A stretch of 64,000 nucleotides of DNA from an uncultured Roseobacter sp. (GTDB lineage: Bacteria > Pseudomonadota > Alphaproteobacteria > Rhodobacterales > Rhodobacteraceae), in contig NZ_CANLYL010000006.1 of the NCBI RefSeq assembly GCF_947495275.1, positions 124,001 through 188,000 on the forward strand, in the 5' to 3' direction. The notes beneath the pieces were generated by a model. It saw only the letters and a program-made list of their open reading frames with translations. It ran no database searches and was not told the origin of the DNA. Made by a program: the position numbers and the translations under genes. Positions 1 to 64,000 of this stretch are shown in pieces; positions within the stretch are counted from its first letter, which is position 1; every line of letters begins with the position of its first letter.

Positions 1-1670
1 TTCTTGATGCCGAACAAGTTGCTGTCCTCGCCCCCGCGGTCCGGTTGCTGATCCTGATCCCGCGGCTGATCGCGGCCTTGTCACGCTTTGCGCTTGCGCC
101 GCACCGGCCCGAGCTGCGACTGCTCAGCGTAAGTGATCACTGGGCAAATTACCTTCACCGCAACATGATCGGCCTGGGCCTGTTGGGTGGTTTCACCCTC
201 TTTATCGTGGAGTTCAATGCGCGCTTCGGCGTGCCGGTCGGGGAAACAAGATTGGGCTTCTGGCTCAATCTCGCGCTTCACGCCTACATCGTCATCATTG
301 CATGGACAGCCCGCGAAGGCTTGACCGATATGATGCGTGGCAAGGATCCGGATCGCACCCGTTACGACGAGCAAGTGGCGCGTTTCTATCCCTACTTCGG
401 AATGATGGTTTCCGTGCTGACCTGGGCATTGGTGACCATCGTATCCGGTTACGGGAATTTTGCCCTGCTTTTCAAAGCCCCCCACTATACCACCATGTTC
501 TGGTTGCTGATGGCCCCGCTCATTGACACCGCAATCCGCGGTCTTGTCAGGCATCTTCAACCACCAATGATCGGCGAAGGACCTGTTGCCGAGCAGGCCT
601 ACAGATCGAACAAGCGCAGCCTCATTCGCATTGGCCGGGTTCTGGCTTTCGGACTGATCGTATTGATCATCGCCGGTGCCTGGGACATTGATCTCGCCAA
701 CGTCGCTTCGGCGGGTGCGGGAGAACAATTTGCCGGTAACCTGATCGAATTCCTGGTGATCTGTGCAATCGGATACATCGTTTACGAGCTGGTATCGCTC
801 TGGATCAACCGACGGCTTGCGCAGGAACGCTCGGCCAGCATGACAACCGATCAGGAAGCAGGCGAAGGCGGCGGGGCCGGAGGATCGCGACTTGCGACGG
901 TGTTACCTCTTGTCCTGATGACCGCCCAGATCACCATCGGCACGATCTTTGGCTTGCTGGCCATCGGGTCGCTCGGCGTCGATATCACGCCGCTATTGGC
1001 AGGCGCTGGTATACTTGGTCTGGCCATCGGGTTCGGGGCCCAGAAACTTGTCACAGACATCGTGTCGGGCGTGTTCTTCCTGATCGATGATGCATTTCGC
1101 GTCGGTGAATATGTGGACGTCGGGGGCACCATGGGGACCGTTGAAAAAATCTCGATCCGGTCCATGCAGCTGCGTCATCATCGCGGCAATGTGCACACCA
1201 TTCCCTACGGGGGTGTCGAAAAGGTCACCAACTTCAGCCGTGATTGGGTGATCATGAAGCTGATGTTCACGGTGCCCTTCGACACAGATCCCAACAAGGT
1301 GAAGAAGATATTCAAGAAGATCGGCGCGGAAATGTTGGAGGATCCTCTTTTCAAGGACGATTTCCTTGAACCCTTCAAAAGCCAAGGCGTGTTCCAGTTT
1401 GACGATGTGGGCATTGTCATGCGCGGCAAATTCATGGCCAAGCCAGGCACGCAATTCACCATTCGCAAGGAAATCTACAATCGTGTGCGCAATGCATTCA
1501 AGGAAAACGACATTGAGTTCGCCCGGCGCGAGGTCCGTGTTGCCATACCTGGTATGGAAGATCACGACGACCTGAATGTCGAGCAGCAAACCGCCATAGG
1601 CGCGGCTGCAGGTGGTGCCGTCCAGGCGCAGGTCGAACAGGAAGCCGCTGCCGACGCGAAGAAGAAGTAA
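1..1670 (+). CDS. MscS-family mechanosensitive channel (5' end outside window)
   Basis: Inner-membrane channel that opens under membrane tension and releases solutes during osmotic downshock. The frame is open from the first bases of the window with no stop, so the gene begins upstream; the TTG at 45 is only the first possible start inside the window. The visible part has several hydrophobic segments, then the MscS hallmark: a Gly/Ala-rich pore helix (GAGILGLAIGFGAQ) followed by the beta domain (FFLIDDAFRVGEYV, IPYGG, VTNFSRDW). More than 540 residues is long for MscS itself and suits the larger multi-TM MscM/YbdG-like members. The C-terminal tail is Ala/Gln/Glu-rich and ends in lysines. It converges on the next gene. 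Family call is secure; the subfamily is inferred. Confidence 0.9.
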   Translation, partial: LDAEQVAVLAPAVRLLILIPRLIAALSRFALAPHRPELRLLSVSDHWANYLHRNMIGLGLLGGFTLFIVEFNARFGVPVGETRLGFWLNLALHAYIVIIAWTAREGLTDMMRGKDPDRTRYDEQVARFYPYFGMMVSVLTWALVTIVSGYGNFALLFKAPHYTTMFWLLMAPLIDTAIRGLVRHLQPPMIGEGPVAEQAYRSNKRSLIRIGRVLAFGLIVLIIAGAWDIDLANVASAGAGEQFAGNLIEFLVICAIGYIVYELVSLWINRRLAQERSASMTTDQEAGEGGGAGGSRLATVLPLVLMTAQITIGTIFGLLAIGSLGVDITPLLAGAGILGLAIGFGAQKLVTDIVSGVFFLIDDAFRVGEYVDVGGTMGTVEKISIRSMQLRHHRGNVHTIPYGGVEKVTNFSRDWVIMKLMFTVPFDTDPNKVKKIFKKIGAEMLEDPLFKDDFLEPFKSQGVFQFDDVGIVMRGKFMAKPGTQFTIRKEIYNRVRNAFKENDIEFARREVRVAIPGMEDHDDLNVEQQTAIGAAAGGAVQAQVEQEAAADAKKK

Positions 1671-1698
1671 GGCCTATGACCCAATAGCGCGGGTTGGG

Positions 1699-2493
1699 TT
1701 AGTTCCCGGCGTCGAAGATCGTCAGGGTGGCTTGCAGCGGGGCCTGATCATTGAGCAGGAACCCGTGTCGAGGATCGTCCAGATCTGCGATGAGGGTCAT
1801 CACTGCGGCAAAGGCGAATGTGAGCGCAGGCAACATATCTGATCGTTTGTTCGCGCTCTGCGAAATACGGTATGCCGCAGAGGCAATCCCGACACAGGAT
1901 ACCGCATAGAGACCCAGCCAGATGGCCATTGGAATGCGGTTATGAACACCGTGTGTGATACGCTTGCTATGCAGGTCGATGACATCATTTACGGCAGAGA
2001 CCAAAAGGGCGCTCACTGGCGTCGGGTCGGCAGCCGCATTGCTGACAACCAAACGCCAAAGCTTTCCATGGATTTCCTCTGAACGTCTTACAACTTCGTC
2101 GTATTCCTGCCTGTTGACCCGCGCCAGCGCCGCGCTCAGGCGCAGCTGAGTGTAGTCCCTCAAAAGCGCTGCGGCCTCGGCCTTTTGAGCTTCGGGCAGG
2201 AAATCCGCTCTGAGATGGGCTGTCCCAATGGCGTTGGCCTCTTCGAGGACGGTCGCCTTGCGCGCGTCATAATGTGATGCTGCTATACCGAAGGTGAATG
2301 CCAACAGAAAACTCACCAGACCAAGAATGGCCCCGGTCGCAACACCGATCGGTGCATTCTGATCGGTAGTGACTGCTTTTTTGCGCCACCGGGCCAATCG
2401 GTACCCGAATTCCAACGCTCCCAATATGACAACACACGTGAGCAGGAAGACCGCCCACGAAGGTATGGCATCAAATATATCCCTCGACATCAT
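1699..2493 (-). CDS. DUF4239 (bestrophin-like) membrane protein
   Basis: About 264 residues with two hydrophobic segments near the N-terminus (SWAVFLLTCVVILGALEFGY and the segment around GAILGLVSFLLAFTFGIAAS), a central charged helical region rich in Glu/Ala/Arg, then two more hydrophobic segments before a short tail. This 2+2 layout and the GLVSFLLAFTFG segment match the DUF4239 family, which is distantly related to bestrophin channels; no function is established. Two ATG codons lie in tandem at 2493 and 2490; a GGAG just upstream fits the second slightly better. It is convergent with the MscS gene, 28 bases away. A shared role in membrane stress is possible but is inference only. Confidence 0.65.
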   Translation of the reverse strand: MMSRDIFDAIPSWAVFLLTCVVILGALEFGYRLARWRKKAVTTDQNAPIGVATGAILGLVSFLLAFTFGIAASHYDARKATVLEEANAIGTAHLRADFLPEAQKAEAAALLRDYTQLRLSAALARVNRQEYDEVVRRSEEIHGKLWRLVVSNAAADPTPVSALLVSAVNDVIDLHSKRITHGVHNRIPMAIWLGLYAVSCVGIASAAYRISQSANKRSDMLPALTFAFAAVMTLIADLDDPRHGFLLNDQAPLQATLTIFDAGN

Positions 2494-2681
2494 GGCTCCA
2501 CGAGCTTCTGATTTTTTGAAAAGATAGCTGCATCAAGGCGATGGCGCTAACATTTTTTGAAGATGGTTGGGTCGCGGGAACTTTGGCGCGCCATCCGGGA
2601 GGTCGTCGCGACCGCTTGCAGAGGCGATAATTCACATGTCCCATGTTTTGCATCAACCGCTGGGAACCGTTGGTATGGTCG

Positions 2682-3419
2682 TCACCCCGCCCCGGTGTCC
2701 GCACGAGCTGTATCGTAAAATATCGCTTCCCGGCCCGCCCGTCGCGGAATTTCCGCAAGCGCGCTCAGCAACAACCATTCAGGCAACTGCGCCCGATGCT
2801 CAGCGGGCCCTTCAAGGCGAATATTGCCGGAGGCGATCTCTGCACGTAAATCCCGAAAACCGCGCCACGCCTCAATAAACAGTCTGATTTCGGATGAGAT
2901 AACCAGATCTGATGCGTACCCGGGATATTTCAGACACATGTCCGCCTGCCCGTTTTCAACCACCAGCCAAAACCGGAAAATCCCCTTGCCCGCGCCGGTA
3001 AAGGCGAATTCAAGTACGGTACGGCCGGGCGGCATCGCGGCAACATTAAGCCGCGTATGCATGCTCCATGCGAGAAACGCCGGGTCAAGATCCTCCCGCT
3101 CCATGTCCCGCGACCATTTCTGACCCCAGCCCGCCAGTTGCATGATGATGGGGTCAAGATCACGACCTGCGTCGGTCAACTCGTAGGAGTATCCCCGACC
3201 TTTCGGCAGCGGCGAACGCACGATCAGCCCCGCATGTTCCAGTGACGCAAGGCGTTGGCTGAGCAATGTTGCGGAAATCTTGGGGACACCGCGGTGGATT
3301 TCATTGAACCGATGACACCCGTCAATCACACGGCTGATGACAAGCAATGTCCATCTTTCACAAAGAATTTCAGCAGCAAGCGCGAGCGGGCAATATTGTC
3401 CGTAACCTTTCTGAGACAT
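2682..3419 (-). CDS. HxlR-family transcriptional regulator with C-terminal SCP2-like domain
   Basis: Winged-helix regulator of the HxlR (MarR-related) family. Residues 1-100 carry the family pattern: CPLALAAEILCERWTLLVI, then RFNEIHRGVPKISATLLSQRL and the wing KGRGYSYELTDAG. The remaining ~120 residues look like the SCP2-type lipid/ligand-binding module found in longer HxlR proteins. The frame is open to 3476, but the ATG at 3419 is preceded by AGGAG at a 7-base distance and starts exactly at the conserved MSQKGYGQYCP sequence, so I use it. It is divergent from the FAD oxidoreductase at 3581, with a palindrome in the shared intergenic region, so it probably controls that gene and itself. Confidence 0.85.
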   Translation of the reverse strand: MSQKGYGQYCPLALAAEILCERWTLLVISRVIDGCHRFNEIHRGVPKISATLLSQRLASLEHAGLIVRSPLPKGRGYSYELTDAGRDLDPIIMQLAGWGQKWSRDMEREDLDPAFLAWSMHTRLNVAAMPPGRTVLEFAFTGAGKGIFRFWLVVENGQADMCLKYPGYASDLVISSEIRLFIEAWRGFRDLRAEIASGNIRLEGPAEHRAQLPEWLLLSALAEIPRRAGREAIFYDTARADTGAG

Positions 3420-3480
3420 CAGCAATCTCCTGACATTCTGTAATGCACCACCGATTATCGACCCTTCAGCCCACAAGGCA

Positions 3481-3497
3481 ACTCCAAAATCTGGAGT
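3481..3497. promoter_or_regulatory. Candidate HxlR operator (inverted repeat)
   Basis: ACTCCA-AAATC-TGGAGT: perfect 6-base arms around a 5-base spacer, in the 161-base divergent region between the HxlR gene and the FAD oxidoreductase. It is followed by AT-rich sequence with two ACTT repeats, a common element in HxlR boxes. The position suits control of both promoters. The regulator-site link is inferred from position only. Confidence 0.45.
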
Positions 3498-3580
3498 ACT
3501 TCATTTTACTTAGTTTTTTGATCTCTCACGACATGGCATCATGCTGACCCATAGATTTCAGAATTTCGAAAGCATTTGTC

Positions 3581-4999
3581 ATGCCCGGTAACACCTCCAA
3601 CAACTCTGGACCCCAGAGCACCGCACAACTGGATTTGATCACGAAAGAGCACCCTGACTATGATCAGCTGAGGCAAGTGTGGAACGCCACGGCTGATCGG
3701 TATCCCTCGGCCATTGCGCGATGCCGCCGGTCCGAAGACGTCTCAAACGCTGTATTGCAAGCGGCCGCCACCGGGCTTCCCGTTTCGGTCCGGGGCGGAG
3801 GTCACAACATTGCGGGCACCGCAGTCGCTGATGATGCCCTGATGATTGACCTCACTGAAATGCACGCTGTGGAGATAGATGTCAGTTCAAAAAAAGCCCG
3901 TGTGCAAGGCGGTGCAACCTGGGCAAATCTGGATACCGCCACGCAAGCTCACGGGCTGGTTACGCCAGGTGGCGTTGTGTCCGAAACCGGTGTAGGCGGC
4001 TTGACGCTCGGCGGGGGCATCGGCTGGTTGGCCCGACGTTTTGGCCTGACCATTGACAATCTGCTGAGCGCGGAAATTGTTCTGGCGGATGGAAGAATTA
4101 TCACCGCTTCCAAAGAGAAACACGCTGATCTCTTCTGGGCAATTCGGGGAGGCAGCGGAAACTTCGGGGTGGTGACAAGTTTCACTTTTCAACTTCATCA
4201 CCTGTCCGATCAGGCGCTCTTTGGTCCGACTTTCTTTGCATTGGAGGATGCGGCCCGAGTTCTCAATGCCTATGCGACGCATGCCCCCAACCTACCGCGA
4301 GAAGCTTGCGTATGGGCCAACATCATGACGGCCCCTGCCCTGCCGATTTTGCCGGAATCCCATCATGGTGACAAAGTTCTGAACCTGATGCAGTGTCACA
4401 CCGGTGATCCGCAAAACGCCCGAACCGACCTCGTCAAATTGTATGGCGGGGCCACTCCGCTTGGCTCCGCGCTCGAAGCCCGCCCCTTTATTGAAGCCCA
4501 ATCCTTTTTGGACCCGGTTTACGAGTTCGGTGCCCGGAACTACTGGCGCGCGCATAATCATCAACACCTTGGGCCCGCATTGATTGACCTGTTGGTTGAG
4601 TTGGCACCCTCTTTACCAACGCCTGAATCCGAAATTCTGATTTGCCAGTTGGGAGGTGCGGTAGCGGACGTTCCCGACACTGAAACCGCGTTCCCTCATC
4701 GGAAAACGCAATTCCTTTCCACACCCGGGGTGCGCTGGCGAAACCCGGGTGACGATGTGCAGGTAATCGGATGGCTCAAGGACGCCTCCAGCCGTATCGC
4801 CAAACACGCAACCCCCGGCGGGTACGTCAATTTCATCACTGAGACAGCCGACACTTCCGCAAGGGCCTACGGTCAAAACCTCGAACGTCTGTCCCGGATC
4901 AAGCGGCGATATGATCCAAACAACCTCTTCCGTGTAAACCAGAATATCGTACCCGCCCCGATATCTGACACTCAACGGGATGCGGCCCCCGGAATCTGA
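3581..4999 (+). CDS. FAD-linked oxidoreductase, berberine-bridge type
   Basis: 472 residues with the PCMH (FAD_binding_4) domain at about 40-215 and a BBE C-terminal segment (KRRYDPNNLFRVNQNIVP). The VRGGGHNIAG motif carries the His that attaches covalently to FAD 8-alpha in this family. The second attachment Cys of bicovalent members is not seen: the equivalent loop reads GGVVSETGVGGLTLGGG. So a single covalent link is expected. Known members oxidise sugars, alcohols or alkaloid-like compounds and reduce oxygen to peroxide; the substrate here is unknown. No signal peptide. It is divergent from the HxlR regulator and 30 bases upstream of an exported protein, probably in one transcript. Confidence 0.88.
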   Translation: MPGNTSNNSGPQSTAQLDLITKEHPDYDQLRQVWNATADRYPSAIARCRRSEDVSNAVLQAAATGLPVSVRGGGHNIAGTAVADDALMIDLTEMHAVEIDVSSKKARVQGGATWANLDTATQAHGLVTPGGVVSETGVGGLTLGGGIGWLARRFGLTIDNLLSAEIVLADGRIITASKEKHADLFWAIRGGSGNFGVVTSFTFQLHHLSDQALFGPTFFALEDAARVLNAYATHAPNLPREACVWANIMTAPALPILPESHHGDKVLNLMQCHTGDPQNARTDLVKLYGGATPLGSALEARPFIEAQSFLDPVYEFGARNYWRAHNHQHLGPALIDLLVELAPSLPTPESEILICQLGGAVADVPDTETAFPHRKTQFLSTPGVRWRNPGDDVQVIGWLKDASSRIAKHATPGGYVNFITETADTSARAYGQNLERLSRIKRRYDPNNLFRVNQNIVPAPISDTQRDAAPGI

Positions 5000-5029
5000 G
5001 ACCGCACGAACCAATATCAGGAGATAACC

Positions 5030-5704
5030 ATGACTTTGACTGCTTTTCCCGCCAGGGGGTTCCTGGCGGCCACGGGATTGCTGTGCCTTCTTGCGCCACC
5101 TTTACATGGCAATGGGTTTCCACCTACGGCAACCAGAACGGCCTATGTCGAGCATATGGCAAGCGAGACCGCCGAGGCGCGGCCCATCAAGGAAGCGATG
5201 GCGACGCTTGTCACTGACAAACACGGCGCCGTCATGCGTCTGCGCACCTCAGAGCTTGAACCGGGTCATGTTACCACCGCGTGGTGGGTCATTATCAATG
5301 CCCCATGGGCGTGCACATCCTCGCCCTGCTCAGCGGAGGATGTCATTGGCCGCGCAGAGCAAGTGAGAACGCAGATCGTCTATGCCGACGGTACCGTCAA
5401 CAAGAGTGATGGGACGGCCGAATTCTCAGCGAACCTGCTGAGCGGGCTAATCCCACAGGGCTGGTTTGATCAGGATTTCGACAGCCCGGAGACGGCAGAA
5501 ATACACCTCGTCCTCAATGACCACGGGCCTCTTATTCCTGAGATCGCCGCTTCGATGCTGACCAGTTATCGCGGGGGCTGCAGCGATGAAAGCCTGCCAC
5601 CGCCCTTTCCGGCTCGTGCAAAGACCGATGGCATTGCCGGTCCCAACACATGCGTCCTGATCCAAGATGCGATTTTCAAACCCGCTCGAAAAGTGCGGAA
5701 CTGA
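5030..5704 (+). CDS. Exported protein of unknown function
   Basis: 224 residues. The first ~25 form a Sec-type signal peptide (short basic start, then GFLAATGLLCLLAPPLHG). I do not recognise the mature part. It has a WWVIINAPWACTSSPCSAEDV stretch with two Cys, an acidic middle, and two further cysteines (GGCSDES and GPNTCVL), so disulfides in the periplasm are plausible. The start has good spacing to AGGAG in the gap after the FAD oxidoreductase stop, suggesting co-transcription. Since flavin oxidases of that class make hydrogen peroxide, an extracytoplasmic partner role is possible but unsupported. Confidence 0.65.
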   Translation: MTLTAFPARGFLAATGLLCLLAPPLHGNGFPPTATRTAYVEHMASETAEARPIKEAMATLVTDKHGAVMRLRTSELEPGHVTTAWWVIINAPWACTSSPCSAEDVIGRAEQVRTQIVYADGTVNKSDGTAEFSANLLSGLIPQGWFDQDFDSPETAEIHLVLNDHGPLIPEIAASMLTSYRGGCSDESLPPPFPARAKTDGIAGPNTCVLIQDAIFKPARKVRN

Positions 5705-6009
5705 CCCGCTACAAGGCCGCCGGTTCAACTTCTCTGGCGTACTCCGGAAATCTTCTGTCAAAGGGTCCGTTATTTTAGCGCGAAAACCGCGCGGCCGGGT
5801 CGTATCTGGGCAATGTAGAATTCGGGGAACTGACCCTTTGCAGAGGTATTTTGCTGATGCCTCGCGGATGCGCTGGCGCGGGTATCGTCAGCGCAGACAA
5901 TCGCCAAACGTGTACTATTTGCCCAAATTAAGGTAGTATTGGCCCACTTCGGACGCTTTGCCGGACTTTCCCCGGTATCTACTGCGACAAACCACGAAGG
6001 GGTCATGAC
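5705..6009. other. Gene-free stretch upstream of the RHS unit
   Basis: No convincing gene. CAAAGGGTC at 5759-5767 and GACCCTTTG at 5832-5840 form a perfect 9-base inverted repeat 64 bases apart, and the 11-mer GGAACTGACCC occurs twice (near 5698 and 5827). An AT-richer patch at about 5905-5940 may carry the promoter of the 6010 gene. None of these is strong enough to name. Confidence 0.3.
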
Positions 6010-6231
6010 ATGGGAGAAAAAGGAAATCTGGTCACGGACAACGCGGAATTTATTCCCGGTGAACGTGGCCTGGAAAACGAGTTGAGCGCGGCGGAAGCTG
6101 CAGAAGTTGCTGTAAACCTTGCCAAAGCCGAGGCCGAGAAACTGAGCACTTCCGGAACTGCGAAAGCTGTGAAGCCTCGCGCCAGGAAGTCAGCCACCAC
6201 CCGCAAGAAAACCGGAACAAAGAAGCGTTAG
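6010..6231 (+). CDS. Small protein with lysine/arginine-rich tail, partner of the RHS gene
   Basis: 73 residues. The first half is acidic and helical (GLENELSAAEAAEVAVNLAKAEAEKL); the last 25 are strongly basic (KPRARKSATTRKKTGTKKR), like a histone H1/HU-type AlaLys tail. The ATG follows AAGGGG at a suitable distance. It ends 25 bases before the RHS giant, whose own GGAGGA site sits in that gap, so the two look co-transcribed. No signal peptide or membrane segment. I do not recognise a family. It lacks the GGE/GGQ ending of Pup, so it is not a Pup homologue, but a lysine-rich small protein next to a possible peptide ligase domain is suggestive. It could also be a chaperone or a nucleic-acid-binding protein. 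Confidence 0.6.
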   Translation: MGEKGNLVTDNAEFIPGERGLENELSAAEAAEVAVNLAKAEAEKLSTSGTAKAVKPRARKSATTRKKTGTKKR

Positions 6232-6256
6232 GCGCGTAAATCGGAGGAATACACCG

Positions 6257-9200
6257 ATGGGCAAGCCGGGCTTTTTCGATTCCGAAGCGGCACATAATGA
6301 TTGTGTTTTTGGGCTACCCTATCCGGGGCGCATCTTTGGATTCGAGCAGGAATACGAAGTTTTCTCGGGCGACCGACAGGTAGATTTTCGGCAGATCATC
6401 AAACCGCTTGCTGATGCATCGAACCGGACGGCCTGTCCGGCGGGCGACGTCGGATTTTACCTCGATAGCGGTGCCCTGCTGATTTGTGACGGCTGGGAGG
6501 CCGAAATGGCAGCGACGCCTGAGCTTGTCGGCCCTGCCCTTTTCCGGGATCTGCCAGATAACGCCCGCCACTTGCGAGATGACCTGCTGAGCATTGTCCG
6601 CCAAAGGGTTCCAGGACAATCCGCCGATCTTTCCCTTAAAGGGTACTCGACCCATTTCAGCGCATCTTGCATGTCGGTCGATATAAGTGCGCTCAGCCGA
6701 CTTTACGCCCGCACCATGGCGCCAGCCATGATGTTGATGATGGATGTCACCACCTCGCCTGGGTTGCTGGTGCGCGCACGGCAGAACCGTTTCGAGATCG
6801 GTGGAGACTTCATTCCGCCCGGCGACAGGCTCTCCGCCGCGGCATTGTTTTTCGCGGCAAGCTATCTTGCGGCCCTCGACAGCCTGGTACGGGGCGATGA
6901 CAAGGCGCTGCCTTTTCAATTTGACGACACAGGGCTTGAACCCACGGTTCAACGACGTGGCACTTTTGCAGGTCGTGCCGCGTTTGGTGATGATCTTTAT
7001 ACGCGGGGGCGCGAGGCATTACTGCGCTTAGCCGATGGTTCACAGGTAAATGCCCAGCAAATGCTCTCGACGCTCTGGGCTCATCTGGAACCTATCGCCG
7101 CAGAGTTGGCACATGGGGAGCAAGTTGCGCTTGTGTCGCGCATGATTTCCGGTGCGTCCCCACTTCCTTTGGAGACACAGGAACCAACTCACGCGAGATT
7201 GCAGCCTGGCGCTGATCCAGCCCAGAGCCCCCGTCGCCCCCATTTGTTTGCCGAATGCCTCAAGCCGCGCAGCATAGGAACACGCAGGATCACGCCCTTC
7301 ATCGCCACCTGGGACTATGTGACCTACAGAGTAGAAGAGCGCTCAAGGAACTATTTTCTGAACGTGCCCTTCGCGGATGCCCGATCCTGGCTTGAGGCCC
7401 TTTCCACGGGCAACATCGACGCATGGATGGAGGCTCAAACCGGTGACGGGGACAGTATCAGAACGCTTTCCGATGCAGGAGACGCCCAACGGCCCGGCGT
7501 GTTTGATGAGGTCGATGAGGCTGCGCTGTCAGAGCGGTTCAATCACCTGGATCCGAAGAAAAAGAAAAAGAAGGAAGGTGGTTGCGGCTGCGAGGTTCTC
7601 GTGGATCGCAATGGTGACATCCGGATATGCATGCCACAGGTCGCAGATACGCAGACTGTGCTTGTGGAACAGGAGCCCCCGCAGAACGAACTTCGCATCG
7701 CCGAAGGTGTCTGGGTCAACAACGGCAGTTTCGGCCATGACCACATAGATCATCGCGTCCTGAGCCGTGGAGCAGACTTTGCGTTTGCGCGTCACTACCG
7801 ATCCGGGATCGACTATCTGGGCCCGATCGGGCGGAATTGGGATCACGGGTATAACATTCGAGTTGTTGTCCAGCCTCCCCCCACGGCGGAGTACTGCCCG
7901 GGCGGGTGGTGCGAACGCTTCAATGCCGCCGAAACAGGCGGCCCGCTCACATTTTATCACGGTACCGGGCGTGTCACCGAACATGCTTTTGCGTCTTGGG
8001 CCATTCGCTGGGTGAAATGGTGTGACGCCGATTTCTTTGCGGTTGTCACGACCTACCGGCAAAATGACGGCGAAGATTTCGAAATCGAACGCTACGCCGT
8101 TCTGTCGGGCAAAACTCCCAAAGGGATCAAGGATGAAATCTTCTTTCGCATTCGCTACCGGGGTGGGACCCAGGACTTTCTGGATTGCGAAGGTCGATGT
8201 GTTCGCAGTGAAGACAAAAATCGCAATACCACATGGTTCACCTACGGGCTGCCGTTTGACCCCGGAACAAAAACCTTCGTTCTAAGGGAAATCACCGACA
8301 GCATTGGTCGAAAGTACAAGATTGACTACCAATTCATCGGTGGCGGCCCAAGGATCAGTACTGTCACGGACCCCTGGCAACGGACATTCAGATACGTCTA
8401 TGACGCCAATATCCAGCTTACCGACGTCGTTCTGGTTGCCGGGGCCGCTGGCACCCCGCGCATCCGTTATCGCTATGCCGCGGGTGCGCGGGCCGGTCTG
8501 CTCTCCGAGATCGTCAATCCGCAGGAGGCCGCGGGAAGCAATGCCTCCTGGCTGAAAAACAAATACGACAGCAATGAGCGGGTAGTCAGTCAGCGGGTTG
8601 GCTCTCCCACCACCGCGGCGTCGGTTGCCGGGGGGACCTATGGGATCAACTACGCATCGGCCACGCAGGTCATTGTCACGGATCGCATGCAGGTCAAATG
8701 GACATATCAGCTCCGGCAAATGGGGGCGAGCAAGGTCGTCCGCGCAATCTCGGTCCGAGATCAGGTTGGCACCGGTGGCACAAGACGTGGGAAAACCCTG
8801 CGCACATCAATCGAGTACGACCAGCATTATCATATCGACAGGATGGTTCACCCCAGCGGCCGGGAACAACTTGCGACTTACCGCAATGTGAACCGATCAG
8901 TCACGCTGGGGGACGAACGGGACGATGTCTTTCTTGATGTCACACATTACAACGACCTTGGCCGCGACGCGCGACTGACCATGACCCGGGTCGGGATCGG
9001 TGGGACGACCAGATTCCAGACCACGTATAAATATGAATGGCTTTTCGGCGCCTTGACGGAAATGCGTAGCCCCATGGGGTTGACCACCCTTGAGTATGAT
9101 CAGGGCCGTTGCGCCACGCCGCAATACAACGGCAATCCCCTGAAAGTCACCTATCCCGCGCAGGCCTTGCCGACGGGCGGCAGCGTTCCCGTGGTGTCGG

Positions 9201-12200
9201 AGTATGACTATGCGCCGGGTGGCATTCCGAAATACTACAAGGACCCGGATGGCATCGAGCAGGAATGGACCATCGATGGCGCGGGGCGCATCAGGCGCAA
9301 TATGATTGGCGGCGAGTTGGTAGAGGCGTTCTCCTTTTCGGATCGCGGCACGATTGATACGCGCACCGATGCGCGCAACCGGGTCTGGCGGTATACATAC
9401 GATGACCGCGATCTCGTCACCGCCGAGGTCGATCCGCTTTTCCATGTGCGCTTCCACAACTACAACCTGAACGACTGGCCGGTTCTCACGATCCGACAGC
9501 GTGTTGATGACCCCGCATCGTTTACAGGCATCGCGGCGCAGGGTCCGGTGCGCCTGTTCGATGTGACGGCCTATGATATTCTCGGCCAGCGCACCGCGAT
9601 AACCGAAGTTGCCTCTGGGCCTGTAGGATCGCAGGCGCGCAGCTGGCAATGGGAATATGACGCAGAGCAACGGGAAACCCTGCAGATCAGCCCGCGCGCG
9701 ACTTCCCGTGAACGGTCGGATGCAAGGATACAGACGCTTTACACGGCACGCGGACAAATCACGTCGCACACATCCGGCTTTGGTGGCACGAACGAGGGCA
9801 CCGTGCTCACCTATTATGACGAGGATGGGAATGTCTCGCTGGTCATCGATCCCATCGGCCAACGCACCGTTACCAATTATGACGACATCGGCAGGCCGCT
9901 CACCGAGGAACGGCCAAACGGTGCGATCAGACATCTTGAATATCGTGGGCCGGTGCTCTTGCGTGAATGGGTGGAGGGGCCCCTGACCGCACGCCCGACG
10001 CAGCTTGGCGGATCCACCGTCACGCGCGTCCTGCGAGAGATCGTCTTTACCGTCGATGCCAACCACCAGCCGATCGTGCGCAAGCACAAGATATTTGATC
10101 CACGCCAACGACCCGCCATCACGGCGGGCGGAGGTACCGACTGGGTTGAGCAAACCTGGTTCACGCCAGGTGGCAGATTGCAACGTCAGCGCGACCCGGC
10201 TGGCAATGATGTGGATTTCAAATGGAACCCCCAGAGCAGGCTTGAAAAGGTCACGCTGCCCGGCGGACATTCACTGGCCTACAGCTACGATGGCGATCTT
10301 GTTCTTACGGCTACCGCGACAATGCTGCCGGACGCGGGCATCACCGGCCCCCTGCCGCCGGCAAACCTGGTTTTGCAAGAGGTCAACAGCTATGACGATC
10401 TCGGGCGCCGCCTGACCCATCGGGATTCAAACGGCACACTTGTCAGTTACGCCTATGACAGTGACGGCAATTTGCGGGGCCAGCGTTCAGCCCTGCAACA
10501 GGGCAGCTTTACCGTGACAGAATTCAGACATGATGGGTTCGGACGCCTTCTGACACAAATCACGGATGCCGTGGCCAGTAGCTCAAACCCTGATGGCCAA
10601 ATGCGTCTGGCCTTCGAATATGATTTGAACGACAACCGTATCGGCCTGACAGATGACTTGGGACGCGTCACCAAGGTGACCTTCGATGGCCGGGATCAGG
10701 CCCTGACCATCCAGCAACCCGAGCAACGCGATTTGACGTTCACACGCAGGCAGGATGGACGGATCAAAAAGGCTGTGCGCACGGGTGGCCGCACCTCGGA
10801 CTTCACCTATTCCCGCACCGGCAAACTGACGGAGGTTCTTCACCGGAACGGTGCGGAGTCAATTCGACAAACATTCGGTTTGGATGGGCTTGACCGCATG
10901 TGGTGGGCGGCGGATTCGAACGGAGGGGCACAATTTAGGGTGCAGACCTATCGTGCCATCGACTCAATGGGGCGCACAACAAGCGAACGCACCAGCATTC
11001 CGGAATTCACCTTTGACGAAACGGTCATTTACAAATACGGCATCGGTCGGCTGGATATCGGCTATCCTGATCCAATCGGGCGCGCGACCTATCAGTTCAG
11101 CGGAGACGGCAACGCCAAATCCATCAGTTTTTCACGGGTCGGGACATTGGTTGCCGCCAAACATCAGGGACCTGGCCGCCTGCTTCAGACTGAACGCCCG
11201 ATCACCCTCAACGTGCGACAGCCTGCGCAAACCCTTAATCTCAAGGTGCGCACCAGCCAGCGGCTTGATACGAAGGGGCGCCCGAATTTCCGCGTCCTGC
11301 ATATCACGGATGAGATCAACCGTCCCGGCCAACCGAACTATCTCGCGCTCAGCACCAGTGCGGAGAAAACAAGTTACGAGGTTAACGGGCTTCCGTTCCG
11401 GCGCGACTTCGGTGTCATCGGACAGCCGGGTACGTCGGTCGATTCCACGTTTGTCTATGATGGTTTGAGCCGTGCCAAAACGATCACCGAAGGCGAGGGC
11501 AACGACTTCGCGAACTTTGACTATGACTGGGATGGCGCCGGCCGTCTGCGTTCTTTTGAAACGAATGGGCGCAAGGGTGGGCAAATCGTCGATGAAGCCA
11601 CAAGCATCACGTATTCGGCCGGGCAACGTGTTGATCAGCTGACCAGCGCGGGAAATCCCGTCGGGACCACAACCTGGAAATTCGATGATGATGGCCGCCT
11701 GATCAATGCGGCTGAAACGCAGCCACCCGGAAGCCGAGCGTTCGGCTACGATGCGCTGGACCGGCTTTCAAAACTCGATGTTTTTACACCCGGTACATTC
11801 ACTACCTCCCAGGACACATCGACATTCCTTTACGATGCGCTCGGGCGCATCATCGTTCGCACAAGAGACGGCACGTCTGAATTCTACATTCACGATCGTG
11901 ACAAGATCATCGCCGAGTTTGACAACCAGCAACGGGCTGTCCGGCGCTATATCTATGACGAAAGACGCAGCTTGATACATTACGGCCTGCGTGAAGGGGC
12001 ACGGTGGCGCAATTTCCATCCCATCGTCATGCAAGACGGCGCACCCTGGTTGCTATTGGAAGGCAACCCCACGATTGCGACGCTTCCCCCACCGCCAGGT
12101 GCCATGGCCGCCGCCGTGACCCGTAGCGCTTATTTCCGCACGCAGCTTCCCATCATTCGTGAAGAAAACCGGTGGCGTCCGTTCGAAAAAGGCGTGGTTA

Positions 12201-13462
12201 TCCGCTATGATTATACTTCGGGAACGGGACAAGGCGCCGTAGTCGACGCATCTCTGCTGCCGCTTGACACCGGGGGCCGTCGGTATTTCGCCGAGGAACG
12301 CCTCTTTGCCAATGGGCCGAGGTTTTATGATCCGGCATTGCGCAGCTTTATCCAGCCCGATCCCTTGGGGGCCTGGGGTCATTCGATGGCCTACGGCAAT
12401 CCCTATGCTTATGCCGGGAACAACCCCGTGGCCTTTGGAGATGACGGGTTCCATCCCGCCGTGGTGGGTCTGCTGATCATCGCAGGTATCGGCGCACTGA
12501 TCGGCGGTGCCATAAGTGCGTCACGTCAGGGCGTGCAGCTTCTGGAAGGATCGCGCCGCAGCTTCAGCTTTGGCGAGGTGGGCCTGTCCATGGTGTTCGG
12601 GTTTGTTGCTGCCCCTGTGCTTGTGCTCGCCCCGGAATTGGCCATTCCGCTGGTCGGCCTTGGGCTTGCCAATACCTATTCTCAATACAGATCCGGACAG
12701 ATCGGCGGCGCGACAGTGGCCTTTGATGCGGTCACTCTACTGGTTCCATTCGCCTTCAAAGGTGTACGCTCAGCCACGTTCGGCAGAGATACCTACATCG
12801 GTCAGTTGTCCGGACTGGGACCCGCGGCCTCCGCCGGTGCGCGTGCTGCCCGATTTGAAGCTTTCGCGCTGAGTGTTGGACAGGCTGCGGCCCGCCGGGG
12901 CTTGATCCGCTCACGAGCCCTGTCGCAGGAAGCGGCGGCCGTGGAAAATGCCCGTTTCACACCCGAAACGCTTCAACAGCTTGACGAGCTTGGCGGATTT
13001 GCCATCGAAGGCGAGCTCACCGAGAGCTTCATCGCCCGGATCGTGACCGAGGAACGCGTTGGCAGCGGTCAACAGGGTACGGTGTTTGAATCGGCGGATA
13101 ACCCTGCACTCATCATCAAGATCTTCAACAATGAACGCGGGGCGGCAAACGAGATTGCCGGTCTGCATGAGTTTCGCGCCGCGGTAGAAGGGCGAACCTT
13201 TGCACCGGGAGCAACGCCTGTGAGGGTTGTGCGTGTTTATGCTGCCGGGCGCACGAGCACCGGCAGATCATTCATCGTCAAACAATTTGCCGAAGGTGAT
13301 ATTATCCCTGCCCATATCTGGCTCGAAGAAGGAGGGCACGCGTCACTTCTTGCAGCGATGCAGGCGACGCATCCCTCCTACAACACGGTGCCATTTCTGA
13401 GCCTGCGAAATAACTTGGTGCAAACACCAGAGCGGTCGATAATCATCTTCGACCCCATGTAA
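6257..13462 (+). CDS. Giant RHS-repeat protein: PafA/Dop-like N-domain, RHS core, kinase-like C-terminal tip
   Basis: 2401 residues, no signal peptide. Residues 1-430 look like a carboxylate-amine ligase of the PafA/Dop (glutamine-synthetase) type: GFEQEY at 28-33 resembles the metal-binding GIExEY, YLDSGALL...EMAATPE at 68-89 resembles the PafA NGARLY...HPEYATPE block, STHFSAS at 131-137 sits where GCHENY lies, and RFEIGGDF at 178-185 where CxSQRAxxI lies. A KKKKKK run and a GGCGCE motif (434-446) lead into a DUF6531-like start (about 480-560). RHS/YD repeats follow to the core-end motif RFYDPALRSFIQPDPLG at about 2022. Two hydrophobic segments (2066-2140) precede a ~160-residue tip with VGSGQQGTVF (2268-2277), IIKIF (K2288) and a terminal NNLV...IIIFDP, as in kinases but without a clear HRD aspartate. 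RHS identity is secure; the two end domains are my inference. No immunity-like gene follows. Confidence 0.85.
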   Translation: MGKPGFFDSEAAHNDCVFGLPYPGRIFGFEQEYEVFSGDRQVDFRQIIKPLADASNRTACPAGDVGFYLDSGALLICDGWEAEMAATPELVGPALFRDLPDNARHLRDDLLSIVRQRVPGQSADLSLKGYSTHFSASCMSVDISALSRLYARTMAPAMMLMMDVTTSPGLLVRARQNRFEIGGDFIPPGDRLSAAALFFAASYLAALDSLVRGDDKALPFQFDDTGLEPTVQRRGTFAGRAAFGDDLYTRGREALLRLADGSQVNAQQMLSTLWAHLEPIAAELAHGEQVALVSRMISGASPLPLETQEPTHARLQPGADPAQSPRRPHLFAECLKPRSIGTRRITPFIATWDYVTYRVEERSRNYFLNVPFADARSWLEALSTGNIDAWMEAQTGDGDSIRTLSDAGDAQRPGVFDEVDEAALSERFNHLDPKKKKKKEGGCGCEVLVDRNGDIRICMPQVADTQTVLVEQEPPQNELRIAEGVWVNNGSFGHDHIDHRVLSRGADFAFARHYRSGIDYLGPIGRNWDHGYNIRVVVQPPPTAEYCPGGWCERFNAAETGGPLTFYHGTGRVTEHAFASWAIRWVKWCDADFFAVVTTYRQNDGEDFEIERYAVLSGKTPKGIKDEIFFRIRYRGGTQDFLDCEGRCVRSEDKNRNTTWFTYGLPFDPGTKTFVLREITDSIGRKYKIDYQFIGGGPRISTVTDPWQRTFRYVYDANIQLTDVVLVAGAAGTPRIRYRYAAGARAGLLSEIVNPQEAAGSNASWLKNKYDSNERVVSQRVGSPTTAASVAGGTYGINYASATQVIVTDRMQVKWTYQLRQMGASKVVRAISVRDQVGTGGTRRGKTLRTSIEYDQHYHIDRMVHPSGREQLATYRNVNRSVTLGDERDDVFLDVTHYNDLGRDARLTMTRVGIGGTTRFQTTYKYEWLFGALTEMRSPMGLTTLEYDQGRCATPQYNGNPLKVTYPAQALPTGGSVPVVSEYDYAPGGIPKYYKDPDGIEQEWTIDGAGRIRRNMIGGELVEAFSFSDRGTIDTRTDARNRVWRYTYDDRDLVTAEVDPLFHVRFHNYNLNDWPVLTIRQRVDDPASFTGIAAQGPVRLFDVTAYDILGQRTAITEVASGPVGSQARSWQWEYDAEQRETLQISPRATSRERSDARIQTLYTARGQITSHTSGFGGTNEGTVLTYYDEDGNVSLVIDPIGQRTVTNYDDIGRPLTEERPNGAIRHLEYRGPVLLREWVEGPLTARPTQLGGSTVTRVLREIVFTVDANHQPIVRKHKIFDPRQRPAITAGGGTDWVEQTWFTPGGRLQRQRDPAGNDVDFKWNPQSRLEKVTLPGGHSLAYSYDGDLVLTATATMLPDAGITGPLPPANLVLQEVNSYDDLGRRLTHRDSNGTLVSYAYDSDGNLRGQRSALQQGSFTVTEFRHDGFGRLLTQITDAVASSSNPDGQMRLAFEYDLNDNRIGLTDDLGRVTKVTFDGRDQALTIQQPEQRDLTFTRRQDGRIKKAVRTGGRTSDFTYSRTGKLTEVLHRNGAESIRQTFGLDGLDRMWWAADSNGGAQFRVQTYRAIDSMGRTTSERTSIPEFTFDETVIYKYGIGRLDIGYPDPIGRATYQFSGDGNAKSISFSRVGTLVAAKHQGPGRLLQTERPITLNVRQPAQTLNLKVRTSQRLDTKGRPNFRVLHITDEINRPGQPNYLALSTSAEKTSYEVNGLPFRRDFGVIGQPGTSVDSTFVYDGLSRAKTITEGEGNDFANFDYDWDGAGRLRSFETNGRKGGQIVDEATSITYSAGQRVDQLTSAGNPVGTTTWKFDDDGRLINAAETQPPGSRAFGYDALDRLSKLDVFTPGTFTTSQDTSTFLYDALGRIIVRTRDGTSEFYIHDRDKIIAEFDNQQRAVRRYIYDERRSLIHYGLREGARWRNFHPIVMQDGAPWLLLEGNPTIATLPPPPGAMAAAVTRSAYFRTQLPIIREENRWRPFEKGVVIRYDYTSGTGQGAVVDASLLPLDTGGRRYFAEERLFANGPRFYDPALRSFIQPDPLGAWGHSMAYGNPYAYAGNNPVAFGDDGFHPAVVGLLIIAGIGALIGGAISASRQGVQLLEGSRRSFSFGEVGLSMVFGFVAAPVLVLAPELAIPLVGLGLANTYSQYRSGQIGGATVAFDAVTLLVPFAFKGVRSATFGRDTYIGQLSGLGPAASAGARAARFEAFALSVGQAAARRGLIRSRALSQEAAAVENARFTPETLQQLDELGGFAIEGELTESFIARIVTEERVGSGQQGTVFESADNPALIIKIFNNERGAANEIAGLHEFRAAVEGRTFAPGATPVRVVRVYAAGRTSTGRSFIVKQFAEGDIIPAHIWLEEGGHASLLAAMQATHPSYNTVPFLSLRNNLVQTPERSIIIFDPM

Positions 13463-13708
13463 ACGGACCGGCGCAACCTATCGGCACCGGCAATTAAAAT
13501 GTCTATCCAGTGGGCAAAACTGCCGGACACGGCGTGCGCAGTCCCTCATTCAGTATTATTTTCCGCAGCCTCGTAGATAGCAAACTTCGCCCCAGAATTT
13601 AGGCGAATTTGTTCTTTTTTTCTTGTCGGGCCAGCCAGCCCCAAACCAATGATTAACGGCCCTTTTGTATCTTCGAGTGGCACTACCTACCTTCCGAGGA
13701 GACCACTC

Positions 13709-14218
13709 ATGCGTTCAACGTTTTATGCTGCAGCAGCGGCGCTTTTGATGCTCAGCCAGACAGCGCTGGCGGGCAAACCCGTTCCAGCCGAACTCGGCCC
13801 GATCAACCACGCCCAGGCGACGCTTGTTATTGTCGACGGTGATGGAAACGAGATCAGCTATTCACCTGCGGAACTCGAAAAGTTTGCAACCTACAGCCTG
13901 ACAACCAAAACCCCCTGGCGTGAAAAACCTGCTGAGTTCGAGGGTGTTATGTTGTCCGAAATTCTAGCCGCGCATGGATTGGATAGCGCTGCGTCTATCC
14001 TTGTGACGGCAGAAAACGATTACAGTACGACGATGTCGCAGGAGCTCCTGAAATCCGTCGATATTCTTGTAGCGACCCGCGTAGATGGCCGCGCCCACAG
14101 CCGTCGAGCACGCGGCCCTATACAATTCATCATTGATGCGGAGACGTTCGCTGCATCCGCACTGACATCCGAATCCAATTATGTCTGGATGGCTGCTCGT
14201 ATCGAAGCGAGCGAATAA
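13709..14218 (+). CDS. Periplasmic protein with molybdopterin-oxidoreductase-like (SUOX) fold
   Basis: 169 residues from the ATG at 13709, chosen because a GAGGAG lies just upstream and the protein then starts with a clean signal peptide (MRSTFYAAAAALLMLSQTALA). The frame itself is open from 13649. The mature part (GVMLSEILAAHGLDSAASILVTAENDYSTTMSQELL, then RARGPIQFIIDAE and SNYVWMAARI) matches the small 'oxidoreductase molybdopterin-binding' proteins. These are shorter than true sulfite oxidases and lack a visible cofactor Cys, so they are probably ligand-binding rather than catalytic. It abuts the GGDEF-EAL gene and may feed a periplasmic signal to it. Confidence 0.7.
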   Translation: MRSTFYAAAAALLMLSQTALAGKPVPAELGPINHAQATLVIVDGDGNEISYSPAELEKFATYSLTTKTPWREKPAEFEGVMLSEILAAHGLDSAASILVTAENDYSTTMSQELLKSVDILVATRVDGRAHSRRARGPIQFIIDAETFAASALTSESNYVWMAARIEASE

Positions 14219-14225
14219 GCCCTCG

Positions 14226-16235
14226 ATGCCGGGCCTTGCCAAGAAAAAACACAGCCGGCACCGCCCAATCCTCGACGCGCTGTCCTCGCGCGTCGGGTTT
14301 TTCATGTCCATTGGCTTCCTTATGGTCCTCGGCGTCGGTGCGGGGCTCTACACCCAATCCGTCGTTACGCAGCTCGGCAAGACACACGCGATCTTTGAGG
14401 ATCGGCAAATCCGAAACGGATACGTTGCAATTAGCGACATCCAACGCTTGCTGCTCGTCACCCAAAGGGCGATTAACGCAAGCGAGATGACGCCAGAGCT
14501 TGATTTGGCGTTTCGCGATGCAACCGACATTGTCTATGTCCGCACGGATCACCTGCGGCACATTCTGAACAAAGACCGAGCTTTTGAAACCGGCACTGCA
14601 TCGGTCGAATCTCTGGAGAAGATTGTGGCGCTCGCCGATGATGCCATCGCAAGCAACTATGCCAACCTTGACGGGTTCTTTGACGAACTGCTTATCGCCT
14701 CCGAAGACGCTCGTAGGATACTCGTGCTAATGCTCGACGACATGCGGCGTCATGGAGATGAGGTAATGTCTACGCAGAACAGGGTGGTAAAAAAACAGCA
14801 AGTGATCGTGCTGGGATCCCTCATCGGATTGACCATCGTCGGCGGCATTGCGCTTTTGTTTCTACATCTTGAAGTTTCAGGACGACGGGCGCGCGAAAAA
14901 GCGGAAAAGCGGGTTGAATTTCTCGCGTTTTTCGATCCGTTGACGGAACTTCCAAACCGAGTCCAATTTCAAGAACGCCTGCAACGCCTGCTGGAAAACG
15001 AACACTCGCCAGTCGCCCTCCTTTACATTGATCTGGACGAATTCAAGACGGTCAATGATACATTTGGCCATGCGGCGGGCGATGCGGTTCTGAAACGCCT
15101 CGGGCAGGTTCTGACCGAGGCGGCAGGCGAGTACGGTGGTTTTGCCGCGCGGCTTGGGGGCGACGAATTTGCCATGGTGGCACTAACCGACGACATGAAA
15201 GCTCTCGACACCCTTTGTGAGCACTTAATCTTGCGGGCCGCTGCGCCACTGACATTCGAAGGCGAAACTCTTGAAGTCAGCGTCAGCATCGGGCTTGCGA
15301 CAACGACTCAGGTCAAAGGGAGCATGTCGGCCTCCATTGACGGCATGTCGCGCGTGACTGATTTTGCTCTTTATGCGTCGAAGGCCAATGGACGAAATTG
15401 CTACACTGTTTACGATCTGGAATTGGAAAAACGTTTCCTTGACCGGCGCGCCATGCTGGAAGAACTGCCCAAGGCGATTTCAGCCGGAGATCTTGAGGTA
15501 CACCTGCAACCCAAAGTGTCATTGCCGAAAGGAACGACCTACGGTTTCGAAGCACTGGTTCGTTGGCGTCGCAACAGCAGATTGGTCAGCCCTGCGGAAT
15601 TCATTCTTCTGGCCGAAGAAAGTGGGCTGGTTATTGGGATCGACAACTTCGTGCTGAACCACGCGGCAAAGCTGATCGCGGATTGGAATGATCAACATGG
15701 CACGGAATTGGCCGTGAGTGTCAATCTGTCTGCCCTTCACTTCAATTCTCAAAAGATAATCCAGAGCGTCGAACACGCTTTGTGGAAATCCGACCTTCGC
15801 CCCGACCTTTTGACGCTTGAGATCACGGAGAGCACTGAAATGCGCGATTGGGAGCAGGCAAAATCCATCATTCTTGGGCTCAAGAAGTTGGGTTGCAAAA
15901 TCGCAATCGACGACTTCGGAACGGGCTTTTCATCTTTGGCATATCTTCGTGCAATGGTCGCTGATGAGCTAAAGGTGGACCGCTCTCTTGTCGAAGAGCT
16001 GGAAACATCCCAAAAAGCACGGCTTATGTTGGCGTCCGTGTTTGAAATCGCGAAAAATCTGGAACTTGAAATCGTCGTGGAAGGCATTGAAAACCAGGCT
16101 CAGGCGCAAATCGTCTTCGGCCTTGGGGCCCGACGCGCTCAGGGCTTCTTTTACGGTCGGCCCGATTTGCCAGAACGCGCGTTGACGCATGCCTTGTCTG
16201 TCCCGGCAGAAGCCGAGCCGAAAGCCGCCAGTTAG
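14226..16235 (+). CDS. Membrane-bound GGDEF-EAL c-di-GMP enzyme
   Basis: About 670 residues. A TM helix near the N-terminus (FFMSIGFLMVLGVGAGLY) and a second one about 170 residues later (VIVLGSLIGLTIVGGIALLFL) bracket a helical periplasmic sensor. The GGDEF domain has an intact RLGGDEF motif. The EAL domain has FEALVRW, VNLSALHF, LEITES, IDDFGTGFSSL and VVEGIEN, so phosphodiesterase activity is likely intact. I see no RxxD inhibitory site before GGDEF. Neither candidate start (14181 or 14226) has a good ribosome site. I use 14226 because it does not overlap the upstream gene and gives a basic N-terminus before TM1; translational coupling to the upstream periplasmic protein is likely. Confidence 0.9.
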   Translation: MPGLAKKKHSRHRPILDALSSRVGFFMSIGFLMVLGVGAGLYTQSVVTQLGKTHAIFEDRQIRNGYVAISDIQRLLLVTQRAINASEMTPELDLAFRDATDIVYVRTDHLRHILNKDRAFETGTASVESLEKIVALADDAIASNYANLDGFFDELLIASEDARRILVLMLDDMRRHGDEVMSTQNRVVKKQQVIVLGSLIGLTIVGGIALLFLHLEVSGRRAREKAEKRVEFLAFFDPLTELPNRVQFQERLQRLLENEHSPVALLYIDLDEFKTVNDTFGHAAGDAVLKRLGQVLTEAAGEYGGFAARLGGDEFAMVALTDDMKALDTLCEHLILRAAAPLTFEGETLEVSVSIGLATTTQVKGSMSASIDGMSRVTDFALYASKANGRNCYTVYDLELEKRFLDRRAMLEELPKAISAGDLEVHLQPKVSLPKGTTYGFEALVRWRRNSRLVSPAEFILLAEESGLVIGIDNFVLNHAAKLIADWNDQHGTELAVSVNLSALHFNSQKIIQSVEHALWKSDLRPDLLTLEITESTEMRDWEQAKSIILGLKKLGCKIAIDDFGTGFSSLAYLRAMVADELKVDRSLVEELETSQKARLMLASVFEIAKNLELEIVVEGIENQAQAQIVFGLGARRAQGFFYGRPDLPERALTHALSVPAEAEPKAAS

Positions 16236-16482
16236 TCGAACAGCGAAACCCAAATTACTCACCGACCCGTTGCTCCAACGAATTTCCAGCGACGCTATTG
16301 GCCACGGAAACAGAGGGCAGCCTTTGGACTGCCCCGCCCGCGCCGACTATCAAGTTTTTCCCCGCGTGCCAGCGTCAAGGTGAAAGCCGTTTTCGCACCC
16401 ACTATTCGCCCGACAGGTTTTGACCTGCGCCAAAGTAAAATCTATCAAATACGCATAGCAGCCAAAAAATCCGGAGCCCGCC

Positions 16483-17508
16483 ATGCGATCCACGAAACTC
16501 ATCCATATCGTCAGCGCGCATGCGGCGGGCGAGGTGGGGGATGTTATTGTCAGCGGATGCGACCCGCCGCCCGGAGATACACTTTGGGACCAGCGAAGCT
16601 GGATTGCGGAAGATCAGACGCTTCGCAATTTCGTGCTCAATGAGCCTCGTGGCGGTGTCTTCAGGCACGTCAATTTGCTGGTACCTCCCAAATCAAAAAC
16701 GGCCGATGCTGCATGGATCATCATGGAACCAGAGGACACGCCGCCGATGTCGGGGTCAAACGCCATGTGCGTCGCAACGGTGTTGCTAGAAACCGGCATT
16801 CTGCCGATGCAGGAACCACTGACCCATATAACGCTCGAAGCGCCGGGTGGCGAGATACGCGTCGAAGCGACTTGCCAGAACGGCAAGGTTACAAAAGTTT
16901 CCATCACGAACGTCGCATCATTTGCGGACCAGATTGATGTGAGTTTGACTGTCCCCGGCCTGGGACAGATCAAGGTTGATACAGCGTTTGGCGGCGACAG
17001 TTTCGTGCTCGTTGATGCGCGCCAGATTGGTATGGAACTGGAACCCGGGAATGCACGTCATCTCGCCAAACTCGGCGCCGAACTTACCGATGCTGCAAAC
17101 AACCAGATAGGCTTCACACACCCGGAGATTCCGGATTGGGATCATATTTCGTTTTGTCAATTCACCTGGCCAGTTGAAACCGCATCTGGAAAATCGACAG
17201 GCGCCAATGCGGTGTCAATCAAACCCGGAAAGCTGGACCGATCCCCGTGTGGCACCGGAACTTGCGCCCGAATGGCCTTGCTGCATGCCAAAGGGAAAAT
17301 GACCGTGGGCGCGAAGCTTCATTCCAAATCCATCATCGGGTCAGAATTCATCGGCGAGATCGTGGCTCAAACGACGGTCGGAAGCCGACCCGCAATCATC
17401 CCAAAAATCGCGGGAACAGCCTGGATTACCGGCACACATCAATTGATGCTGGACCCCACCGATCCATGGCCTGGCGGGTATCGGCTAAGTGATACCTGGC
17501 CCGCCTGA
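16483..17508 (+). CDS. Proline racemase-family protein with Ser/Cys active-site pair
   Basis: 341 residues covering the whole proline racemase superfamily fold (proline racemase, 4-hydroxyproline 2-epimerase, trans-3-hydroxy-L-proline dehydratase). The second catalytic position is an intact Cys256 in [12 protein letters not shown]. The first, usually MCGHG, reads MSGSN with Ser90. Family members with Ser in the first and Cys in the second position exist and have been assigned epimerase/racemase activities on 4-hydroxyproline or proline, so it need not be inactive. The ATG begins an SxHAAGE-type start as in relatives. No hydroxyproline-pathway neighbours and no transporter adjoin it, so the physiological substrate stays open. 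Confidence 0.85.
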
Positions 17509-17605
17509 CCAAAACATCGCACCCTGTTTGGACCATCCTTGATAAATTAGCGCCAGCGCGCCACCACCCGAGGGCAAGAAACGGTGCAGCCAAGGTCGCA
17601 GCAAA

Positions 17606-18007
17606 TCAAGAGATCCGCACGTCACTTTCCTCCAGTGCTATGATCGCCGCGGGAGTTCTGGGCCGAGGTCGCCGCAGTTTGTCTACCCCCTCGGCTTGGG
17701 AAAGCCACTCGCCCTTCGTGTGCGTGTTCTGCCGAGCAAGGGTCACGAGAGTTCCAATATCAGCCTCGGCGTCAACATCGCCAAAGAGATAGGCGGCTGT
17801 TCGCGTTCCATGATAGGCAAGCGTACAGGGACGCCCGCAGCCCGCGACAAAGGCAACGCCCGAGATTTCAAAATCGTCCTTGATCGTGTCACCCGCTGCA
17901 TCAATAGCAGCACGCAACCGTGCAATCAGCTCATAGCCAGGGGCGCAGCTGCGACCCTTATGCGGGCAGGATTTACAGATTGTAATCCGGTGTCTTGATG
18001 TTCCCAT
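17606..18007 (-). CDS. DUF1636 metal-binding protein under B12 riboswitch control
   Basis: 133 residues from the ATG at 18007. A longer open frame reaches 18187, but that part overlaps a cobalamin riboswitch and is not protein-like. Two cysteine groups, ICKSCPHKGRSC near residue 10 and VAGCGRPCTLAYHG near residue 65, are the hallmark of DUF1636, predicted to bind metal or an Fe-S cluster. Members occur beside cobalamin genes; their role is unproven. Here it stands alone, convergent with the racemase gene, with the riboswitch about 120 bases upstream. The expectation is that expression falls when B12 is plentiful, so it may help B12 uptake, cobalt handling or a B12-independent replacement. Confidence 0.75.
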   Translation of the reverse strand: MGTSRHRITICKSCPHKGRSCAPGYELIARLRAAIDAAGDTIKDDFEISGVAFVAGCGRPCTLAYHGTRTAAYLFGDVDAEADIGTLVTLARQNTHTKGEWLSQAEGVDKLRRPRPRTPAAIIALEESDVRIS

Positions 18008-18125
18008 GTCGCCCTCCGCGATATCGCGAGGAACCGACCGGGGTATGCATATCTCGACGGGTTGAACCGTAGAACCACCATATCCTCCTGTCCGGACACC
18101 CCGCCCGGGTTGAAGTTGCGTTGAC

Positions 18126-18317
18126 GATGGCAGGTCTCCTGACTTGCGGGTCTGGGCTTGCCCGATCCTTCCCGAATGCCATGGCATTCAGTGGTGATCA
18201 TCGGGGTCACTCGCCGCTTACAGTTGCGGGGGCAGTCACGGAATCAGCACGTTCTGGCGCTTCACCGTATTCCCTTTTCATCCCGGAATCGTTTCGCTCC
18301 TCCGGGAACCATCAGGT
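18126..18317 (-). promoter_or_regulatory. Cobalamin (B12) riboswitch
   Basis: Read on the minus strand it has the main conserved blocks in order: GGTTCCCGGAGGAGCG start, the B12 core GACTGCCCCCGCAACTGTAAG (about 18211-18237), GCCACTG-like and GGGAAGG segments, and the closing AAGTCAGGAGACCTGCC (about 18129-18147). It lies upstream of the DUF1636 gene, leaving ~120 bases of leader in which the expression platform must sit. Coordinates are good to about 10 bases. Confidence 0.93.
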
Positions 18318-18357
18318 CTTTTGTCGGGGACAAACGGCAAGGCGTCAAGGCGTGAAA

Positions 18358-19365
18358 TCAGCTCAGGTACTCTCTTGTCGTTTTCGGTAGTTTTGCCAGA
18401 CTAGCCTCTAGCCGACTGGTCCATTTTGGCCCACGTGCGAGGGCCGTTTCATAGGCTTCCTTGAGCTCATCAGGTCGCAATTCTGCAAGTGCGCGGATCA
18501 GAAATTCCGCTTGTGCGCGATCTTTCATCGATTTTTGAGCGTCAGGCCCCCCAGCCCTGCGATCTGCCACAATCAATTTGTGGATCGCATATTTTTCAGG
18601 CCGCGGGATCTGTATCAACACACCGGATCGATAGAGTGACGCTGCTGGTATTGGGTCGTCCAGGAGGTAATCGAGGTGTCGCAAGGCAATTGCGCTGACC
18701 CCGAGAGCCGGCAGGTCCCGCACACCCTCGTCGCGTTGCGCCGGCATCAGAAACTCCACCAGGGTTTCACCGCCACCTTGGGACCAGCGCCATGTGCGCG
18801 TGTGATCTATGGATGGCATCGGCTGGAATTTCAGATCACTGAAAACTTCTGCCAGCGGCGTTTCCACCGCATCACCAACTGCAAAGGATAATCGCTCAAA
18901 ACTGCCAATGTCGATGTCACCAGTCTGCGCCAACTGATCAAATCCCAACCGAACCCCAAGTTCGCCTTCGTAATGTCTGAAAGCCACCGTTCCCACCAAC
19001 GTCCCGCCGAGCCGAAATACCCCGGTGCGTGCAAAAGCACTGAGCAAGCTGCCCGTGCGTTGGTCGGCAGAGGCGTACCCTTCAGCTCTCAACACTCTGA
19101 CCAAACGCGTTTGTTCGCGCTTCCGTTCTGCCTCCGCTGCCTTCAGGTCTTTGGCCTGCTCAAGCCGCCCACGCAATTCCGAGCTATCCGGACCGATGTA
19201 TTTCTGGGCCATAGTATTGCCGACCCTATATTTATCGTACCAAAAAACACGCCCTTTGACGGTCACGGCAACGGCCGTTCCCTTTAGGTTTGAGACCAGA
19301 TCATCGCGCAGGAGCCGTAGAAGGTCGTGGTAGGCCGACATCCCGATCTGAGAGTGGAACTTCAT
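18358..19365 (-). CDS. Nucleotidyltransferase-fold protein (GSU2403/NTP_transf_8-like)
   Basis: 335 residues. The N-terminal third is charged and coiled-coil-like (SSELRGRLEQAKDLKAAEAERKREQ). It is followed by FRLGGTLVGTVAFRHYEGELG and TGDIDIGSFE, the G-G...D-x-D pattern of a nucleotidyltransferase catalytic core, and a helical C-terminal part. This resembles the NTP_transf_8 family, related to AbiEii-type and MNT-type enzymes. No partner antitoxin adjoins it. The start at 19365 has only a weak GGA; ATG at 19341 is an alternative. The AT-rich promoter bears two palindromic repeats, so expression is probably tightly repressed. The target (tRNA, protein or small molecule) is unknown. Confidence 0.7.
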   Translation of the reverse strand: MKFHSQIGMSAYHDLLRLLRDDLVSNLKGTAVAVTVKGRVFWYDKYRVGNTMAQKYIGPDSSELRGRLEQAKDLKAAEAERKREQTRLVRVLRAEGYASADQRTGSLLSAFARTGVFRLGGTLVGTVAFRHYEGELGVRLGFDQLAQTGDIDIGSFERLSFAVGDAVETPLAEVFSDLKFQPMPSIDHTRTWRWSQGGGETLVEFLMPAQRDEGVRDLPALGVSAIALRHLDYLLDDPIPAASLYRSGVLIQIPRPEKYAIHKLIVADRRAGGPDAQKSMKDRAQAEFLIRALAELRPDELKEAYETALARGPKWTSRLEASLAKLPKTTREYLS

Positions 19366-19368
19366 TTG

Positions 19369-19444
19369 TTATCCAGCAAAAATATATTTTGTTGTATAAT
19401 GTCGCATTTCTAACTATACAGCAATAATATATTTAGCTGTATAA
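19369..19444. repeat. Two copies of a 31-bp imperfect palindrome (likely tandem operator)
   Basis: Copies at 19369-19399 and 19414-19444, aligned without gaps. Each has CAGC(A/T-rich core)G(C/T)TG inside flanking TTATA/TATAA arms, and they match each other at most positions. Centre-to-centre spacing is 45 bp. The first copy begins 3 bp upstream of the nucleotidyltransferase ATG, so a bound protein would block transcription or initiation. The local AT content is far above that of the neighbourhood. The binding protein is not encoded next door. Confidence 0.6.
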
Positions 19445-19619
19445 CTACTCTTTGCCAGCTCAAAGCTTACCGCCGTTGTCGGCCGCCCGCGCTTTTGTAC
19501 CGTCAGCTTTGTGCAAAGGCGATCCAAAAACCGGTTTCATTTTTGGTGACCATAACGGTGTTTTTGGATCGGTGCGAAGCACAGATTCGGATAGATTTCC
19601 AACACTTGCCAACAAGAAG

Positions 19620-21506
19620 TCATGCAGAGCGCCGCAACGTACGATCTTTGACCGCTGCCTCAAAAAACGCTTCCAATTCGCGATTGAAGACCTCTGGTTG
19701 ATTGAAGAAAGGCGCATGCCTGCCGCCGGGAATATCGGTTGGATGCCCTTTCCAGACGTTTCCGAAAGGCAGATCAGCAATGTAGCGATGGTTCAGAAAC
19801 GGGTCGTCATCACCGTTCATGATGGCAACCGGGATGTCCCCTTCGCGCAGCATGCGCATCTGGCGCGGCCAGTCGACCACGGTCAGTTTGGTGATCATGT
19901 AATAGCGCGCGCGACCATCCGTGCGGCGCACGTTTCTGTGCAGAAAGGCGCTCTTGTCCGATTTTGGCACGGTGGCATGACTGGCCAGAGTTACCGTTTC
20001 GCGTCCCGTCAGGTATTGCTTTCCCGCCAGAATGATATGCGATTTGGCGTTATGCCCACGGGCAAAATCATCCGGCGCAACGGTCAGCGGCGATGTTCCC
20101 GTGGTCACGACACCGCTGTAGGCCGCCGGATTGCGTGAGGTCAGCTCCAGCGCGTTATATCCCCCCAAAGACCATCCAACGACAAAAGGGCGCTCGACAC
20201 CCAGTTTTTGCAGGATTTCTTCGGCAATATCCGCATAAGCGATCACGTTATAGGTCTGCTCGGGCGATCCGTTGTCGGACACGCCATGCCCGGGCAGATC
20301 AAAAGCAATCAGGCGGTGCCGGTCACGGAAATGGGCGAACTGGTTCTGAAAGGCTTCCTTGCAGGCGGAATTGCCGTGCAAAAACAGGATCGGCGGGCCC
20401 GCATGTTGAGCCGACGGGCCGATATCGACGACAGCAATGCGGCCATGGGCCGTGTCGATCATCTGCTCCGGAATGCCGGTGATTTTCTGACGTACAGCGC
20501 GCTCGGCACCTCTGCGGTAGCGGGCCATCATACTGCTGCGCATGTTCTGGGCAAGCTCCCGCAGCTCCTGAACGACGCCCCAGAGCCCGCCGGGGTAGAA
20601 AATCATCACCGCCACAATCAGAATGGCGATGAGAATGTCACGCCAGGGGCCCAGCGATGCCATGCTTTCAGACAGCAGAATGATGATGAAAGCGGCGATG
20701 ACAGGCCCCCAAATCGTGCCAAGCCCACCGACCAGCAGAATGGACAAAACCAGCGTCAGGCTACCAATGCCAAAGATATCCGGGGAGGCCACACGCACAT
20801 AGGAGCCATAAAACCCCCCCGCGATCCCCACAAAAAACGCACTGACCGCGAGCGTGGCCAGACGGGTTTTCCACTCGGACACACCGCGCGCCTGTGCGTA
20901 ATACTTGTTGTCTCTCAACGCGACAATGCTGCGACCCAGGGCGCTGCGCGTGATCAGAAACAGCGCACCCACCGACCCCACCATGAGCACAAACGCGGTG
21001 TAGTAATAGCCGATCTTGCCGTCCTTGACGAAACGGTATCCGTCGATTTGCAGCATCGGCAGGGTGACCATGCCCGAGGTGCCCCCGGTGATCTGGCTTT
21101 GACTGATGACAATCTGGTAGAGGATCTGGCTGAAGGCGATGGTGACAAGGATCACATACATCCCGTCAAGGCGCAGCACGGGCAGCACCATGAAGGACGC
21201 CACCAGCGCCACAATCGGGCCGGACAGCAGGATCGCCAGCCAGGGGTTTACCCCGTAGGTTTTGGCCAGAATGCCATATGCGTAGATGCCAACGGCGAAG
21301 AGCGCCACATGGGCGAAATTCAGCAAGCCGCCATAGCCGAAACTGAGATCCCAACTGGCTGCAACAATGGCAAAAACCATCGCCAGGATCAGCAGGTGCC
21401 GCAGGTAGGATGCATCAAAGACAAATGGGAAAACCGCCAGCAGGACCACGGTCACGACAGTCGGGATCAGGCCGTTGGTGAGGTGAAATGGGGGATCGTA
21501 GCGCAT
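19620..21506 (-). CDS. LivM-type ABC permease fused to an alpha/beta hydrolase
   Basis: 628 residues from the ATG at 21506, two bases past the LivH stop (the frame is open to 21563, inside livH). Residues 1-315 are a complete LivM-family permease: about 8-10 TM segments, SWDLSFGYGGLLNFAHVALF near the start, and the EAA-like loop ALGRSIVALRDN. A basic linker (316-345) leads to an alpha/beta hydrolase (346-628) with the oxyanion HGN at 377-379, nucleophile elbow GWSLGG (Ser446), an acid at D566-D568 and a His at H597. There is no stop, frameshift or internal start signal at the junction. The LivM C-terminus normally faces the cytoplasm, so the hydrolase would meet the substrate as it enters. 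The substrate is probably an ester, lactone or amide. It is the last gene of its liv operon. Confidence 0.9.
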   Translation of the reverse strand: MRYDPPFHLTNGLIPTVVTVVLLAVFPFVFDASYLRHLLILAMVFAIVAASWDLSFGYGGLLNFAHVALFAVGIYAYGILAKTYGVNPWLAILLSGPIVALVASFMVLPVLRLDGMYVILVTIAFSQILYQIVISQSQITGGTSGMVTLPMLQIDGYRFVKDGKIGYYYTAFVLMVGSVGALFLITRSALGRSIVALRDNKYYAQARGVSEWKTRLATLAVSAFFVGIAGGFYGSYVRVASPDIFGIGSLTLVLSILLVGGLGTIWGPVIAAFIIILLSESMASLGPWRDILIAILIVAVMIFYPGGLWGVVQELRELAQNMRSSMMARYRRGAERAVRQKITGIPEQMIDTAHGRIAVVDIGPSAQHAGPPILFLHGNSACKEAFQNQFAHFRDRHRLIAFDLPGHGVSDNGSPEQTYNVIAYADIAEEILQKLGVERPFVVGWSLGGYNALELTSRNPAAYSGVVTTGTSPLTVAPDDFARGHNAKSHIILAGKQYLTGRETVTLASHATVPKSDKSAFLHRNVRRTDGRARYYMITKLTVVDWPRQMRMLREGDIPVAIMNGDDDPFLNHRYIADLPFGNVWKGHPTDIPGGRHAPFFNQPEVFNRELEAFFEAAVKDRTLRRSA

Positions 21507-21507
21507 G

Positions 21508-22395
21508 TCAGAGTGTTCTCTGATGGTGGCCGAACAGGCCCGAGGGTTTGATGGTGAGCACAACCGTCATCATGGCAAAGAGCATCGCTGGCGCCCAATA
21601 GAGCCCCAGGTAGAAAATGGTGAAACTTTCGACAAGACCAACGATCAGAGCCGCATATATGGGGCTGGTGAACCGCGCAATCCCGCCGAAAATCACAACG
21701 ATCAGCGCTTTCATGAGCGGGTCGGCGCCAAACGTGGGGTTGATGAAGCGGATGGAGCCGACGAAGTATCCCGCCATCCCGGCCATGGCGGCGGAAAGGC
21801 CGAAGGCCAGCGCATAGAGCAGCGGTACGTTCAGCCCCATCAGCTCAGCCGCCTGCCGGTTTTGCGCAACAGCGCGCATTGATCGGCCCGTTCTGGTGCG
21901 TGCCAGCAACCAGCCTGCAAACCCCAGGATGAGCGCGACCATGACAATCAGCGCGATGTCATTGCCCGAAAAGGCGACGGGCCCGATAGAAATTGTGCCC
22001 TCTGCAATCGCGACGATCTGTTTGGCGCGCGGCCCCCAGATCAGCAGCATGGCGTTTTGCAGGATCGTCGCACCCGCAAGGGTCGTGATCACCGTGGCCG
22101 CGATGATATTGTCTTTTCGCTCAAACGGCCGGATGAAGATTTGCTGGAAAAGGATGCCCGCCGCGAACATGACCACCAGCGTCGCACTGAGCCCTGCCAC
22201 ATGTCCCAGCCCCAGCGCCTCAGCATTGGACACCTGCCAACCGATGTAAGCCCCGAGCGCGATGAAAGCACCATGTGAAAAATTGAAGATACCCAATGTC
22301 GACCAAACCACGGCCAGCCCGGAGGCCATGAGCGCGTAGAGTGCGCCCAGCACGATCCCCCCTGACAGGACGAAGAGAAAGCTTTCGACACTCAT
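21508..22395 (-). CDS. LivH-type ABC permease (system 1)
   Basis: 295 residues, multi-TM, HAAT family. The first TM segment carries the LivH signature (GIVLGALYALMASGLAVVWSTLGIFNFSHGAFIALGAYIGW) and the cytoplasmic coupling loop reads RTGRSMRAVAQNRQAAELMGLN. It forms the translocation channel with the LivM-hydrolase fusion. The start ATG overlaps the LivF stop by 4 bases (ATGA), showing translational coupling within the operon. Confidence 0.93.
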   Translation of the reverse strand: MSVESFLFVLSGGIVLGALYALMASGLAVVWSTLGIFNFSHGAFIALGAYIGWQVSNAEALGLGHVAGLSATLVVMFAAGILFQQIFIRPFERKDNIIAATVITTLAGATILQNAMLLIWGPRAKQIVAIAEGTISIGPVAFSGNDIALIVMVALILGFAGWLLARTRTGRSMRAVAQNRQAAELMGLNVPLLYALAFGLSAAMAGMAGYFVGSIRFINPTFGADPLMKALIVVIFGGIARFTSPIYAALIVGLVESFTIFYLGLYWAPAMLFAMMTVVLTIKPSGLFGHHQRTL

Positions 22396-23174
22396 GCGGC
22401 ATGATCTCCGAACAGCATGGCCATAAGATCGTCATGCGAGGGAATTTCGGATTTCTCCAACTTGCGAGAGATCCGACCGTGATCAAAGAGGTAAAGCCGG
22501 TCAATCAACTCGGTCAGAAAGGTTACATCCTGATCAATCAGGATGAGCGGCACGCCGGAGGCTTTGATCTGGCCAACCGCCTGACAAAGCTCCTGCCGCA
22601 GTTTCGGTGACAGGCCCAACGTCGGTTCATCCAGGATCATCAGTTTGGGATTGCCCATCAGCCCTACGGAAATCGCCACCATCTGCCGCTCGCCTCCCGA
22701 CAGGAAGCGGATCTTGCTTTTCAGGCGCTCCCGCAGCCTTGGGAAAAGCGCATGCACCAGTTCGAGCTGGTGGGCCTCATCGCCGCGCCCCCGGCCCGCA
22801 ATCGGCGCAATGGCAAGCGTTTCCGCCACCGTCATTTCCGGAAAAAGCAGATTGCCCTCCGGCACATGGATCAGCCCTGCGCGCGCCACCGTCTTTGGGT
22901 CCATCCGGCGGCGGGTGACCACGTCGTAGTTGAAATTGCGCCATCTGCGCGACCCGCGATCCCCCACCCGGTTCATGCGTTGACCGTCAAAAATGACATC
23001 CCCCGTCCAGGGTGCCAGAACACCGCTGATGGTTTTCATCAGCGTGGATTTGCCATGCCCGTTTGGGCCGAAAAACCCGATGCTTTCACCCGCCTCGATG
23101 GTCAGGTCGATATGGCTGAAAATCTGGATCGGGTCGTATCCGCCCGACAGATTGCGCAATTCCAACAGGCTCAT
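22392..23174 (-). CDS. LivF-type ABC ATPase (system 1)
   Basis: 260 residues. Walker A GPNGHGKST, signature LSGGERQMVAI, Walker B LMILDEPTLGL and an H-loop-like VTFLTELIDRL region are all present; VPEGNLLFPEMTVAETL is the LivF-specific Q-loop area. It energises import through the LivH/LivM pair. Start and stop overlap the neighbouring genes by ATGA. A Gly-His replaces the usual Gly-Ala in the P-loop, which is tolerated. The signature motif here is intact, unlike in the partner LivG. Confidence 0.93.
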   Translation of the reverse strand: MSLLELRNLSGGYDPIQIFSHIDLTIEAGESIGFFGPNGHGKSTLMKTISGVLAPWTGDVIFDGQRMNRVGDRGSRRWRNFNYDVVTRRRMDPKTVARAGLIHVPEGNLLFPEMTVAETLAIAPIAGRGRGDEAHQLELVHALFPRLRERLKSKIRFLSGGERQMVAISVGLMGNPKLMILDEPTLGLSPKLRQELCQAVGQIKASGVPLILIDQDVTFLTELIDRLYLFDHGRISRKLEKSEIPSHDDLMAMLFGDHAA

Positions 23175-23905
23175 GCGGGTGTGCCCAGATAGGCTTCGAT
23201 CACGGTGGGATTGGCGACAACTGTAGCCGGATCACCCAGGGCGATCACCCGGCCCTGATCCAGCACCATTAGCCTGTCTGAAACCTCCATCAGCAATGAC
23301 AGCACATGCTCAACCAGCAGGATGGTCATGCCCAGCTCATTCAGATGCGTGATCAGCGCGCGCATTTTGTCTATTTCGCTGACCGTCAGACCGGACGCCG
23401 GCTCATCAAGCAGCAATACGGCCGGGTCCAGCGCCACGGCCCCCGCGATCATCACCAGTTTGCGCAGATAGACCGGTAATCGCCCGGCCTGCCAGTTGTG
23501 CAGTGTCGCAGGAAAGCCCACCAGATCCAGCGCCTGTTCGGCAAGGGCAATCTTCTGCGCAAATGCAGAGGCCCGGTTCGTCTGCTCGATGGTCACAAGG
23601 ACATTGTCGATGCTCGACAGGTTGCCAAAGACGCTTTCGCGCTGGAAGGTCCGCGCGATTCCGCGCTTGGCGATTTCGTTGTTCGCAAGGTTGGAAATCT
23701 GTGCGCCCTTGAACAGGACGATACCACTGGTTTGAGCGAACGGCACCCGCGTGATTGCGTTGAAAAGCGTGGATTTGCCGGATCCATTGGGCCCGGCAAT
23801 CCCCAATATCTCCCCCGGCCGAACTTCAAAGCTGACACCATCAACCGCCGTCAACGCGCCGAATTTCTTGGTCAGATCAGAAACTACGAGAACGGGTTCA
23901 GACAT
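23171..23905 (-). CDS. LivG-type ABC ATPase with aberrant signature motif (system 1)
   Basis: 244 residues. Walker A GPNGSGKST (38-46), Q-loop TFQRE (86-90), Walker B AVLLLDEP (about 162-169) and switch region VEH (198-200) are intact. Where LivG proteins have LSYGQQRRLEIARAL, this one reads LPVYLRKLVMIAGAV (143-157), without the Gly-Gln of the ABC signature. In the ATPase dimer one composite site would then be degenerate, as in asymmetric ABC transporters; the other (LivG Walker A with LivF LSGGE) is complete. It lies 17 bases after the binding-protein gene. Confidence 0.9.
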   Translation of the reverse strand: MSEPVLVVSDLTKKFGALTAVDGVSFEVRPGEILGIAGPNGSGKSTLFNAITRVPFAQTSGIVLFKGAQISNLANNEIAKRGIARTFQRESVFGNLSSIDNVLVTIEQTNRASAFAQKIALAEQALDLVGFPATLHNWQAGRLPVYLRKLVMIAGAVALDPAVLLLDEPASGLTVSEIDKMRALITHLNELGMTILLVEHVLSLLMEVSDRLMVLDQGRVIALGDPATVVANPTVIEAYLGTPA

Positions 23906-23922
23906 TGCGCGCGTCCCAAGGC

Positions 23923-25152
23923 TCAGTTGGACATCCAGGGCGGCAGCATGAACGACCCGTTGGCATAGGCGTCGGGTTCAAACAGCACGCGTTCACCATC
24001 CTGAATCTGCCAGAAAGAGACCGGAACGTGGTCATTGCTTTGCAGGGCGACATGGGTGTCGGGATCGAATTCAAGATTGCCTGCGGCGGTCGGGCGTTTG
24101 ATCTGCCCGATGGCTGCGGCGATGGCTTTGCGGTCTGTGGGATCACCCACCGCCTGCAAGGCCTCGAAATAGAAATTGGTCATCTCATAAAGGCCAACAC
24201 CGTAAGCACCGGACGCCACGCCAAAACGGGCCTCATATTCCGCCATCAAAGCCTTGCCGCGAGGCCATTTGTCGCTGTTCAGGGGCGCATTGATCAGGTT
24301 GTAAAGAACGCCCGTAGAGTTCTCGCCCGTCAGGGACACAAACTCCGGCACCGACGGCGCATATTGCAAAAAGACCAGCGAATTTGTCGGGCTGTCCAGA
24401 AACTGGTTGAGAAACAGCGCCGAATTGCCTGGCAGATAATCCGTGTTGATGATCAGATCAGGGTTCGTGTCACGCACTTTGGCCAGAACGGCCCGCCAAT
24501 CTCCGACTTCGCCAAAAGGCACCAGTTCGTCGACAACAATGCGCCAGCCGCCTTCTTCAAAGGAGACCTTCATGCCTTCCGAAATGGTTCTGGAATAGGC
24601 GTTGTCCGATGAAATGATAGCCACCGATTTGTCACGCAGGGTGATCTCGCCCCGGTCCGCCAAAGCTTCGATCGCTGGTCTGACATCCGTTTCATACCCT
24701 TTGAACGACGCCGTGTACGACCAGCAACACCAGTAATAATCGATGTCCTGAGTGGTGATGGCGGCAAAGGACGGTGAGGGGCCGGCGGCAATGTAGGGCA
24801 TATCCGCTTCCGCCATCAGATCGACCTCGAATAGCGACAGGGATGCGTAACCCGTCAGCATGAACTCAATGCCATCCGTGCCCAAAAGCCGTTCCGCCGC
24901 TGAGGAGACATTTGCCGCCGAGCCGTCTTTGACATCGGCAACCACAACTTCGAAAGTGTACCCAGCGATCCCGCCTTTTTCATTTATCTCGTCGACGGCC
25001 CAGTTAACGCCATTGACGAATTCCTGTCCGTCAGCTGCGGAGGGCCCTGTCAGCGGTGCAAGCAGGCCGATTTTCGTCACTTCCGCCCAGACGGCTGGAG
25101 CAGCCAGAACCAGCCCGCCAGCGGCACAGATCGACACGATGTGTTGTTTCAT
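23923..25152 (-). CDS. HAAT-family ABC substrate-binding protein (LivK-like, system 1)
   Basis: 409 residues with a Sec signal peptide (MKQHIVSICAAGGLVLAAPAVWA) and the type I periplasmic-binding fold of the Peripla_BP_6 family (IGLLAPLTGPSAADGQEFVNGVNWAVDEINEKGG). It binds the substrate and delivers it to the LivH/LivM pair. The hydrolase fused to LivM suggests a ligand other than a plain branched-chain amino acid, such as an amide, ester or aromatic compound. A GGGGG ribosome site precedes the ATG. It is the first gene of the operon, divergent from the luxR-type gene. Confidence 0.9.
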   Translation of the reverse strand: MKQHIVSICAAGGLVLAAPAVWAEVTKIGLLAPLTGPSAADGQEFVNGVNWAVDEINEKGGIAGYTFEVVVADVKDGSAANVSSAAERLLGTDGIEFMLTGYASLSLFEVDLMAEADMPYIAAGPSPSFAAITTQDIDYYWCCWSYTASFKGYETDVRPAIEALADRGEITLRDKSVAIISSDNAYSRTISEGMKVSFEEGGWRIVVDELVPFGEVGDWRAVLAKVRDTNPDLIINTDYLPGNSALFLNQFLDSPTNSLVFLQYAPSVPEFVSLTGENSTGVLYNLINAPLNSDKWPRGKALMAEYEARFGVASGAYGVGLYEMTNFYFEALQAVGDPTDRKAIAAAIGQIKRPTAAGNLEFDPDTHVALQSNDHVPVSFWQIQDGERVLFEPDAYANGSFMLPPWMSN

Positions 25153-25219
25153 TTAGACTACCCCCAATGTGAATTTTCACGAATGAGGCAATCTGCACAC
25201 GCAGGGCATTCTCATGTCC

Positions 25220-25237
25220 ACTATCAGATTTGATAGT
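25220..25237. promoter_or_regulatory. Candidate lux/tra-box palindrome
   Basis: ACTATCA-GATT-TGATAGT, an 18-bp inverted repeat with perfect 7-base arms. Length and centre (CAGATTTG) resemble the 18-bp TraR box (core GCAGATCTGC). It lies 15 bases before the luxR-type start and in the divergent region with the Liv operon, so it could mediate autoregulation or control of the importer. Confidence 0.5.
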
Positions 25238-25252
25238 TTGAAGGGGAAGGAT

Positions 25253-25951
25253 ATGCAGGTTTCAGAGTTTGCTGATTGCGAAAACTTCAATGACCTTGAG
25301 GCCAGGATCGAAGACTACTGCGCCCGTTTTGGTCTGACCTTCTTTTCTTATCTGATGCTTCGGGGCAGTCACAATCAGCCTACGCGCTTTCTGTCCAACT
25401 ACGAAACCGAATGGAGCAGCCGCTACGTCAGTAAATCTTATCAACATTACGATCCCGTGGCGGTGAAATCCAAAGGGTCCCGGCTTCCATTCTTCTGGAA
25501 CCAGGGCAGATTCTTGAAACCATTTGTAAAGTTGCAAAAACGGGTTTTTCACGAAGCTCGCGCATTCAGAATATCAGCCGGATATTCCATACCCGTTGCG
25601 GGGCCGGATGGTGATCTGGCGGTTTTGACCATGGCCGATCCAGATGAGAGGCATCTGGTGGACGTTATCCGCTCGGAGGGTTCCGGACTACTCATGTCCG
25701 CGCTGCAAGTGCATGATCAGGCAATGGTCCTTTCGGCATCGCCGCGCAGTAGCCAACTGGCCGAACTCACCGATCGTGAACTCGATTGTCTGAAATGGAC
25801 TGCAGATGGCAAAACCAGTGATGAAATTGCTGAGATCGTTTTGATCTCGGCACCTACGGTGAACTACCATCTGAACAAGGCGGTAACCAAACTGCACGCC
25901 GCCAACCGACTTCATGCCGCGATTATCGCGGTGCGAAACGGGATCATTTGA
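25253..25951 (+). CDS. LuxR-type quorum-sensing regulator (solo)
   Basis: 232 residues: autoinducer-binding domain (about 1-155) and LuxR HTH (LTDRELDCLKWTADGKTSDEIAEIVLISAPTVNYHL). The six invariant ligand-pocket residues of LuxR proteins all fall at the correct spacing: W and Y in EWSSRYV, D and P in HYDPV, W in PFFW and G in ISAGYS. So a canonical acyl-homoserine lactone response is expected. No luxI-type synthase lies in the window, making this a solo. A longer frame starts at 25214, but the ATG at 25253 follows AAGGGGAAGG directly and leaves the lux-box-like palindrome outside the gene, so I prefer it. It is divergent from the Liv operon. Confidence 0.9.
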   Translation: MQVSEFADCENFNDLEARIEDYCARFGLTFFSYLMLRGSHNQPTRFLSNYETEWSSRYVSKSYQHYDPVAVKSKGSRLPFFWNQGRFLKPFVKLQKRVFHEARAFRISAGYSIPVAGPDGDLAVLTMADPDERHLVDVIRSEGSGLLMSALQVHDQAMVLSASPRSSQLAELTDRELDCLKWTADGKTSDEIAEIVLISAPTVNYHLNKAVTKLHAANRLHAAIIAVRNGII

Positions 25952-26147
25952 CCAAAGGCGAAACAGCGTTGCATCAATTGCCGATAGCTGTCCGATTTTG
26001 GCACCGGCGCGCAGCAAGCAATCGGTCGCTATGTGATCAAAGAAAATACAACCGTATTCGAAAACTTTATCGGTTCGGATGGCAAATCGGCTTGTTGGTA
26101 CCACGAAAACACCGCTAGGTTTGTGCGGAACAACACCGAGGCCCAAG

Positions 26148-27437
26148 ATGGAACTGATTGCAAAAGCCACCGCCCTTGTGGGCGGTACAGTGGCATTCAT
26201 GCGCAAGATGGGGGCCCCTTCCCATCAAGCGGTAGGCGCTGCACCTGATATCCCGGACGCCAAGAAGCAGGGGATCATGACCCTGAAAATGCCAGTCGCC
26301 CAAGGATGGCAAGAAGGCCATCTGCCCTCCTGCGCGCCGGGTCTGAAGGTGAATGCCTTCGCTTCGGGGCTTGATCACCCGCGCTGGATCGAGGTTCTCC
26401 CCAACGGTGATGTGCTTGTGGCAGAATCGAAAGAGGAGGTCGGCCATCCCAAGACGCTGATGGACCATGCAGCGCAAGCGACCATGCGACGCGTCAAAGC
26501 GATTGGAAAAAGTGCCAATCGCGTAAGTTTGTGGCGCGACACCGATGGCGATGGGGTCGCCGAAACCCGGGAGGTTTTTGTTGAAAATGAAAACCAGCCC
26601 TTTGGTATGGCTCTGGTCGGAAACGATTTCTATCTGGGCAATACGGATGGGATCAAGGTTTTCGGCTATGTGCCGGGGTCCACATCCCTCAGCGGACCCG
26701 GTAAAAAGCTGGTCGATTTCAAACCACACGGGCATTGGACACGCAGTCTTCTTGTCTCGGCGGATGAGAAGAAAATTTACGCCGGCGTCGGTTCGCTCAC
26801 CAATATTGCCGACCATGGAATGGAGGTCGAGGAGGGGCGCGCTGCGATCTGGGAGCTTGATGTTGCAAGCAAGGAGGCGCGTGTATTTGCGTCTGGCCTA
26901 CGCAACGCCGTTGGTATGGCATGGGAGCCGCAAACCAATGTGCTTTGGACCGTTGTGAACGAGCGTGACGGTCTGGGAGACGAAACCCCGCCCGACTACC
27001 TGACGTCTGTTCAGGACGGTGGTTTTTACGGATGGCCTTTCTCTTACTGGGGCGACACCGTTGATGACCGGGTACCTCAAGATGCAGAGCTCGTCGCTCA
27101 GGCAATCACACCGGAATATGCATTAGGCGGTCACACAGCGTCACTTGGCCTGTGCTGGATGCCCGAAGGTACCTTGCCCGGTTTCGGAGAGGGCATGGTC
27201 ATCGGACAACATGGTTCTTGGAACAGATCAAAGCTGAGCGGCTATAAACTGATTTTTGTGCCCTTTGAAAACGGCAAACCAAACGGTGCGCCGCAGGACA
27301 TCCTTTGGGGGTTTCTGTCGGATGACGAAAAGGTCGCCTATGGTCGCCCCGTAGGAGTTGTGATCGGCGCAGATGGCAAATCGTTGTTGATGGCGGATGA
27401 TGTCGGAGACATCATTTGGCGCGTGACCGCAGCATAG
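26148..27437 (+). CDS. PQQ-dependent sugar/sorbosone dehydrogenase-like beta-propeller protein
   Basis: About 429 residues, six-bladed propeller of the glucose/sorbosone dehydrogenase family. Visible blocks are GLDHPRWIEVLPNGDVLVAES, PHGHWTRSLLVS, YAGVGSLTNI, FASGLRNAVGMAWEP, FYGWPFSYWGD and a final GQHGSWNRSKLSGYKL. Such enzymes oxidise aldoses or sugar aldehydes in the periplasm using PQQ. The ATG at 26148 follows GAGG; upstream in-frame codons look non-coding. The N-terminus has only a weak hydrophobic stretch, so the export route is unclear. No PQQ synthesis genes are present here. It stands alone, followed 130 bases later by the M20 hydrolase. Confidence 0.85.
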   Translation: MELIAKATALVGGTVAFMRKMGAPSHQAVGAAPDIPDAKKQGIMTLKMPVAQGWQEGHLPSCAPGLKVNAFASGLDHPRWIEVLPNGDVLVAESKEEVGHPKTLMDHAAQATMRRVKAIGKSANRVSLWRDTDGDGVAETREVFVENENQPFGMALVGNDFYLGNTDGIKVFGYVPGSTSLSGPGKKLVDFKPHGHWTRSLLVSADEKKIYAGVGSLTNIADHGMEVEEGRAAIWELDVASKEARVFASGLRNAVGMAWEPQTNVLWTVVNERDGLGDETPPDYLTSVQDGGFYGWPFSYWGDTVDDRVPQDAELVAQAITPEYALGGHTASLGLCWMPEGTLPGFGEGMVIGQHGSWNRSKLSGYKLIFVPFENGKPNGAPQDILWGFLSDDEKVAYGRPVGVVIGADGKSLLMADDVGDIIWRVTAA

Positions 27438-27567
27438 TCCGACAGAGCCCGGACGACCCTCGTATTGCCGTCCAAAAGGATCGTGAAGCTCGACCCTTCG
27501 CGATGAGGTCCGTTTCAAAGCCTGGTGGAATTCAAGATCATCGCGCAGGAAAAAAGGAAATGGTCGC

Positions 27568-28719
27568 GTGCTTACCAACTCAGATTTGATCGAGCTTACG
27601 GCGTTTCGCCGTCAATTGCACCGGCACCCGGAGGTCTCCGGGGAAGAAGCGGAAACAGCACGGGCCATTGCAGCCGCTCTCGATACACTCGCGCCAACGA
27701 AAGTTCTAACCGGATTGGGTGGGCACGGAGTGGCCGCAATCTTCGACAGCGGCATCGAAGGCCCAACCGTTCTGTTTCGTGCCGAACTTGACGCTTTACC
27801 AATTCAGGAGTTGAACGACATCCCCTGGAAATCGGAAGTTGCCGGAAAATCGCATATGTGCGGGCATGATGGTCATATGACCCAACTGCTGGCCCTTGGT
27901 CGCATGATCTCAAGGGAACCGGTCGGCAAGGGTCGCGTTGTACTGATGTTTCAACCCGCAGAAGAAGACGGCAGCGGCGCCCGCGCGGTGGTCGCCGACC
28001 CAGAGTATGCGCAGATCCAAGCTGACTGGGCCTTCGCCATTCACGTTGAACCAGGCCGCCCCTTTGGCCATGTATCGACGCGCGCTGGCTTGATGAACTG
28101 CGCGTCTCGCGGGTTAAAGATCCAGTTACAGGGAAAGACAGCGCACGCCGCTGATCCCGAAGCTGGAATTTCGCCCGCCCGTGCCGTAGCCCAGTTGATC
28201 CCGGTTCTGGATGACCTGGGGCAAGGTGGCCCTCTTGATGATGAATTCCGTCTTGTGACGGTGACCCATGTCCAAATCGGCGAACCAACCTTTGGTATCG
28301 CGCCCGGTGCTGCGGTGATTTTTGTCACATTGCGCACATCAGCGGACCCGGCAATGGAAGCGCTTGACCAAGCCGCGCGCAAATTTGCCAAAACAATTGC
28401 CAATGAAACTGGTCTGGAGGTTGGGTTTACGGTGCATGACGACTTCGCCGCATCGATCAACGACAAAGATGCGACAGATGTTGCGATCGCGGCAATGAAT
28501 GCGATTGGTGTCGCAAATAACGACACCGATCTGCCAATGCGGGCGTCCGAGGATTTTGGCGTGTTCGGGTGGCATGCCAAAGCCGCCATGCTGTGCTTGG
28601 GGCCGGGCGAAGACTACGCCGCTTTGCACAACCCGGACTATGATTTCCCGGATGATCTTATCCCCGTAGGCTCTGCCATATTCGAGCGCATCGCCCGTGA
28701 TCTATTGGGGCGCGCCTGA
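27568..28719 (+). CDS. M20-family amidohydrolase (hippurate / IAA-amino-acid hydrolase type)
   Basis: 383 residues with a GTG start behind AGGAAATGG. M20D metal ligands are visible: MCGHDGHM (about 98-105) and QPAEEDGSGA (about 132), with the dimerisation domain after GKTAHAADPEAGISPARAV. The family removes acyl groups from N-acyl amino acids in the cytoplasm. The Cys in MCGHDGH is the usual metal ligand of this subgroup. No transporter adjoins it directly. Confidence 0.9.
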   Translation: MLTNSDLIELTAFRRQLHRHPEVSGEEAETARAIAAALDTLAPTKVLTGLGGHGVAAIFDSGIEGPTVLFRAELDALPIQELNDIPWKSEVAGKSHMCGHDGHMTQLLALGRMISREPVGKGRVVLMFQPAEEDGSGARAVVADPEYAQIQADWAFAIHVEPGRPFGHVSTRAGLMNCASRGLKIQLQGKTAHAADPEAGISPARAVAQLIPVLDDLGQGGPLDDEFRLVTVTHVQIGEPTFGIAPGAAVIFVTLRTSADPAMEALDQAARKFAKTIANETGLEVGFTVHDDFAASINDKDATDVAIAAMNAIGVANNDTDLPMRASEDFGVFGWHAKAAMLCLGPGEDYAALHNPDYDFPDDLIPVGSAIFERIARDLLGRA

Positions 28720-28788
28720 CCATACCAGAAGCTCACAGCGCAAACAGATTTCTCCGCGGCGAATGGGCCAAGAGGCTCGCCGCGTTCA

Positions 28789-29595
28789 TCACTCCAACTG
28801 GTAAGGCCGCTCAATCGACAACCGTTCCTTGAGCACATTCCATGTCGCGGCCTCAAATCTCTCCGGCCAGTCGATCCCCAGATCAACGGCCCTTTTCCGA
28901 GCGCGGGGAATATAAGCCTCTGCGTAGGCCAAATGTGTCTCGATCATGCTATGGCGATTGGGCTTTGGTGGCGGGAGCGACGTCAGCAACTCCTTTTGAG
29001 CGTCGGAAATCAGCCGGTTCAGGTGTAAGATGCCGCCGCGATTTGGCGCCGCAGTTTCTTCGATCAGAAGCTCCACGAGAAGGTTTCTGAGATGAAAAAC
29101 ACCCAAAACACCGTTGATGTATTCTTCGCGGCCCGCCGCGACATGAAGCAATCCCAGAATCCGGATAAATTCCTCGACCTGATAGAGGAATTTTCGAGCA
29201 TCCGGTTTTCGGTCCGGCAGGGTTTTTGGCAAGCCGTCAAATATCCCGGCGTGATCGAACAGCACTTTGAGTGTGTCTTGAGAATGCGCACCCATCTGGT
29301 CAGGTTTTAGGATGATCAGATCGATGCGAATCCAGTCGTCAGTGATTGCGTTGATCAGCACCGGGATGTTGGTGCGATCCCACCATAGAACGATCTCGCC
29401 GGTTCTTGAAACAGCGCGACGCCAAACTTCCGCGAGAGCGTCTGTCGCCCCTTCGTCGGTCACCATGACAAGATCAATATCGCTATGGGCATCGGCCATC
29501 CCGTTCCCGTAGCTGCCGCTAAGAAACAGCGCCCTGATACCTTCGACCTTTTCAGTTGCCTCGACAATCGTCTGGATCGCTTCCGCGGGGGTCAT
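28789..29595 (-). CDS. Nucleotidyltransferase-domain protein (aminoglycoside adenylyltransferase-like fold)
   Basis: 268 residues. The catalytic motif of the Pol-beta superfamily is clear: FLSGSYGNGMADAHSDIDLVMV near residue 25 (GSx7-10DxD), with a likely third Asp in IRIDLIIL about 65 residues later. The C-terminal two-thirds is helical, as in kanamycin nucleotidyltransferase-type and AadS-like proteins. The substrate is unknown; a drug-resistance role is possible but unproven. The ATG has AAGGTG upstream. It is convergent with the M20 gene and divergent from the BisC-like gene across 288 bases in which I see no gene. Confidence 0.75.
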   Translation of the reverse strand: MTPAEAIQTIVEATEKVEGIRALFLSGSYGNGMADAHSDIDLVMVTDEGATDALAEVWRRAVSRTGEIVLWWDRTNIPVLINAITDDWIRIDLIILKPDQMGAHSQDTLKVLFDHAGIFDGLPKTLPDRKPDARKFLYQVEEFIRILGLLHVAAGREEYINGVLGVFHLRNLLVELLIEETAAPNRGGILHLNRLISDAQKELLTSLPPPKPNRHSMIETHLAYAEAYIPRARKRAVDLGIDWPERFEAATWNVLKERLSIERPYQLE

Positions 29596-29883
29596 AAGTC
29601 ACACCTTTGCTGGTATCGTTTGCGCAAACCTACCACCGATCGGGGAGCGGTCAATTTGGGTCATAGAAAACAGAACCGGGATGAATGCTACCTTTCCGCC
29701 GCAATTACTGACCTTCGCTCCCTTCTCGTGCATAAGCAGTCCTCGGTCTTGCCAAAGAGGCTGACCGATCTCAATGCCGATTACCCCAGACATTCAAATC
29801 TATTGCTTGACTAAAGAACCGCTTCGGCGAGACAACATCGTCAGACCGACCCGTTTCGGGCGGAAAGTTTCAGGGAGATTAGG

Positions 29884-32127
29884 ATGAATCGCCCCGATCG
29901 CGATCTGCTTACATCCAGTCATTGGGGGACCTACAGCGTTGACGTCGTCGATGGGCAGGTCACCGGTCTTCGGAATTTTGAACATGATCCTGATCCCTCG
30001 CCAATCGGTCACGGTATTGTCGATGTCTTGGAAGGTCCGACCCGTATCACCGCGCCAATGGTGCGGAAAAGCTGGCTTGAGGGCGGCCCTGGCACGGCGG
30101 GACAAAAACGCGGGCTGGAAGAATTCGTTGAAGTCAGTTGGCAGGACGTTAACAAGCTTGTCGCTGCGGAACTTAATCGCGTGCGTCAGCAGCACGGCAA
30201 CAACGCGATTTATGCGGGCTCCTATGGCTGGGCAAGTGCCGGGCGGTTCCACCACGCGCAAAGTCAACTAAAGCGATTTCTCAACTGCATAGGCGGGTTC
30301 ACCAGCTCAAAAAACACGTACTCCTTTGCCGCCGCAGAAGTCGTGGTGCCGCATGTGCTGGGTACCTTCCGAGGATTTCTGGACACAACAACAAGCTGGG
30401 AAAGCATCGCCACTGACTGCGAATTGCTCGTTGCCTTCGGTGGCATCCCTCTGAAAAACGGCCAGATCAGTCAGGGAGGTTTGGGCGCGCATGTACAGAT
30501 GGCCGGTCTGCACGCGGCAAAGATGGCAAAAGTTCAGTTCGTCAATATCTCGCCACTAAAATCAGACCTGATAGATGACGCGGATGCTCAGTGGTTGGCG
30601 CTGCGACCTTCGACCGATGCCGCACTAATGCTGAGCCTGGCATATGAAATACTTGATCAGAACCTGCACGATCAATCCTTCCTCGATCATTACACTGTAG
30701 GTTTTGATCGCTTCGCCGCGTATCTGACCGGCGAAACAGATGGTATCCCGAAGTCTGCGGAATGGGCGGCCCGCATCTGCGATTTGCCAGCTTCCGAAAT
30801 TCAAACCCTTGCACGGCGTATGGCGACCCACCGTACCATGATTTCCGTCGCCTGGGCCCTCACCCGGCAGGACCACGGCGAACAGCCGTTTTGGGCTGCG
30901 ATCAATCTGGCCGCGATGCTGGGTCAGATGGGCCTGCCGGGCACCGGTATCAGCTTCGGATACTCGGCGATGAACAACGTCGGCCTGAACCGATACGAAA
31001 TTGACTATGCGTCTTTTCCACAAGGGCAAAACCCGGTGGAGGATTTCATACCAGTGGCGCGACTAACCGACATGTTGGAGAACCCTGGCGGCACATTTAC
31101 CTACGACGGCGTTTCCTACACCTACCCCGACATCCGTTTGGTCTGGTGGGCAGGGGGTAACCCGTTCCACCATCATCAGGATTTGAACAGATTGCGCCGC
31201 GCCTGGGCGCGGCCTGAAACCATTATCGCCAACGAATGGTGCTGGAATGCATTGGCGAAACACGCGGATATTGTGCTGCCCTGCACGACCACATTGGAAC
31301 GACCGGACATCGCCATGTCTCCCAAGGATCCCTACATCGTGTCGATGGATGCAGCGATTGAACCTGTGGGACAGGCCCGCGACGATTACGACATCTTCTC
31401 GGGGATCGCGGCTGAGATGGGCGTGGATCGCGCCTTTACGGAAGGACGCAGTACAGAATCCTGGCTGCGCTGGCTATGGGATGTCTCCCGTCAGCAGGCG
31501 GCAAAAGCCGATGTTTCACTCCCCGATTGGGAAACGTTTCAGCGTCAGGGTTGGGTGAAACTCCCAACCCCCGAGGAACCCACAATCATGATGGAGGCCT
31601 TCCGGGCCGATCCACAAGCAAACCCATTGCGCACGCCGAGCGGCAAAATCGAGCTTTTTTCGCAGACGGTACATGATTTTGCCTATGATGATTGTCCGGG
31701 GCACCCGGTGTGGCTTGAACCGGCTGAATGGCTCGGCGGCGCCAGCACCGACGAATTTCACCTGATCTCGAACCAACCGCGCAATAAATTGCACAGCCAG
31801 CTGGATCATGGCCCCGTCAGTTGCGCGGATCGACCAAAGGGTGTTGAGCCGGTCACCATGCACCCAGCGGACGCCGCCATGCTTAACCTCGCTGAGGGTG
31901 AGGTCCTGCGCCTCTCCAATGAACGGGGGACCTGCGTTGCAGAATTGCGTACCAGCAAGGACATTCGTCGGGGTGTTATCCAGATTGCCACCGGGGCATG
32001 GTTCAAACCGGTCGGTGAGGCCTGCCAAAACGGGAACCCAAACGTTTTGACCCTGGACAAAGGAACCTCGCAACTCGCCCAAGGCCCTGTTGCGCATTCC
32101 TGCCTTGTGAGAATTGCCCGCCAGTAA
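29884..32127 (+). CDS. Molybdopterin oxidoreductase, BisC/TMAO-reductase family
   Basis: 747 residues, DMSO-reductase superfamily, closest in pattern to BisC/TorA/DorA. Features are SHWGTYSVDVVDGQV at the start, no N-terminal Fe-S cysteine motif, the molybdenum-Ser region YGWASAGRFHHAQSQLKRFLN, and the C-terminal cofactor-binding domain (HLISNQPRNKLHSQLDHG ... GPVAHSCLVRI). There is no twin-arginine signal, so it is probably cytoplasmic, as in BisC, which reduces biotin or methionine sulfoxide. Periplasmic TorA/DorA would carry a Tat signal and a cytochrome partner gene; neither is here. A GGGAG site precedes the ATG. Confidence 0.9.
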   Translation: MNRPDRDLLTSSHWGTYSVDVVDGQVTGLRNFEHDPDPSPIGHGIVDVLEGPTRITAPMVRKSWLEGGPGTAGQKRGLEEFVEVSWQDVNKLVAAELNRVRQQHGNNAIYAGSYGWASAGRFHHAQSQLKRFLNCIGGFTSSKNTYSFAAAEVVVPHVLGTFRGFLDTTTSWESIATDCELLVAFGGIPLKNGQISQGGLGAHVQMAGLHAAKMAKVQFVNISPLKSDLIDDADAQWLALRPSTDAALMLSLAYEILDQNLHDQSFLDHYTVGFDRFAAYLTGETDGIPKSAEWAARICDLPASEIQTLARRMATHRTMISVAWALTRQDHGEQPFWAAINLAAMLGQMGLPGTGISFGYSAMNNVGLNRYEIDYASFPQGQNPVEDFIPVARLTDMLENPGGTFTYDGVSYTYPDIRLVWWAGGNPFHHHQDLNRLRRAWARPETIIANEWCWNALAKHADIVLPCTTTLERPDIAMSPKDPYIVSMDAAIEPVGQARDDYDIFSGIAAEMGVDRAFTEGRSTESWLRWLWDVSRQQAAKADVSLPDWETFQRQGWVKLPTPEEPTIMMEAFRADPQANPLRTPSGKIELFSQTVHDFAYDDCPGHPVWLEPAEWLGGASTDEFHLISNQPRNKLHSQLDHGPVSCADRPKGVEPVTMHPADAAMLNLAEGEVLRLSNERGTCVAELRTSKDIRRGVIQIATGAWFKPVGEACQNGNPNVLTLDKGTSQLAQGPVAHSCLVRIARQ

Positions 32128-32569
32128 GCTTATCGGCAAGCGGATGCCCATGCCCTTTCACCCTCTACACGTTCCGATTCTGGCAACACAAAAGCAATCG
32201 CCACTCAGCTATCTGAACCCTCCAATATCCGGCCGGTTTCGTTTACGCTGTTGCGACCAGCCAGGTTCGCGGGGCAGGCGTTGAGGTCGCCAGTCATCGC
32301 GTGGAAACTGCCTATCAATTCTGCGGTTTTGAAAGGTCACAATCATAAGCACTCGCCCTATGCATCTTAGTGGGCCTGAAATTCGCCGCATCACTCTGAT
32401 CTCACTCTTCTTGTTGTGTAAGGAAACATTCCCCGCAAAAGCTATCCAGCGGAACAGATGTGAAACGCGCGCCCGGCCAAACCCGTAAGTGACCCGTAAG
32501 GCTCTTGTCAGCAGATTTGACCAGATGTCATGATCAGGGTTCGAACCGGAAACCGATTGTAGGATTTTC
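32128..32569. other. Gene-free stretch upstream of the XRE regulator
   Basis: No plausible gene on either strand; the open frames present are antisense shadows. The only structure I note is the direct repeat CCCGTAAG at 32482-32489 and 32493-32500, 11 bp apart (one helical turn), about 70 bp before the XRE start. It is a possible operator half-site pair. Confidence 0.3.
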
Positions 32570-33466
32570 ATGCGGAGTGACGCGTCCCAATTCGCTCGAA
32601 AGTTAAGAGAATATCGCGCATCCAACGGGCGGCACGGTCGTATGACACAAGAAGAGCTAGCGACATTGCTGGGCGTCAGTATCGATGCGATTGGGAAGTA
32701 TGAGCGTTCTGTTTCTTTCATCCGGGGAGATTTGGAACACCGCCTCTCTGAACGCCTTGACTGGACCCGCGAGGAGATATTGGCCTGTCGCGGCGAATGG
32801 GAGAGCAGATCCCTACAACCAAACCAAGCAAGATACCGTTTGTTGGACAATGCGATGGTCGACCAGATATTTGACGGATCGTGGCGCAACGCAAGCCTTG
32901 CCTCCATTGCCATGGCGGAAGCAGAGTTAAGCTCGCTGCCTGATGAAATGGCACCAAATGTCGATGTGTTCTCGCCAATCTACGAGTCATTTCGGGAACA
33001 TTGGGGCGCCATCATGGCCGACGGCGAGATGGTCGCCAAGTGGACCCTCCCATTTTTGCTTCCTGAAGATGAAGCGCTTTTCCGCGCAGGCAGGTTGATC
33101 GAAGCAGATCTTTCCGTTGACACCCTTCGCCGCCCCATTTTGCCAGGTTCGTATTTCGGCTATTGCCCGGCACTGATTGTCAGACCTGGCCATGAAGCAG
33201 CGGCCAGCCTTTTGCTGACGTCATTCGTTGATTTTCTGGAAAGTCTGGCCAACCGGGATGTCTATCTCCACGGGCTTGGTACAATATCGGTAACGTCGAG
33301 CGGTGCACAGATATGCAAGGACCTGGGCATGATTCGTTTGGGCAGCCATTGTCTCGACGACAGTTTCGGCGTCTGGGAGTTGCCCGGTTCTGCAATCCCC
33401 AAATCAGTCTTCGGTCGGCGCAGCGCATTGTTGCGCAGGGCCTATTCTGAAATCCACAAACCTTAG
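32570..33466 (+). CDS. XRE-family regulator with C-terminal GNAT-like domain
   Basis: 298 residues. Residues 5-75 form an XRE helix-turn-helix (KLREYRASNGRHGRMTQEELATLLGVSIDAIGKYER). The middle is a linker. Residues ~165-290 look like an acyltransferase (GNAT) fold: GYCPALIVRPGHEAAASLLLTSFVDFLESL, then VYLHGLGTI and SSGAQICKDLGMIRLG, with the strand-helix order and final LGM typical of that fold. The Q/RxxGxG/A acetyl-CoA loop is not clear, so it may bind a ligand rather than catalyse. Isolated gene; target unknown, perhaps itself. Confidence 0.75.
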   Translation: MRSDASQFARKLREYRASNGRHGRMTQEELATLLGVSIDAIGKYERSVSFIRGDLEHRLSERLDWTREEILACRGEWESRSLQPNQARYRLLDNAMVDQIFDGSWRNASLASIAMAEAELSSLPDEMAPNVDVFSPIYESFREHWGAIMADGEMVAKWTLPFLLPEDEALFRAGRLIEADLSVDTLRRPILPGSYFGYCPALIVRPGHEAAASLLLTSFVDFLESLANRDVYLHGLGTISVTSSGAQICKDLGMIRLGSHCLDDSFGVWELPGSAIPKSVFGRRSALLRRAYSEIHKP

Positions 33467-33721
33467 AGATAGGCAGTTGGTTGCCTTTTGATCTGTCGAA
33501 AACCATCGCCGAAATTCTGTTGTTTGGTCGGCAGCACCGAACGGCTGGCATCGCCGCTGTCGGATGAATGGCCGCACGGCATCTTTGCAAATGCAACAAC
33601 CGCGCGCCCACCACGTTGCCTTTGCAAGGGAGCGTTCTTCACGTTCGAAGCCTCTGATTTTCGTCACGCTTGTCACTTGGTTGTCGCATTGCTTGATTAT
33701 TGACGAATTAGCGAATATCAA

Positions 33722-33739
33722 TATGGAAACGTTTCCATA
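33722..33739. promoter_or_regulatory. LacI-family operator (18-bp perfect palindrome)
   Basis: TATGGAAAC|GTTTCCATA, perfect over 18 bp with the central CpG expected for LacI/GalR operators. It sits immediately before the ribosome site (AAGGGGG) of the LacI-type gene, 10 bp before its GTG, so it should give autorepression and control of the ABC operon behind it. Confidence 0.8.
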
Positions 33740-33749
33740 AGGGGGTAAT

Positions 33750-34853
33750 GTGCGCCAACCGGCCACTATAAAGGACGTAGCTCAACATGCAGGTTGCGGT
33801 GTGGCCTCTGTAAGCCGGGTTTTGAATGGCTCCGGGCCAGCCAGTGCCGCGCTGCGAAAAAGGGTACTGGCGGCCGCTGATGAGCTCGGATTTGAATTCA
33901 GCGAAATCGGACGGTCGCTACAAAGCAGTACGACACGTACCATCGGCTGCGTAGTCCCTTCGCTGGCAAATCCAGTCTATGCTGACGCGGTGCAAGGCGC
34001 ACAAGAGACCTTTCAAGCGCAGGGCTACCAGACCTTGCTTGTCTGCACGAGCTACAACGCGGAACTTGAGCTGAACGCCATTCGAACCCTGATGGCAAAA
34101 CAAGTTGACGGATTTGTTTTGACTGTCAGCGATGCGCTTTCAAGCGAGGGATTGAAATCAATTCAGCGTCGCGAAATCCCTCATTGTCTCTTGTTCAATA
34201 TGCCGCCAGGAAACGAAGAAAGCTGGTCGGTCGACGACCGCTCTGCCGCCAAATCAGTCGCAGACGCCTTTCATAACGCGGGCCATAAACATGTCGGCTT
34301 TCTCGCCCTGAAATTCAAAACATCAGACCGGGCGCGACAAAGATACGAGGGCTTCGTCGAGGGGTGTGCAATTTGCAAAATGCAAAAACCGGCACTGTTA
34401 GAAATCAACGAAGACAGCCAGAACCTGACGGAGCTTTTGCAAGGGTTTTTGACAGAAAACCCAACCCTCACCGGGATTTTTGTATCCAATGATTTTCTGG
34501 CTCTGGCAACGATCAGAAGTGCGCGGAAACTAGGGCTGAAGGTCCCTTCAGATTTGTCGATCGTCGGTTTTGACGGAATCGACGTTGGCACCATGGTGGA
34601 ACCAAGCCTTGCGACCATTGTGACCGATCCGAAAATGATGGGTAGCGGCGCGGCAGGAACCGTTCTTTCGATCATCAACGGCACATCGAAGCCCGCCCAA
34701 CCAGACCCAGAACAATCCTTTAGTTTCCGCGGCGGAGGCAGTCTTGCGCCTCCGGGCGCAGAAAGAACTGACGGCGAAAAGGCTGCAACCTCTTCGCCGT
34801 CAAACAATCCAACCCAGAAGAACGCTGAAATCCAACCGGAGAGATCAACATGA
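33750..34853 (+). CDS. LacI-family repressor of the adjoining ABC/phosphodiesterase operon
   Basis: 367 residues from a GTG start with GGGGG upstream. N-terminal LacI HTH (TIKDVAQHAGCGVASVSRVLNGSGPASAALRKRVLAAADELGF) and type I periplasmic-binding-like effector domain (TIGCVVPSLANPVYADAVQGAQE ... GIFVSNDFLALATIRSARKLGLKVPSDLSIVGFDG). The C-terminus has an extra Pro/Ser/Asn-rich tail of ~40 residues. The stop overlaps the next start (ATGA), so the regulator is the first gene of the operon it controls. The effector is probably the imported compound or its breakdown product. Confidence 0.93.
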   Translation: MRQPATIKDVAQHAGCGVASVSRVLNGSGPASAALRKRVLAAADELGFEFSEIGRSLQSSTTRTIGCVVPSLANPVYADAVQGAQETFQAQGYQTLLVCTSYNAELELNAIRTLMAKQVDGFVLTVSDALSSEGLKSIQRREIPHCLLFNMPPGNEESWSVDDRSAAKSVADAFHNAGHKHVGFLALKFKTSDRARQRYEGFVEGCAICKMQKPALLEINEDSQNLTELLQGFLTENPTLTGIFVSNDFLALATIRSARKLGLKVPSDLSIVGFDGIDVGTMVEPSLATIVTDPKMMGSGAAGTVLSIINGTSKPAQPDPEQSFSFRGGGSLAPPGAERTDGEKAATSSPSNNPTQKNAEIQPERST

Positions 34854-35845
34854 GATATAAACTCGCTGCCGCCTTTATGACAATGACGATAGCGTCACCG
34901 GCGCTCGCCGCTGATGCGGTCTGCTATAATTGCCCGCCACAATGGGCCGATTGGGCGTCGATGCTGGAAGCAATCGACAAAGAAATCGACGTGCAGATGC
35001 CCCATGACAACAAAAATTCAGGTCAGACACTCAGTCAGCTTCTGGCCGAAAAGAACAACCCGGTTGCGGATGTCGCTTACTATGGCGTGACCACCGGGAT
35101 CAAAGCGGGCAACGAAGCTGTTGCAACGGCCTACAAACCTGCTGGCTTTGACGAAATACCCGAAGGTCTGAAGGATCCCGACGGGAAATGGTTCGCCATT
35201 CATTACGGGACATTGGGGTTTTTCGTGAATGTCGATGCATTAGGCGGCGCGGAGGTGCCGCAGTGTTTTGGCGATCTGACGAAACCCGAGTATCGCGGTA
35301 TGGTCGGATATCTTGATCCCTCCTCGGCCTTTGTTGGTTATGCCGGGGCCGTAGCTGTCAATATGGCTTTTGGCGGTGATCTCGATAACTTTGATCCAGC
35401 CATCAGGTACTTCAACGAATTGGCAGAAAACGCACCCATCGTGCCAAAACAAACTTCCTATGCCCGGGTTGTCTCCGGCGAAATTCCAATCCTCTTTGAC
35501 TATGACTTCAACGCTTATCGCGGAAAATACGAAGAAGACGGCAATTTCGAATTCGTGCTGCCGTGCGAAGGATCGGTGCGCGTGCCCTATGTAATGAGCC
35601 TGGTCAACAATGGCCCGAACCCGGAACTTGGAAAACGTGTTCTGGATTTCATCTTGTCGGACAAGGGCCAATCCATCTGGACCAATGCTTATCTTCAACC
35701 TGCACGTCCGGTAGAGTTGCCCGCTGAAGTTGCCGAGAAATTCCTGCCCGCCAGCGACTATGAACGCGCTGTGGCGGTGGATTATGCAAAGATGGAAAAG
35801 GCCCAAGCCGGATTTGGCGAACGGTATCTGTCTGAAGTCAAGTAA
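34850..35845 (+). CDS. ABC substrate-binding protein (Fe3+/2-aminoethylphosphonate class)
   Basis: 331 residues with signal peptide (MRYKLAAAFMTMTIASPALA). It belongs to the type II binding proteins that serve iron, phosphonate, thiamine and related importers: SQLLAEKNNPVADVAYYG, FAIHYGTLGFFVN, GMVGYLDPSSAFVGY, ILFDYDFNAY. I see no paired Tyr iron-binding motif. The final gene of the operon is a phosphodiesterase, so an organophosphate ligand (phosphodiester or phosphonate) is a reasonable inference. An intercistronic hairpin follows the gene. Confidence 0.88.
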   Translation: MRYKLAAAFMTMTIASPALAADAVCYNCPPQWADWASMLEAIDKEIDVQMPHDNKNSGQTLSQLLAEKNNPVADVAYYGVTTGIKAGNEAVATAYKPAGFDEIPEGLKDPDGKWFAIHYGTLGFFVNVDALGGAEVPQCFGDLTKPEYRGMVGYLDPSSAFVGYAGAVAVNMAFGGDLDNFDPAIRYFNELAENAPIVPKQTSYARVVSGEIPILFDYDFNAYRGKYEEDGNFEFVLPCEGSVRVPYVMSLVNNGPNPELGKRVLDFILSDKGQSIWTNAYLQPARPVELPAEVAEKFLPASDYERAVAVDYAKMEKAQAGFGERYLSEVK

Positions 35846-35860
35846 TCACCTCTCAGAAGG

Positions 35861-35886
35861 AAGGGTCGGGCAATATCCCGGCCCTT
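35861..35886 (+). other. Intercistronic stem-loop after the binding-protein gene
   Basis: AAGGGTCGGG-CAATAT-CCCGGCCCTT: a 10-bp stem with one G-U pair and a 6-base loop, no T-run. It probably protects the upstream mRNA from 3' decay or attenuates downstream expression, giving excess binding protein over permeases. Confidence 0.55.
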
Positions 35887-35896
35887 GCACATACCG

Positions 35897-36700
35897 ATGA
35901 CAAACCGACATTTTGTTCTGGCGTGCCTGACGCCATTGCTGATCTTTTCACTGGCGTTTCTGGCGCTGCCGCTTGTGCGCCTGTTCCTGGCGTCGGGCGA
36001 AGGCGAAGCGGGTTGGGCCATCTACTTGGACATCCTGCGCAAACCACGCTACCTGGAAACGCTGGTTTTGACCGTGCTTGTGTCCCTTGCGACAACATTT
36101 ACGGCGCTTGCGATCTCCACAACGGCGGGGATGTTTTTGTCGCGCAACCAGTTTCGGGGTCGTGGGATGTTGCTGTCGATCATGACGCTGCCGCTTGCCT
36201 TCCCCGGCGTTGTGATCGGATTTCTGATCATTCTTCTGGGCGGGCGGCAGGGGCTCATCAATCAAATCACACCCGGCCATGTGGTCTTTGCTTATTCGGT
36301 GGTCGGCCTCTTCCTGGGGTACCTGTATTTCTCAATTCCAAGGGTTCTGCTGACTGTGATGGCCGCCGCAGAGAAGCTCGACCCGGCACTCGAGGAGGCG
36401 GCGCGCACGTTGGGAGCCTCGCCGTACAGGGTTGTGATTGATGTGATCATGCCGGGCCTTATGCCGTCACTGATTGCCGCAGGAGCAATTGCCTTCGCCA
36501 CCGCAATGGGCGCTTTTGGCACCGCCTTTACGCTCGCCACAAACATCGATGTCTTGCCAATGGTAATCTACACGGAATTCACCCTTTCCGCCAATATTGC
36601 CATGGCCGCGGCCCTGTCGATCGTGTTGGGGATTGTCACCTGGATCTTGTTGCTGATCGCCCGCAGCCTTTCCGGCACAACCGTCGCCGCAGGAGGCTGA
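35897..36700 (+). CDS. ABC permease (system with phosphodiesterase), first subunit
   Basis: 267 residues, about six TM segments, with the BPD_transp_1 EAA loop EEAARTLGASPYRVVIDVIMPGLMPSL. The frame opens at a TTG (35885) that lies in the preceding hairpin; the ATG at 35897 is the more credible start although no strong ribosome site is visible. It forms the channel together with the next gene. Confidence 0.9.
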   Translation: MTNRHFVLACLTPLLIFSLAFLALPLVRLFLASGEGEAGWAIYLDILRKPRYLETLVLTVLVSLATTFTALAISTTAGMFLSRNQFRGRGMLLSIMTLPLAFPGVVIGFLIILLGGRQGLINQITPGHVVFAYSVVGLFLGYLYFSIPRVLLTVMAAAEKLDPALEEAARTLGASPYRVVIDVIMPGLMPSLIAAGAIAFATAMGAFGTAFTLATNIDVLPMVIYTEFTLSANIAMAAALSIVLGIVTWILLLIARSLSGTTVAAGG

Positions 36701-36701
36701 T

Positions 36702-37493
36702 ATGTTCCGTTCAAAGACAAAATTGCTGCAATTATCCGTCACGCTGACGGCCTGTGCATTCCTGTTGATCCCCACAATCATGTCCGTCCTCGCGGGCGTT
36801 ACCGCAAACTATTTTCAAGGCATCTCCTCCGGGCTCACCTTCAAATGGGTTTACCAGGTCTGGGAGCTATACGCAGACAGCATTTTCCTATCGCTCTGGA
36901 TTGCCTTTGCCTGCCTGATCTCTACTCTGATCATCGGGTTGCCCGCAGCCTATGGTCTCGCCCGCCATCCCGGTTGGCTGTCGCGCGTGCTGGAAGAGTT
37001 CATTTCCCTGCCGCTCGCGGTCCCGGGTCTGGCGCTGGCCCTCGCACTGTTACAGCTCTATGGCTCCATGAAGGGATTTCGTGCTTCGTGGACGTTTATT
37101 CTGGTTGGGCACGTGCTGTACACGCTTCCCTTTATGGTACGGTCAATTCTCGCCGTGCTCGCAGCCATTGATCTCAAAACGCTGGAAGAAGGCGCGGCCT
37201 CCCTTGGGGCCTCTCCCTGGCAGCGCTTTCGCGATATCGTGGTTCCCAATGCCATGCCCGGCATTCTGGCTGGTGCCCTGACAGTGGTCACGCTGTCGAT
37301 CGGCGAATTCAACCTCACATGGATGCTTCACACACCTTACCTCAAAACCCTGCCTGTGGGTTTGGCCGATAGCTATGCCTCCATGCGCCTGGAAGTTGCC
37401 TCCGCCTATACGCTTGTTTTCTTCGTGCTGATTGTGCCACTGCTGATGGCCATGCAATGGGCGTCTGCACGTGCTCAAAGGATCGCTCAATGA
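36702..37493 (+). CDS. ABC permease (system with phosphodiesterase), second subunit
   Basis: 263 residues, six TM segments, EAA loop EEGAASLGASPWQRFRDIVVPNAMPGI near residue 165. It starts one base after the first permease stop, with AGGAGG inside the end of that gene. The stop overlaps the ATPase start (ATGA). Separate permease genes for two subunits fit the phosphonate/putrescine/iron importer layout. Confidence 0.92.
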   Translation: MFRSKTKLLQLSVTLTACAFLLIPTIMSVLAGVTANYFQGISSGLTFKWVYQVWELYADSIFLSLWIAFACLISTLIIGLPAAYGLARHPGWLSRVLEEFISLPLAVPGLALALALLQLYGSMKGFRASWTFILVGHVLYTLPFMVRSILAVLAAIDLKTLEEGAASLGASPWQRFRDIVVPNAMPGILAGALTVVTLSIGEFNLTWMLHTPYLKTLPVGLADSYASMRLEVASAYTLVFFVLIVPLLMAMQWASARAQRIAQ

Positions 37494-38524
37494 CCCTTCG
37501 CCTGACAAACACCGCCAAAACCTACCCGGATGGCACCAGGGCGCTCCTGCCCACGGAACTGGAAGTCGCCTCCGGGGAGGTGGTGTCGCTGCTGGGGCCA
37601 TCGGGGTGTGGGAAAACCACGTTGCTGCGGATTATCGCAGGGCTGGAAACACCCGATCCAGGAGGAGAAATCTGGTTCGACACCGACAATGTTACTGCCC
37701 TGCCGGTTGAGCGGCGCAATGTTGGCATGGTGTTTCAATCCTATGCGCTTTTTCCGAACATGTCCGTGCGCGCCAACATCGGCTACGGGCTGAAAATGCA
37801 GAAACTTTCCAGACCCGAGATCGACGCGCGGGTGAGTGAAGTGCTGGAAATGTGCCAGTTGGAAGACTTTGCCCACCGCGCCATAACCGCGCTTTCCGGC
37901 GGTCAGAGACAGCGGGTCGCGCTGGCCCGCGCAATTGCGCCACGCCCGAGACTCCTTTTGCTCGATGAACCCTTGTCTGCGCTTGATGCCGCCTTGCGCG
38001 AGGCGCTGCGCGATGAGCTGGCAATCCTGCTGCGAAAATTTGAGATCACCGCGATCTTTGTCACGCACGATCAGGATGAAGCCATGGCAATCGCCGATCG
38101 CGTGGCAGTCATGTCGCAAGGACGCATCGCCCAGAGCGGTACGCCAGAAGAGCTTTATCGTAATCCCAAAACGTCATTCGTCGCGGGGTTCGTCGGTAAC
38201 GCGATGCACTTGGAAGGCCAAGTCGATAAAAGTACGATGAAATTGCAAGGCGGCACCTTGAGCCTTGAGCGCGATGGCACCGGACATGATGTCTACGTTC
38301 GTGCCGAAGACGTGTTGATCAATTCGTCAGGCCCGTTGCGTGGGCAGGTTGAGAGTGTCACGTTTCTCGGCACCCACTACCGGGTCGCAATCAAGGGAAT
38401 TGTTCCGGGGCTGTTGACCTCAATCTTTCCCGGCCAGAAGGCACCAAAGGTCGGAGAAGCGGTTCACGTTTCGATCAAGCCCAACACGTTGTTGTTGCTA
38501 CCCCGATCCGGAGCGCACCCATGA
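37490..38524 (+). CDS. ABC importer ATPase with TOBE domain
   Basis: 344 residues. Walker A GPSGCGKTT, Q-loop FQSYALFPNMSV, signature LSGGQRQRVALARA, Walker B LLLLDEPLSALD and H-loop FVTHDQDEA are all complete. The C-terminal ~100 residues form a TOBE-type regulatory domain (VYVRAEDVLI ... VTFLGTHYRVAI). Start at 37490 by ATGA overlap; the frame opens 33 bases earlier inside the permease gene. The stop overlaps the phosphodiesterase start in the same way. Confidence 0.94.
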   Translation: MTLRLTNTAKTYPDGTRALLPTELEVASGEVVSLLGPSGCGKTTLLRIIAGLETPDPGGEIWFDTDNVTALPVERRNVGMVFQSYALFPNMSVRANIGYGLKMQKLSRPEIDARVSEVLEMCQLEDFAHRAITALSGGQRQRVALARAIAPRPRLLLLDEPLSALDAALREALRDELAILLRKFEITAIFVTHDQDEAMAIADRVAVMSQGRIAQSGTPEELYRNPKTSFVAGFVGNAMHLEGQVDKSTMKLQGGTLSLERDGTGHDVYVRAEDVLINSSGPLRGQVESVTFLGTHYRVAIKGIVPGLLTSIFPGQKAPKVGEAVHVSIKPNTLLLLPRSGAHP

Positions 38525-39333
38525 CAAAGATCATCCAGATTTCCGATCCACATATCGTGCCCCATGGTCAGCTAGCGTATGACCGTGTGGATACAGCCCC
38601 TCCCCTCGCGGAATGTGTCGAGACCATCAATCGCATGCTGCCACGGATTGGCCTCGTTGATATGGCGATTGTCACCGGTGATCTAACCGATTTCGGGTCT
38701 GCAGAGGAGTACCAGAGATTTCGCGACCTGATGGCGCCGCTTGAAGTCCCTTACCGTGTGATCCCCGGCAACCATGACAATATCGACGTGATGCGGACGT
38801 CCTTTGGCGATCAAACCTGGATGCCAAGATCGGGTCCGATAAACTGGGTGCAGGAATTTTCCAACCTCGCGCTCATTGGTCTCGATAGCTCCGTTGCAGG
38901 TCAATCGCACGGGCATTTGAGCACCCAGACGCTGGCGTTTTTGAAGGAATCGCTCGACGGCATGGCCCTGAAAACCGTGCTTGTCGCGATGCACCACCCG
39001 CCGTTTCTGACTGGCAAACATAAGATGGACACTCAAAACCTTCGAGATAGCTCAGATTTGGGTGAAATTCTCTCTGCCTACCGCGGAGAGCTTCGCCTCA
39101 TCTGCGGCCATGTTCATCGCAACATCGTCTCACTTTTCGGGAACGTTGTCTGTCAGATTGCCCCTGGCACATCTCATGCCGTCACCATGGATCTGCGACC
39201 GGATGCCCCCAACTGTCTGACCAGGGAGCCGGGTGCGTTTCTGTTGCATGAGACCCGCAACGGGTTGATCAGCCACAATATTCCCATAGGCCAATTTGAC
39301 GGCCCCTGGCTCTTCTACCCTGATCGAGGCTGA
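38521..39333 (+). CDS. Calcineurin-type phosphodiesterase (CpdA/GpdQ-like)
   Basis: 270 residues with the full dimetal ligand set: SDPHI near residue 8, VTGDLTDFG (about 58), PGNHDN (about 88), MHHPPF (about 160) and GHVHRN (about 198). Relatives cleave cyclic nucleotides or glycerophosphodiesters. The ATGA overlap with the importer ATPase gene means they are made together, so it most likely hydrolyses the compound the importer brings in, such as a glycerophosphodiester, or a product of it. No signal peptide; cytoplasmic. Confidence 0.9.
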   Translation: MTKIIQISDPHIVPHGQLAYDRVDTAPPLAECVETINRMLPRIGLVDMAIVTGDLTDFGSAEEYQRFRDLMAPLEVPYRVIPGNHDNIDVMRTSFGDQTWMPRSGPINWVQEFSNLALIGLDSSVAGQSHGHLSTQTLAFLKESLDGMALKTVLVAMHHPPFLTGKHKMDTQNLRDSSDLGEILSAYRGELRLICGHVHRNIVSLFGNVVCQIAPGTSHAVTMDLRPDAPNCLTREPGAFLLHETRNGLISHNIPIGQFDGPWLFYPDRG

Positions 39334-39480
39334 CGTGGATTTATAGAGCCTATGACGAATATGCGCATCACCGCCCAAATCGGCATGATCTGCCAATACC
39401 TGTCGTTGCACACCGGGATCAGTTGGGACGATCGGAAATCGTTTGATGATGGCGGGTAGCCTTTCCAAGCGCCCTTCGAC

Positions 39481-40161
39481 CTACTCAAAGTATTCTGCAT
39501 GCTTTGCGTGAATGTCGGCGATCGTGTCATCGAGACGGGCCAGATGGCGACGCACTATCGCCGCCGCCTCATCCGCATTGCGCCGGTTGAGGGCCTGTGC
39601 CAAATCCATGTGATCTTCCAGCAACGTCCTGGCTTCGCTTTGTCTACCAAGGCTTAGAACACACAGCCTGTCGATGCGTTGTTTGCACTCCTGGATCGTA
39701 TTGAAGGCTAAGGGATGCCCTCCTAGTTCACAGATCATCTTGTGAAACGCATAGTCCAAGGCGTGAAAGCCTTCTGGTTGCCCACGATCGAGTACGTCTT
39801 GTTGTTCAACAATATTTTTCTCAAGAACGTTCGATTTTTCGGGTGTCCAACCCGCACATGCGCTGCGAACAACCTCCAGCTCAACGGCGAGCCGGACAAA
39901 TCGCGCGTGTGCGATGCGTTCAAGTGAGAACCCGCGCACCTTGGTGGCCTTTTGTGGCCGGATCAGCAATAAATCCTGAGCTTCGAGCCTGTTGAACGCG
40001 TCCCGGATCGGTTGCCGCGAGACCCCGAAACGCTTCGCGATTTCTGCTTCTGACAACTTTGCACCAGGCAACACCCGCAAGGACACGATCTCCTCAAGCA
40101 ATTGATCGAAAACCAAATCCGTCGTGGTCCGTCGTTCGAATACATCTGTGATGTTTTGCAT
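39481..40161 (-). CDS. GntR-family regulator (FCD domain)
   Basis: 226 residues: GntR winged helix (LSEAEIAKRFGVSRQPIRDAFNRLEAQDLLLIRPQKATKV) and an FCD effector domain with metal-ligand-like residues (DYAFHKMI, LEDHMDL, VRRHLARLD). It is divergent from the SDR-TRAP operon. The promoter of that operon holds a 14-bp palindrome that is its probable operator. FCD regulators typically sense a sugar acid or other carboxylate, matching a TRAP transporter. AGGAA lies before the ATG. Confidence 0.92.
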   Translation of the reverse strand: MQNITDVFERRTTTDLVFDQLLEEIVSLRVLPGAKLSEAEIAKRFGVSRQPIRDAFNRLEAQDLLLIRPQKATKVRGFSLERIAHARFVRLAVELEVVRSACAGWTPEKSNVLEKNIVEQQDVLDRGQPEGFHALDYAFHKMICELGGHPLAFNTIQECKQRIDRLCVLSLGRQSEARTLLEDHMDLAQALNRRNADEAAAIVRRHLARLDDTIADIHAKHAEYFE

Positions 40162-40268
40162 TTCCTGCCTTTAGTTATCTGCCGCAGCGCGCCTTACCCA
40201 AAAAGATCGTCAAATCCAAACGCCCACTGCGTTTGGTAGAACCCGCGGGATCGAGCCGAATAAAGTGG

Positions 40269-40297
40269 TTGACAATACTAGTATACTAGTCGTCTAA
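40269..40297 (+). promoter_or_regulatory. Promoter with embedded GntR operator for the SDR-TRAP operon
   Basis: TTGACA at 40269-40274 is a consensus -35. A weak -10 (around 40292-40299) lies about 17-19 bp downstream. Between them is the 14-bp perfect palindrome ACTAGTA|TACTAGT (40277-40290), so a repressor bound there would cover the promoter spacer. It is about 80 bp before the SDR start. Confidence 0.6.
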
Positions 40298-40378
40298 ATG
40301 ACGCAATCGCGATCTACTAACAGCTAGCCTTCTGCGCGGCAAAAACTGAACCGATCCGAGCATTGGAGACCACCGGCA

Positions 40379-41164
40379 ATGAGCAACACGGATGATGCAA
40401 CGAATGGAGCGCGACTCCCGCTTGCCGACAAGGTAGCGGTTGTCACGGGCGGTGGCCGAGACATTGGTCGCGCCTGCGCATTGAAACTGGCCACTGAAGG
40501 CGCATCCGTCGTCATCAATTATCACGCGTCATCAGATGGGGCCGAAAGTGCTGTTGCGACCATCACCGCAAATGGCGGCAATGCCATCGCTTTCCGGGGC
40601 GATATGACTTCCGCTGACGATGTGACAGGGCTGATCAGCCAGACAACGCAAACCTTTGGCAAACAGATCGACGTGTTGGTCCATGTGACCGGAGGGCTGG
40701 TGGCACGAAAGACCATTGCTGAAATGGACGTTGCGCATTGGAACAAAGTGATGGATTTGAACGCAACATCGTTCATGCGCGTTATCAAAGAAGTTCTGCC
40801 CCATATGTCGCGGGGAGGCACCATTGTCGGGCTCGCGAGCCAGGCAGGTCGCGATGGCGGTGGCCCGGGCGCTGTGGCCTACGCGGCCTCAAAGGGCGCG
40901 GTGATGACCATGACCCGGGGCTTGGCGAAAGAGCTCGGACCGACGATCAGGGTCAATTCGGTTTGCCCCGGCATGATCGATACCGATTTCCACAACACCT
41001 TCACCAAAGACGAAGTGCGTAGTCATGTGGCGAACATAACGCCGCTCAAACGCGAAGGATCGTCAGAGGACGTGGCCAATCTGGTTGCGTATCTCGCATC
41101 AGACGAGGCTGCATTCATCACAGGCACCAACATCGACATCAACGGAGGTCTGCTCTTTTCGTAA
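40379..41164 (+). CDS. Short-chain dehydrogenase/reductase of the TRAP operon
   Basis: 261 residues, classical SDR: cofactor motif [12 protein letters not shown], NxxG-like HVTGG, active-site Tyr-Lys pair in [10 protein letters not shown], and PG at [14 protein letters not shown]. It probably oxidises a hydroxyl group on the substrate taken up by the TRAP system 50 bases downstream, or interconverts a sugar acid. The N-terminus carries ~15 extra residues before the Rossmann fold. Confidence 0.9.
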
Positions 41165-41215
41165 TCGGCTGCGGCCGGACCTCACACAACAGTTCATTAT
41201 TCCAGGGAGGAAGAC

Positions 41216-42199
41216 ATGTACCAGAAACTTTCGAAAACATTTTTGGGGGCCATAGCGGCTGCATCGATGATTGGCGGCGCGGCTGCGGCCGCCGACTGGC
41301 GTGGATGGAACATCCACACAGACGGATACCCCAACACCATTGCGATGGATAAATTCGCAGAATTGCTGGCCGAAAAAACCGACGGTGAAATCACACTTCA
41401 GATGTTTCATGGCGGCACCTTGGGAAGCCAGCCAGACGCCATCGAGCAGGTACGTCTCGGCGGATTGGAGATCGGTAATTTCAACCTCGGGCCAATTGGT
41501 CCCATTGCTCCCGAGGCAAATGTTGTCTCTCTGCCGTTCATCTTCAAAGACGTACCGCACATGTTCCGGGTCCTCGAAGGTGAGGGCGGCAAGGCAATTG
41601 CAGCCGGCATGGCCGCGAAAGGTCTCGTGCCTCTGGCCTGGTATGACGCCGGCGCGCGCTCGTTTTATAACGGCGCAAAGCCCATCAACGCACCGGCGGA
41701 TGTCGCTGGCATGAAAGTGCGTGTGATGAACAACGACCTCTACTCCGGGATGATCTCTGAGCTTGGGGGGAATCCGTCACCCATGGCTTTTGCCGAAGTT
41801 TATCAGGCGCTCAAAACAGGCGTTGTAGATGGCGCGGAAAACAACTGGCCCTCCTACGAATCCACCGGTCACTTCGAGGTCGCGGGCTACTACTCTCTGA
41901 GCCAGCATCTGATCATTCCGGAATGCATCTGTATTAATGCAGATGTCTACAATGGGCTTTCTGACGAAATTAAAACCGCCGTAACGGAGGCCGCCCTGGA
42001 ATCCGCGGAGACCCAGCGTCAGCTTTGGGCAGAACGCGAAGCCACCAGCCGCAAGATGGTGGAAGACGGCGGTGTTGCCGTCAATGTGATCGCGGACAAG
42101 GGCCCGTTTCAGTCAGCCATGGCACCCGTCTACGAGACATATCTGTCAAGCAATCCTGACCTGCGGCCGCTCGTCGAGTTGATCCAGGCCACTGACTAA
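41216..42199 (+). CDS. TRAP transporter substrate-binding protein (DctP family)
   Basis: 327 residues with signal peptide ending near GGAAAAADW. DctP hallmarks: LQMFHGGTLGSQPDAIEQVRLGGLEIG, the carboxylate-binding Arg region GMKVRVMNND, and FAEVYQALKTGVVDGAENNWPSYEST. It binds an organic acid in the periplasm and hands it to DctQM. GGGAGGAAG is a strong ribosome site. A stable stem-loop separates it from dctQ, which fits high binding-protein expression. Confidence 0.93.
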   Translation: MYQKLSKTFLGAIAAASMIGGAAAAADWRGWNIHTDGYPNTIAMDKFAELLAEKTDGEITLQMFHGGTLGSQPDAIEQVRLGGLEIGNFNLGPIGPIAPEANVVSLPFIFKDVPHMFRVLEGEGGKAIAAGMAAKGLVPLAWYDAGARSFYNGAKPINAPADVAGMKVRVMNNDLYSGMISELGGNPSPMAFAEVYQALKTGVVDGAENNWPSYESTGHFEVAGYYSLSQHLIIPECICINADVYNGLSDEIKTAVTEAALESAETQRQLWAEREATSRKMVEDGGVAVNVIADKGPFQSAMAPVYETYLSSNPDLRPLVELIQATD

Positions 42200-42212
42200 G
42201 CCTGACAAAACC

Positions 42213-42245
42213 CCACGCGCCCGCCGATGTAGGTCGGGCGCGTGG
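42213..42245 (+). other. Intercistronic stem-loop between dctP and dctQ genes
   Basis: CCACGCGCCCG and CGGGCGCGTGG form a perfect 11-bp GC-rich stem with an 11-base loop. There is no T-run right after it, so it is more an mRNA-stability or partial-attenuation element than a full terminator. Confidence 0.7.
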
Positions 42246-42263
42246 CATGCGGGGAGTTTTCAG

Positions 42264-42800
42264 ATGTTTCGAACCCAACCACAAAGAGATACGTCGCGGC
42301 TCCTATCGCTTTTCGAAACAGTTTTAGATGCGATTGCATATGGTTGCCGCATTATCACCGGCGTTTCATTGGTTGTCTTGACGGTGATTTTCGGGTGGCT
42401 GGTCTTCGGTCGATACGTGCTCAACGCCACGCCGACCTGGGTTGAGCAAGCCGCACTATTGCTGGTCATGATCATCGCCTTTCTAGGTGCTGCGGTTGGC
42501 ATACATGAAAACACACATCTCTCCGTGACCGCGTTTCGAAATCCACTCCCAGATCGCCTGCGACAGGCGTTGATTGTGCTGAGCGATCTGCTCCTCGCGG
42601 GCTTCGGAATTCTGATGCTTTGGCAGGGCGCCAAACTCACACTGTTCAAATGGGGGTCCCAAATACCGTTGATCCAACTACCCGAAGGTCTGCGCTCACT
42701 GCCGCTGACTGTTGGCGGAGCACTGATCCTGCTTTTCACTCTGGGGCATTTGATGCGCCTGATGCTCGGTCGCGACACCCGCAGCGCTAAAATTCAGTAG
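42264..42800 (+). CDS. TRAP transporter small membrane subunit (DctQ family)
   Basis: 178 residues with four hydrophobic segments. Pattern typical of DctQ: IITGVSLVVLTVIFGWLVFGRYVLNATPTWVEQAALLLVMIIAFLGAAVGIHENTHLSVTA. It joins DctM in the inner membrane as the small subunit. GGGGAG precedes the ATG. Confidence 0.92.
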   Translation: MFRTQPQRDTSRLLSLFETVLDAIAYGCRIITGVSLVVLTVIFGWLVFGRYVLNATPTWVEQAALLLVMIIAFLGAAVGIHENTHLSVTAFRNPLPDRLRQALIVLSDLLLAGFGILMLWQGAKLTLFKWGSQIPLIQLPEGLRSLPLTVGGALILLFTLGHLMRLMLGRDTRSAKIQ

Positions 42801-42809
42801 GAAATAGGA

Positions 42810-44090
42810 ATGGGGCTTTTCGTTCTCCTCGGCATGTTCGCGGTTTGTGTCGTCATTGGTGTGCCTGTTGCCTTCGCTCTTGGCATCTCCGCGATCGCGG
42901 CCTTTTGGTATGAAGGCCTCCCGCTGATGATCGGGTTCCAACGGATCATCTCGGGCATCAATGTCTTTTCGCTGATGGCTATCCCTTTCTTTATCTTCGC
43001 CGGAGAGCTGATGTTTCATGGCGGCATAGCAGCGCGGCTCGTTCGTTTTGCCTCTGCTGCCGTTGGGGCCGTTCGCGGGGGTCTTGGCATCGTCAATGTG
43101 TTCTCTTCGATGCTCTTTGGCGGCATCTCGGGTTCGGCAGTAGCCGATATCTCGGCACTAGGGTCCATTTTGATCCCGGTCATGAAGGAAAAAGGCTACG
43201 ACGCCGATTATGCCGTCAACGTAACGGTCACCTCTTCGATTGCCGGGATCGTCATCCCCCCAAGTCACAACATGATCATTTTTGCCATCGCTGCGGGGGG
43301 TGGTATCTCGATCTCCAAGCTGTTCCTTGCCGGCGTTCTGCCGGGCATCCTGATGTGCCTCTGTCTTGCGGTCGCGGCCTACATCGTCGCTGTCCGCAGA
43401 GGTTACCGGGCGGAGACTTTTCCAGGATGGCAGGCGCTGGCCATCAGCTTCGTCGCCGCGATTCCGGGCCTCTTCACAGCGGTGATAATTGTGGGCGGCG
43501 TACTCTCCGGGATCTTCACAGTCACTGAATCAGGTGCCTTTGGTGCAATCTACGCATTTGTCGTCACGCTGCTTATCTACCGAAGCATTACGTGGCGTAC
43601 ATTCTGCGTGGCAGTATCTCAATCCGTACGAACGACCGGCATGGTGATGATCCTGATCGCCTGTGCTGGCGCTTTTGCCTATATGCTCACCTTTTACAGG
43701 GTGCCTGATCAAATGGTGTCCTTGCTGACGGGGATGACCGAAAATCCCATTCTCATTCTCCTGATGATCAATGTCGTGTTGCTGGTTCTTGGCATGATCA
43801 TGGACATGGCCGCCCTCATCCTGATTTGCACGCCAATTTTCCTGCCGGTCGCAAACAGCCTTGGCATAGACCCGTTGCAATTCGGAATGATTATGATGGT
43901 CAACCTCGGACTGGGCCTGTGCACACCACCTGTTGGAGCTTGCCTGTTTGTCGGATGTGCGGTCGGCAAACTGCCAATGGAAAAAGCTGTCAGAACCATT
44001 TGGCCATTTTATCTGGCCATCTTCAGCGCCCTCATGATGATCACCTTCATCCCGGCGATCTCGCTTACCCTGCCCCGATTGCTCGAGTGA
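42810..44090 (+). CDS. TRAP transporter large permease (DctM family)
   Basis: 426 residues, about 12 TM segments. DctM motifs are GVPVAFALGISA, SSMLFGGISGSAVADISALGSILIPVM and GIVIPPSHNMIIF. It catalyses Na+-dependent import of the DctP-bound acid. It starts 10 bases after dctQ with AGGA. A weak hairpin (about 44153-44178) lies in the convergent gap with the caspase gene. Confidence 0.95.
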   Translation: MGLFVLLGMFAVCVVIGVPVAFALGISAIAAFWYEGLPLMIGFQRIISGINVFSLMAIPFFIFAGELMFHGGIAARLVRFASAAVGAVRGGLGIVNVFSSMLFGGISGSAVADISALGSILIPVMKEKGYDADYAVNVTVTSSIAGIVIPPSHNMIIFAIAAGGGISISKLFLAGVLPGILMCLCLAVAAYIVAVRRGYRAETFPGWQALAISFVAAIPGLFTAVIIVGGVLSGIFTVTESGAFGAIYAFVVTLLIYRSITWRTFCVAVSQSVRTTGMVMILIACAGAFAYMLTFYRVPDQMVSLLTGMTENPILILLMINVVLLVLGMIMDMAALILICTPIFLPVANSLGIDPLQFGMIMMVNLGLGLCTPPVGACLFVGCAVGKLPMEKAVRTIWPFYLAIFSALMMITFIPAISLTLPRLLE

Positions 44091-44189
44091 CGCGCATGGG
44101 TCGCATCAGCGTGACCGGGTTCTCAATTCATATGATGTCTGGTCAACTTCATCGGCTGGAATACTGCCAATCCAGCTGGCCTCGCAATT

Positions 44190-45914
44190 TTACAAGCCGC
44201 TGATAATCCCCAAAACGAACAAACCAACGAAGAATAACCCGATATAGCTGCAAACACGCATGAACTTGCTCCAGCCATCCAGCGCACCCCAAGGCCGTTT
44301 TTCCGGCTTGGCGCCACTTTGCGCATGATGTGAGGTCTTTTCATCTCCGCTTTGGCGCTGGGTCGCGGTTTTCTTCGCGGTCTTCATGGTCGAGGAAATT
44401 GTCTCACTCGTGCCAGCCTTGATATGAGCAAACTTGCGTCCAAGCTTCATGGCCGGAGACTCGTCTGACGTAGAATGCTTTTTTTGCGCGTCATCCTGAG
44501 GCCGCTTGGTTGTGACCAGTCGATCCCATTCATCAAAGAAAAGGCCCGGCTTGAAGTCACCTTCAAGATGGGTTTGCAGCAACTGGAAACACCGACGCTG
44601 CACCGAATTCATCTGATCTAGATTGAGCTTCAAAAGCCCGTTCAAGCTGTCTGACTGACCTTCGGAAAGGGTTCCATCGTGTTGCAGGTCATTGACCTGT
44701 TTGCGCATGCGCCGTGCCAGATCACGATGCGGATGCAGCCCGGTTTTGCGCAGGGAAACGGCACCGATGCCCGAGAAATTGAACTTTTGTGGCTTTTGCA
44801 GATGCTCGGCCTGCATCTGTTCCTCCAGATAGTCAAACAGTTCGCGGGTATCGACCGATCCATCGCCATTGCGGTCGGCAGCACCCTTGAGCCCGTCAAG
44901 CAGATGCTTTGTGAAGACGCCGTGCCGGTACCCTTGCTCCTCGCGAGCCACCTGGGTGCTTGTGGCCGAGGTCATCACAAGCGTGCGACTGCTTGCCCCC
45001 AGTTCCATCTTGAGTTGCTCTCCGAGGGCCGAACGCGGGGCTTCCTCTCCAGCAGCACCGGCATAGCAACAATCAAGGATGACCAGTCGCGCACGTGCCG
45101 GCGCCTGCTCGATCACATCCAGCAGATTTCCATATTTCATCGCTGTGGAATGGACGAGACCGGCGCGCGTATCAGCAAAAGCAAGATGGAGCTTTTGATT
45201 ACGCACCAACCCATGGCCCGCATAGTAGACCAGCACGAGGTCATCACGACGGGTCCCAGCCGTTATCTCTTCGATACGGGTCAAAGCCGCCATATGATTG
45301 CCCTTGGTAATCAGCTCAACGTGATCGAACTGCTCCCCGGTTTCTCCCTGTAGCAGATTGTGCAGGGCTGTTGCGTCGTTCCGGGCGTAACTCAGGTCCT
45401 CAAGCTCCGGGTCCTTGAAACGATCCATTCCGATAACAATTGCGGTTTTTTGTCCGCTCCGCCGTGCTTGAGATGTCTTTCGCCCCGGTTCGAATGGCCG
45501 AACAGGTTCTACCTCTGGCTTTGTTGCCTCATCAAAGGACGTTGGCGCTTCGGCAAAACCGGGCGTCAATCGCGACAAAATATCAAAAACACGCTTTTCG
45601 CTGAAATTCTTGGCGTTAAATATGACTTCCGCACCATCTTCTGCGCGCAGCTGGAATGACACGCTCCTTTCCCGCAGCACATAGGCTTTGAGAACGCCGA
45701 CAAGAGCGGATACCGCTGCTGACTGCCCGACTTCGATCCAAAGCTGCGGATCCAACAGCAGTTCAAGCGCCCGCTCCCCGGTCGCAGGTAACCGCGTCGC
45801 GCGCGTAGAGCTCACACCAGCTGTTTCGTTCAAATCACTGTTGAGCCGTTCCAAGAATTTGGACAAGGCTTCATCATCAAGTGCTGAAGACTGAACATCA
45901 AGTTTGAGTGTCAT
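44190..45914 (-). CDS. Membrane-anchored caspase-like protease with EF-hand loop
   Basis: 574 residues from the ATG at 45914 (GGGTGG upstream; the longer frame to 46064 is not protein-like). Residues 1-105 form a small domain (ALELLLDPQLWIEVGQSAAVSALVGVLKAYV, then SVSFQLRAEDGAEV) resembling effector-associated domains of bacterial conflict proteins. Residues 155-390 are a peptidase C14 core with the dyad His234 (YYAGHG) and Cys283 (LDCCYAG). A textbook EF-hand loop lies at 347-358 (DRNGDGSVDTRE), suggesting calcium control. The C-terminus is Lys/Ser-rich with a single TM helix at about 555-573, so the protease should sit on the inner face of the membrane by its tail. No partner effector is adjacent. 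Cell-death or defence role is inference. Confidence 0.88.
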   Translation of the reverse strand: MTLKLDVQSSALDDEALSKFLERLNSDLNETAGVSSTRATRLPATGERALELLLDPQLWIEVGQSAAVSALVGVLKAYVLRERSVSFQLRAEDGAEVIFNAKNFSEKRVFDILSRLTPGFAEAPTSFDEATKPEVEPVRPFEPGRKTSQARRSGQKTAIVIGMDRFKDPELEDLSYARNDATALHNLLQGETGEQFDHVELITKGNHMAALTRIEEITAGTRRDDLVLVYYAGHGLVRNQKLHLAFADTRAGLVHSTAMKYGNLLDVIEQAPARARLVILDCCYAGAAGEEAPRSALGEQLKMELGASSRTLVMTSATSTQVAREEQGYRHGVFTKHLLDGLKGAADRNGDGSVDTRELFDYLEEQMQAEHLQKPQKFNFSGIGAVSLRKTGLHPHRDLARRMRKQVNDLQHDGTLSEGQSDSLNGLLKLNLDQMNSVQRRCFQLLQTHLEGDFKPGLFFDEWDRLVTTKRPQDDAQKKHSTSDESPAMKLGRKFAHIKAGTSETISSTMKTAKKTATQRQSGDEKTSHHAQSGAKPEKRPWGALDGWSKFMRVCSYIGLFFVGLFVLGIISGL

Positions 45915-46220
45915 AACAAAACCACCCGGGACAATAAATAAACATAATAATGGGGTAAATAGTGCAGCAGTAGGACTGTCTGCGTCAATAGCTGTGTTCC
46001 CGTACTCCGTGTGGCGACAGGTTGATACATGTTTTGATGTAACCAGCGCATGCAGATACCGCACGTCGCTTACGCTTGGCTTCGCCTAAGCTGCCGCCAA
46101 TTTCCGCACCTCGGCATCTTCGCGGGAGGTCACTTGCTCCGCAATGGCACGGGTGCCGTGTGCGCAATTCTACCATATGGTAGTCAGATCAGAACCACGG
46201 GCCGCAATCGGCTTTGGAGG
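45915..46220. other. Gene-free stretch between BKACE and caspase genes
   Basis: No credible gene. It contains AT-rich sequence just before the caspase start (45920-45965), fit for a separate promoter, and a small imperfect hairpin near 46074-46090 (CTTGGC/GCCTAAG) that could end the BKACE transcript. So the caspase gene is probably not part of the catabolic operon. Confidence 0.3.
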
Positions 46221-47162
46221 TCAAAAAGCGACGCGATCTCCACCCTTAAGACCAAGAATTTCGCGGGCCTCATCCGGTGTCGCAACTTCGCAACCCAAAT
46301 CCTCCACGATGCGCCGTATTTTTGCGACCTGCTCCGCGTTGCTGTCGGCCAGCTTCCCGCGCGAAATGAACAGGCTGTCTTCCAGTCCGACACGTACGTT
46401 GCCCCCCATCTGGCTGGCCGTTGCACCAAGTGTCATCTGCGCACCCCCTGCCCCAAGCACAGACCAGCGGTAATCATCACCAAAGAGCCTGTCAGCCGTG
46501 CGCTTCATGAACACCAGATTGTCGACCTCGGGGCCGATCCCGCCCAGGATGCCAAAGATGAACTGGATAAATACGGGCGCTTTGAAAAGCCCAATGTCCA
46601 TGCAGAACCTCAGATTGTAGAGATGTCCAACGTCGTAACACTCATGTTCAAATTTGACATCATGGGGCGCAAGCGTGTCGGCCGCTTCCTTGATGTCCCG
46701 GAACGTATTGCGAAAAATATTCCCGTCTGAATTCTTGACGTAGTCTTTTTCCCAATCGAACTTCCAATCCTCATCCTTGTAGCGCCCCGCGAGAGGGTGA
46801 AACGAGAAGTTCATCGACCCCATGTTCAGGGAACACATTTCGGGCGAAAAGGTCTTTGCTGGCGTGACCCGGTCTTGGATGGAAAGGCTCAGCGATCCAC
46901 CGGTCGAAATATTCACGACGGCATCCGTCGCCTGTTTGATCCGCGGCAGAAACGGCTTGAAGTCGTTGACGTCGACAGATGGGGCACCGGTCTCATTGTC
47001 ACGCGCGTGCAAGTGAAGGATTGACGCCCCCGCCTCTGCCGCATCCAGAGCTTGCAGGGCAATATCGTCATGGGTGAAGGGCAAAGCGTCCGACATGGTG
47101 GGCGTGTGAATAGCGCCCGTTACGGCGCAGGTGATGATCGTCTTGCGTTTCTGTTTGACCAT
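46221..47162 (-). CDS. BKACE (beta-keto acid cleavage enzyme, DUF849)
   Basis: 313 residues. The family condenses a beta-keto acid with acetyl-CoA and splits off acetoacetate or an acetoacetyl-CoA-type product; the founding member is 3-keto-5-aminohexanoate cleavage enzyme of lysine fermentation. Zinc ligands HLHARD (His50, His52) and the catalytic-region KFEHECYD (about 170-176) are present, with SLNMGSMNF between them. It starts 3 bases after the LivM stop, so it is the last gene of the operon. Together with a 3-hydroxyacyl-CoA-dehydrogenase-like enzyme upstream, it suggests oxidation of a beta-hydroxy acid to a beta-keto acid and then cleavage. The exact acid is unknown. Confidence 0.92.
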   Translation of the reverse strand: MVKQKRKTIITCAVTGAIHTPTMSDALPFTHDDIALQALDAAEAGASILHLHARDNETGAPSVDVNDFKPFLPRIKQATDAVVNISTGGSLSLSIQDRVTPAKTFSPEMCSLNMGSMNFSFHPLAGRYKDEDWKFDWEKDYVKNSDGNIFRNTFRDIKEAADTLAPHDVKFEHECYDVGHLYNLRFCMDIGLFKAPVFIQFIFGILGGIGPEVDNLVFMKRTADRLFGDDYRWSVLGAGGAQMTLGATASQMGGNVRVGLEDSLFISRGKLADSNAEQVAKIRRIVEDLGCEVATPDEAREILGLKGGDRVAF

Positions 47163-47165
47163 GGG

Positions 47166-48194
47166 TTAGCCTTTCTTCGAAGGATGGGTTGTCTTGACAC
47201 GGAAACTCAAGGGAAAGAGCTCGATGTCAAAGCGGCCGCGGATCAGGCCCCAGATACCGTTTGGTGCTTTCAGCATGATCACAATTGCGACGACGCCTAG
47301 GACAAGGAGGTAGATCGTGCCGAGATCCGCAAGTGTTTCGCGCAGAACAAAGAAGATCAAAGTCCCAATGATGGGCCCTTCAATTGTGCCGATCCCGCCG
47401 ATCACAACGATAAAGATCACGAAGGCCGTCCAGTCATTGACCGAAAACGCAGCATCCGGCGAGATACGAAGTTTTTGCAGGAAGATCAGCGCGCCGATCA
47501 TGGTCGTCAGCGCAGCGGTCACGACATAAACAACGAACTTCGTGCGCCAGATGTCGATGCCAAGCGATCCCGCCGCCAACTCATTGTCACGAATGGCGGT
47601 CAGGGCCAGCCCGTTGCGTGATCGCAAAAGCAGATATACGGCCGCGATGACAATGACCGTTGACCCAAGGGCCAGCCAATAGCTCAGATGTTCGCGACCC
47701 GACCGCGAGGCCGCCAGTGATTTCACGATGCCCACCGGCAGCGATGATCCGGACCCGCCCCCCAGTGCGGAGACCTGGGCAAAGGACAAGCGGAAAACCT
47801 CGGCGATGACCCAAGTACCAATGGCGAAATAGGCACCCCTCAGTCGGAATATCAAAAGCGCAACCGGCACGGCCACGAGCGCGCCAAGAACCCCCGCGAG
47901 GGCGATCGCCCCAAGCGGATAGATGCCGCCGAAGATGGTCAGCGCAAAAAGCATGTAGCCGCCAAAACCGACATAGGCCTGCTGCCCGACCGAGACGAGG
48001 CCCGCGTATCCGGCCATCAGGTTCCAGAGGCTGGCGAGGGCGAGGTAGAGAAACAACTCCCCCATCAGGCGCATGTCTGCCCGTCCCGCCCACCACGGGG
48101 CAGCGATTAGAACGATCAGGATCAGGGCGCCAACTACGGCAGCAGCCTTTGCGGCCCGAGATGTGCGGGTGACGTGGAGATTTGACAAGTTCAT
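47166..48194 (-). CDS. LivM-type ABC permease (system 2)
   Basis: 342 residues from the ATG at 48194, which overlaps the LivH stop (ATGA). The longer frame to 48344 lies in livH and is ignored. Hydrophobic throughout, with SLWNLMAGYAGLVSVGQQAYVGFGGYMLF and the loop RNGLALTAIRDNELAAGSLGID of LivM proteins. No extra C-terminal domain, in contrast to the fused LivM of system 1. Confidence 0.93.
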   Translation of the reverse strand: MNLSNLHVTRTSRAAKAAAVVGALILIVLIAAPWWAGRADMRLMGELFLYLALASLWNLMAGYAGLVSVGQQAYVGFGGYMLFALTIFGGIYPLGAIALAGVLGALVAVPVALLIFRLRGAYFAIGTWVIAEVFRLSFAQVSALGGGSGSSLPVGIVKSLAASRSGREHLSYWLALGSTVIVIAAVYLLLRSRNGLALTAIRDNELAAGSLGIDIWRTKFVVYVVTAALTTMIGALIFLQKLRISPDAAFSVNDWTAFVIFIVVIGGIGTIEGPIIGTLIFFVLRETLADLGTIYLLVLGVVAIVIMLKAPNGIWGLIRGRFDIELFPLSFRVKTTHPSKKG

Positions 48195-49054
48195 CCGTTG
48201 ATCCTCGGGAACAGCCCATTGGGACGCAGGGCAAGGATCACCAAAAAGGCGATATGACCCGCCAGAAGTTGCCAACCCGGGTCGATCTTTGCGCCGATGG
48301 CCTGCGCAACGCCGAGGATCACGCCGCCCACAAGGGTTCCCCAAAGATTACCAAGCCCACCAATGATGACGGCCTCGAACCCGAAGATCAGGCGACCGCC
48401 ACCTATCGAAGGGTCAAAGCTGGTACGAATCCCCAGCATGATGCCGGCGATGGCCGTCACACTCAGGGCAAGCGCCATGGCAAGGCCAAAGATGTGGCGC
48501 CGGTTCAGGCCCATGAGTTGCGCGATTTCCTGATTGTCAGACGTTGCCCGGAAAGCGCGACCAAGGGCTGTGCGATAGAAGGTCCATTGCAACGCGGCAA
48601 TCACGGCGATGGCGATTCCGAAGGTCAACAGCGGCAGCAAACCCATTGACAGACTTCCGACGGCAACGCTGGCCGTTTCCAACGCACCCGCATTCAGCTT
48701 TTGTGGATCGGCGGAGTAGCTTTCCAGAAGCGCGTTCTGAATAATCACCGATAGCCCAAAGGTCACCAGCAAGGGCGGCAGGATATCTTTGCCCAATGTC
48801 TGGTTCAGGATACCGCGTTGGAGCACGTAGCCAAAAGCAGCCATGATCGGCACAACAACGATCAGGGCAAGCAGGGGATTTAGCCCAAGAACAGTCGTGA
48901 CCGAGAGGCCCAGATAGGCGCCCAGTACAATCAAATCACCATGGGCGATATTGACCAGACGCATGACCCCGAAAATCAGCGACAGGCCAGCCGCAAACAG
49001 AGCGTAAAGACCGCCCAGTAATGTGCCTTGTACGATGGCATTGACCCACTCCAT
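48191..49054 (-). CDS. LivH-type ABC permease (system 2)
   Basis: 287 residues from the ATG at 49054, one base after the LivF stop (TAACATG) with GGGG upstream. Signature GTLLGGLYALFAAGLSLIFGVMRLVNIAHGDLIVLGAYLG and coupling loop RTALGRAFRATSDNQEIAQLMGLN are clear. It pairs with the LivM above. Confidence 0.93.
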   Translation of the reverse strand: MEWVNAIVQGTLLGGLYALFAAGLSLIFGVMRLVNIAHGDLIVLGAYLGLSVTTVLGLNPLLALIVVVPIMAAFGYVLQRGILNQTLGKDILPPLLVTFGLSVIIQNALLESYSADPQKLNAGALETASVAVGSLSMGLLPLLTFGIAIAVIAALQWTFYRTALGRAFRATSDNQEIAQLMGLNRRHIFGLAMALALSVTAIAGIMLGIRTSFDPSIGGGRLIFGFEAVIIGGLGNLWGTLVGGVILGVAQAIGAKIDPGWQLLAGHIAFLVILALRPNGLFPRING

Positions 49055-49055
49055 G

Positions 49056-49763
49056 TTACGCAACCCCAAAGTAGGCGCGCGAGATGTCCTCGCGGGCAAT
49101 GGTGGCAGATGTCCCTTCCAGTGAGACGCGCCCCTCTTGCAGGCAATAGAAACGCGATGAAACGGCAAGCGCCTTGGTAATATCCTGCTCCACGATGAGT
49201 GCGCTCATGCCTTCCCCGATGATGCCAGGCAGGGCGGCATAGATGTCCTTGATGATGATCGGCGCCAGCCCGAGGCTGATCTCGTCGAAGAGGATCAGGT
49301 CCGGGTTGGCCATGAGGGCGCGGCCAATGGCCACCATCTGCTGTTGACCGCCTGACAGCGACGTCGACTGTTGGTGGCGACGTTCCTCCAGAATGGGAAA
49401 GAGCTTGTAGATGGCAGGCAAGGACCAAGCGCCCTTACGGCCAATCTGGCCACCGATGATCAGGTTCTCCTCGACCGACAGCGACGGGAAGAGTTGTCGC
49501 CCCTCCGGCACGAGGGCAATGCCCCTTGCTGCGACTTCATCTGCCCTGAGCGCACCGATGTCCTCACCCCGGTAGCGCACCATCTCTGGCCTGTTTTGCG
49601 TCAGGCTCGAGATCGACCGCATCAGGGTGGTCTTGCCCGCGCCATTGGCCCCGATGATCGCAAGGACTTCGCCCTCTGCAACCTCCAGATCAATGCCGTA
49701 AAGAGCCTGAAAATCGCCGTAGAACGCATTCAGGCCTTGGAGCGTCAGAATTGGGTCAGGCAT
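49056..49763 (-). CDS. LivF-type ABC ATPase (system 2)
   Basis: 235 residues from the ATG at 49763, which lies 8 bases inside the end of livG. Walker A GANGAGKTT, LSGGQQQMVAIGRAL signature, Walker B LILFDEISLGL, LVPEGRQLFPSLSVEENL region. The Walker B ends DE-I rather than DE-P, common in LivF. All catalytic motifs are intact. Confidence 0.93.
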   Translation of the reverse strand: MPDPILTLQGLNAFYGDFQALYGIDLEVAEGEVLAIIGANGAGKTTLMRSISSLTQNRPEMVRYRGEDIGALRADEVAARGIALVPEGRQLFPSLSVEENLIIGGQIGRKGAWSLPAIYKLFPILEERRHQQSTSLSGGQQQMVAIGRALMANPDLILFDEISLGLAPIIIKDIYAALPGIIGEGMSALIVEQDITKALAVSSRFYCLQEGRVSLEGTSATIAREDISRAYFGVA

Positions 49764-50484
49764 CGGCTTCGATCCCCAGATATATTTCCTGAACCTCGGG
49801 GCTTTCCATGATGGCCTTGGGTGCGCCTTCCGCGATCTTCCTGCCAAAATCGATCACGATCAGCCTGTCGACGACGGCGAGCAAAGCATGCACAACATGC
49901 TCGATCCAGATGATCGTCACGCCACGCGCATGGATGTCCCGGATGGTCTGTATGAGCGCGCCGCATTCCGCTTCTGTCAAACCACCCGCGATCTCATCCA
50001 GCATCAGAAGCTTAGGTCTGGCGCAAAGTGCGCGCGTCAGTTCCAACCGCTTCCGCCCCAATAGTGTGAGGCCCCCCGCGAGTGTGTTGGCACGGTCTAG
50101 TAACTCGGTTTGATGCAGCACGTCGAGGCAGAGCTGTTCCGCCGCTCTCCCCTGCATCCCACCTGCCTGCGTGGCCGCGATCATCGCGTTTTCAAACACC
50201 GTCATGCCCGAAAAGGGCTGCGGCACCTGAAAGCTGCGGGCCATTCCCGCACGGCAGCGCTTGGCAGCGCTGCTTCTCGTCACGTCACGGCCATCAAAGA
50301 GGATCCTGCCAGAGTTCGGCGACAATGTTCCGGTGATCAGGTTGAACATTGATGTTTTCCCGGCGCCATTGGGACCGATCACACCAAGCGCCTCACCCGA
50401 CTGAACATCGAAACTGAGCGCGTCAGCCACGGTCACGGCACCAAACGCCTTGGAAACCTGATCGAGTTGTAAAAATGCTGCCAT
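49756..50484 (-). CDS. LivG-type ABC ATPase (system 2)
   Basis: 242 residues with Walker A GPNGAGKTS, Q-loop SFQVPQPFSGMTVFEN, Walker B LLMLDEIAGGL and switch IEHVV. The signature region reads LTLLGRKRLELTRAL, a diverged but recognisable LivG form (LSxGxxRxLExARAL). It follows the binding-protein gene by 56 bases. Confidence 0.92.
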   Translation of the reverse strand: MAAFLQLDQVSKAFGAVTVADALSFDVQSGEALGVIGPNGAGKTSMFNLITGTLSPNSGRILFDGRDVTRSSAAKRCRAGMARSFQVPQPFSGMTVFENAMIAATQAGGMQGRAAEQLCLDVLHQTELLDRANTLAGGLTLLGRKRLELTRALCARPKLLMLDEIAGGLTEAECGALIQTIRDIHARGVTIIWIEHVVHALLAVVDRLIVIDFGRKIAEGAPKAIMESPEVQEIYLGIEADA

Positions 50485-50540
50485 GATTCCTCGGCTTTAC
50501 GTACGCGCGGCATCCGAAATCACAGCCGCTGCACGGATCG

Positions 50541-51821
50541 TTAGGACAGAAGTTTCAGATCCCCAGTGATCGGAATGGTGGCCGCTGCCGCATTGGCTAC
50601 GATCTTCAGATCGAGCACATCGCCTTCCCGCTGCCATTGACCGGCAACCAGGGGGGTCTTGGTCACGTTGTTGATCGGCCCGTTTGCCCAATTCACATTT
50701 CCGGTGATCGTATCCAGATCCGTGGACGCAATCGCCGAAACGATTGCGGCAGGATCATCCAAATCCTCGGCCCGTTTGATCACATCGGCAACCACCTCGA
50801 AGAGCGCATGTTTGAACCCGATGGGTTGGGTCCAGGGCCGCCCGGAGGCAGCGGTGTAACCATCCGCCAGATCTTTGGAAGTTGCCCCGGTAAGCGATGA
50901 GCTGAAGGGATGGTTGGGTGACCACCAGACCTCGGAGGTCAGCCCGTCGCCACGCGTGCCAAGAGCCTCGATAACAGATGGGAAAAGCAGCGCTTTGCCT
51001 ATGGTCACGACCTTCGGTGTGAACCCTTGCTGAGCTGATTGTGCCCAGAAGGTCGCGAAATCTGGCGGGATCATATTGCCGGTAACAATCTCGCATCCGG
51101 CAGATTTGAACGCCGCGATCTGATTGCTGAAGTCATCTGAAAGCGGCTGGAAACGTCCGGGATCGACCAGATTGTAACCTGCCGCAGCAAGCGGTTTGGG
51201 CAGGCCAAGTTCGGCATCTCCCCAGGCATTCCCGTCCGCATCATTGGGGAAAAGGCCGCCAATGTTCTTGGCGACGCCGCTCTTGCCCCACATGTCAAGA
51301 AACGCGCCGATTACGTCCTCCAGCCCCCAGAAGAAGTGGTAGGTGTTCTCAAACCCTTCGCCCGGCACGCCATTGCGCCCGAAGAAATAGGGTTGCCACG
51401 GGCAGTCCGTGGTGATGCAGGGGACTTCGTTGATTTCCGCCTGATCCGACACCGGGTTAACGGTGTCGGGCGTCGAAGCCGCCACAATCAGATCAACCTC
51501 GTCGCCAAGGATCAGATCAGCGGCCACCTCAGCGGCACGGTTCGGGTTCGACTGACTGTCCTTTGAAATGATCTCGACAGTATAGGTCTTGCCATTGTTT
51601 TCCAGACCCGCAGCGAAGGCTTGATTGATGGCTTCGAGCACGTAGTCATCGGCTTCCGCAAACCCCGCCAGAGGCCCGGTGCGCGGACTGACGTGACCGA
51701 CCTTGATGACCGGATTGGCGGCATAGGCGCGGGTGCTGGTCAGAGCAGCGGGGGCCGCAAGTGTCAGAGCACTGCCCGCCAGGAACCGCCGGCGCGACCA
51801 TGGTGTGATCTTCGTTGTCAT
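50541..51821 (-). CDS. HAAT-family ABC substrate-binding protein with Tat signal (system 2)
   Basis: 426 residues from the ATG at 51821 (GGAGGAAG just upstream). The N-terminus has a twin-arginine signal, SRRRFLAGSALTLAAPAAL, so it is exported folded. Mature part is Peripla_BP_6 type (IKVGHVSPRTGPLAGFAEADDYVLEAINQAF). The ligand is likely the compound catabolised by the enzymes in the same operon: cyclase, cupin, SDR, 3HCDH-like and BKACE. The Liv systems 1 and 2 binding proteins are clearly different sequences. Confidence 0.9.
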   Translation of the reverse strand: MTTKITPWSRRRFLAGSALTLAAPAALTSTRAYAANPVIKVGHVSPRTGPLAGFAEADDYVLEAINQAFAAGLENNGKTYTVEIISKDSQSNPNRAAEVAADLILGDEVDLIVAASTPDTVNPVSDQAEINEVPCITTDCPWQPYFFGRNGVPGEGFENTYHFFWGLEDVIGAFLDMWGKSGVAKNIGGLFPNDADGNAWGDAELGLPKPLAAAGYNLVDPGRFQPLSDDFSNQIAAFKSAGCEIVTGNMIPPDFATFWAQSAQQGFTPKVVTIGKALLFPSVIEALGTRGDGLTSEVWWSPNHPFSSSLTGATSKDLADGYTAASGRPWTQPIGFKHALFEVVADVIKRAEDLDDPAAIVSAIASTDLDTITGNVNWANGPINNVTKTPLVAGQWQREGDVLDLKIVANAAAATIPITGDLKLLS

Positions 51822-51864
51822 ATCTTCCTCCCTTATCCGGTAGTTTAACCGGTTTATTGCGGCG

Positions 51865-52791
51865 TCAGTCGAGAAGAATCCCTTCCAGACGCTTGAGATG
51901 CCGGGCCACGCGCTGGCGCACCGCTTCGGCTTCATCCTCTGTCCAATTGCGAAATCCCTGCCCCGACTTCATGCCAAGCCGCCCCTGTGCGACAAGCTTG
52001 GCAAGATAGGGTGAAGGAGCCCGTCGGCTCTCCAAATCACACAGAACGTTTTCGTGGATATCCAGCGTCAGATCAGTGCCCACAAGATCTGCATTCTCCA
52101 AAGGGCCCAGTATCGCAAGTCTGCGCCCGAAACTTGATTTGATGACAGTATCAACAGCCTCCGCGTCGCATATGCCATTTTCTACGAGGCTGACCGCCTC
52201 GCGCCAAAGCGCGTGCTGCAACCGGTTACCGATGAAACCGGGCACATCCTTCTGGACGCGTACAGGCGTCTTTCCAGCATCATCCAGTAGAGCGATCATC
52301 TCTTTCGCAGCTTCATCATCGGTCCATTCGGTACAGACGACTTCCACCAGCGGGATCATATGGGGCGGGTTCCACCAATGAGTGCCAAGTGCGCGGGTCT
52401 TGAGACGTAACCCGCTCATGATCCGGGTGATGGGCATCACCGAGGTATTGGACGCCAGAATGCAGGTTTCAGGCGCATGTTCTTCAATCTCTGCAAAGGC
52501 CCTTTGCTTCAATGCCAGCTTTTCCGGCGCGGCTTCAAATACGAACTCCGCGTCCCGAACTGCCGCCGCAATCGAGTTCGACACTTCGATCTTCTTGAGG
52601 ATTTTCGCGATACAGTCGTCTGGTTCGCCAAGCACCCGCAGGCTTTCTGAGATTCGACGAGAGACACTTTCCCGGGCATCTTCATTCGGATCGGTGAGGC
52701 AGACGTATTGTCCGGCGCGCGCGAGTGTCAGCGCAATGCCGTGGCCCATAAGACCCGCACCAATCACAGCAGTTTGACAGTTCTTCCTCAT
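51865..52791 (-). CDS. 3-hydroxyacyl-CoA dehydrogenase-family oxidoreductase (short form)
   Basis: 308 residues. Rossmann motif VIGAGLMGHGIALTLARAG, SNTS loop (LASNTSVMPIT), catalytic His in GTHWWNPPHMIPLVEVV and the helical C-domain (DVPGFIGNRLQHALWREAVSLVENG). This single-module short form includes L-carnitine dehydrogenase, L-gulonate 3-dehydrogenase and lambda-crystallin, which act on free hydroxy acids rather than CoA esters. Paired with BKACE in the same operon, it most plausibly makes the beta-keto acid that BKACE cleaves, as in carnitine catabolism, but the actual substrate is not deducible. Confidence 0.88.
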   Translation of the reverse strand: MRKNCQTAVIGAGLMGHGIALTLARAGQYVCLTDPNEDARESVSRRISESLRVLGEPDDCIAKILKKIEVSNSIAAAVRDAEFVFEAAPEKLALKQRAFAEIEEHAPETCILASNTSVMPITRIMSGLRLKTRALGTHWWNPPHMIPLVEVVCTEWTDDEAAKEMIALLDDAGKTPVRVQKDVPGFIGNRLQHALWREAVSLVENGICDAEAVDTVIKSSFGRRLAILGPLENADLVGTDLTLDIHENVLCDLESRRAPSPYLAKLVAQGRLGMKSGQGFRNWTEDEAEAVRQRVARHLKRLEGILLD

Positions 52792-52794
52792 CGA

Positions 52795-53580
52795 TCAGCC
52801 CGCCGTATATCCGCCATCGGCATAAAGAATATGCCCGGTGTAGAAATCAGACGCCTTTGACGCGAGAAACAAAAGAGGTCCAGCAAGATCCTCCGGTTCT
52901 CCCAGGCGACCTTTGGGCACGCGTGCCAGAAAGCCATCCCGCAATGCCGTTGCCTCGGGCGTGTCTTCGAACATCCACGCGGTGAGTGGCGAGCGGAACA
53001 CCGTGGGCGCAATAGCGTTCACCGTGATCCCGGTGGGACCGAGCTCGCAGCCAAGCGCCTTGGTCATACCGTCCACCGCCGCCTTTGACGCGCAATAGGC
53101 TGTGTAGCCTGCCGGATGGCCCAAGAGGCCGCGAGCGGAGGATACAAAAACGATTTTGCCGCCTGTGCCCTGCGCTTTCATCTGACGGGTCGCCGCCCGC
53201 GCAATCAGCCAGGATTGCGTGACATTGGCGTCCATGACGTTGTCGAACGTCTCAGGTTCCATGTCGTCGATCTTGGCAACTTTGTTCATGCCCGACGCCA
53301 CCACCAGAATGTCGAGGCGGCCAAAGGTCCTGACGGTTTCATCCACCATCTCTGCACAGGCTTTCTCGTTCTCGGGGCGGGCGTTTACTTGGTGGACTTC
53401 ACCGGCGCATAATTTAGCGACATCAGCCAGCGCATTGGCGGTGCCCGCCGCGAGCACCACCTTACAGCCCGCACTCGACAGGCATTGCGCTGCGACCGCG
53501 CCAAAAGCCCCCGAGGCCCCGGTGATCAGCGCCACCTTGCCTTTCACGTCGAACATCGAAAGTGGATTATCGAGCGCCAT
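52795..53580 (-). CDS. Short-chain dehydrogenase/reductase of the IclR-linked operon
   Basis: 261 residues: LITGASGAFGAVAA cofactor motif, YTAYCASKAAVDG active-site Tyr-Lys and INxIAPTVF-type loop (VNAIAPTVFRSPLT). Start at 53580 is preferred over 53604 because GGAG lies 8 bases upstream and the longer form would overlap the cupin gene. It ends 3 bases before the 3HCDH-like start. Confidence 0.9.
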   Translation of the reverse strand: MALDNPLSMFDVKGKVALITGASGAFGAVAAQCLSSAGCKVVLAAGTANALADVAKLCAGEVHQVNARPENEKACAEMVDETVRTFGRLDILVVASGMNKVAKIDDMEPETFDNVMDANVTQSWLIARAATRQMKAQGTGGKIVFVSSARGLLGHPAGYTAYCASKAAVDGMTKALGCELGPTGITVNAIAPTVFRSPLTAWMFEDTPEATALRDGFLARVPKGRLGEPEDLAGPLLFLASKASDFYTGHILYADGGYTAG

Positions 53581-53584
53581 GGAT

Positions 53585-53938
53585 TTACTCCGGTCGTTTG
53601 CCATCGGGATACGGGATCACGACCAGCATTTTGCAAATATGGTTGGACTTGTTCTCGATGCGACGAAGCTCGCCCGGGGGTATGGTGCAACTGTCCATCG
53701 CGCTCAGAACCGTCTCGACACCATCGGCCTCCACGGTCATCTCCCCTTCGAGAACGATATAGACTTTTTCGAAGGGTGTGCTGTCCGGGCCCGCACCGCC
53801 GCCGGGCAGGAATTGCGAGAGCCCGACCCATTGGTTTTCCGGCCCGCCCTCTTCGAACCCCTGCAGGCGCAAGCCCGCGACCCCCCAATGGTTGGGGGCC
53901 TCATAGGGCTCAGCCTCGGAGAAGCGCTTGAGATGCAT
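53585..53938 (-). CDS. Small cupin-domain protein
   Basis: 117 residues, single cupin: FEKVYIVLEGEMTVEADGVETVLSAMDSCTIPPGELRRIENKSNHICKMLVV. The usual metal ligands HxH of cupin motif 1 are replaced (EKVYIVLEGE), and motif 2 His is missing too (PPGELRRIEN), so it probably binds no metal. The ATG overlaps the cyclase stop by one base (TGATG). The longer frame to 54145 lies inside the cyclase gene. Confidence 0.85.
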   Translation of the reverse strand: MHLKRFSEAEPYEAPNHWGVAGLRLQGFEEGGPENQWVGLSQFLPGGGAGPDSTPFEKVYIVLEGEMTVEADGVETVLSAMDSCTIPPGELRRIENKSNHICKMLVVIPYPDGKRPE

Positions 53939-54774
53939 CAGAAGGCCTCTCCGGCTTCGATGCGGTAAGCTTGCGCCGTGTCGGTGATCGCAACCAGGCG
54001 GATGATGCACCCGTCGCCGCGGTCCCAGTTCCAGGGGAAAAAGGCAAAGGTCACCCGTTTGCCGGTCACCGCATCGAGATCGCCGCCGACGTTTTCGATA
54101 CCCAGAATACCGTTCGAGAACAGCGTGTTGTGGACGGGTTCCCATTCGGGGAAGTCATCTTTCCAGTCGTTGCCACCGGACCATTCCTTATACTCTGCCT
54201 GCAGATGCGGCAGGATCGGGCCGTTGCGTTGTGGGCCAATTGCAGTGGCCAGCGGATGATCGTTGGCCTGAGTATCGTGACCAACCACCTTGACGCCTTT
54301 TTCCACCATCCAATCTGCGGCGGATTGAACCAGACCGGGGCAATAGGCAAAGTAATCACCGTCTTCGTATTGTTTGTGCCAGCCGGTGTTGATGATCAGC
54401 ACGTCGCCCTTGCGGATCGCATGACCACAGGCCTCCTCCAGATCATCACCGGTGATCGATTCCCATTTCTTCTTCGGGATCGACACAACAAGGCCGGACC
54501 CAAAAAAGTGCGGCAGCGGCACCTCGTCGATAAAAGGTGTGCCCTGCACCACATGCGCGGGGGCGTCGATATGGGTGGTCACATGCATCGTCGTCGTAAT
54601 GGTCTGGCTCAGCACTCCCGATTTCGCCATGTAGTGCTTGCGCTCGATGGCGACGTCTTTGAAATAGGGCCAGTTCGGGCATTGATAGCCGAACCGGTGG
54701 CTCAGGTTCACAAACTCCAGACCCATTTCGTTGTTGTCATTTGCCTGAAACTCAATACCGCGGATTTCCACCAT
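53938..54774 (-). CDS. Cyclase-family (kynurenine-formamidase-like) metal hydrolase
   Basis: 278 residues from the ATG at 54774 (GAGG ten bases upstream; in-frame ATG at 54795 is an alternative). It has the metal motif of the 'putative cyclase' family: MHVTTHIDAPAHV for HxGTHxDxPxH, with a Thr in place of the Gly. DVLIINTGW, GHDTQAND and NGILGIENVGG are further family blocks. Relatives hydrolyse amides or lactones such as N-formylkynurenine and isatin. It is the first gene of the ten-gene operon and is divergent from the IclR regulator. Confidence 0.87.
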   Translation of the reverse strand: MVEIRGIEFQANDNNEMGLEFVNLSHRFGYQCPNWPYFKDVAIERKHYMAKSGVLSQTITTTMHVTTHIDAPAHVVQGTPFIDEVPLPHFFGSGLVVSIPKKKWESITGDDLEEACGHAIRKGDVLIINTGWHKQYEDGDYFAYCPGLVQSAADWMVEKGVKVVGHDTQANDHPLATAIGPQRNGPILPHLQAEYKEWSGGNDWKDDFPEWEPVHNTLFSNGILGIENVGGDLDAVTGKRVTFAFFPWNWDRGDGCIIRLVAITDTAQAYRIEAGEAF

Positions 54775-54895
54775 GGATACATGTCCTCTGTTCACCGCCG
54801 GGGCAGTGTTAGTTGGTTTTAAAGGTTCGATTGGGCCTCCCAGCCTAATTGACTATTTTGATACACATGCATCGCATTACGGTCAATATATAATT

Positions 54896-54925
54896 ACAAT
54901 GTGGCCTTACTGTATCACAATGCGG
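54896..54925. promoter_or_regulatory. Candidate IclR operator: direct repeats in phase
   Basis: ACAATGTGG at 54896-54904 and ACAATGCGG at 54917-54925 are direct repeats 21 bp apart, two helical turns. They lie in the 217-bp divergent region between cyclase and IclR genes, which is notably AT-rich. A TTGACA follows (54935-54940 region). Confidence 0.4.
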
Positions 54926-54991
54926 TTATTTGCTTGACACCAGACGCAACAGAAGTAAGACCAAGAAAACGACAAACCTCACGGAGACCCT

Positions 54992-55762
54992 ATGAAAACT
55001 GAAGAAATCGAAAGCGGTCGGAGTGGCATTCAGGTAATTTCACGTGCAGCGACAATACTGCGCAGCCTCAAGGAACACCCGGAAGGCCTGAGCCTCGGGC
55101 AAATCGCTTCTGAAGTGGGGTTGCCCCGCTCAACGGTTCAGAGAATCGCCGGCGCGCTTCAGACGGAGCGGTTGTTGATTTCGAATGCATCAGGCGGCGG
55201 CGTCAGATTGGGACCGGAACTTGGCGCGCTGGCGCAGGCCGCTCGCCATGACACCGCAGAGCGTTGCAGAGCATTGCTTAGCGATTTGACGCAAGCGACC
55301 GGTGAAACGTCAGATCTATCTGTTCTTCGCGGTGATAAGATGATTTTCATTGATCAGGTGCCGGGCACGCACCGTTTGCGCACCGTGTCCTCAGTCGGCG
55401 AAGTCTTCCCGATCACCACAACCGCAAACGGTCGCGCCTGTCTTGCAAAATTGCCCCGTGACGTCGCACTGAAGCGTGCCAGCGCCGAAGCCGGCCGCAA
55501 TGGCATTGACCTCGATCTGAACGAATTTGGCAGGTTACTTGATCATGTTGCGCAAACCGGTCTTGCCTATGACAACAATGAGCACTCAGACGGTATTTCG
55601 GCAGTAGGGTTCGCGTTTGAAGACTGGACCGGCGAATTGCACGCCATATCCGTACCGGTCCCCACGACACGTTTCCTGAGACAACAACCAGAGATCGAAG
55701 CCGCTGTACGGCGATCGGCAAGCGCCGTCGAGAAGGTCATGCAAGGCGGGCGCGGGAGATAG
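54992..55762 (+). CDS. IclR-family transcriptional regulator
   Basis: 256 residues: IclR HTH (LGQIASEVGLPRSTVQRIAGALQTERLL) and effector domain (DQVPGTHRLRTVSSVGEVFPITTTANGRACLA ... YDNNEHSDGISAVGFAF). It is divergent from the cyclase-to-BKACE operon and is its probable regulator, responding to a substrate or intermediate. No other target is nearby. Confidence 0.93.
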   Translation: MKTEEIESGRSGIQVISRAATILRSLKEHPEGLSLGQIASEVGLPRSTVQRIAGALQTERLLISNASGGGVRLGPELGALAQAARHDTAERCRALLSDLTQATGETSDLSVLRGDKMIFIDQVPGTHRLRTVSSVGEVFPITTTANGRACLAKLPRDVALKRASAEAGRNGIDLDLNEFGRLLDHVAQTGLAYDNNEHSDGISAVGFAFEDWTGELHAISVPVPTTRFLRQQPEIEAAVRRSASAVEKVMQGGRGR

Positions 55763-55967
55763 ACCGGCACCCGACCTCCAGACGCAAAGTCGAAAAGGAA
55801 TAGATGTGCGACGCTTGTAGTATCCTGCAAAAGCCCGACTAGGCATCAAGATCGAGAACATTTTCGGATCAGATATTGCGATTAACTTTAGCTCCGTGAC
55901 GGGCTTCGGAAGAAGAGCCCGGACCCCGAGACAGTAAAATGTCCTTGACACAAAGTCGTCAATTTTA

Positions 55968-55992
55968 TTAGTTCGGAAGGTAGACGAACTAA
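55968..55992. promoter_or_regulatory. Candidate ROK-regulator operator
   Basis: TTAGTTCG-(9 nt)-CGAACTAA: perfect 8-base inverted repeat. A TTGACA at 55945-55950 and TATTAG at 55966-55971 form a likely promoter that overlaps the first arm. It precedes the ROK gene start by 15 bases. Confidence 0.6.
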
Positions 55993-56007
55993 TCTGTGAG
56001 CTAAACC

Positions 56008-57222
56008 TTGAGCGATATTTCGGCGATTTCGAGACGCGTGACGACCAGCACTATCGTGCAGGCAATCACAAGCTATGGGCCTATTTCCCGTGCCAGCGTT
56101 GCCAAGATGACCGGGCTTTCCAAACAGACAGTTTCAGAAGTTGTCTCTCGGCTGGAAAGCGATGGCTGGGTGCAAACCGTCGGCCGAACCGAAGGCAACA
56201 TCGGGCGTCGTGCGGTTGTCTACGAAATCGTCCCTGACGCTGCATTCGTGGCAAGTGTTGATCTTGGAGGAACAAAGGTACGTGTCGCGCTGTGTAATTT
56301 GTCCGGTACAGTGGTCGTGGAGACATCCGAACCAACCGACGTCAAAGGTGGTGAGGCAGTCGTGGATCAGATTGCAAGGCTGATCATCAACGTCGCCGAT
56401 ACAAAAAAGCTACCAACAGAAAAAATCCGCATCGCTGTTATTGGCGTACCCGGGGTCCTGGAAGCAAAAACCGGCCATATCAGGATGGCTCCAAACATCG
56501 CAGACATGGACACGCTGAATTTTCCCGACCTGCTCGAGAAACGACTGGGCGTTGAAGTTGTTGTGGAAAATGACGTCAATCTGGCCGCTTTGGGCGAGCA
56601 CTGGATGACACAGCGCACCGACCGCGACGATCTTGCCTTTGTCTCGGTGGGCACCGGGATCGGTGCGGGCCTAGTGGTTGGCGGCGAGCTGGTCAGGGGT
56701 GCAACAGGCGCTGCGGGAGAAATCGGATTTCTTCCCTTCGGCGCTGATCCGCAGGAAGATGAAAGCCTCAGCATCGGCGCACTGGAGCGTGTCACTGCAA
56801 CCTCGGCGATCACTACTTTTTACCAACAGCAAACGGGCCGCTCTCTGACAGTGCCAGAAATTTTTGAGGCCGCTTCAGAGGGGGATACAATCGCCAAAGA
56901 AGCATTGGGGCACGCTGCGCGACACATCGCACGCGCCGTTGTTGCGATCTGTTCGATTGTCGACCCCTCCTGTGTGGTGCTCGGGGGATCCATCGGCGCA
57001 CGCTCTGAACTAATGGAATTGATTGAACCCGAGATCATGAAGTGTTTCCCAAGACCGATCACCCTGGAGCCTTCCGCTTTGGGCAGCCACGCGGCACTTG
57101 CGGGTGCAACCGCCGTCGGATTGTCACGCTTACACATTGCCGTTTTTGCGAAGGGCTTGCCCGGCACCAAGATCGACGTCCCCTCCCCCGAACTAAAGAC
57201 GTTTCAGCAAGGTGCTGCATGA
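56008..57222 (+). CDS. ROK-family transcriptional regulator
   Basis: 404 residues from a TTG start (no ATG is possible nearby; no strong ribosome site). N-terminal MarR-like HTH (ISRASVAKMTGLSKQTVSEVVSRLESDGWVQ) and a ROK sugar-kinase fold (DLGGTKVRVAL, VENDVNLAALGEH, GTGIGAGLVVGGELVRGATGAAGEIGF). The zinc motif CxCGxxGCxE of many ROK proteins is missing, and the usual catalytic EIGH reads EIGF, so it is a sensor rather than a kinase. It overlaps the M20 gene (ATGA) and heads the operon, much like frcR heads the fructose importer genes of rhizobia. Confidence 0.9.
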   Translation: MSDISAISRRVTTSTIVQAITSYGPISRASVAKMTGLSKQTVSEVVSRLESDGWVQTVGRTEGNIGRRAVVYEIVPDAAFVASVDLGGTKVRVALCNLSGTVVVETSEPTDVKGGEAVVDQIARLIINVADTKKLPTEKIRIAVIGVPGVLEAKTGHIRMAPNIADMDTLNFPDLLEKRLGVEVVVENDVNLAALGEHWMTQRTDRDDLAFVSVGTGIGAGLVVGGELVRGATGAAGEIGFLPFGADPQEDESLSIGALERVTATSAITTFYQQQTGRSLTVPEIFEAASEGDTIAKEALGHAARHIARAVVAICSIVDPSCVVLGGSIGARSELMELIEPEIMKCFPRPITLEPSALGSHAALAGATAVGLSRLHIAVFAKGLPGTKIDVPSPELKTFQQGAA

Positions 57223-58472
57223 CCCTGCCAGAGATGGAACAAAAGCTGGTCCAAATTCAGGACGCTGAAGCTGATCTGGCACTTTTGCGAGACGCGATAG
57301 GGCATGAAAGCGTCACGGGAAATGAGGCTGCATTCGCGTCTTTTTTGATGAACCAACTAAGTGATTTGGACATGTCAACTGGTATGGAGGCTTTCCTCCC
57401 TGGACGGCCCAATACCTGGGGGGTGCGAGAAGGTCTTGGCGACGGGCCACATTTGATGTTTGTCGGCCATACCGACACCGTGCATGTCCGTGGATGGTCT
57501 GAACACTGGAAAGGACAGCCCCAGGAAAATCCTTGGGCAGCATACCAAAGTGACGACGAGATATGGGGACGTGGCGCCTGTGATCTCAAGGGGGGCATAT
57601 GTGCTGCAATCGCAGCACTACGCTTGCTTGATCGAGCCGACGTCAAACTGTCCGGTACAGTCAGCTTTGCCTTCGTCGGAGACGAAGAAAGCGGGGAGCC
57701 CGGAACCGGGGTCAGCGCCGGCGCCAAGGACCTCGTCGCGCGGGTCAACGCCGGGCAGGTCAAGAAACCTGATTTTGCGGTCTATGTCGAACCAACGACG
57801 CTGGACGTCTATACGGCCCAAATTGGGTTCCTAATTGCCGAAATCACAGTGACTGGCCGCTCGGCCTACTTCGGAACCCCCGAAGACGGCGTCGATGCGC
57901 TGAAGGCAACAGGTGAAATCCTCGCGTCGCTCTGGCAACTAGACGCCGCCCTCGCCAGCGGCACGAAACATGACCTCGTTGGATCCTCGGGGCTTTTGGT
58001 CACCGAAGTTGTTGGCGGGGGATACATCGCTGTTCCGGGGGAGTGCAAAATCTCGCTGATCCGCAAGCTGCGCCCCGAAGAAGATCTCGACCACGCGGTG
58101 ACAGAGTTGGAAACCGTGCTTGCGGAAACCACACTGGACGAAGAAATCTCGATCAGTATCAACTATCCTGCAGGAAGAGATCACCCCTGCGGCGGCTCAC
58201 CTGTTGAAATTGACCCGGACCATCCATCGGCGCTGCTGCTCGCGGATTGTATCGGAAGCACTCATAGCAGCGGCGGCGCGATCGGCGGCGCGCCCTATTG
58301 GTCCGAGACGCCATTTCTGGTGAATACGCTTGGATGCCCGGCAGTTTACTGCGCGCCCGGCGACATCAGCGTCGCCCATACTTTCGAGGAACGCATCAGC
58401 GTCGAAGAATATCTGGCGGCAGTTCGCGCCTTTGCCCTGTTTATCGCGCACTATTGCGGCACCTGTAACTGA
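57219..58472 (+). CDS. M20-family peptidase / deacylase of the ROK-linked operon
   Basis: 417 residues from the ATG at 57219 (ATGA overlap with the ROK gene; the longer frame to 57042 is inside it). Metal ligands: MFVGHTDTVHV near residue 77, WGRGACDLKGG near 110 and VGDEESGEPG near 143. It fits the ArgE/DapE type that cleaves N-acyl amino acids or dipeptides, distinct from the M20D enzyme at 27.6 kb. It probably deacylates the imported compound, generating an amino acid for the racemase. Confidence 0.9.
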   Translation: MTLPEMEQKLVQIQDAEADLALLRDAIGHESVTGNEAAFASFLMNQLSDLDMSTGMEAFLPGRPNTWGVREGLGDGPHLMFVGHTDTVHVRGWSEHWKGQPQENPWAAYQSDDEIWGRGACDLKGGICAAIAALRLLDRADVKLSGTVSFAFVGDEESGEPGTGVSAGAKDLVARVNAGQVKKPDFAVYVEPTTLDVYTAQIGFLIAEITVTGRSAYFGTPEDGVDALKATGEILASLWQLDAALASGTKHDLVGSSGLLVTEVVGGGYIAVPGECKISLIRKLRPEEDLDHAVTELETVLAETTLDEEISISINYPAGRDHPCGGSPVEIDPDHPSALLLADCIGSTHSSGGAIGGAPYWSETPFLVNTLGCPAVYCAPGDISVAHTFEERISVEEYLAAVRAFALFIAHYCGTCN

Positions 58473-58492
58473 AAACCAACCGGGAGGATAAA

Positions 58493-59539
58493 ATGAGAAG
58501 AGAGCTATTGAACCTAGTGATTGGCCTGACGTTGACGCTGGCAGGCGGGCCACTCTTTGCGCAGACCATTGGTCCTGGCGGTGAAACCGCCACGCCCACG
58601 GCCGAAATTACGGTCCCCGAAAACAGCATGGAAAAGCTGAAAGCCGAAGGTCACACCGCCGCGCTGCTTTGGCATGATCAATCGGATTTCGTGAACGCCG
58701 TGACCGCCGGTGCCACCGATGAATTTGCCCGTTTCGGGATCGAAGTTGTCGCGACAACAAGTGCCGGGTTCGATGCGGCAAAACAACGAAGCGATATCGA
58801 AACCGCCTTGATCAAAGACCCCAGTATCATCCTGTCGCTGCCCCTCGATCCGGTAACATCCGCAGCGGCGTTCAAGGAAGCAAAAGAGAGTGGGGTAAAG
58901 CTGGTCTTCTTGTCCAACCTGCCAGCCGACTATCAGCACCCGGGCGATTATGCTGCAATCGTGACGGATGATCTTTTCCAGATGGGCAAGCAAGCAGCCG
59001 ATGCGCTGGCTGCCTCAATGGGTGAGACCGGAACCGTTGGTTGGATTTACCACGACGCGGCTTACTATGTGACCAACCAGCGGGATAACGCTTTCAAGAC
59101 TACGATCGAAAACGATTACCCCAACATGTCCATCGTCGCCGAACAGGGCATCAGCGATCCCGCCCGCGCAGAGGAGATCGCCAATGCGATGTTACTGCGA
59201 AACCCCGATCTGGGCGGCATCTATGTCACCTGGGCCGGACCAGCTGAAGGCGTTCTGGCGGCGCTGCGCGCAAATGGAAATACAACAACAAAGATTGTGA
59301 CCCTTGATCTCTCCGAACCAGTTGCTCTGGATATGGTCAACGGCGGAAACGTCGCCGCGATTGTGGCCGACGAGGCTTACGAGCTTGGCCGCGCGATGGC
59401 TGCGGCAGGCATCCTTGATCTGTTGGGGCAAGAGGTGCCGCCGTTCATTGTGGCGCCCGCCGTGACGGTGACCGCAGACAATGTTGTGGATGGTTGGAAA
59501 CAGTCGCTCAACATCGAAGCGCCCGAGAGCGTCAGATAG
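58493..59539 (+). CDS. Sugar-type ABC substrate-binding protein (Peripla_BP_4)
   Basis: 348 residues with signal peptide (RRELLNLVIGLTLTLAGGPLFAQ). Type I binding fold of the ribose/CUT2 class: TAALLWHDQSDFVNAVTAGATDEFARFGIEVVATTSAGFDAAKQRSDIETAL, then LPLDPVTSAAAFKEA and IYVTWAGPAEGVLAALRANG. The mature N-terminus is extended by ~30 residues (GPGGETATPTAEITVPENS). The ligand is formally sugar-like, but the operon enzymes act on amino-acid derivatives. GGGAGGA is the ribosome site. Confidence 0.9.
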   Translation: MRRELLNLVIGLTLTLAGGPLFAQTIGPGGETATPTAEITVPENSMEKLKAEGHTAALLWHDQSDFVNAVTAGATDEFARFGIEVVATTSAGFDAAKQRSDIETALIKDPSIILSLPLDPVTSAAAFKEAKESGVKLVFLSNLPADYQHPGDYAAIVTDDLFQMGKQAADALAASMGETGTVGWIYHDAAYYVTNQRDNAFKTTIENDYPNMSIVAEQGISDPARAEEIANAMLLRNPDLGGIYVTWAGPAEGVLAALRANGNTTTKIVTLDLSEPVALDMVNGGNVAAIVADEAYELGRAMAAAGILDLLGQEVPPFIVAPAVTVTADNVVDGWKQSLNIEAPESVR

Positions 59540-59554
59540 CAATTTTCTCCCTGC

Positions 59555-59586
59555 GGAGAGGAGACCGGGCGGTATCGGTCTTCTCC
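59555..59586 (+). other. Intercistronic stem-loop after the CUT2-type binding-protein gene
   Basis: GGAGA(GG)AGACCG pairs with CGGTCTTCTCC: 11 pairs interrupted by a two-base bulge, 8-base loop. It lies in the 73-base gap before the permease gene, the third such element behind a binding-protein gene in this window. Confidence 0.45.
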
Positions 59587-59612
59587 ACCCCATCTCAATT
59601 GGACATCGGATC

Positions 59613-60566
59613 ATGGAACGTCTCAGATCGCGGTCAATCGGCACGGACATTCAACAGTGGATCGTCTATATCGGGTTTTTGGCGATCTTCCTGTTTTTCG
59701 CGCTGACCCTACATGACGATGGGTTTCTGACACAACGCAACCTGACCAACATCATCTTGCAGACTGCGCCTGCGACGATCATGGCAGTCGGCCTCGTCTT
59801 CGCTCTTTCGGCCGGAGAGATCGATCTTAGTTTTGGATCAATTGTTGCCGTGGCCGCATTGTCGGCGGCCGTCGCAATGCAACACTATTCAATGCCGATC
59901 GGCGTAATCGCCGGCCTTGCTGCGGGCGTTTTCATCGGAGCCTTCAACGGTGTCCTTGTTGCCTATCTCAAGCTACCGTCCTTTCTGGTGACCCTTGCAA
60001 CAATGGGGCTTTTTGCAGGAATCGCGCGGACCATGACAGACCTGCGGTCCATTCCAGTGGTCAACGAAACATTTACCGGGATATTCGGATCCGGAAAGCT
60101 GTTTTCCATACCTTCTCTGGTGATCTGGACCGCCATCGCCGTCATCATTGGTCATCTGGTTTATCGACATACAAAATTTGGCGCGCATGTTCTTGCAACC
60201 GGCGACAACGCTCGCGCAGCCCAGGTGTCCGGGATCAAGGTGCCGCGTGTGCGCTTTTATGTTCTGACCATTTGCGGGGCCTGCGCGGGTCTTGCCGGAC
60301 TGCTTTATGCAGGACGGCTTCAAGCCGCCAAATATACCTTGGGCGAAAGTGATCTGATGACCGTCATCGCAGCGGTGATCGTCGGTGGCACGGCGCTCAA
60401 TGGCGGCAAGGGGTCGGTCATGGGCGCGCTTGTCGGATCTGTGTTGATGGGGATGCTCAACAACGGCCTCATCCTGATGAACCTGAAGGTATCTGACCAG
60501 ATGATCGTGCGCGGGCTGATCATTTTGCTCGCCGTTGCAATTTCGCTGCGCGACACCAAACGCTGA
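59613..60566 (+). CDS. CUT2-family ABC permease (RbsC/FrcC type)
   Basis: 317 residues from the ATG at 59613 (the frame is open into the binding-protein gene). About 8-10 TM segments; SAGEIDLSFGSIVAVAALSAAV, GAFNGVLVAYLKLPSFLVTLATMGLFAGIA and VIAAVIVGGTALNGGKGSVMGALVGSVLMGML are RbsC-type blocks. It forms a homodimeric channel with the binding protein and single-domain ATPase of this operon. Confidence 0.92.
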   Translation: MERLRSRSIGTDIQQWIVYIGFLAIFLFFALTLHDDGFLTQRNLTNIILQTAPATIMAVGLVFALSAGEIDLSFGSIVAVAALSAAVAMQHYSMPIGVIAGLAAGVFIGAFNGVLVAYLKLPSFLVTLATMGLFAGIARTMTDLRSIPVVNETFTGIFGSGKLFSIPSLVIWTAIAVIIGHLVYRHTKFGAHVLATGDNARAAQVSGIKVPRVRFYVLTICGACAGLAGLLYAGRLQAAKYTLGESDLMTVIAAVIVGGTALNGGKGSVMGALVGSVLMGMLNNGLILMNLKVSDQMIVRGLIILLAVAISLRDTKR

Positions 60567-60583
60567 ACAAAGGACCACGCCAC

Positions 60584-61795
60584 ATGTTTCTAGATGTCCT
60601 CATGCGTCGAAATCCTCGCTTCATCGAGGCTGCAATGGCGCTTCACCAGTCCGGCGAGCTGCCGCCGAATTCCTATGTTCTGGATCTGGACGCGGTGGAA
60701 CGTAACGCCCGGCATTTCTCCGACAAGGCCAAGTCGCTGGGAATGAAAACATTTGCCATGACCAAACAGGTTGGGCGGCATTCCGGGTTTTGCGCAGCGG
60801 TCAAGCGCGGCGGTATCGACAGATCGGTGGCGGTGGATATGGATTGCGCTATTTCCTGTCATCGTGCTGGTCTTAGAACCGGTCATTTGGGGCATCTTGT
60901 GCAGGTACCTCGAGGAGATGCCGGGTTTGCGGCGGCGCAGCTAAAACCGGACTACTGGACTGTCTTCAGTGATCAAAAAGCGACAGAAGCGGCCGCTGCA
61001 GCAGCGAAATGTGAGCGCACTCAAAACCTGCTGGCCCGTATCCAGACCGAAGGCGATACGTTCTACCGGGGCCATGAGGGCGGTTTCGCAGCAGAGGATG
61101 TGGCGAAAGTCGCAGATTTTATCGACACCCTGGATGGTGCCGCCTTCGCCGGCATCACGACTTTTCCAGCGCTTTTGTTTGATCAGGACAGCCGCAAGGT
61201 TGTTCCCACTCAAAACCTCGCAACACTGTCGCGTGCCGCAGAAGCGCTGGCCGCAACCGGGCGTGACCAAATTGAGATCAACGCGCCCGGAACAAATTCC
61301 TCCGTGATCCTGCCGGCACTGGCAGACGCAGGCGCCACCCAATGCGAACCGGGAAATGCACTACACGGAACCACGCCACTCCATGCAATTGAGGATCTGC
61401 CGGAGGATCCCGCCGTCTTGTATCTGAGCGAAGTCTCCCATCATCATGGCGGCAACGCCTTCTGTTTTGGCGGCGGGCTCTATATTGATCCGGTCTTCCC
61501 GAAATATGATCTCAAAGCACTGATCAGTTCCACACCAACCAGCACGGCCTCGGCACTCACCAGCGTCGAAGTTCCCGACTATGCCGCCATTGACTACTAC
61601 GGAATGATTGATGCCACCGGTCCGATAAAACCAAAAGCAGGTGATACCGTCGTTTTCGGATTTCGCGGCCAGGCATTTGTGACGCGAGCCAATATTGTCG
61701 GCGTTTCCGGAGTAAGTACTGGATCGCCCCGGGTCACCACCATCGAAGACATCTTCGGACGGCCCACCGGATGGCCGGAGAGGGCTTTGACATGA
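60584..61795 (+). CDS. YhfX-like PLP-dependent amino-acid racemase
   Basis: 403 residues, fold type III (alanine-racemase-like) with the PLP-binding Lys in FAMTKQVGRH near residue 64; SYVLDLDAVERNARHFSDKAK before it is the usual start of the barrel. The protein resembles E. coli YhfX, a predicted racemase of unknown substrate, in length and pattern (VSHHHGGNAFCFGGGLY, IDYYGMIDATG). It sits between the permease and ATPase genes and overlaps the latter (ATGA), so it is clearly part of the import operon. Together with the M20 deacylase it points to an N-acyl or D-amino-acid-containing substrate. Confidence 0.8.
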   Translation: MFLDVLMRRNPRFIEAAMALHQSGELPPNSYVLDLDAVERNARHFSDKAKSLGMKTFAMTKQVGRHSGFCAAVKRGGIDRSVAVDMDCAISCHRAGLRTGHLGHLVQVPRGDAGFAAAQLKPDYWTVFSDQKATEAAAAAAKCERTQNLLARIQTEGDTFYRGHEGGFAAEDVAKVADFIDTLDGAAFAGITTFPALLFDQDSRKVVPTQNLATLSRAAEALAATGRDQIEINAPGTNSSVILPALADAGATQCEPGNALHGTTPLHAIEDLPEDPAVLYLSEVSHHHGGNAFCFGGGLYIDPVFPKYDLKALISSTPTSTASALTSVEVPDYAAIDYYGMIDATGPIKPKAGDTVVFGFRGQAFVTRANIVGVSGVSTGSPRVTTIEDIFGRPTGWPERALT

Positions 61796-62532
61796 CAGAT
61801 GCAGAACCCGTGCTAAGCCTTCAGAACGTCCACAAGGCATTTGGCGGCGTTGTCGCGATAGAGGAATTCTCGCTTGATCTGCGCGCAGGGCAAATCGTGG
61901 CGCTCGTCGGCGACAATGGCGCTGGTAAATCGACGCTGATCAAGATTATTTCAGGGGTTCATACGCCGACATCTGGAGGCATTCGGCTGGATGGCGAACC
62001 CACAGCGTTTGCGGATGCAAGCTCTGCCAGAAGTAACGGGATAGAAGTTGTGTATCAAGATCTGGCACTGGCAGATCAGCAACCGGTTTACATGAACATG
62101 TTTTTGGGCCGGGAACTGACCAAACAACCCTTTGGCCTGTTGGACAAGTCACGGATGCGCCAGCAAACTCAGACGCTGGTGGATGAGTTGGATATCCGCA
62201 TCCCTTCTGTAAATTCCACAATCAGCGATCTTAGTGGTGGGCAGCGTCAGGGCGTCGCGATCGCGCGCGCAACCCACTGGGCGAGCAAACTGATCTTGCT
62301 CGATGAGCCCACCGCCGCTCTCGGCGTGGCAGAAACCGCCCGGGTCGAAGAGTTGATCATCAGCCTCAAAACCAAAAATCTCGCGATACTCATGGTCAGC
62401 CACAGCCTTGATCAGGTGTTCCGACTGTCGGATCGCATTTGCGTATTGCGCCGCGGCGTGCAGATCGGCATTCGCGAAACAGCCAAAACCGACAAGAACG
62501 AGATCGTTTCAATGATTACGGGCGTATCGTAA
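61792..62532 (+). CDS. CUT2-type single-domain ABC ATPase
   Basis: 246 residues with one nucleotide-binding domain: Walker A GDNGAGKST, LSGGQRQGVAI signature, Walker B LILLDEPTAALG, H-loop VSHSL. RbsA-type proteins have two fused domains (~500 residues); this short form is the FrcA-type that works as a homodimer. Start at 61792 through ATGA overlap with the racemase gene. It is the last gene of the operon. Confidence 0.92.
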   Translation: MTDAEPVLSLQNVHKAFGGVVAIEEFSLDLRAGQIVALVGDNGAGKSTLIKIISGVHTPTSGGIRLDGEPTAFADASSARSNGIEVVYQDLALADQQPVYMNMFLGRELTKQPFGLLDKSRMRQQTQTLVDELDIRIPSVNSTISDLSGGQRQGVAIARATHWASKLILLDEPTAALGVAETARVEELIISLKTKNLAILMVSHSLDQVFRLSDRICVLRRGVQIGIRETAKTDKNEIVSMITGVS

Positions 62533-62714
62533 AAGCATAACCTTGAGGTCAGCGTTTTTTCAAGTCCGCGACCGCGATCATTCTCATTGGCAAATAACGT
62601 CAAAAACGAGCCTTCGGAATGGAAATTGAGGCAGATTGAGCGAGCATTGGATCATGGCGGTCATGCGGTGACCGGCGTTGCAAAAGTGCGGGCCGGAAAT
62701 CCTCAACGCAGCAC

Positions 62715-63230
62715 CTACACCGGGTCAACCTTTTCGGCCTCTTCGCTTTCCGCATTCTCTTTCAGAAGCTCCTCGCGGAATTCGGCGAGGCGCATCTTTT
62801 GATGGTCTGTCAGTTCCCCCTCCGACGCATCCCTGCCCGATGCTTCAAGCGTACCCAGGGACTCTGGCTGTATTTCAGCCACCGCGGTGAAGCCATTCGC
62901 AATTGCATCGACCAGCGCCGCGGCATCAGATTGTCCTTCTGAATGGCGCAGTATCGCGACCCGCATGCGCCAATAGGCATCATAAAAGACGCTCGCCATG
63001 CGGCCGGGTTGCACAAACGATACGACGCCGACAATCAAAGTCGACAGCACACCCAGAAATTGCGGGTTCAGGACCAGCATATCTGACTCGAAATCCGCTG
63101 CGATCAGAGCGCCGACCAGGATTCCCATGATCCCGAGCGAGAAGTGCACGTAGAGCAAAAAATGATAATAACGGTTCCACCATCTCATGGAGTGTTTGGC
63201 GGCATCCAACGCAGATTCGTCTTCCATCAT
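62715..63230 (-). CDS. Small two-TM membrane protein (possibly SLATT-like)
   Basis: About 171 residues from the tandem ATGs at 63230/63227 (GAGAGG lies just upstream). Two TM helices (FLLYVHFSLGIMGILVGALIAA and the one around FLGVLSTLIVGVVSFV) are followed by a WRMRVAILRH amphipathic helix and a long acidic tail (GELTDHQKMRLAEFREELLKENAESEEAEKVD). The 2TM layout with a following helix resembles SLATT effector domains, but conserved positions cannot be checked here. It stands alone between the ROK operon and the AraC gene. Confidence 0.55.
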   Translation of the reverse strand: MMEDESALDAAKHSMRWWNRYYHFLLYVHFSLGIMGILVGALIAADFESDMLVLNPQFLGVLSTLIVGVVSFVQPGRMASVFYDAYWRMRVAILRHSEGQSDAAALVDAIANGFTAVAEIQPESLGTLEASGRDASEGELTDHQKMRLAEFREELLKENAESEEAEKVDPV

Positions 63231-63419
63231 CCCACCTCTCAATTGAGCAATACAATGGTCACAGGTTGGGAGCGCACAGGCTTTTTGTCAAATTCACCAT
63301 GGAATCCTGATCGGTGCCATCACCAGGCATTGGAATTCGGGGGCAAATAGGGTCGGATGAACCGAACCTGATCACGCAAAGCACCGGACCGACAATCACA
63401 TCAAGGCTGATACGAATGT

Positions 63420-64000
63420 TCAGTTCTCGGAACTGCCTCTATCACCAGCCAGAGCGCTGCTGCTTGATCCGGTATTTCGATAATCCGTAGGCGACTGGCC
63501 ATAGACCCGCTGAAATTCCCTGTAGAAATTCGACCGCGTCATGAAACCCGAAGCCTCTGCGATGTCCTTCACACTTTGCTCACCATTGACCAGAAGGTTT
63601 GCGGCGTGGGCGAGGCGAAGTTCGTTGATGTACTGCGAGACGTTCTTTCGCTTCATCCGGTTTATCGCGGCAGAAACATTGCGCGCAGGCAAATGCAGAC
63701 GTCTTGCAAGGCGCTGAACCGTCAACTCGGGATCAAGGAAAAGCTGATGATCCCTCATGACGGCATCCAGACGTCTTTCGATTTCCGGATCCTGTGGCTC
63801 GGTCGTCTGAGGAAGGTGTCGCGCGCCTTCCAGGCGCCCCCCAAGCAACCGCGGCAACGCCAAAATCATCGCCAGAAGTACAACAATCAATGCGGCTGCC
63901 CCATAAGAGATCAGCGTAGTGACATTGGCCCCCCGGTTCATGGCGAAATCCAGCGCTATGATCGTATCAAGGAGCAGAATGAAGGCCAGAAAACCAATGC
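63420..64000 (-). CDS. AraC-family regulator with membrane-bound N-terminus (5' end outside window)
   Basis: The frame is open to the right window edge, with hydrophobic codons (IGFLAFILLLDTIIALDF) before the internal Met at 63941, so that Met is not the true start. A TM segment (TLISYGAAALIVVLLAMILALPRLL) leads to a linker and a C-terminal AraC HTH (LTVQRLARRLHLPARNVSAAINRMKRKNVSQYINELRLAHAANLL...VKDIAEASGFMTRSNFYREFQRVYGQSPTDYR). This matches membrane-anchored AraC regulators with a multi-TM sensor. The target is not visible. Confidence 0.88.
   Translation of the reverse strand, partial: IGFLAFILLLDTIIALDFAMNRGANVTTLISYGAAALIVVLLAMILALPRLLGGRLEGARHLPQTTEPQDPEIERRLDAVMRDHQLFLDPELTVQRLARRLHLPARNVSAAINRMKRKNVSQYINELRLAHAANLLVNGEQSVKDIAEASGFMTRSNFYREFQRVYGQSPTDYRNTGSSSSALAGDRGSSEN

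Follow-up and report, generated by a model that had tools for sequence, protein, structure and literature searches.

A 2401-residue RHS protein of an uncultured Roseobacter sp. with a putative, very divergent PafA/Dop-lineage N-terminal domain

The window, a 64,000-nucleotide stretch of DNA from an uncultured Roseobacter sp., encodes an RHS protein (P0001) whose N-terminal part, hereafter the head, contains sequence blocks matching those of PafA (Pup ligase) and Dop (depupylase/deamidase), enzymes of the bacterial protein tag Pup, collinear and beyond chance expectation. Homology of the head to the PafA/Dop lineage is considered very likely. Given that block chains are positive, that standard searches are not significant and that catalytic blocks are missing or altered, it is probable that the head is a distant branch of the Pup-ligase lineage joined to an RHS protein rather than a pupylation enzyme. 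The favoured reading, with a probability of about 0.6, is that of an RHS protein with a very divergent PafA/Dop-lineage head performing Mg-ATP-dependent amide chemistry, with the adjacently encoded small protein P0002 as candidate partner and a kinase-like tail within the shell. To our knowledge, the PafA/Dop lineage has been described almost only from pupylation, and if a distant member does sit on an RHS protein, its amide chemistry would have been put to use beyond the proteasomal tagging pathway. Such a member would also constitute a new kind of head for RHS proteins, in which the N-terminal position is normally taken by a delivery domain and would here be occupied by a PafA/Dop offshoot of the glutamine-synthetase (GS) fold. 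As the preliminary description had presumed, no RHS protein with such a head occurred among the literature matches listed, most of these lists being partial.

Organisation of the gene pair

P0001 (2401 residues; 6257..13462 on the + strand, stop codon included) is preceded on the same strand, at a distance of 25 bases, by the lysine-rich P0002 (73 amino acids; 6010..6231), the first gene of the pair. Both frames are intact, with no stop or frame break, and Shine-Dalgarno-like stretches are visible by eye before P0002 (AAGGGG) and P0001 (GGAGGA); promoter and terminator scans scored at about shuffle level. The earlier designation of P0001 as an RHS giant was borne out by profile matches to RHS_repeat (PF05593; 3.1e-28), DUF6531 (6.9e-6) and Rhs_assc_core (2.4e-10), so that both RHS/YD repeats and an RHS-associated core are present.

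PafA/Dop blocks in the head

The head (residues 1-404; 6257..7468, +), a putative remote PafA/Dop-lineage carboxylate-amine-ligase-like domain according to block chains, shares with PafA/Dop (PF03136) the GhExE motif, a NGARLYxD..HPEYxTPE-type block and a LRLxDGr block, followed in the same order by possible counterparts of the C-terminal-domain arginine and tryptophan. It differs from them in giving no PF03136 match, at E values up to 1 and 10, and in the loss or alteration of the HENY, INTRDEPH and RRLHVIVGD blocks, while P0001 as a whole differs in having no Dop loop (40-65 residues before strand 2), no Pup that could be found, and a fusion to RHS. The GhExE strand-1 metal/ATP motif GFEQEY, with E30 and E32, lies at residues 28-33 (6338..6355, +), exactly as previously claimed, and RIFGFEQEYE scored 17.4 bits in the automatic chain described below. 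A second block, previously placed at residues 68-89, is present, its best parse being SGALLICDGWEAEMAATPE at residues 71-89 (6467..6523, +), with EAEMAATPE at 81-89. As NGARLYLD..HPEYATPE falls on this segment, the counterpart of the catalytic aspartate is D78 and not D70; the metal-binding glutamate corresponds to E83, and the histidine of the block is replaced by E81. E30, E32, D78 and E83 align with E8, E10, D94 and E99 of Acidothermus Dop, and the spacing between the two blocks is that of PafA (38 residues, Y33-S71 in the head and Y19-N57 in Corynebacterium glutamicum PafA). Placed at residues 24 and 71, the two blocks together reached a score equalled by 0/20000 shuffles and 0/502 decoy pieces, with the best shuffle close (28.1 vs 28.7) and a Gumbel fit giving p 0.00036.

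The best place for the HENY block is GYSTHFSAS (129-137; 6641..6667, +), a possible degenerate version scoring 5.6 bits, in which the [HQ]x[NH] pattern of core strand 4 is absent (H133-F-S135; HFSA at best). HENY and LRLADG blocks together were equalled by 9/858 decoys, and the proposed PafA/Dop block at 131-137 is accordingly weak. The block proposed at 178-185 is weak too, with residue 178 only the third-best place for INTRDEPH (2.1 bits) and RRLHVIVGD falling outside its best three; block scans gave no convincing in-place match in the head for INTRDEPH or the [QH]x4D block (RRLHVIVGD), which include Dop R227 and H241. RFEIGGD (178-184; 6788..6808, +) was noted by eye as a possible strand-6 motif. 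Further along, LLRLADGSQVNAQQ (255-268; 7019..7060, +, within a matching place at 253-268) matches the PafA/Dop LRLxDGrxxTAxQxQ block in both the block scan and the automatic chain, its LRLADG score being reached by 191/20000 shuffles and 0/502 decoys. One alternative, favoured by the absence of INTRDEPH and RRLHVIVGD matches and by the degenerate HENY, is that a head of PafA/Dop descent is catalytically dead and now caps the RHS shell, acts as its adaptor or serves as a delivery address. Counterparts of E30, E32, D78 and E83 and of the nucleotide residues R327 and W352 argue against it, and it is regarded as unlikely, though the strongest of the alternatives considered.

Residues 318-404 (7208..7468, +) may correspond to the C-terminal domain of PafA/Dop, which, according to PMC12053664, is unique to these enzymes and contacts the nucleotide through R418 and W440. 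RRPHLFAECL...ATWDYVTYR (326-358) matches the C-terminal blocks, and block alignment pairs R327 and W352 of the head with C. glutamicum PafA R418 and W440. The best of three variants of these blocks alone was equalled by 1/5000 shuffles, 3/3000 local shuffles and 0/352 decoys (1/3000 shuffles and 0/858 decoys on rerun), and the other two by 27 and 29/5000 shuffles, 19 and 25/3000 local shuffles and 1 and 3/352 decoys. Global alignment of 318-404 was at chance level against two Dops (1316 and 3378/5000 shuffles) and Nonomuraea PafA (1169/5000) and modest against C. glutamicum PafA (119/5000, or 25/5000 with softer gaps). The segment was modelled from sequence alone with fair confidence (pLDDT 78.7, pTM 0.68). 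On the N-terminal part AlphaFold2 without relatives fails (single-sequence model, pLDDT 42.5). Foldseek gave no significant match to the models in the PDB or viral libraries, and none of this confirmed a GS fold. Neither the RRPHLFAECL...ATWDYVTYR match nor that of LLRLADGSQVNAQQ figured in the preliminary description.

Chain statistics and standard searches

The C-terminal blocks were first spotted by eye with a Dop motif as guide, which carries a post hoc risk; the automatic chain, built from 33 tiled PafA/Dop windows, answers that risk in part. With a block cost of 7 the head scored 28.3 (shuffle mean 7.1, sd 2.9) and with a cost of 5 it scored 39.9, in both cases reached by 0/300 shuffles and 0/349 decoys. 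This chain picked only the first half of the SGALLICDGWEAEMAATPE block (LDSGALLICD), left the HPEYATAE, HENY and RAHLRG windows unused and took up between one and three windows that are weak and implausible. A hand-chosen seven-block chain gave the head 69.7, which 0/5000 shuffles, 0/3000 local shuffles and 0/352 decoys attained, and a repeat gave 0/858 decoys and 0/3000 new shuffles. ORF pieces from all six frames of fetched DNA served as decoys, some of them overlapping and many not real genes; those of the alignment, block and chain tests omit frames with GFEQEYEVF (head) or HENY (known PafA/Dop), and in the window decoys of the first PafA/Dop hmmsearch the head's frame alone was omitted.

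The GhExE motif is common to the superfamily (PMC2588565) and is shared with the GCS2 (PF04107) gamma-glutamyl-cysteine ligases, and RFEIGGD with the following helix resembles GS/GCS2 strand 6 by eye, which would suit placing the head not in the PafA/Dop lineage but with GCS2-like or Amidoligase_2-like GS-fold amidoligases. However, four GCS2 proteins (from 4/10 fetched loci, the other six being dropped as the frame was not picked) scored only 16.8-21.8 on the seven-block chain, indicating that the likeness of the head is to PafA/Dop and not to the superfamily at large. The head furthermore has no GCS2 or Amidoligase_2 Pfam match, and such an assignment is judged quite improbable.

With ordinary gapped alignment and HMM search the relation of the head to PafA/Dop is below significance. 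The head gave no Pfam, NCBIfam, PHROG or PADLOC match, and a PDB sequence search returned nothing better than E 0.44. Searching with PafA/Dop profiles (hmmsearch) did not place it among the best 15 rows, and it ranked 113th when the profile was built from Dop alone and 8th when four sequences were used, shuffles ranking above the head. Alignment with hhalign gave E 0.34 and 0.019. Profile alignment, global in the profile, yielded z values of 1.9-3.4 (2-11/300 shuffles and 0-9/172 decoys as good), and local gapped alignment z values of 0.9-1.8 (48-163/1000 shuffles and 54-138/580 decoys as good). The blindness of these methods, the discovery of the C-terminal blocks by eye and the absence of Dop or PafA among the 50 of 239 Foldseek matches listed for 318-404 speak for an unrelated domain whose block matches would be a product of chance and reader selection. 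Against this, blocks tiled automatically rather than picked by hand fall on the same main places and score above every shuffle and decoy compared, and matches as good as those of the N-terminal part or of the C-terminal part are rare in shuffles or decoys. An unrelated domain is judged improbable. The PafA/Dop-like head proposed in the preliminary description is partly supported, as a likeness beyond chance in block tests of its N- and C-terminal parts, with several catalytic blocks missing or altered.

Search for relatives

No homologue of the head was found in viral contigs (searched with the single protein and three alignments), in plasmids and phages (tblastn) or in whole genomes of relatives (99), the phylum (398) and the family (394), these counts each including the source genome and the sets possibly overlapping. 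Genome contigs yielded 13 pattern matches with the single protein and 593 with alignment A3, none of which was confirmed. Because these scans relied on short exact patterns or on samples, they may have missed relatives that are distant or lay outside the samples. Outside the source genome, one locus (L013) matched weakly (32 % over head residues 99-210, E 0.0048), while two further candidates were rejected, one (L014) as a weakly matching aldehyde dehydrogenase, named by eye, and the other (L034) as a 31-residue frame with stops. Two other RHS proteins (L032/L035 and L033/L036), which were among the decoys of the 858-decoy chain test, match only at about residues 473-537 and by eye have N-termini without such a head. 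Searches with the RHS N-terminal region, 285 residues long, found no relative in plasmids, viral contigs or 58 other genomes. PF03136 had no match in the source genome at E 10 and matched in 9/299 phylum genomes, all below the cut-off. A search for PF12224 in relatives was uninformative, its controls being silent.

Proposed activity and the 73-residue protein

In the favoured reading of a PafA/Dop-lineage head, Mg-ATP would be bound through E30, E32 and E83 together with the C-terminal R327 and W352, and retention of nucleotide binding is somewhat more likely than not. D78 may promote formation or cleavage of an amide bond between a carboxylate and an amine, either inside the cell that makes the protein or once it has been delivered; such active chemistry is plausible, at slightly below even odds. 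Predicted ATP-dependent, amide-forming, protein-modifying enzymes at toxin-type loci have a precedent in the CDC123/R2K peptide ligases beside polymorphic toxins (PMC4431377), but these have an ATP-grasp fold and a separate gene, whereas the domain here is the N-terminus of the RHS protein.

Encoded just upstream, P0002 would be the most accessible candidate partner, as acceptor or binding partner, a link to the head drawn from adjacency alone. Its lysine-rich tail, noted previously, is confirmed (10 lysines in 73 residues, 11 K/R in the last 25), and it had no Pfam, NCBIfam, PHROG or PADLOC match at E values up to 1. That P0002 is a substrate of the head is doubtful. An identity with Pup was rejected, with 4412/5000 of its shuffles aligning to Pup equally well or better and its C-terminus reading KKR in place of the G[EQ] of Pup. 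Residues 397-470 of P0001, a linker that looks Pup-like by eye, were rejected similarly (231/5000 shuffles as good, other parts of P0001 scoring equally). The best Pup match in the source genome reached 13.6 bits (cut-off 27), and no proteasomal protein was present among ten further annotated proteins of the window. A Pup-independent conjugating enzyme of the pupylation lineage, joining P0002, the RHS shell or a target via carboxylate-lysine isopeptide bonds, is a speculative extension, slightly more doubtful still than the substrate role of P0002. Residues 1-404 with P0002 make a small testable construct.

RHS shell, C-terminal tail and neighbouring genes

A KKKKKKEGGCGCE linker (434-446; 7556..7594, +), read from the translation, precedes the RHS shell, which starts with DUF6531 (485-538; 7709..7870, +) and includes the RHS-associated core (2007-2062; 12275..12442, +). 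The border between shell and tail is marked by PxxxxDPxGL in PMC8636562; P0001 has the degenerate NPVAFGDDGF from residue 2056. Two hydrophobic stretches (Kyte-Doolittle) follow the core (about 2064-2135; 12446..12661, +). The C-terminal tail (2265-2401; 13049..13462, +) is weakly protein-kinase-N-lobe-like, with matches to YrbL (PF10707; 0.0014, 18.7 bits against a cut-off of 31.5) and the MAD6 kinase (0.05) that are below and far below the cut-off, respectively. It had no plasmid relative and nothing better than E 0.27 in the PDB, and a match in a sister genome was discarded as out of frame and inside another gene. By analogy with other RHS proteins, the shell would be expected to hold this kinase-like tail.

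The YD/RHS shell, DUF6531 start, core and separate tail are shared with RHS polymorphic toxins, as exemplified by Photorhabdus Rhs1 (PMC8636562). The shell, the separate tail and the post-core hydrophobic stretches would also fit an ordinary RHS effector of a T6SS, with a head of PAAR type that simply escaped recognition. By comparison with the toxins described there, P0001 has no PAAR/prePAAR head (no PAAR match in Pfam), degenerate cleavage motifs and no adjacent immunity gene that could be seen, and its source genome gave no match to the T6SS sheath protein VipB (0/1; control positive in E. coli). The two genes upstream have no Pfam match, and the 186 bases between P0001 and the next + strand gene showed no immunity-like gene, although an unrecognised one may lie elsewhere. 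An ordinary T6SS effector is thus very improbable.

The product of the next + strand gene weakly matches molybdopterin oxidoreductases (PF00174; 1.6e-4, 21.7 bits, cut-off 24). In the best two other genus genomes (G017 and G003) its counterpart still adjoins the GGDEF/EAL gene, and the 16-17 kb fetched around it held no match to the RHS pair. Altogether, this downstream gene was matched in 5/19 genus genomes, the source genome included, the remaining two (G016 and G014) matching weakly.

Gene pair and architecture of the RHS protein

Two open reading frames on the forward strand, each preceded by a Shine-Dalgarno-like stretch and separated by 25 bases, encode a 73-residue lysine-rich protein (6010-6231) and a 2401-residue protein (6257-13462). 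Judged by its sequence, the latter is an RHS protein, with matches to RHS_repeat (3.1e-28), DUF6531 (residues 485-538; 6.9e-6) and the RHS-associated core (residues 2007-2062; 2.4e-10), and two hydrophobic stretches occur C-terminal of this core, before the tail. The GC contents at the three codon positions are 0.64/0.49/0.61 in the head (residues 1-404) and 0.61/0.48/0.66 in the RHS part, and those of the neighbouring genes are alike. Between the head and the RHS shell (7556-7594), a run of six lysines is followed by EGGCGCE. The last 137 residues (13049-13462) show a weak likeness to the N-lobe of protein kinases, with matches below the cut-off to YrbL (0.0014) and a MAD6 kinase (0.05). By eye, this tail contains a loop rich in glycine as well as a Lys like that of beta-3 and a Glu like that of alpha-C, but no HRD-type Asp; it terminates in IIIFDPM at about the position of the kinase DFG motif.

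Probable relationship of the head to PafA and Dop

Ordinary methods fail to detect a relation between the head and the Pup ligase PafA or the depupylase Dop. Family libraries did not recognise residues 1-430, and the best match in a PDB sequence search with the head had an E-value of 0.44. The reference set comprised the PafA of C. glutamicum (checked letter by letter against 4b0t), PafA and Dop of Nonomuraea, Dop of Acidothermus and a partial Dop of Tsukamurella. In unfiltered hmmsearch the head was not among the best 15 with a PafA/Dop profile, and ranked 113th with Dop alone and 8th with four sequences, with shuffles ranking higher. With hhalign, the E-value was 0.34 when Dop alone served as the reference and 0.019 for the profile of four sequences, and gapped profile alignment gave z-scores of 1.9-3.4 (global in the profile) and 0.9-1.8 (local).

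The preliminary description had proposed that PafA/Dop-like blocks occur in order in the head. This holds for the GhExE and catalytic-Asp blocks, whose joint score was matched by 0/20000 shuffles and 0/502 six-frame decoy pieces, although the best shuffle came close to it (Gumbel fit p 0.00036). It does not extend to the mid-family blocks HENY, INTRDEPH and RRLHVIVGD, which were not recognisable in a block scan of the head; for the HENY and LRLADG pair, 9/858 decoys scored as high. A hand-picked chain of seven blocks, extending into the C-terminal domain, scored 69.7 in the head. The highest control scores were 41.6 among 5000 shuffles, 43.1 for 3000 copies shuffled locally and 32.8 among 858 decoys, and four proteins of the GCS2 group reached 16.8-21.8. 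Three variants of the C-terminal block pair, likewise hand-picked, were run by themselves; the best was equalled by 1/5000 shuffles and the remaining two by 27/5000 and 29/5000. Because these blocks were hand-chosen, the four-sequence alignment was also tiled automatically into 33 ten-column windows, among which the chain was free to choose. RIFGFEQEYE, LDSGALLICD, EALLRLADGS and ATWDYVTYRV were re-chosen, along with one to three weak, implausible-looking windows, and 0/300 shuffles and 0/349 decoys did as well (z 5.9 and 7.35 for two block costs). From these blocks we infer remote homology of the head to PafA/Dop with long indels, a feature penalised by gapped methods.

E8, E10, D94 and E99 of Acidothermus Dop correspond to E30, E32, D78 and E83 of the head. 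Dop D94 is reported as the likely water activator, and R227 and H241 as holding phosphate (PMC8599861); the latter two have no clear counterpart in the head. The spacing between the first two blocks equals that of PafA, and the Dop loop is absent. The C-terminal domain is described as unique to PafA/Dop, with PafA R418 and W440 touching the nucleotide (PMC12053664), and R327 and W352 of the head align with these by blocks. AlphaFold2 without relatives modelled residues 1-408 with a pLDDT of 42.5, reaching 82-89 in ten-residue blocks of 331-390. Modelled alone, residues 318-404 (pLDDT 78.7, pTM 0.68) form a helix, a beta meander and two helices. In a Foldseek comparison of this model with the PDB, no structure reached E <= 0.001, and neither Dop nor PafA was among the best 50 of 239 matches; as a close match would be expected to show, this counts against the C-terminal-domain assignment.

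Possible function

The head most likely binds Mg-ATP and performs, or once performed, amide chemistry, for which the 73-residue protein, the RHS shell or another target are candidates. Since the 73-residue protein ends in KKR, a Pup-type donor role via a C-terminal Glu is impossible; were it a substrate, the role of lysine acceptor would be the likelier one. Pup had no match over the cut-off in the same genome. CDC123-type ATP-grasp ligases of toxin loci provide a conceptual precedent (PMC4431377). The N-termini of RHS proteins are reported to specify delivery (PMC8636562), whereas here the N-terminus is an enzyme-like domain and VipB, the sheath of the usual machine (T6SS), had no match in the genome. 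Amidoligase, Pup, PafA and glutamine synthetase are absent from the examined portion of a polymorphic-toxin survey (PMC3482391). Among the matches listed from the open-licence literature (titles and abstract beginnings), no PafA/Dop-like head joined to RHS is described, and it may be published elsewhere.

Genomic context and distribution

A convincing match to the head was found only in its own genome, among 394 genomes of the family (393 genera, a number that suggests Rhodobacteraceae as its probable identity), 398 phylum genomes and 99 relatives, each count including that genome. Upstream of the pair lie the gene for an FAD-linked oxidase and one for a small protein with no family match. Downstream come a gene whose product weakly matches molybdopterin oxidoreductases and one that encodes a GGDEF/EAL protein. 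The latter two genes adjoin in two sister genomes, where the pair had no match in the 16-17 kb fetched, and it thus looks like variable cargo. In another genome (G705:C1:17000-29000), a further RHS protein of the same family lies directly behind a 779-residue protein, the end of which resembles PASTA-type repeats by eye. Elsewhere in the window, the reverse strand encodes branched-chain amino-acid permease and alpha/beta hydrolase domains in one open reading frame (19623-21563), and a 624-residue protein of bacterial metacaspase type with a caspase domain (Peptidase_C14, E 2e-15; 44193-46064).
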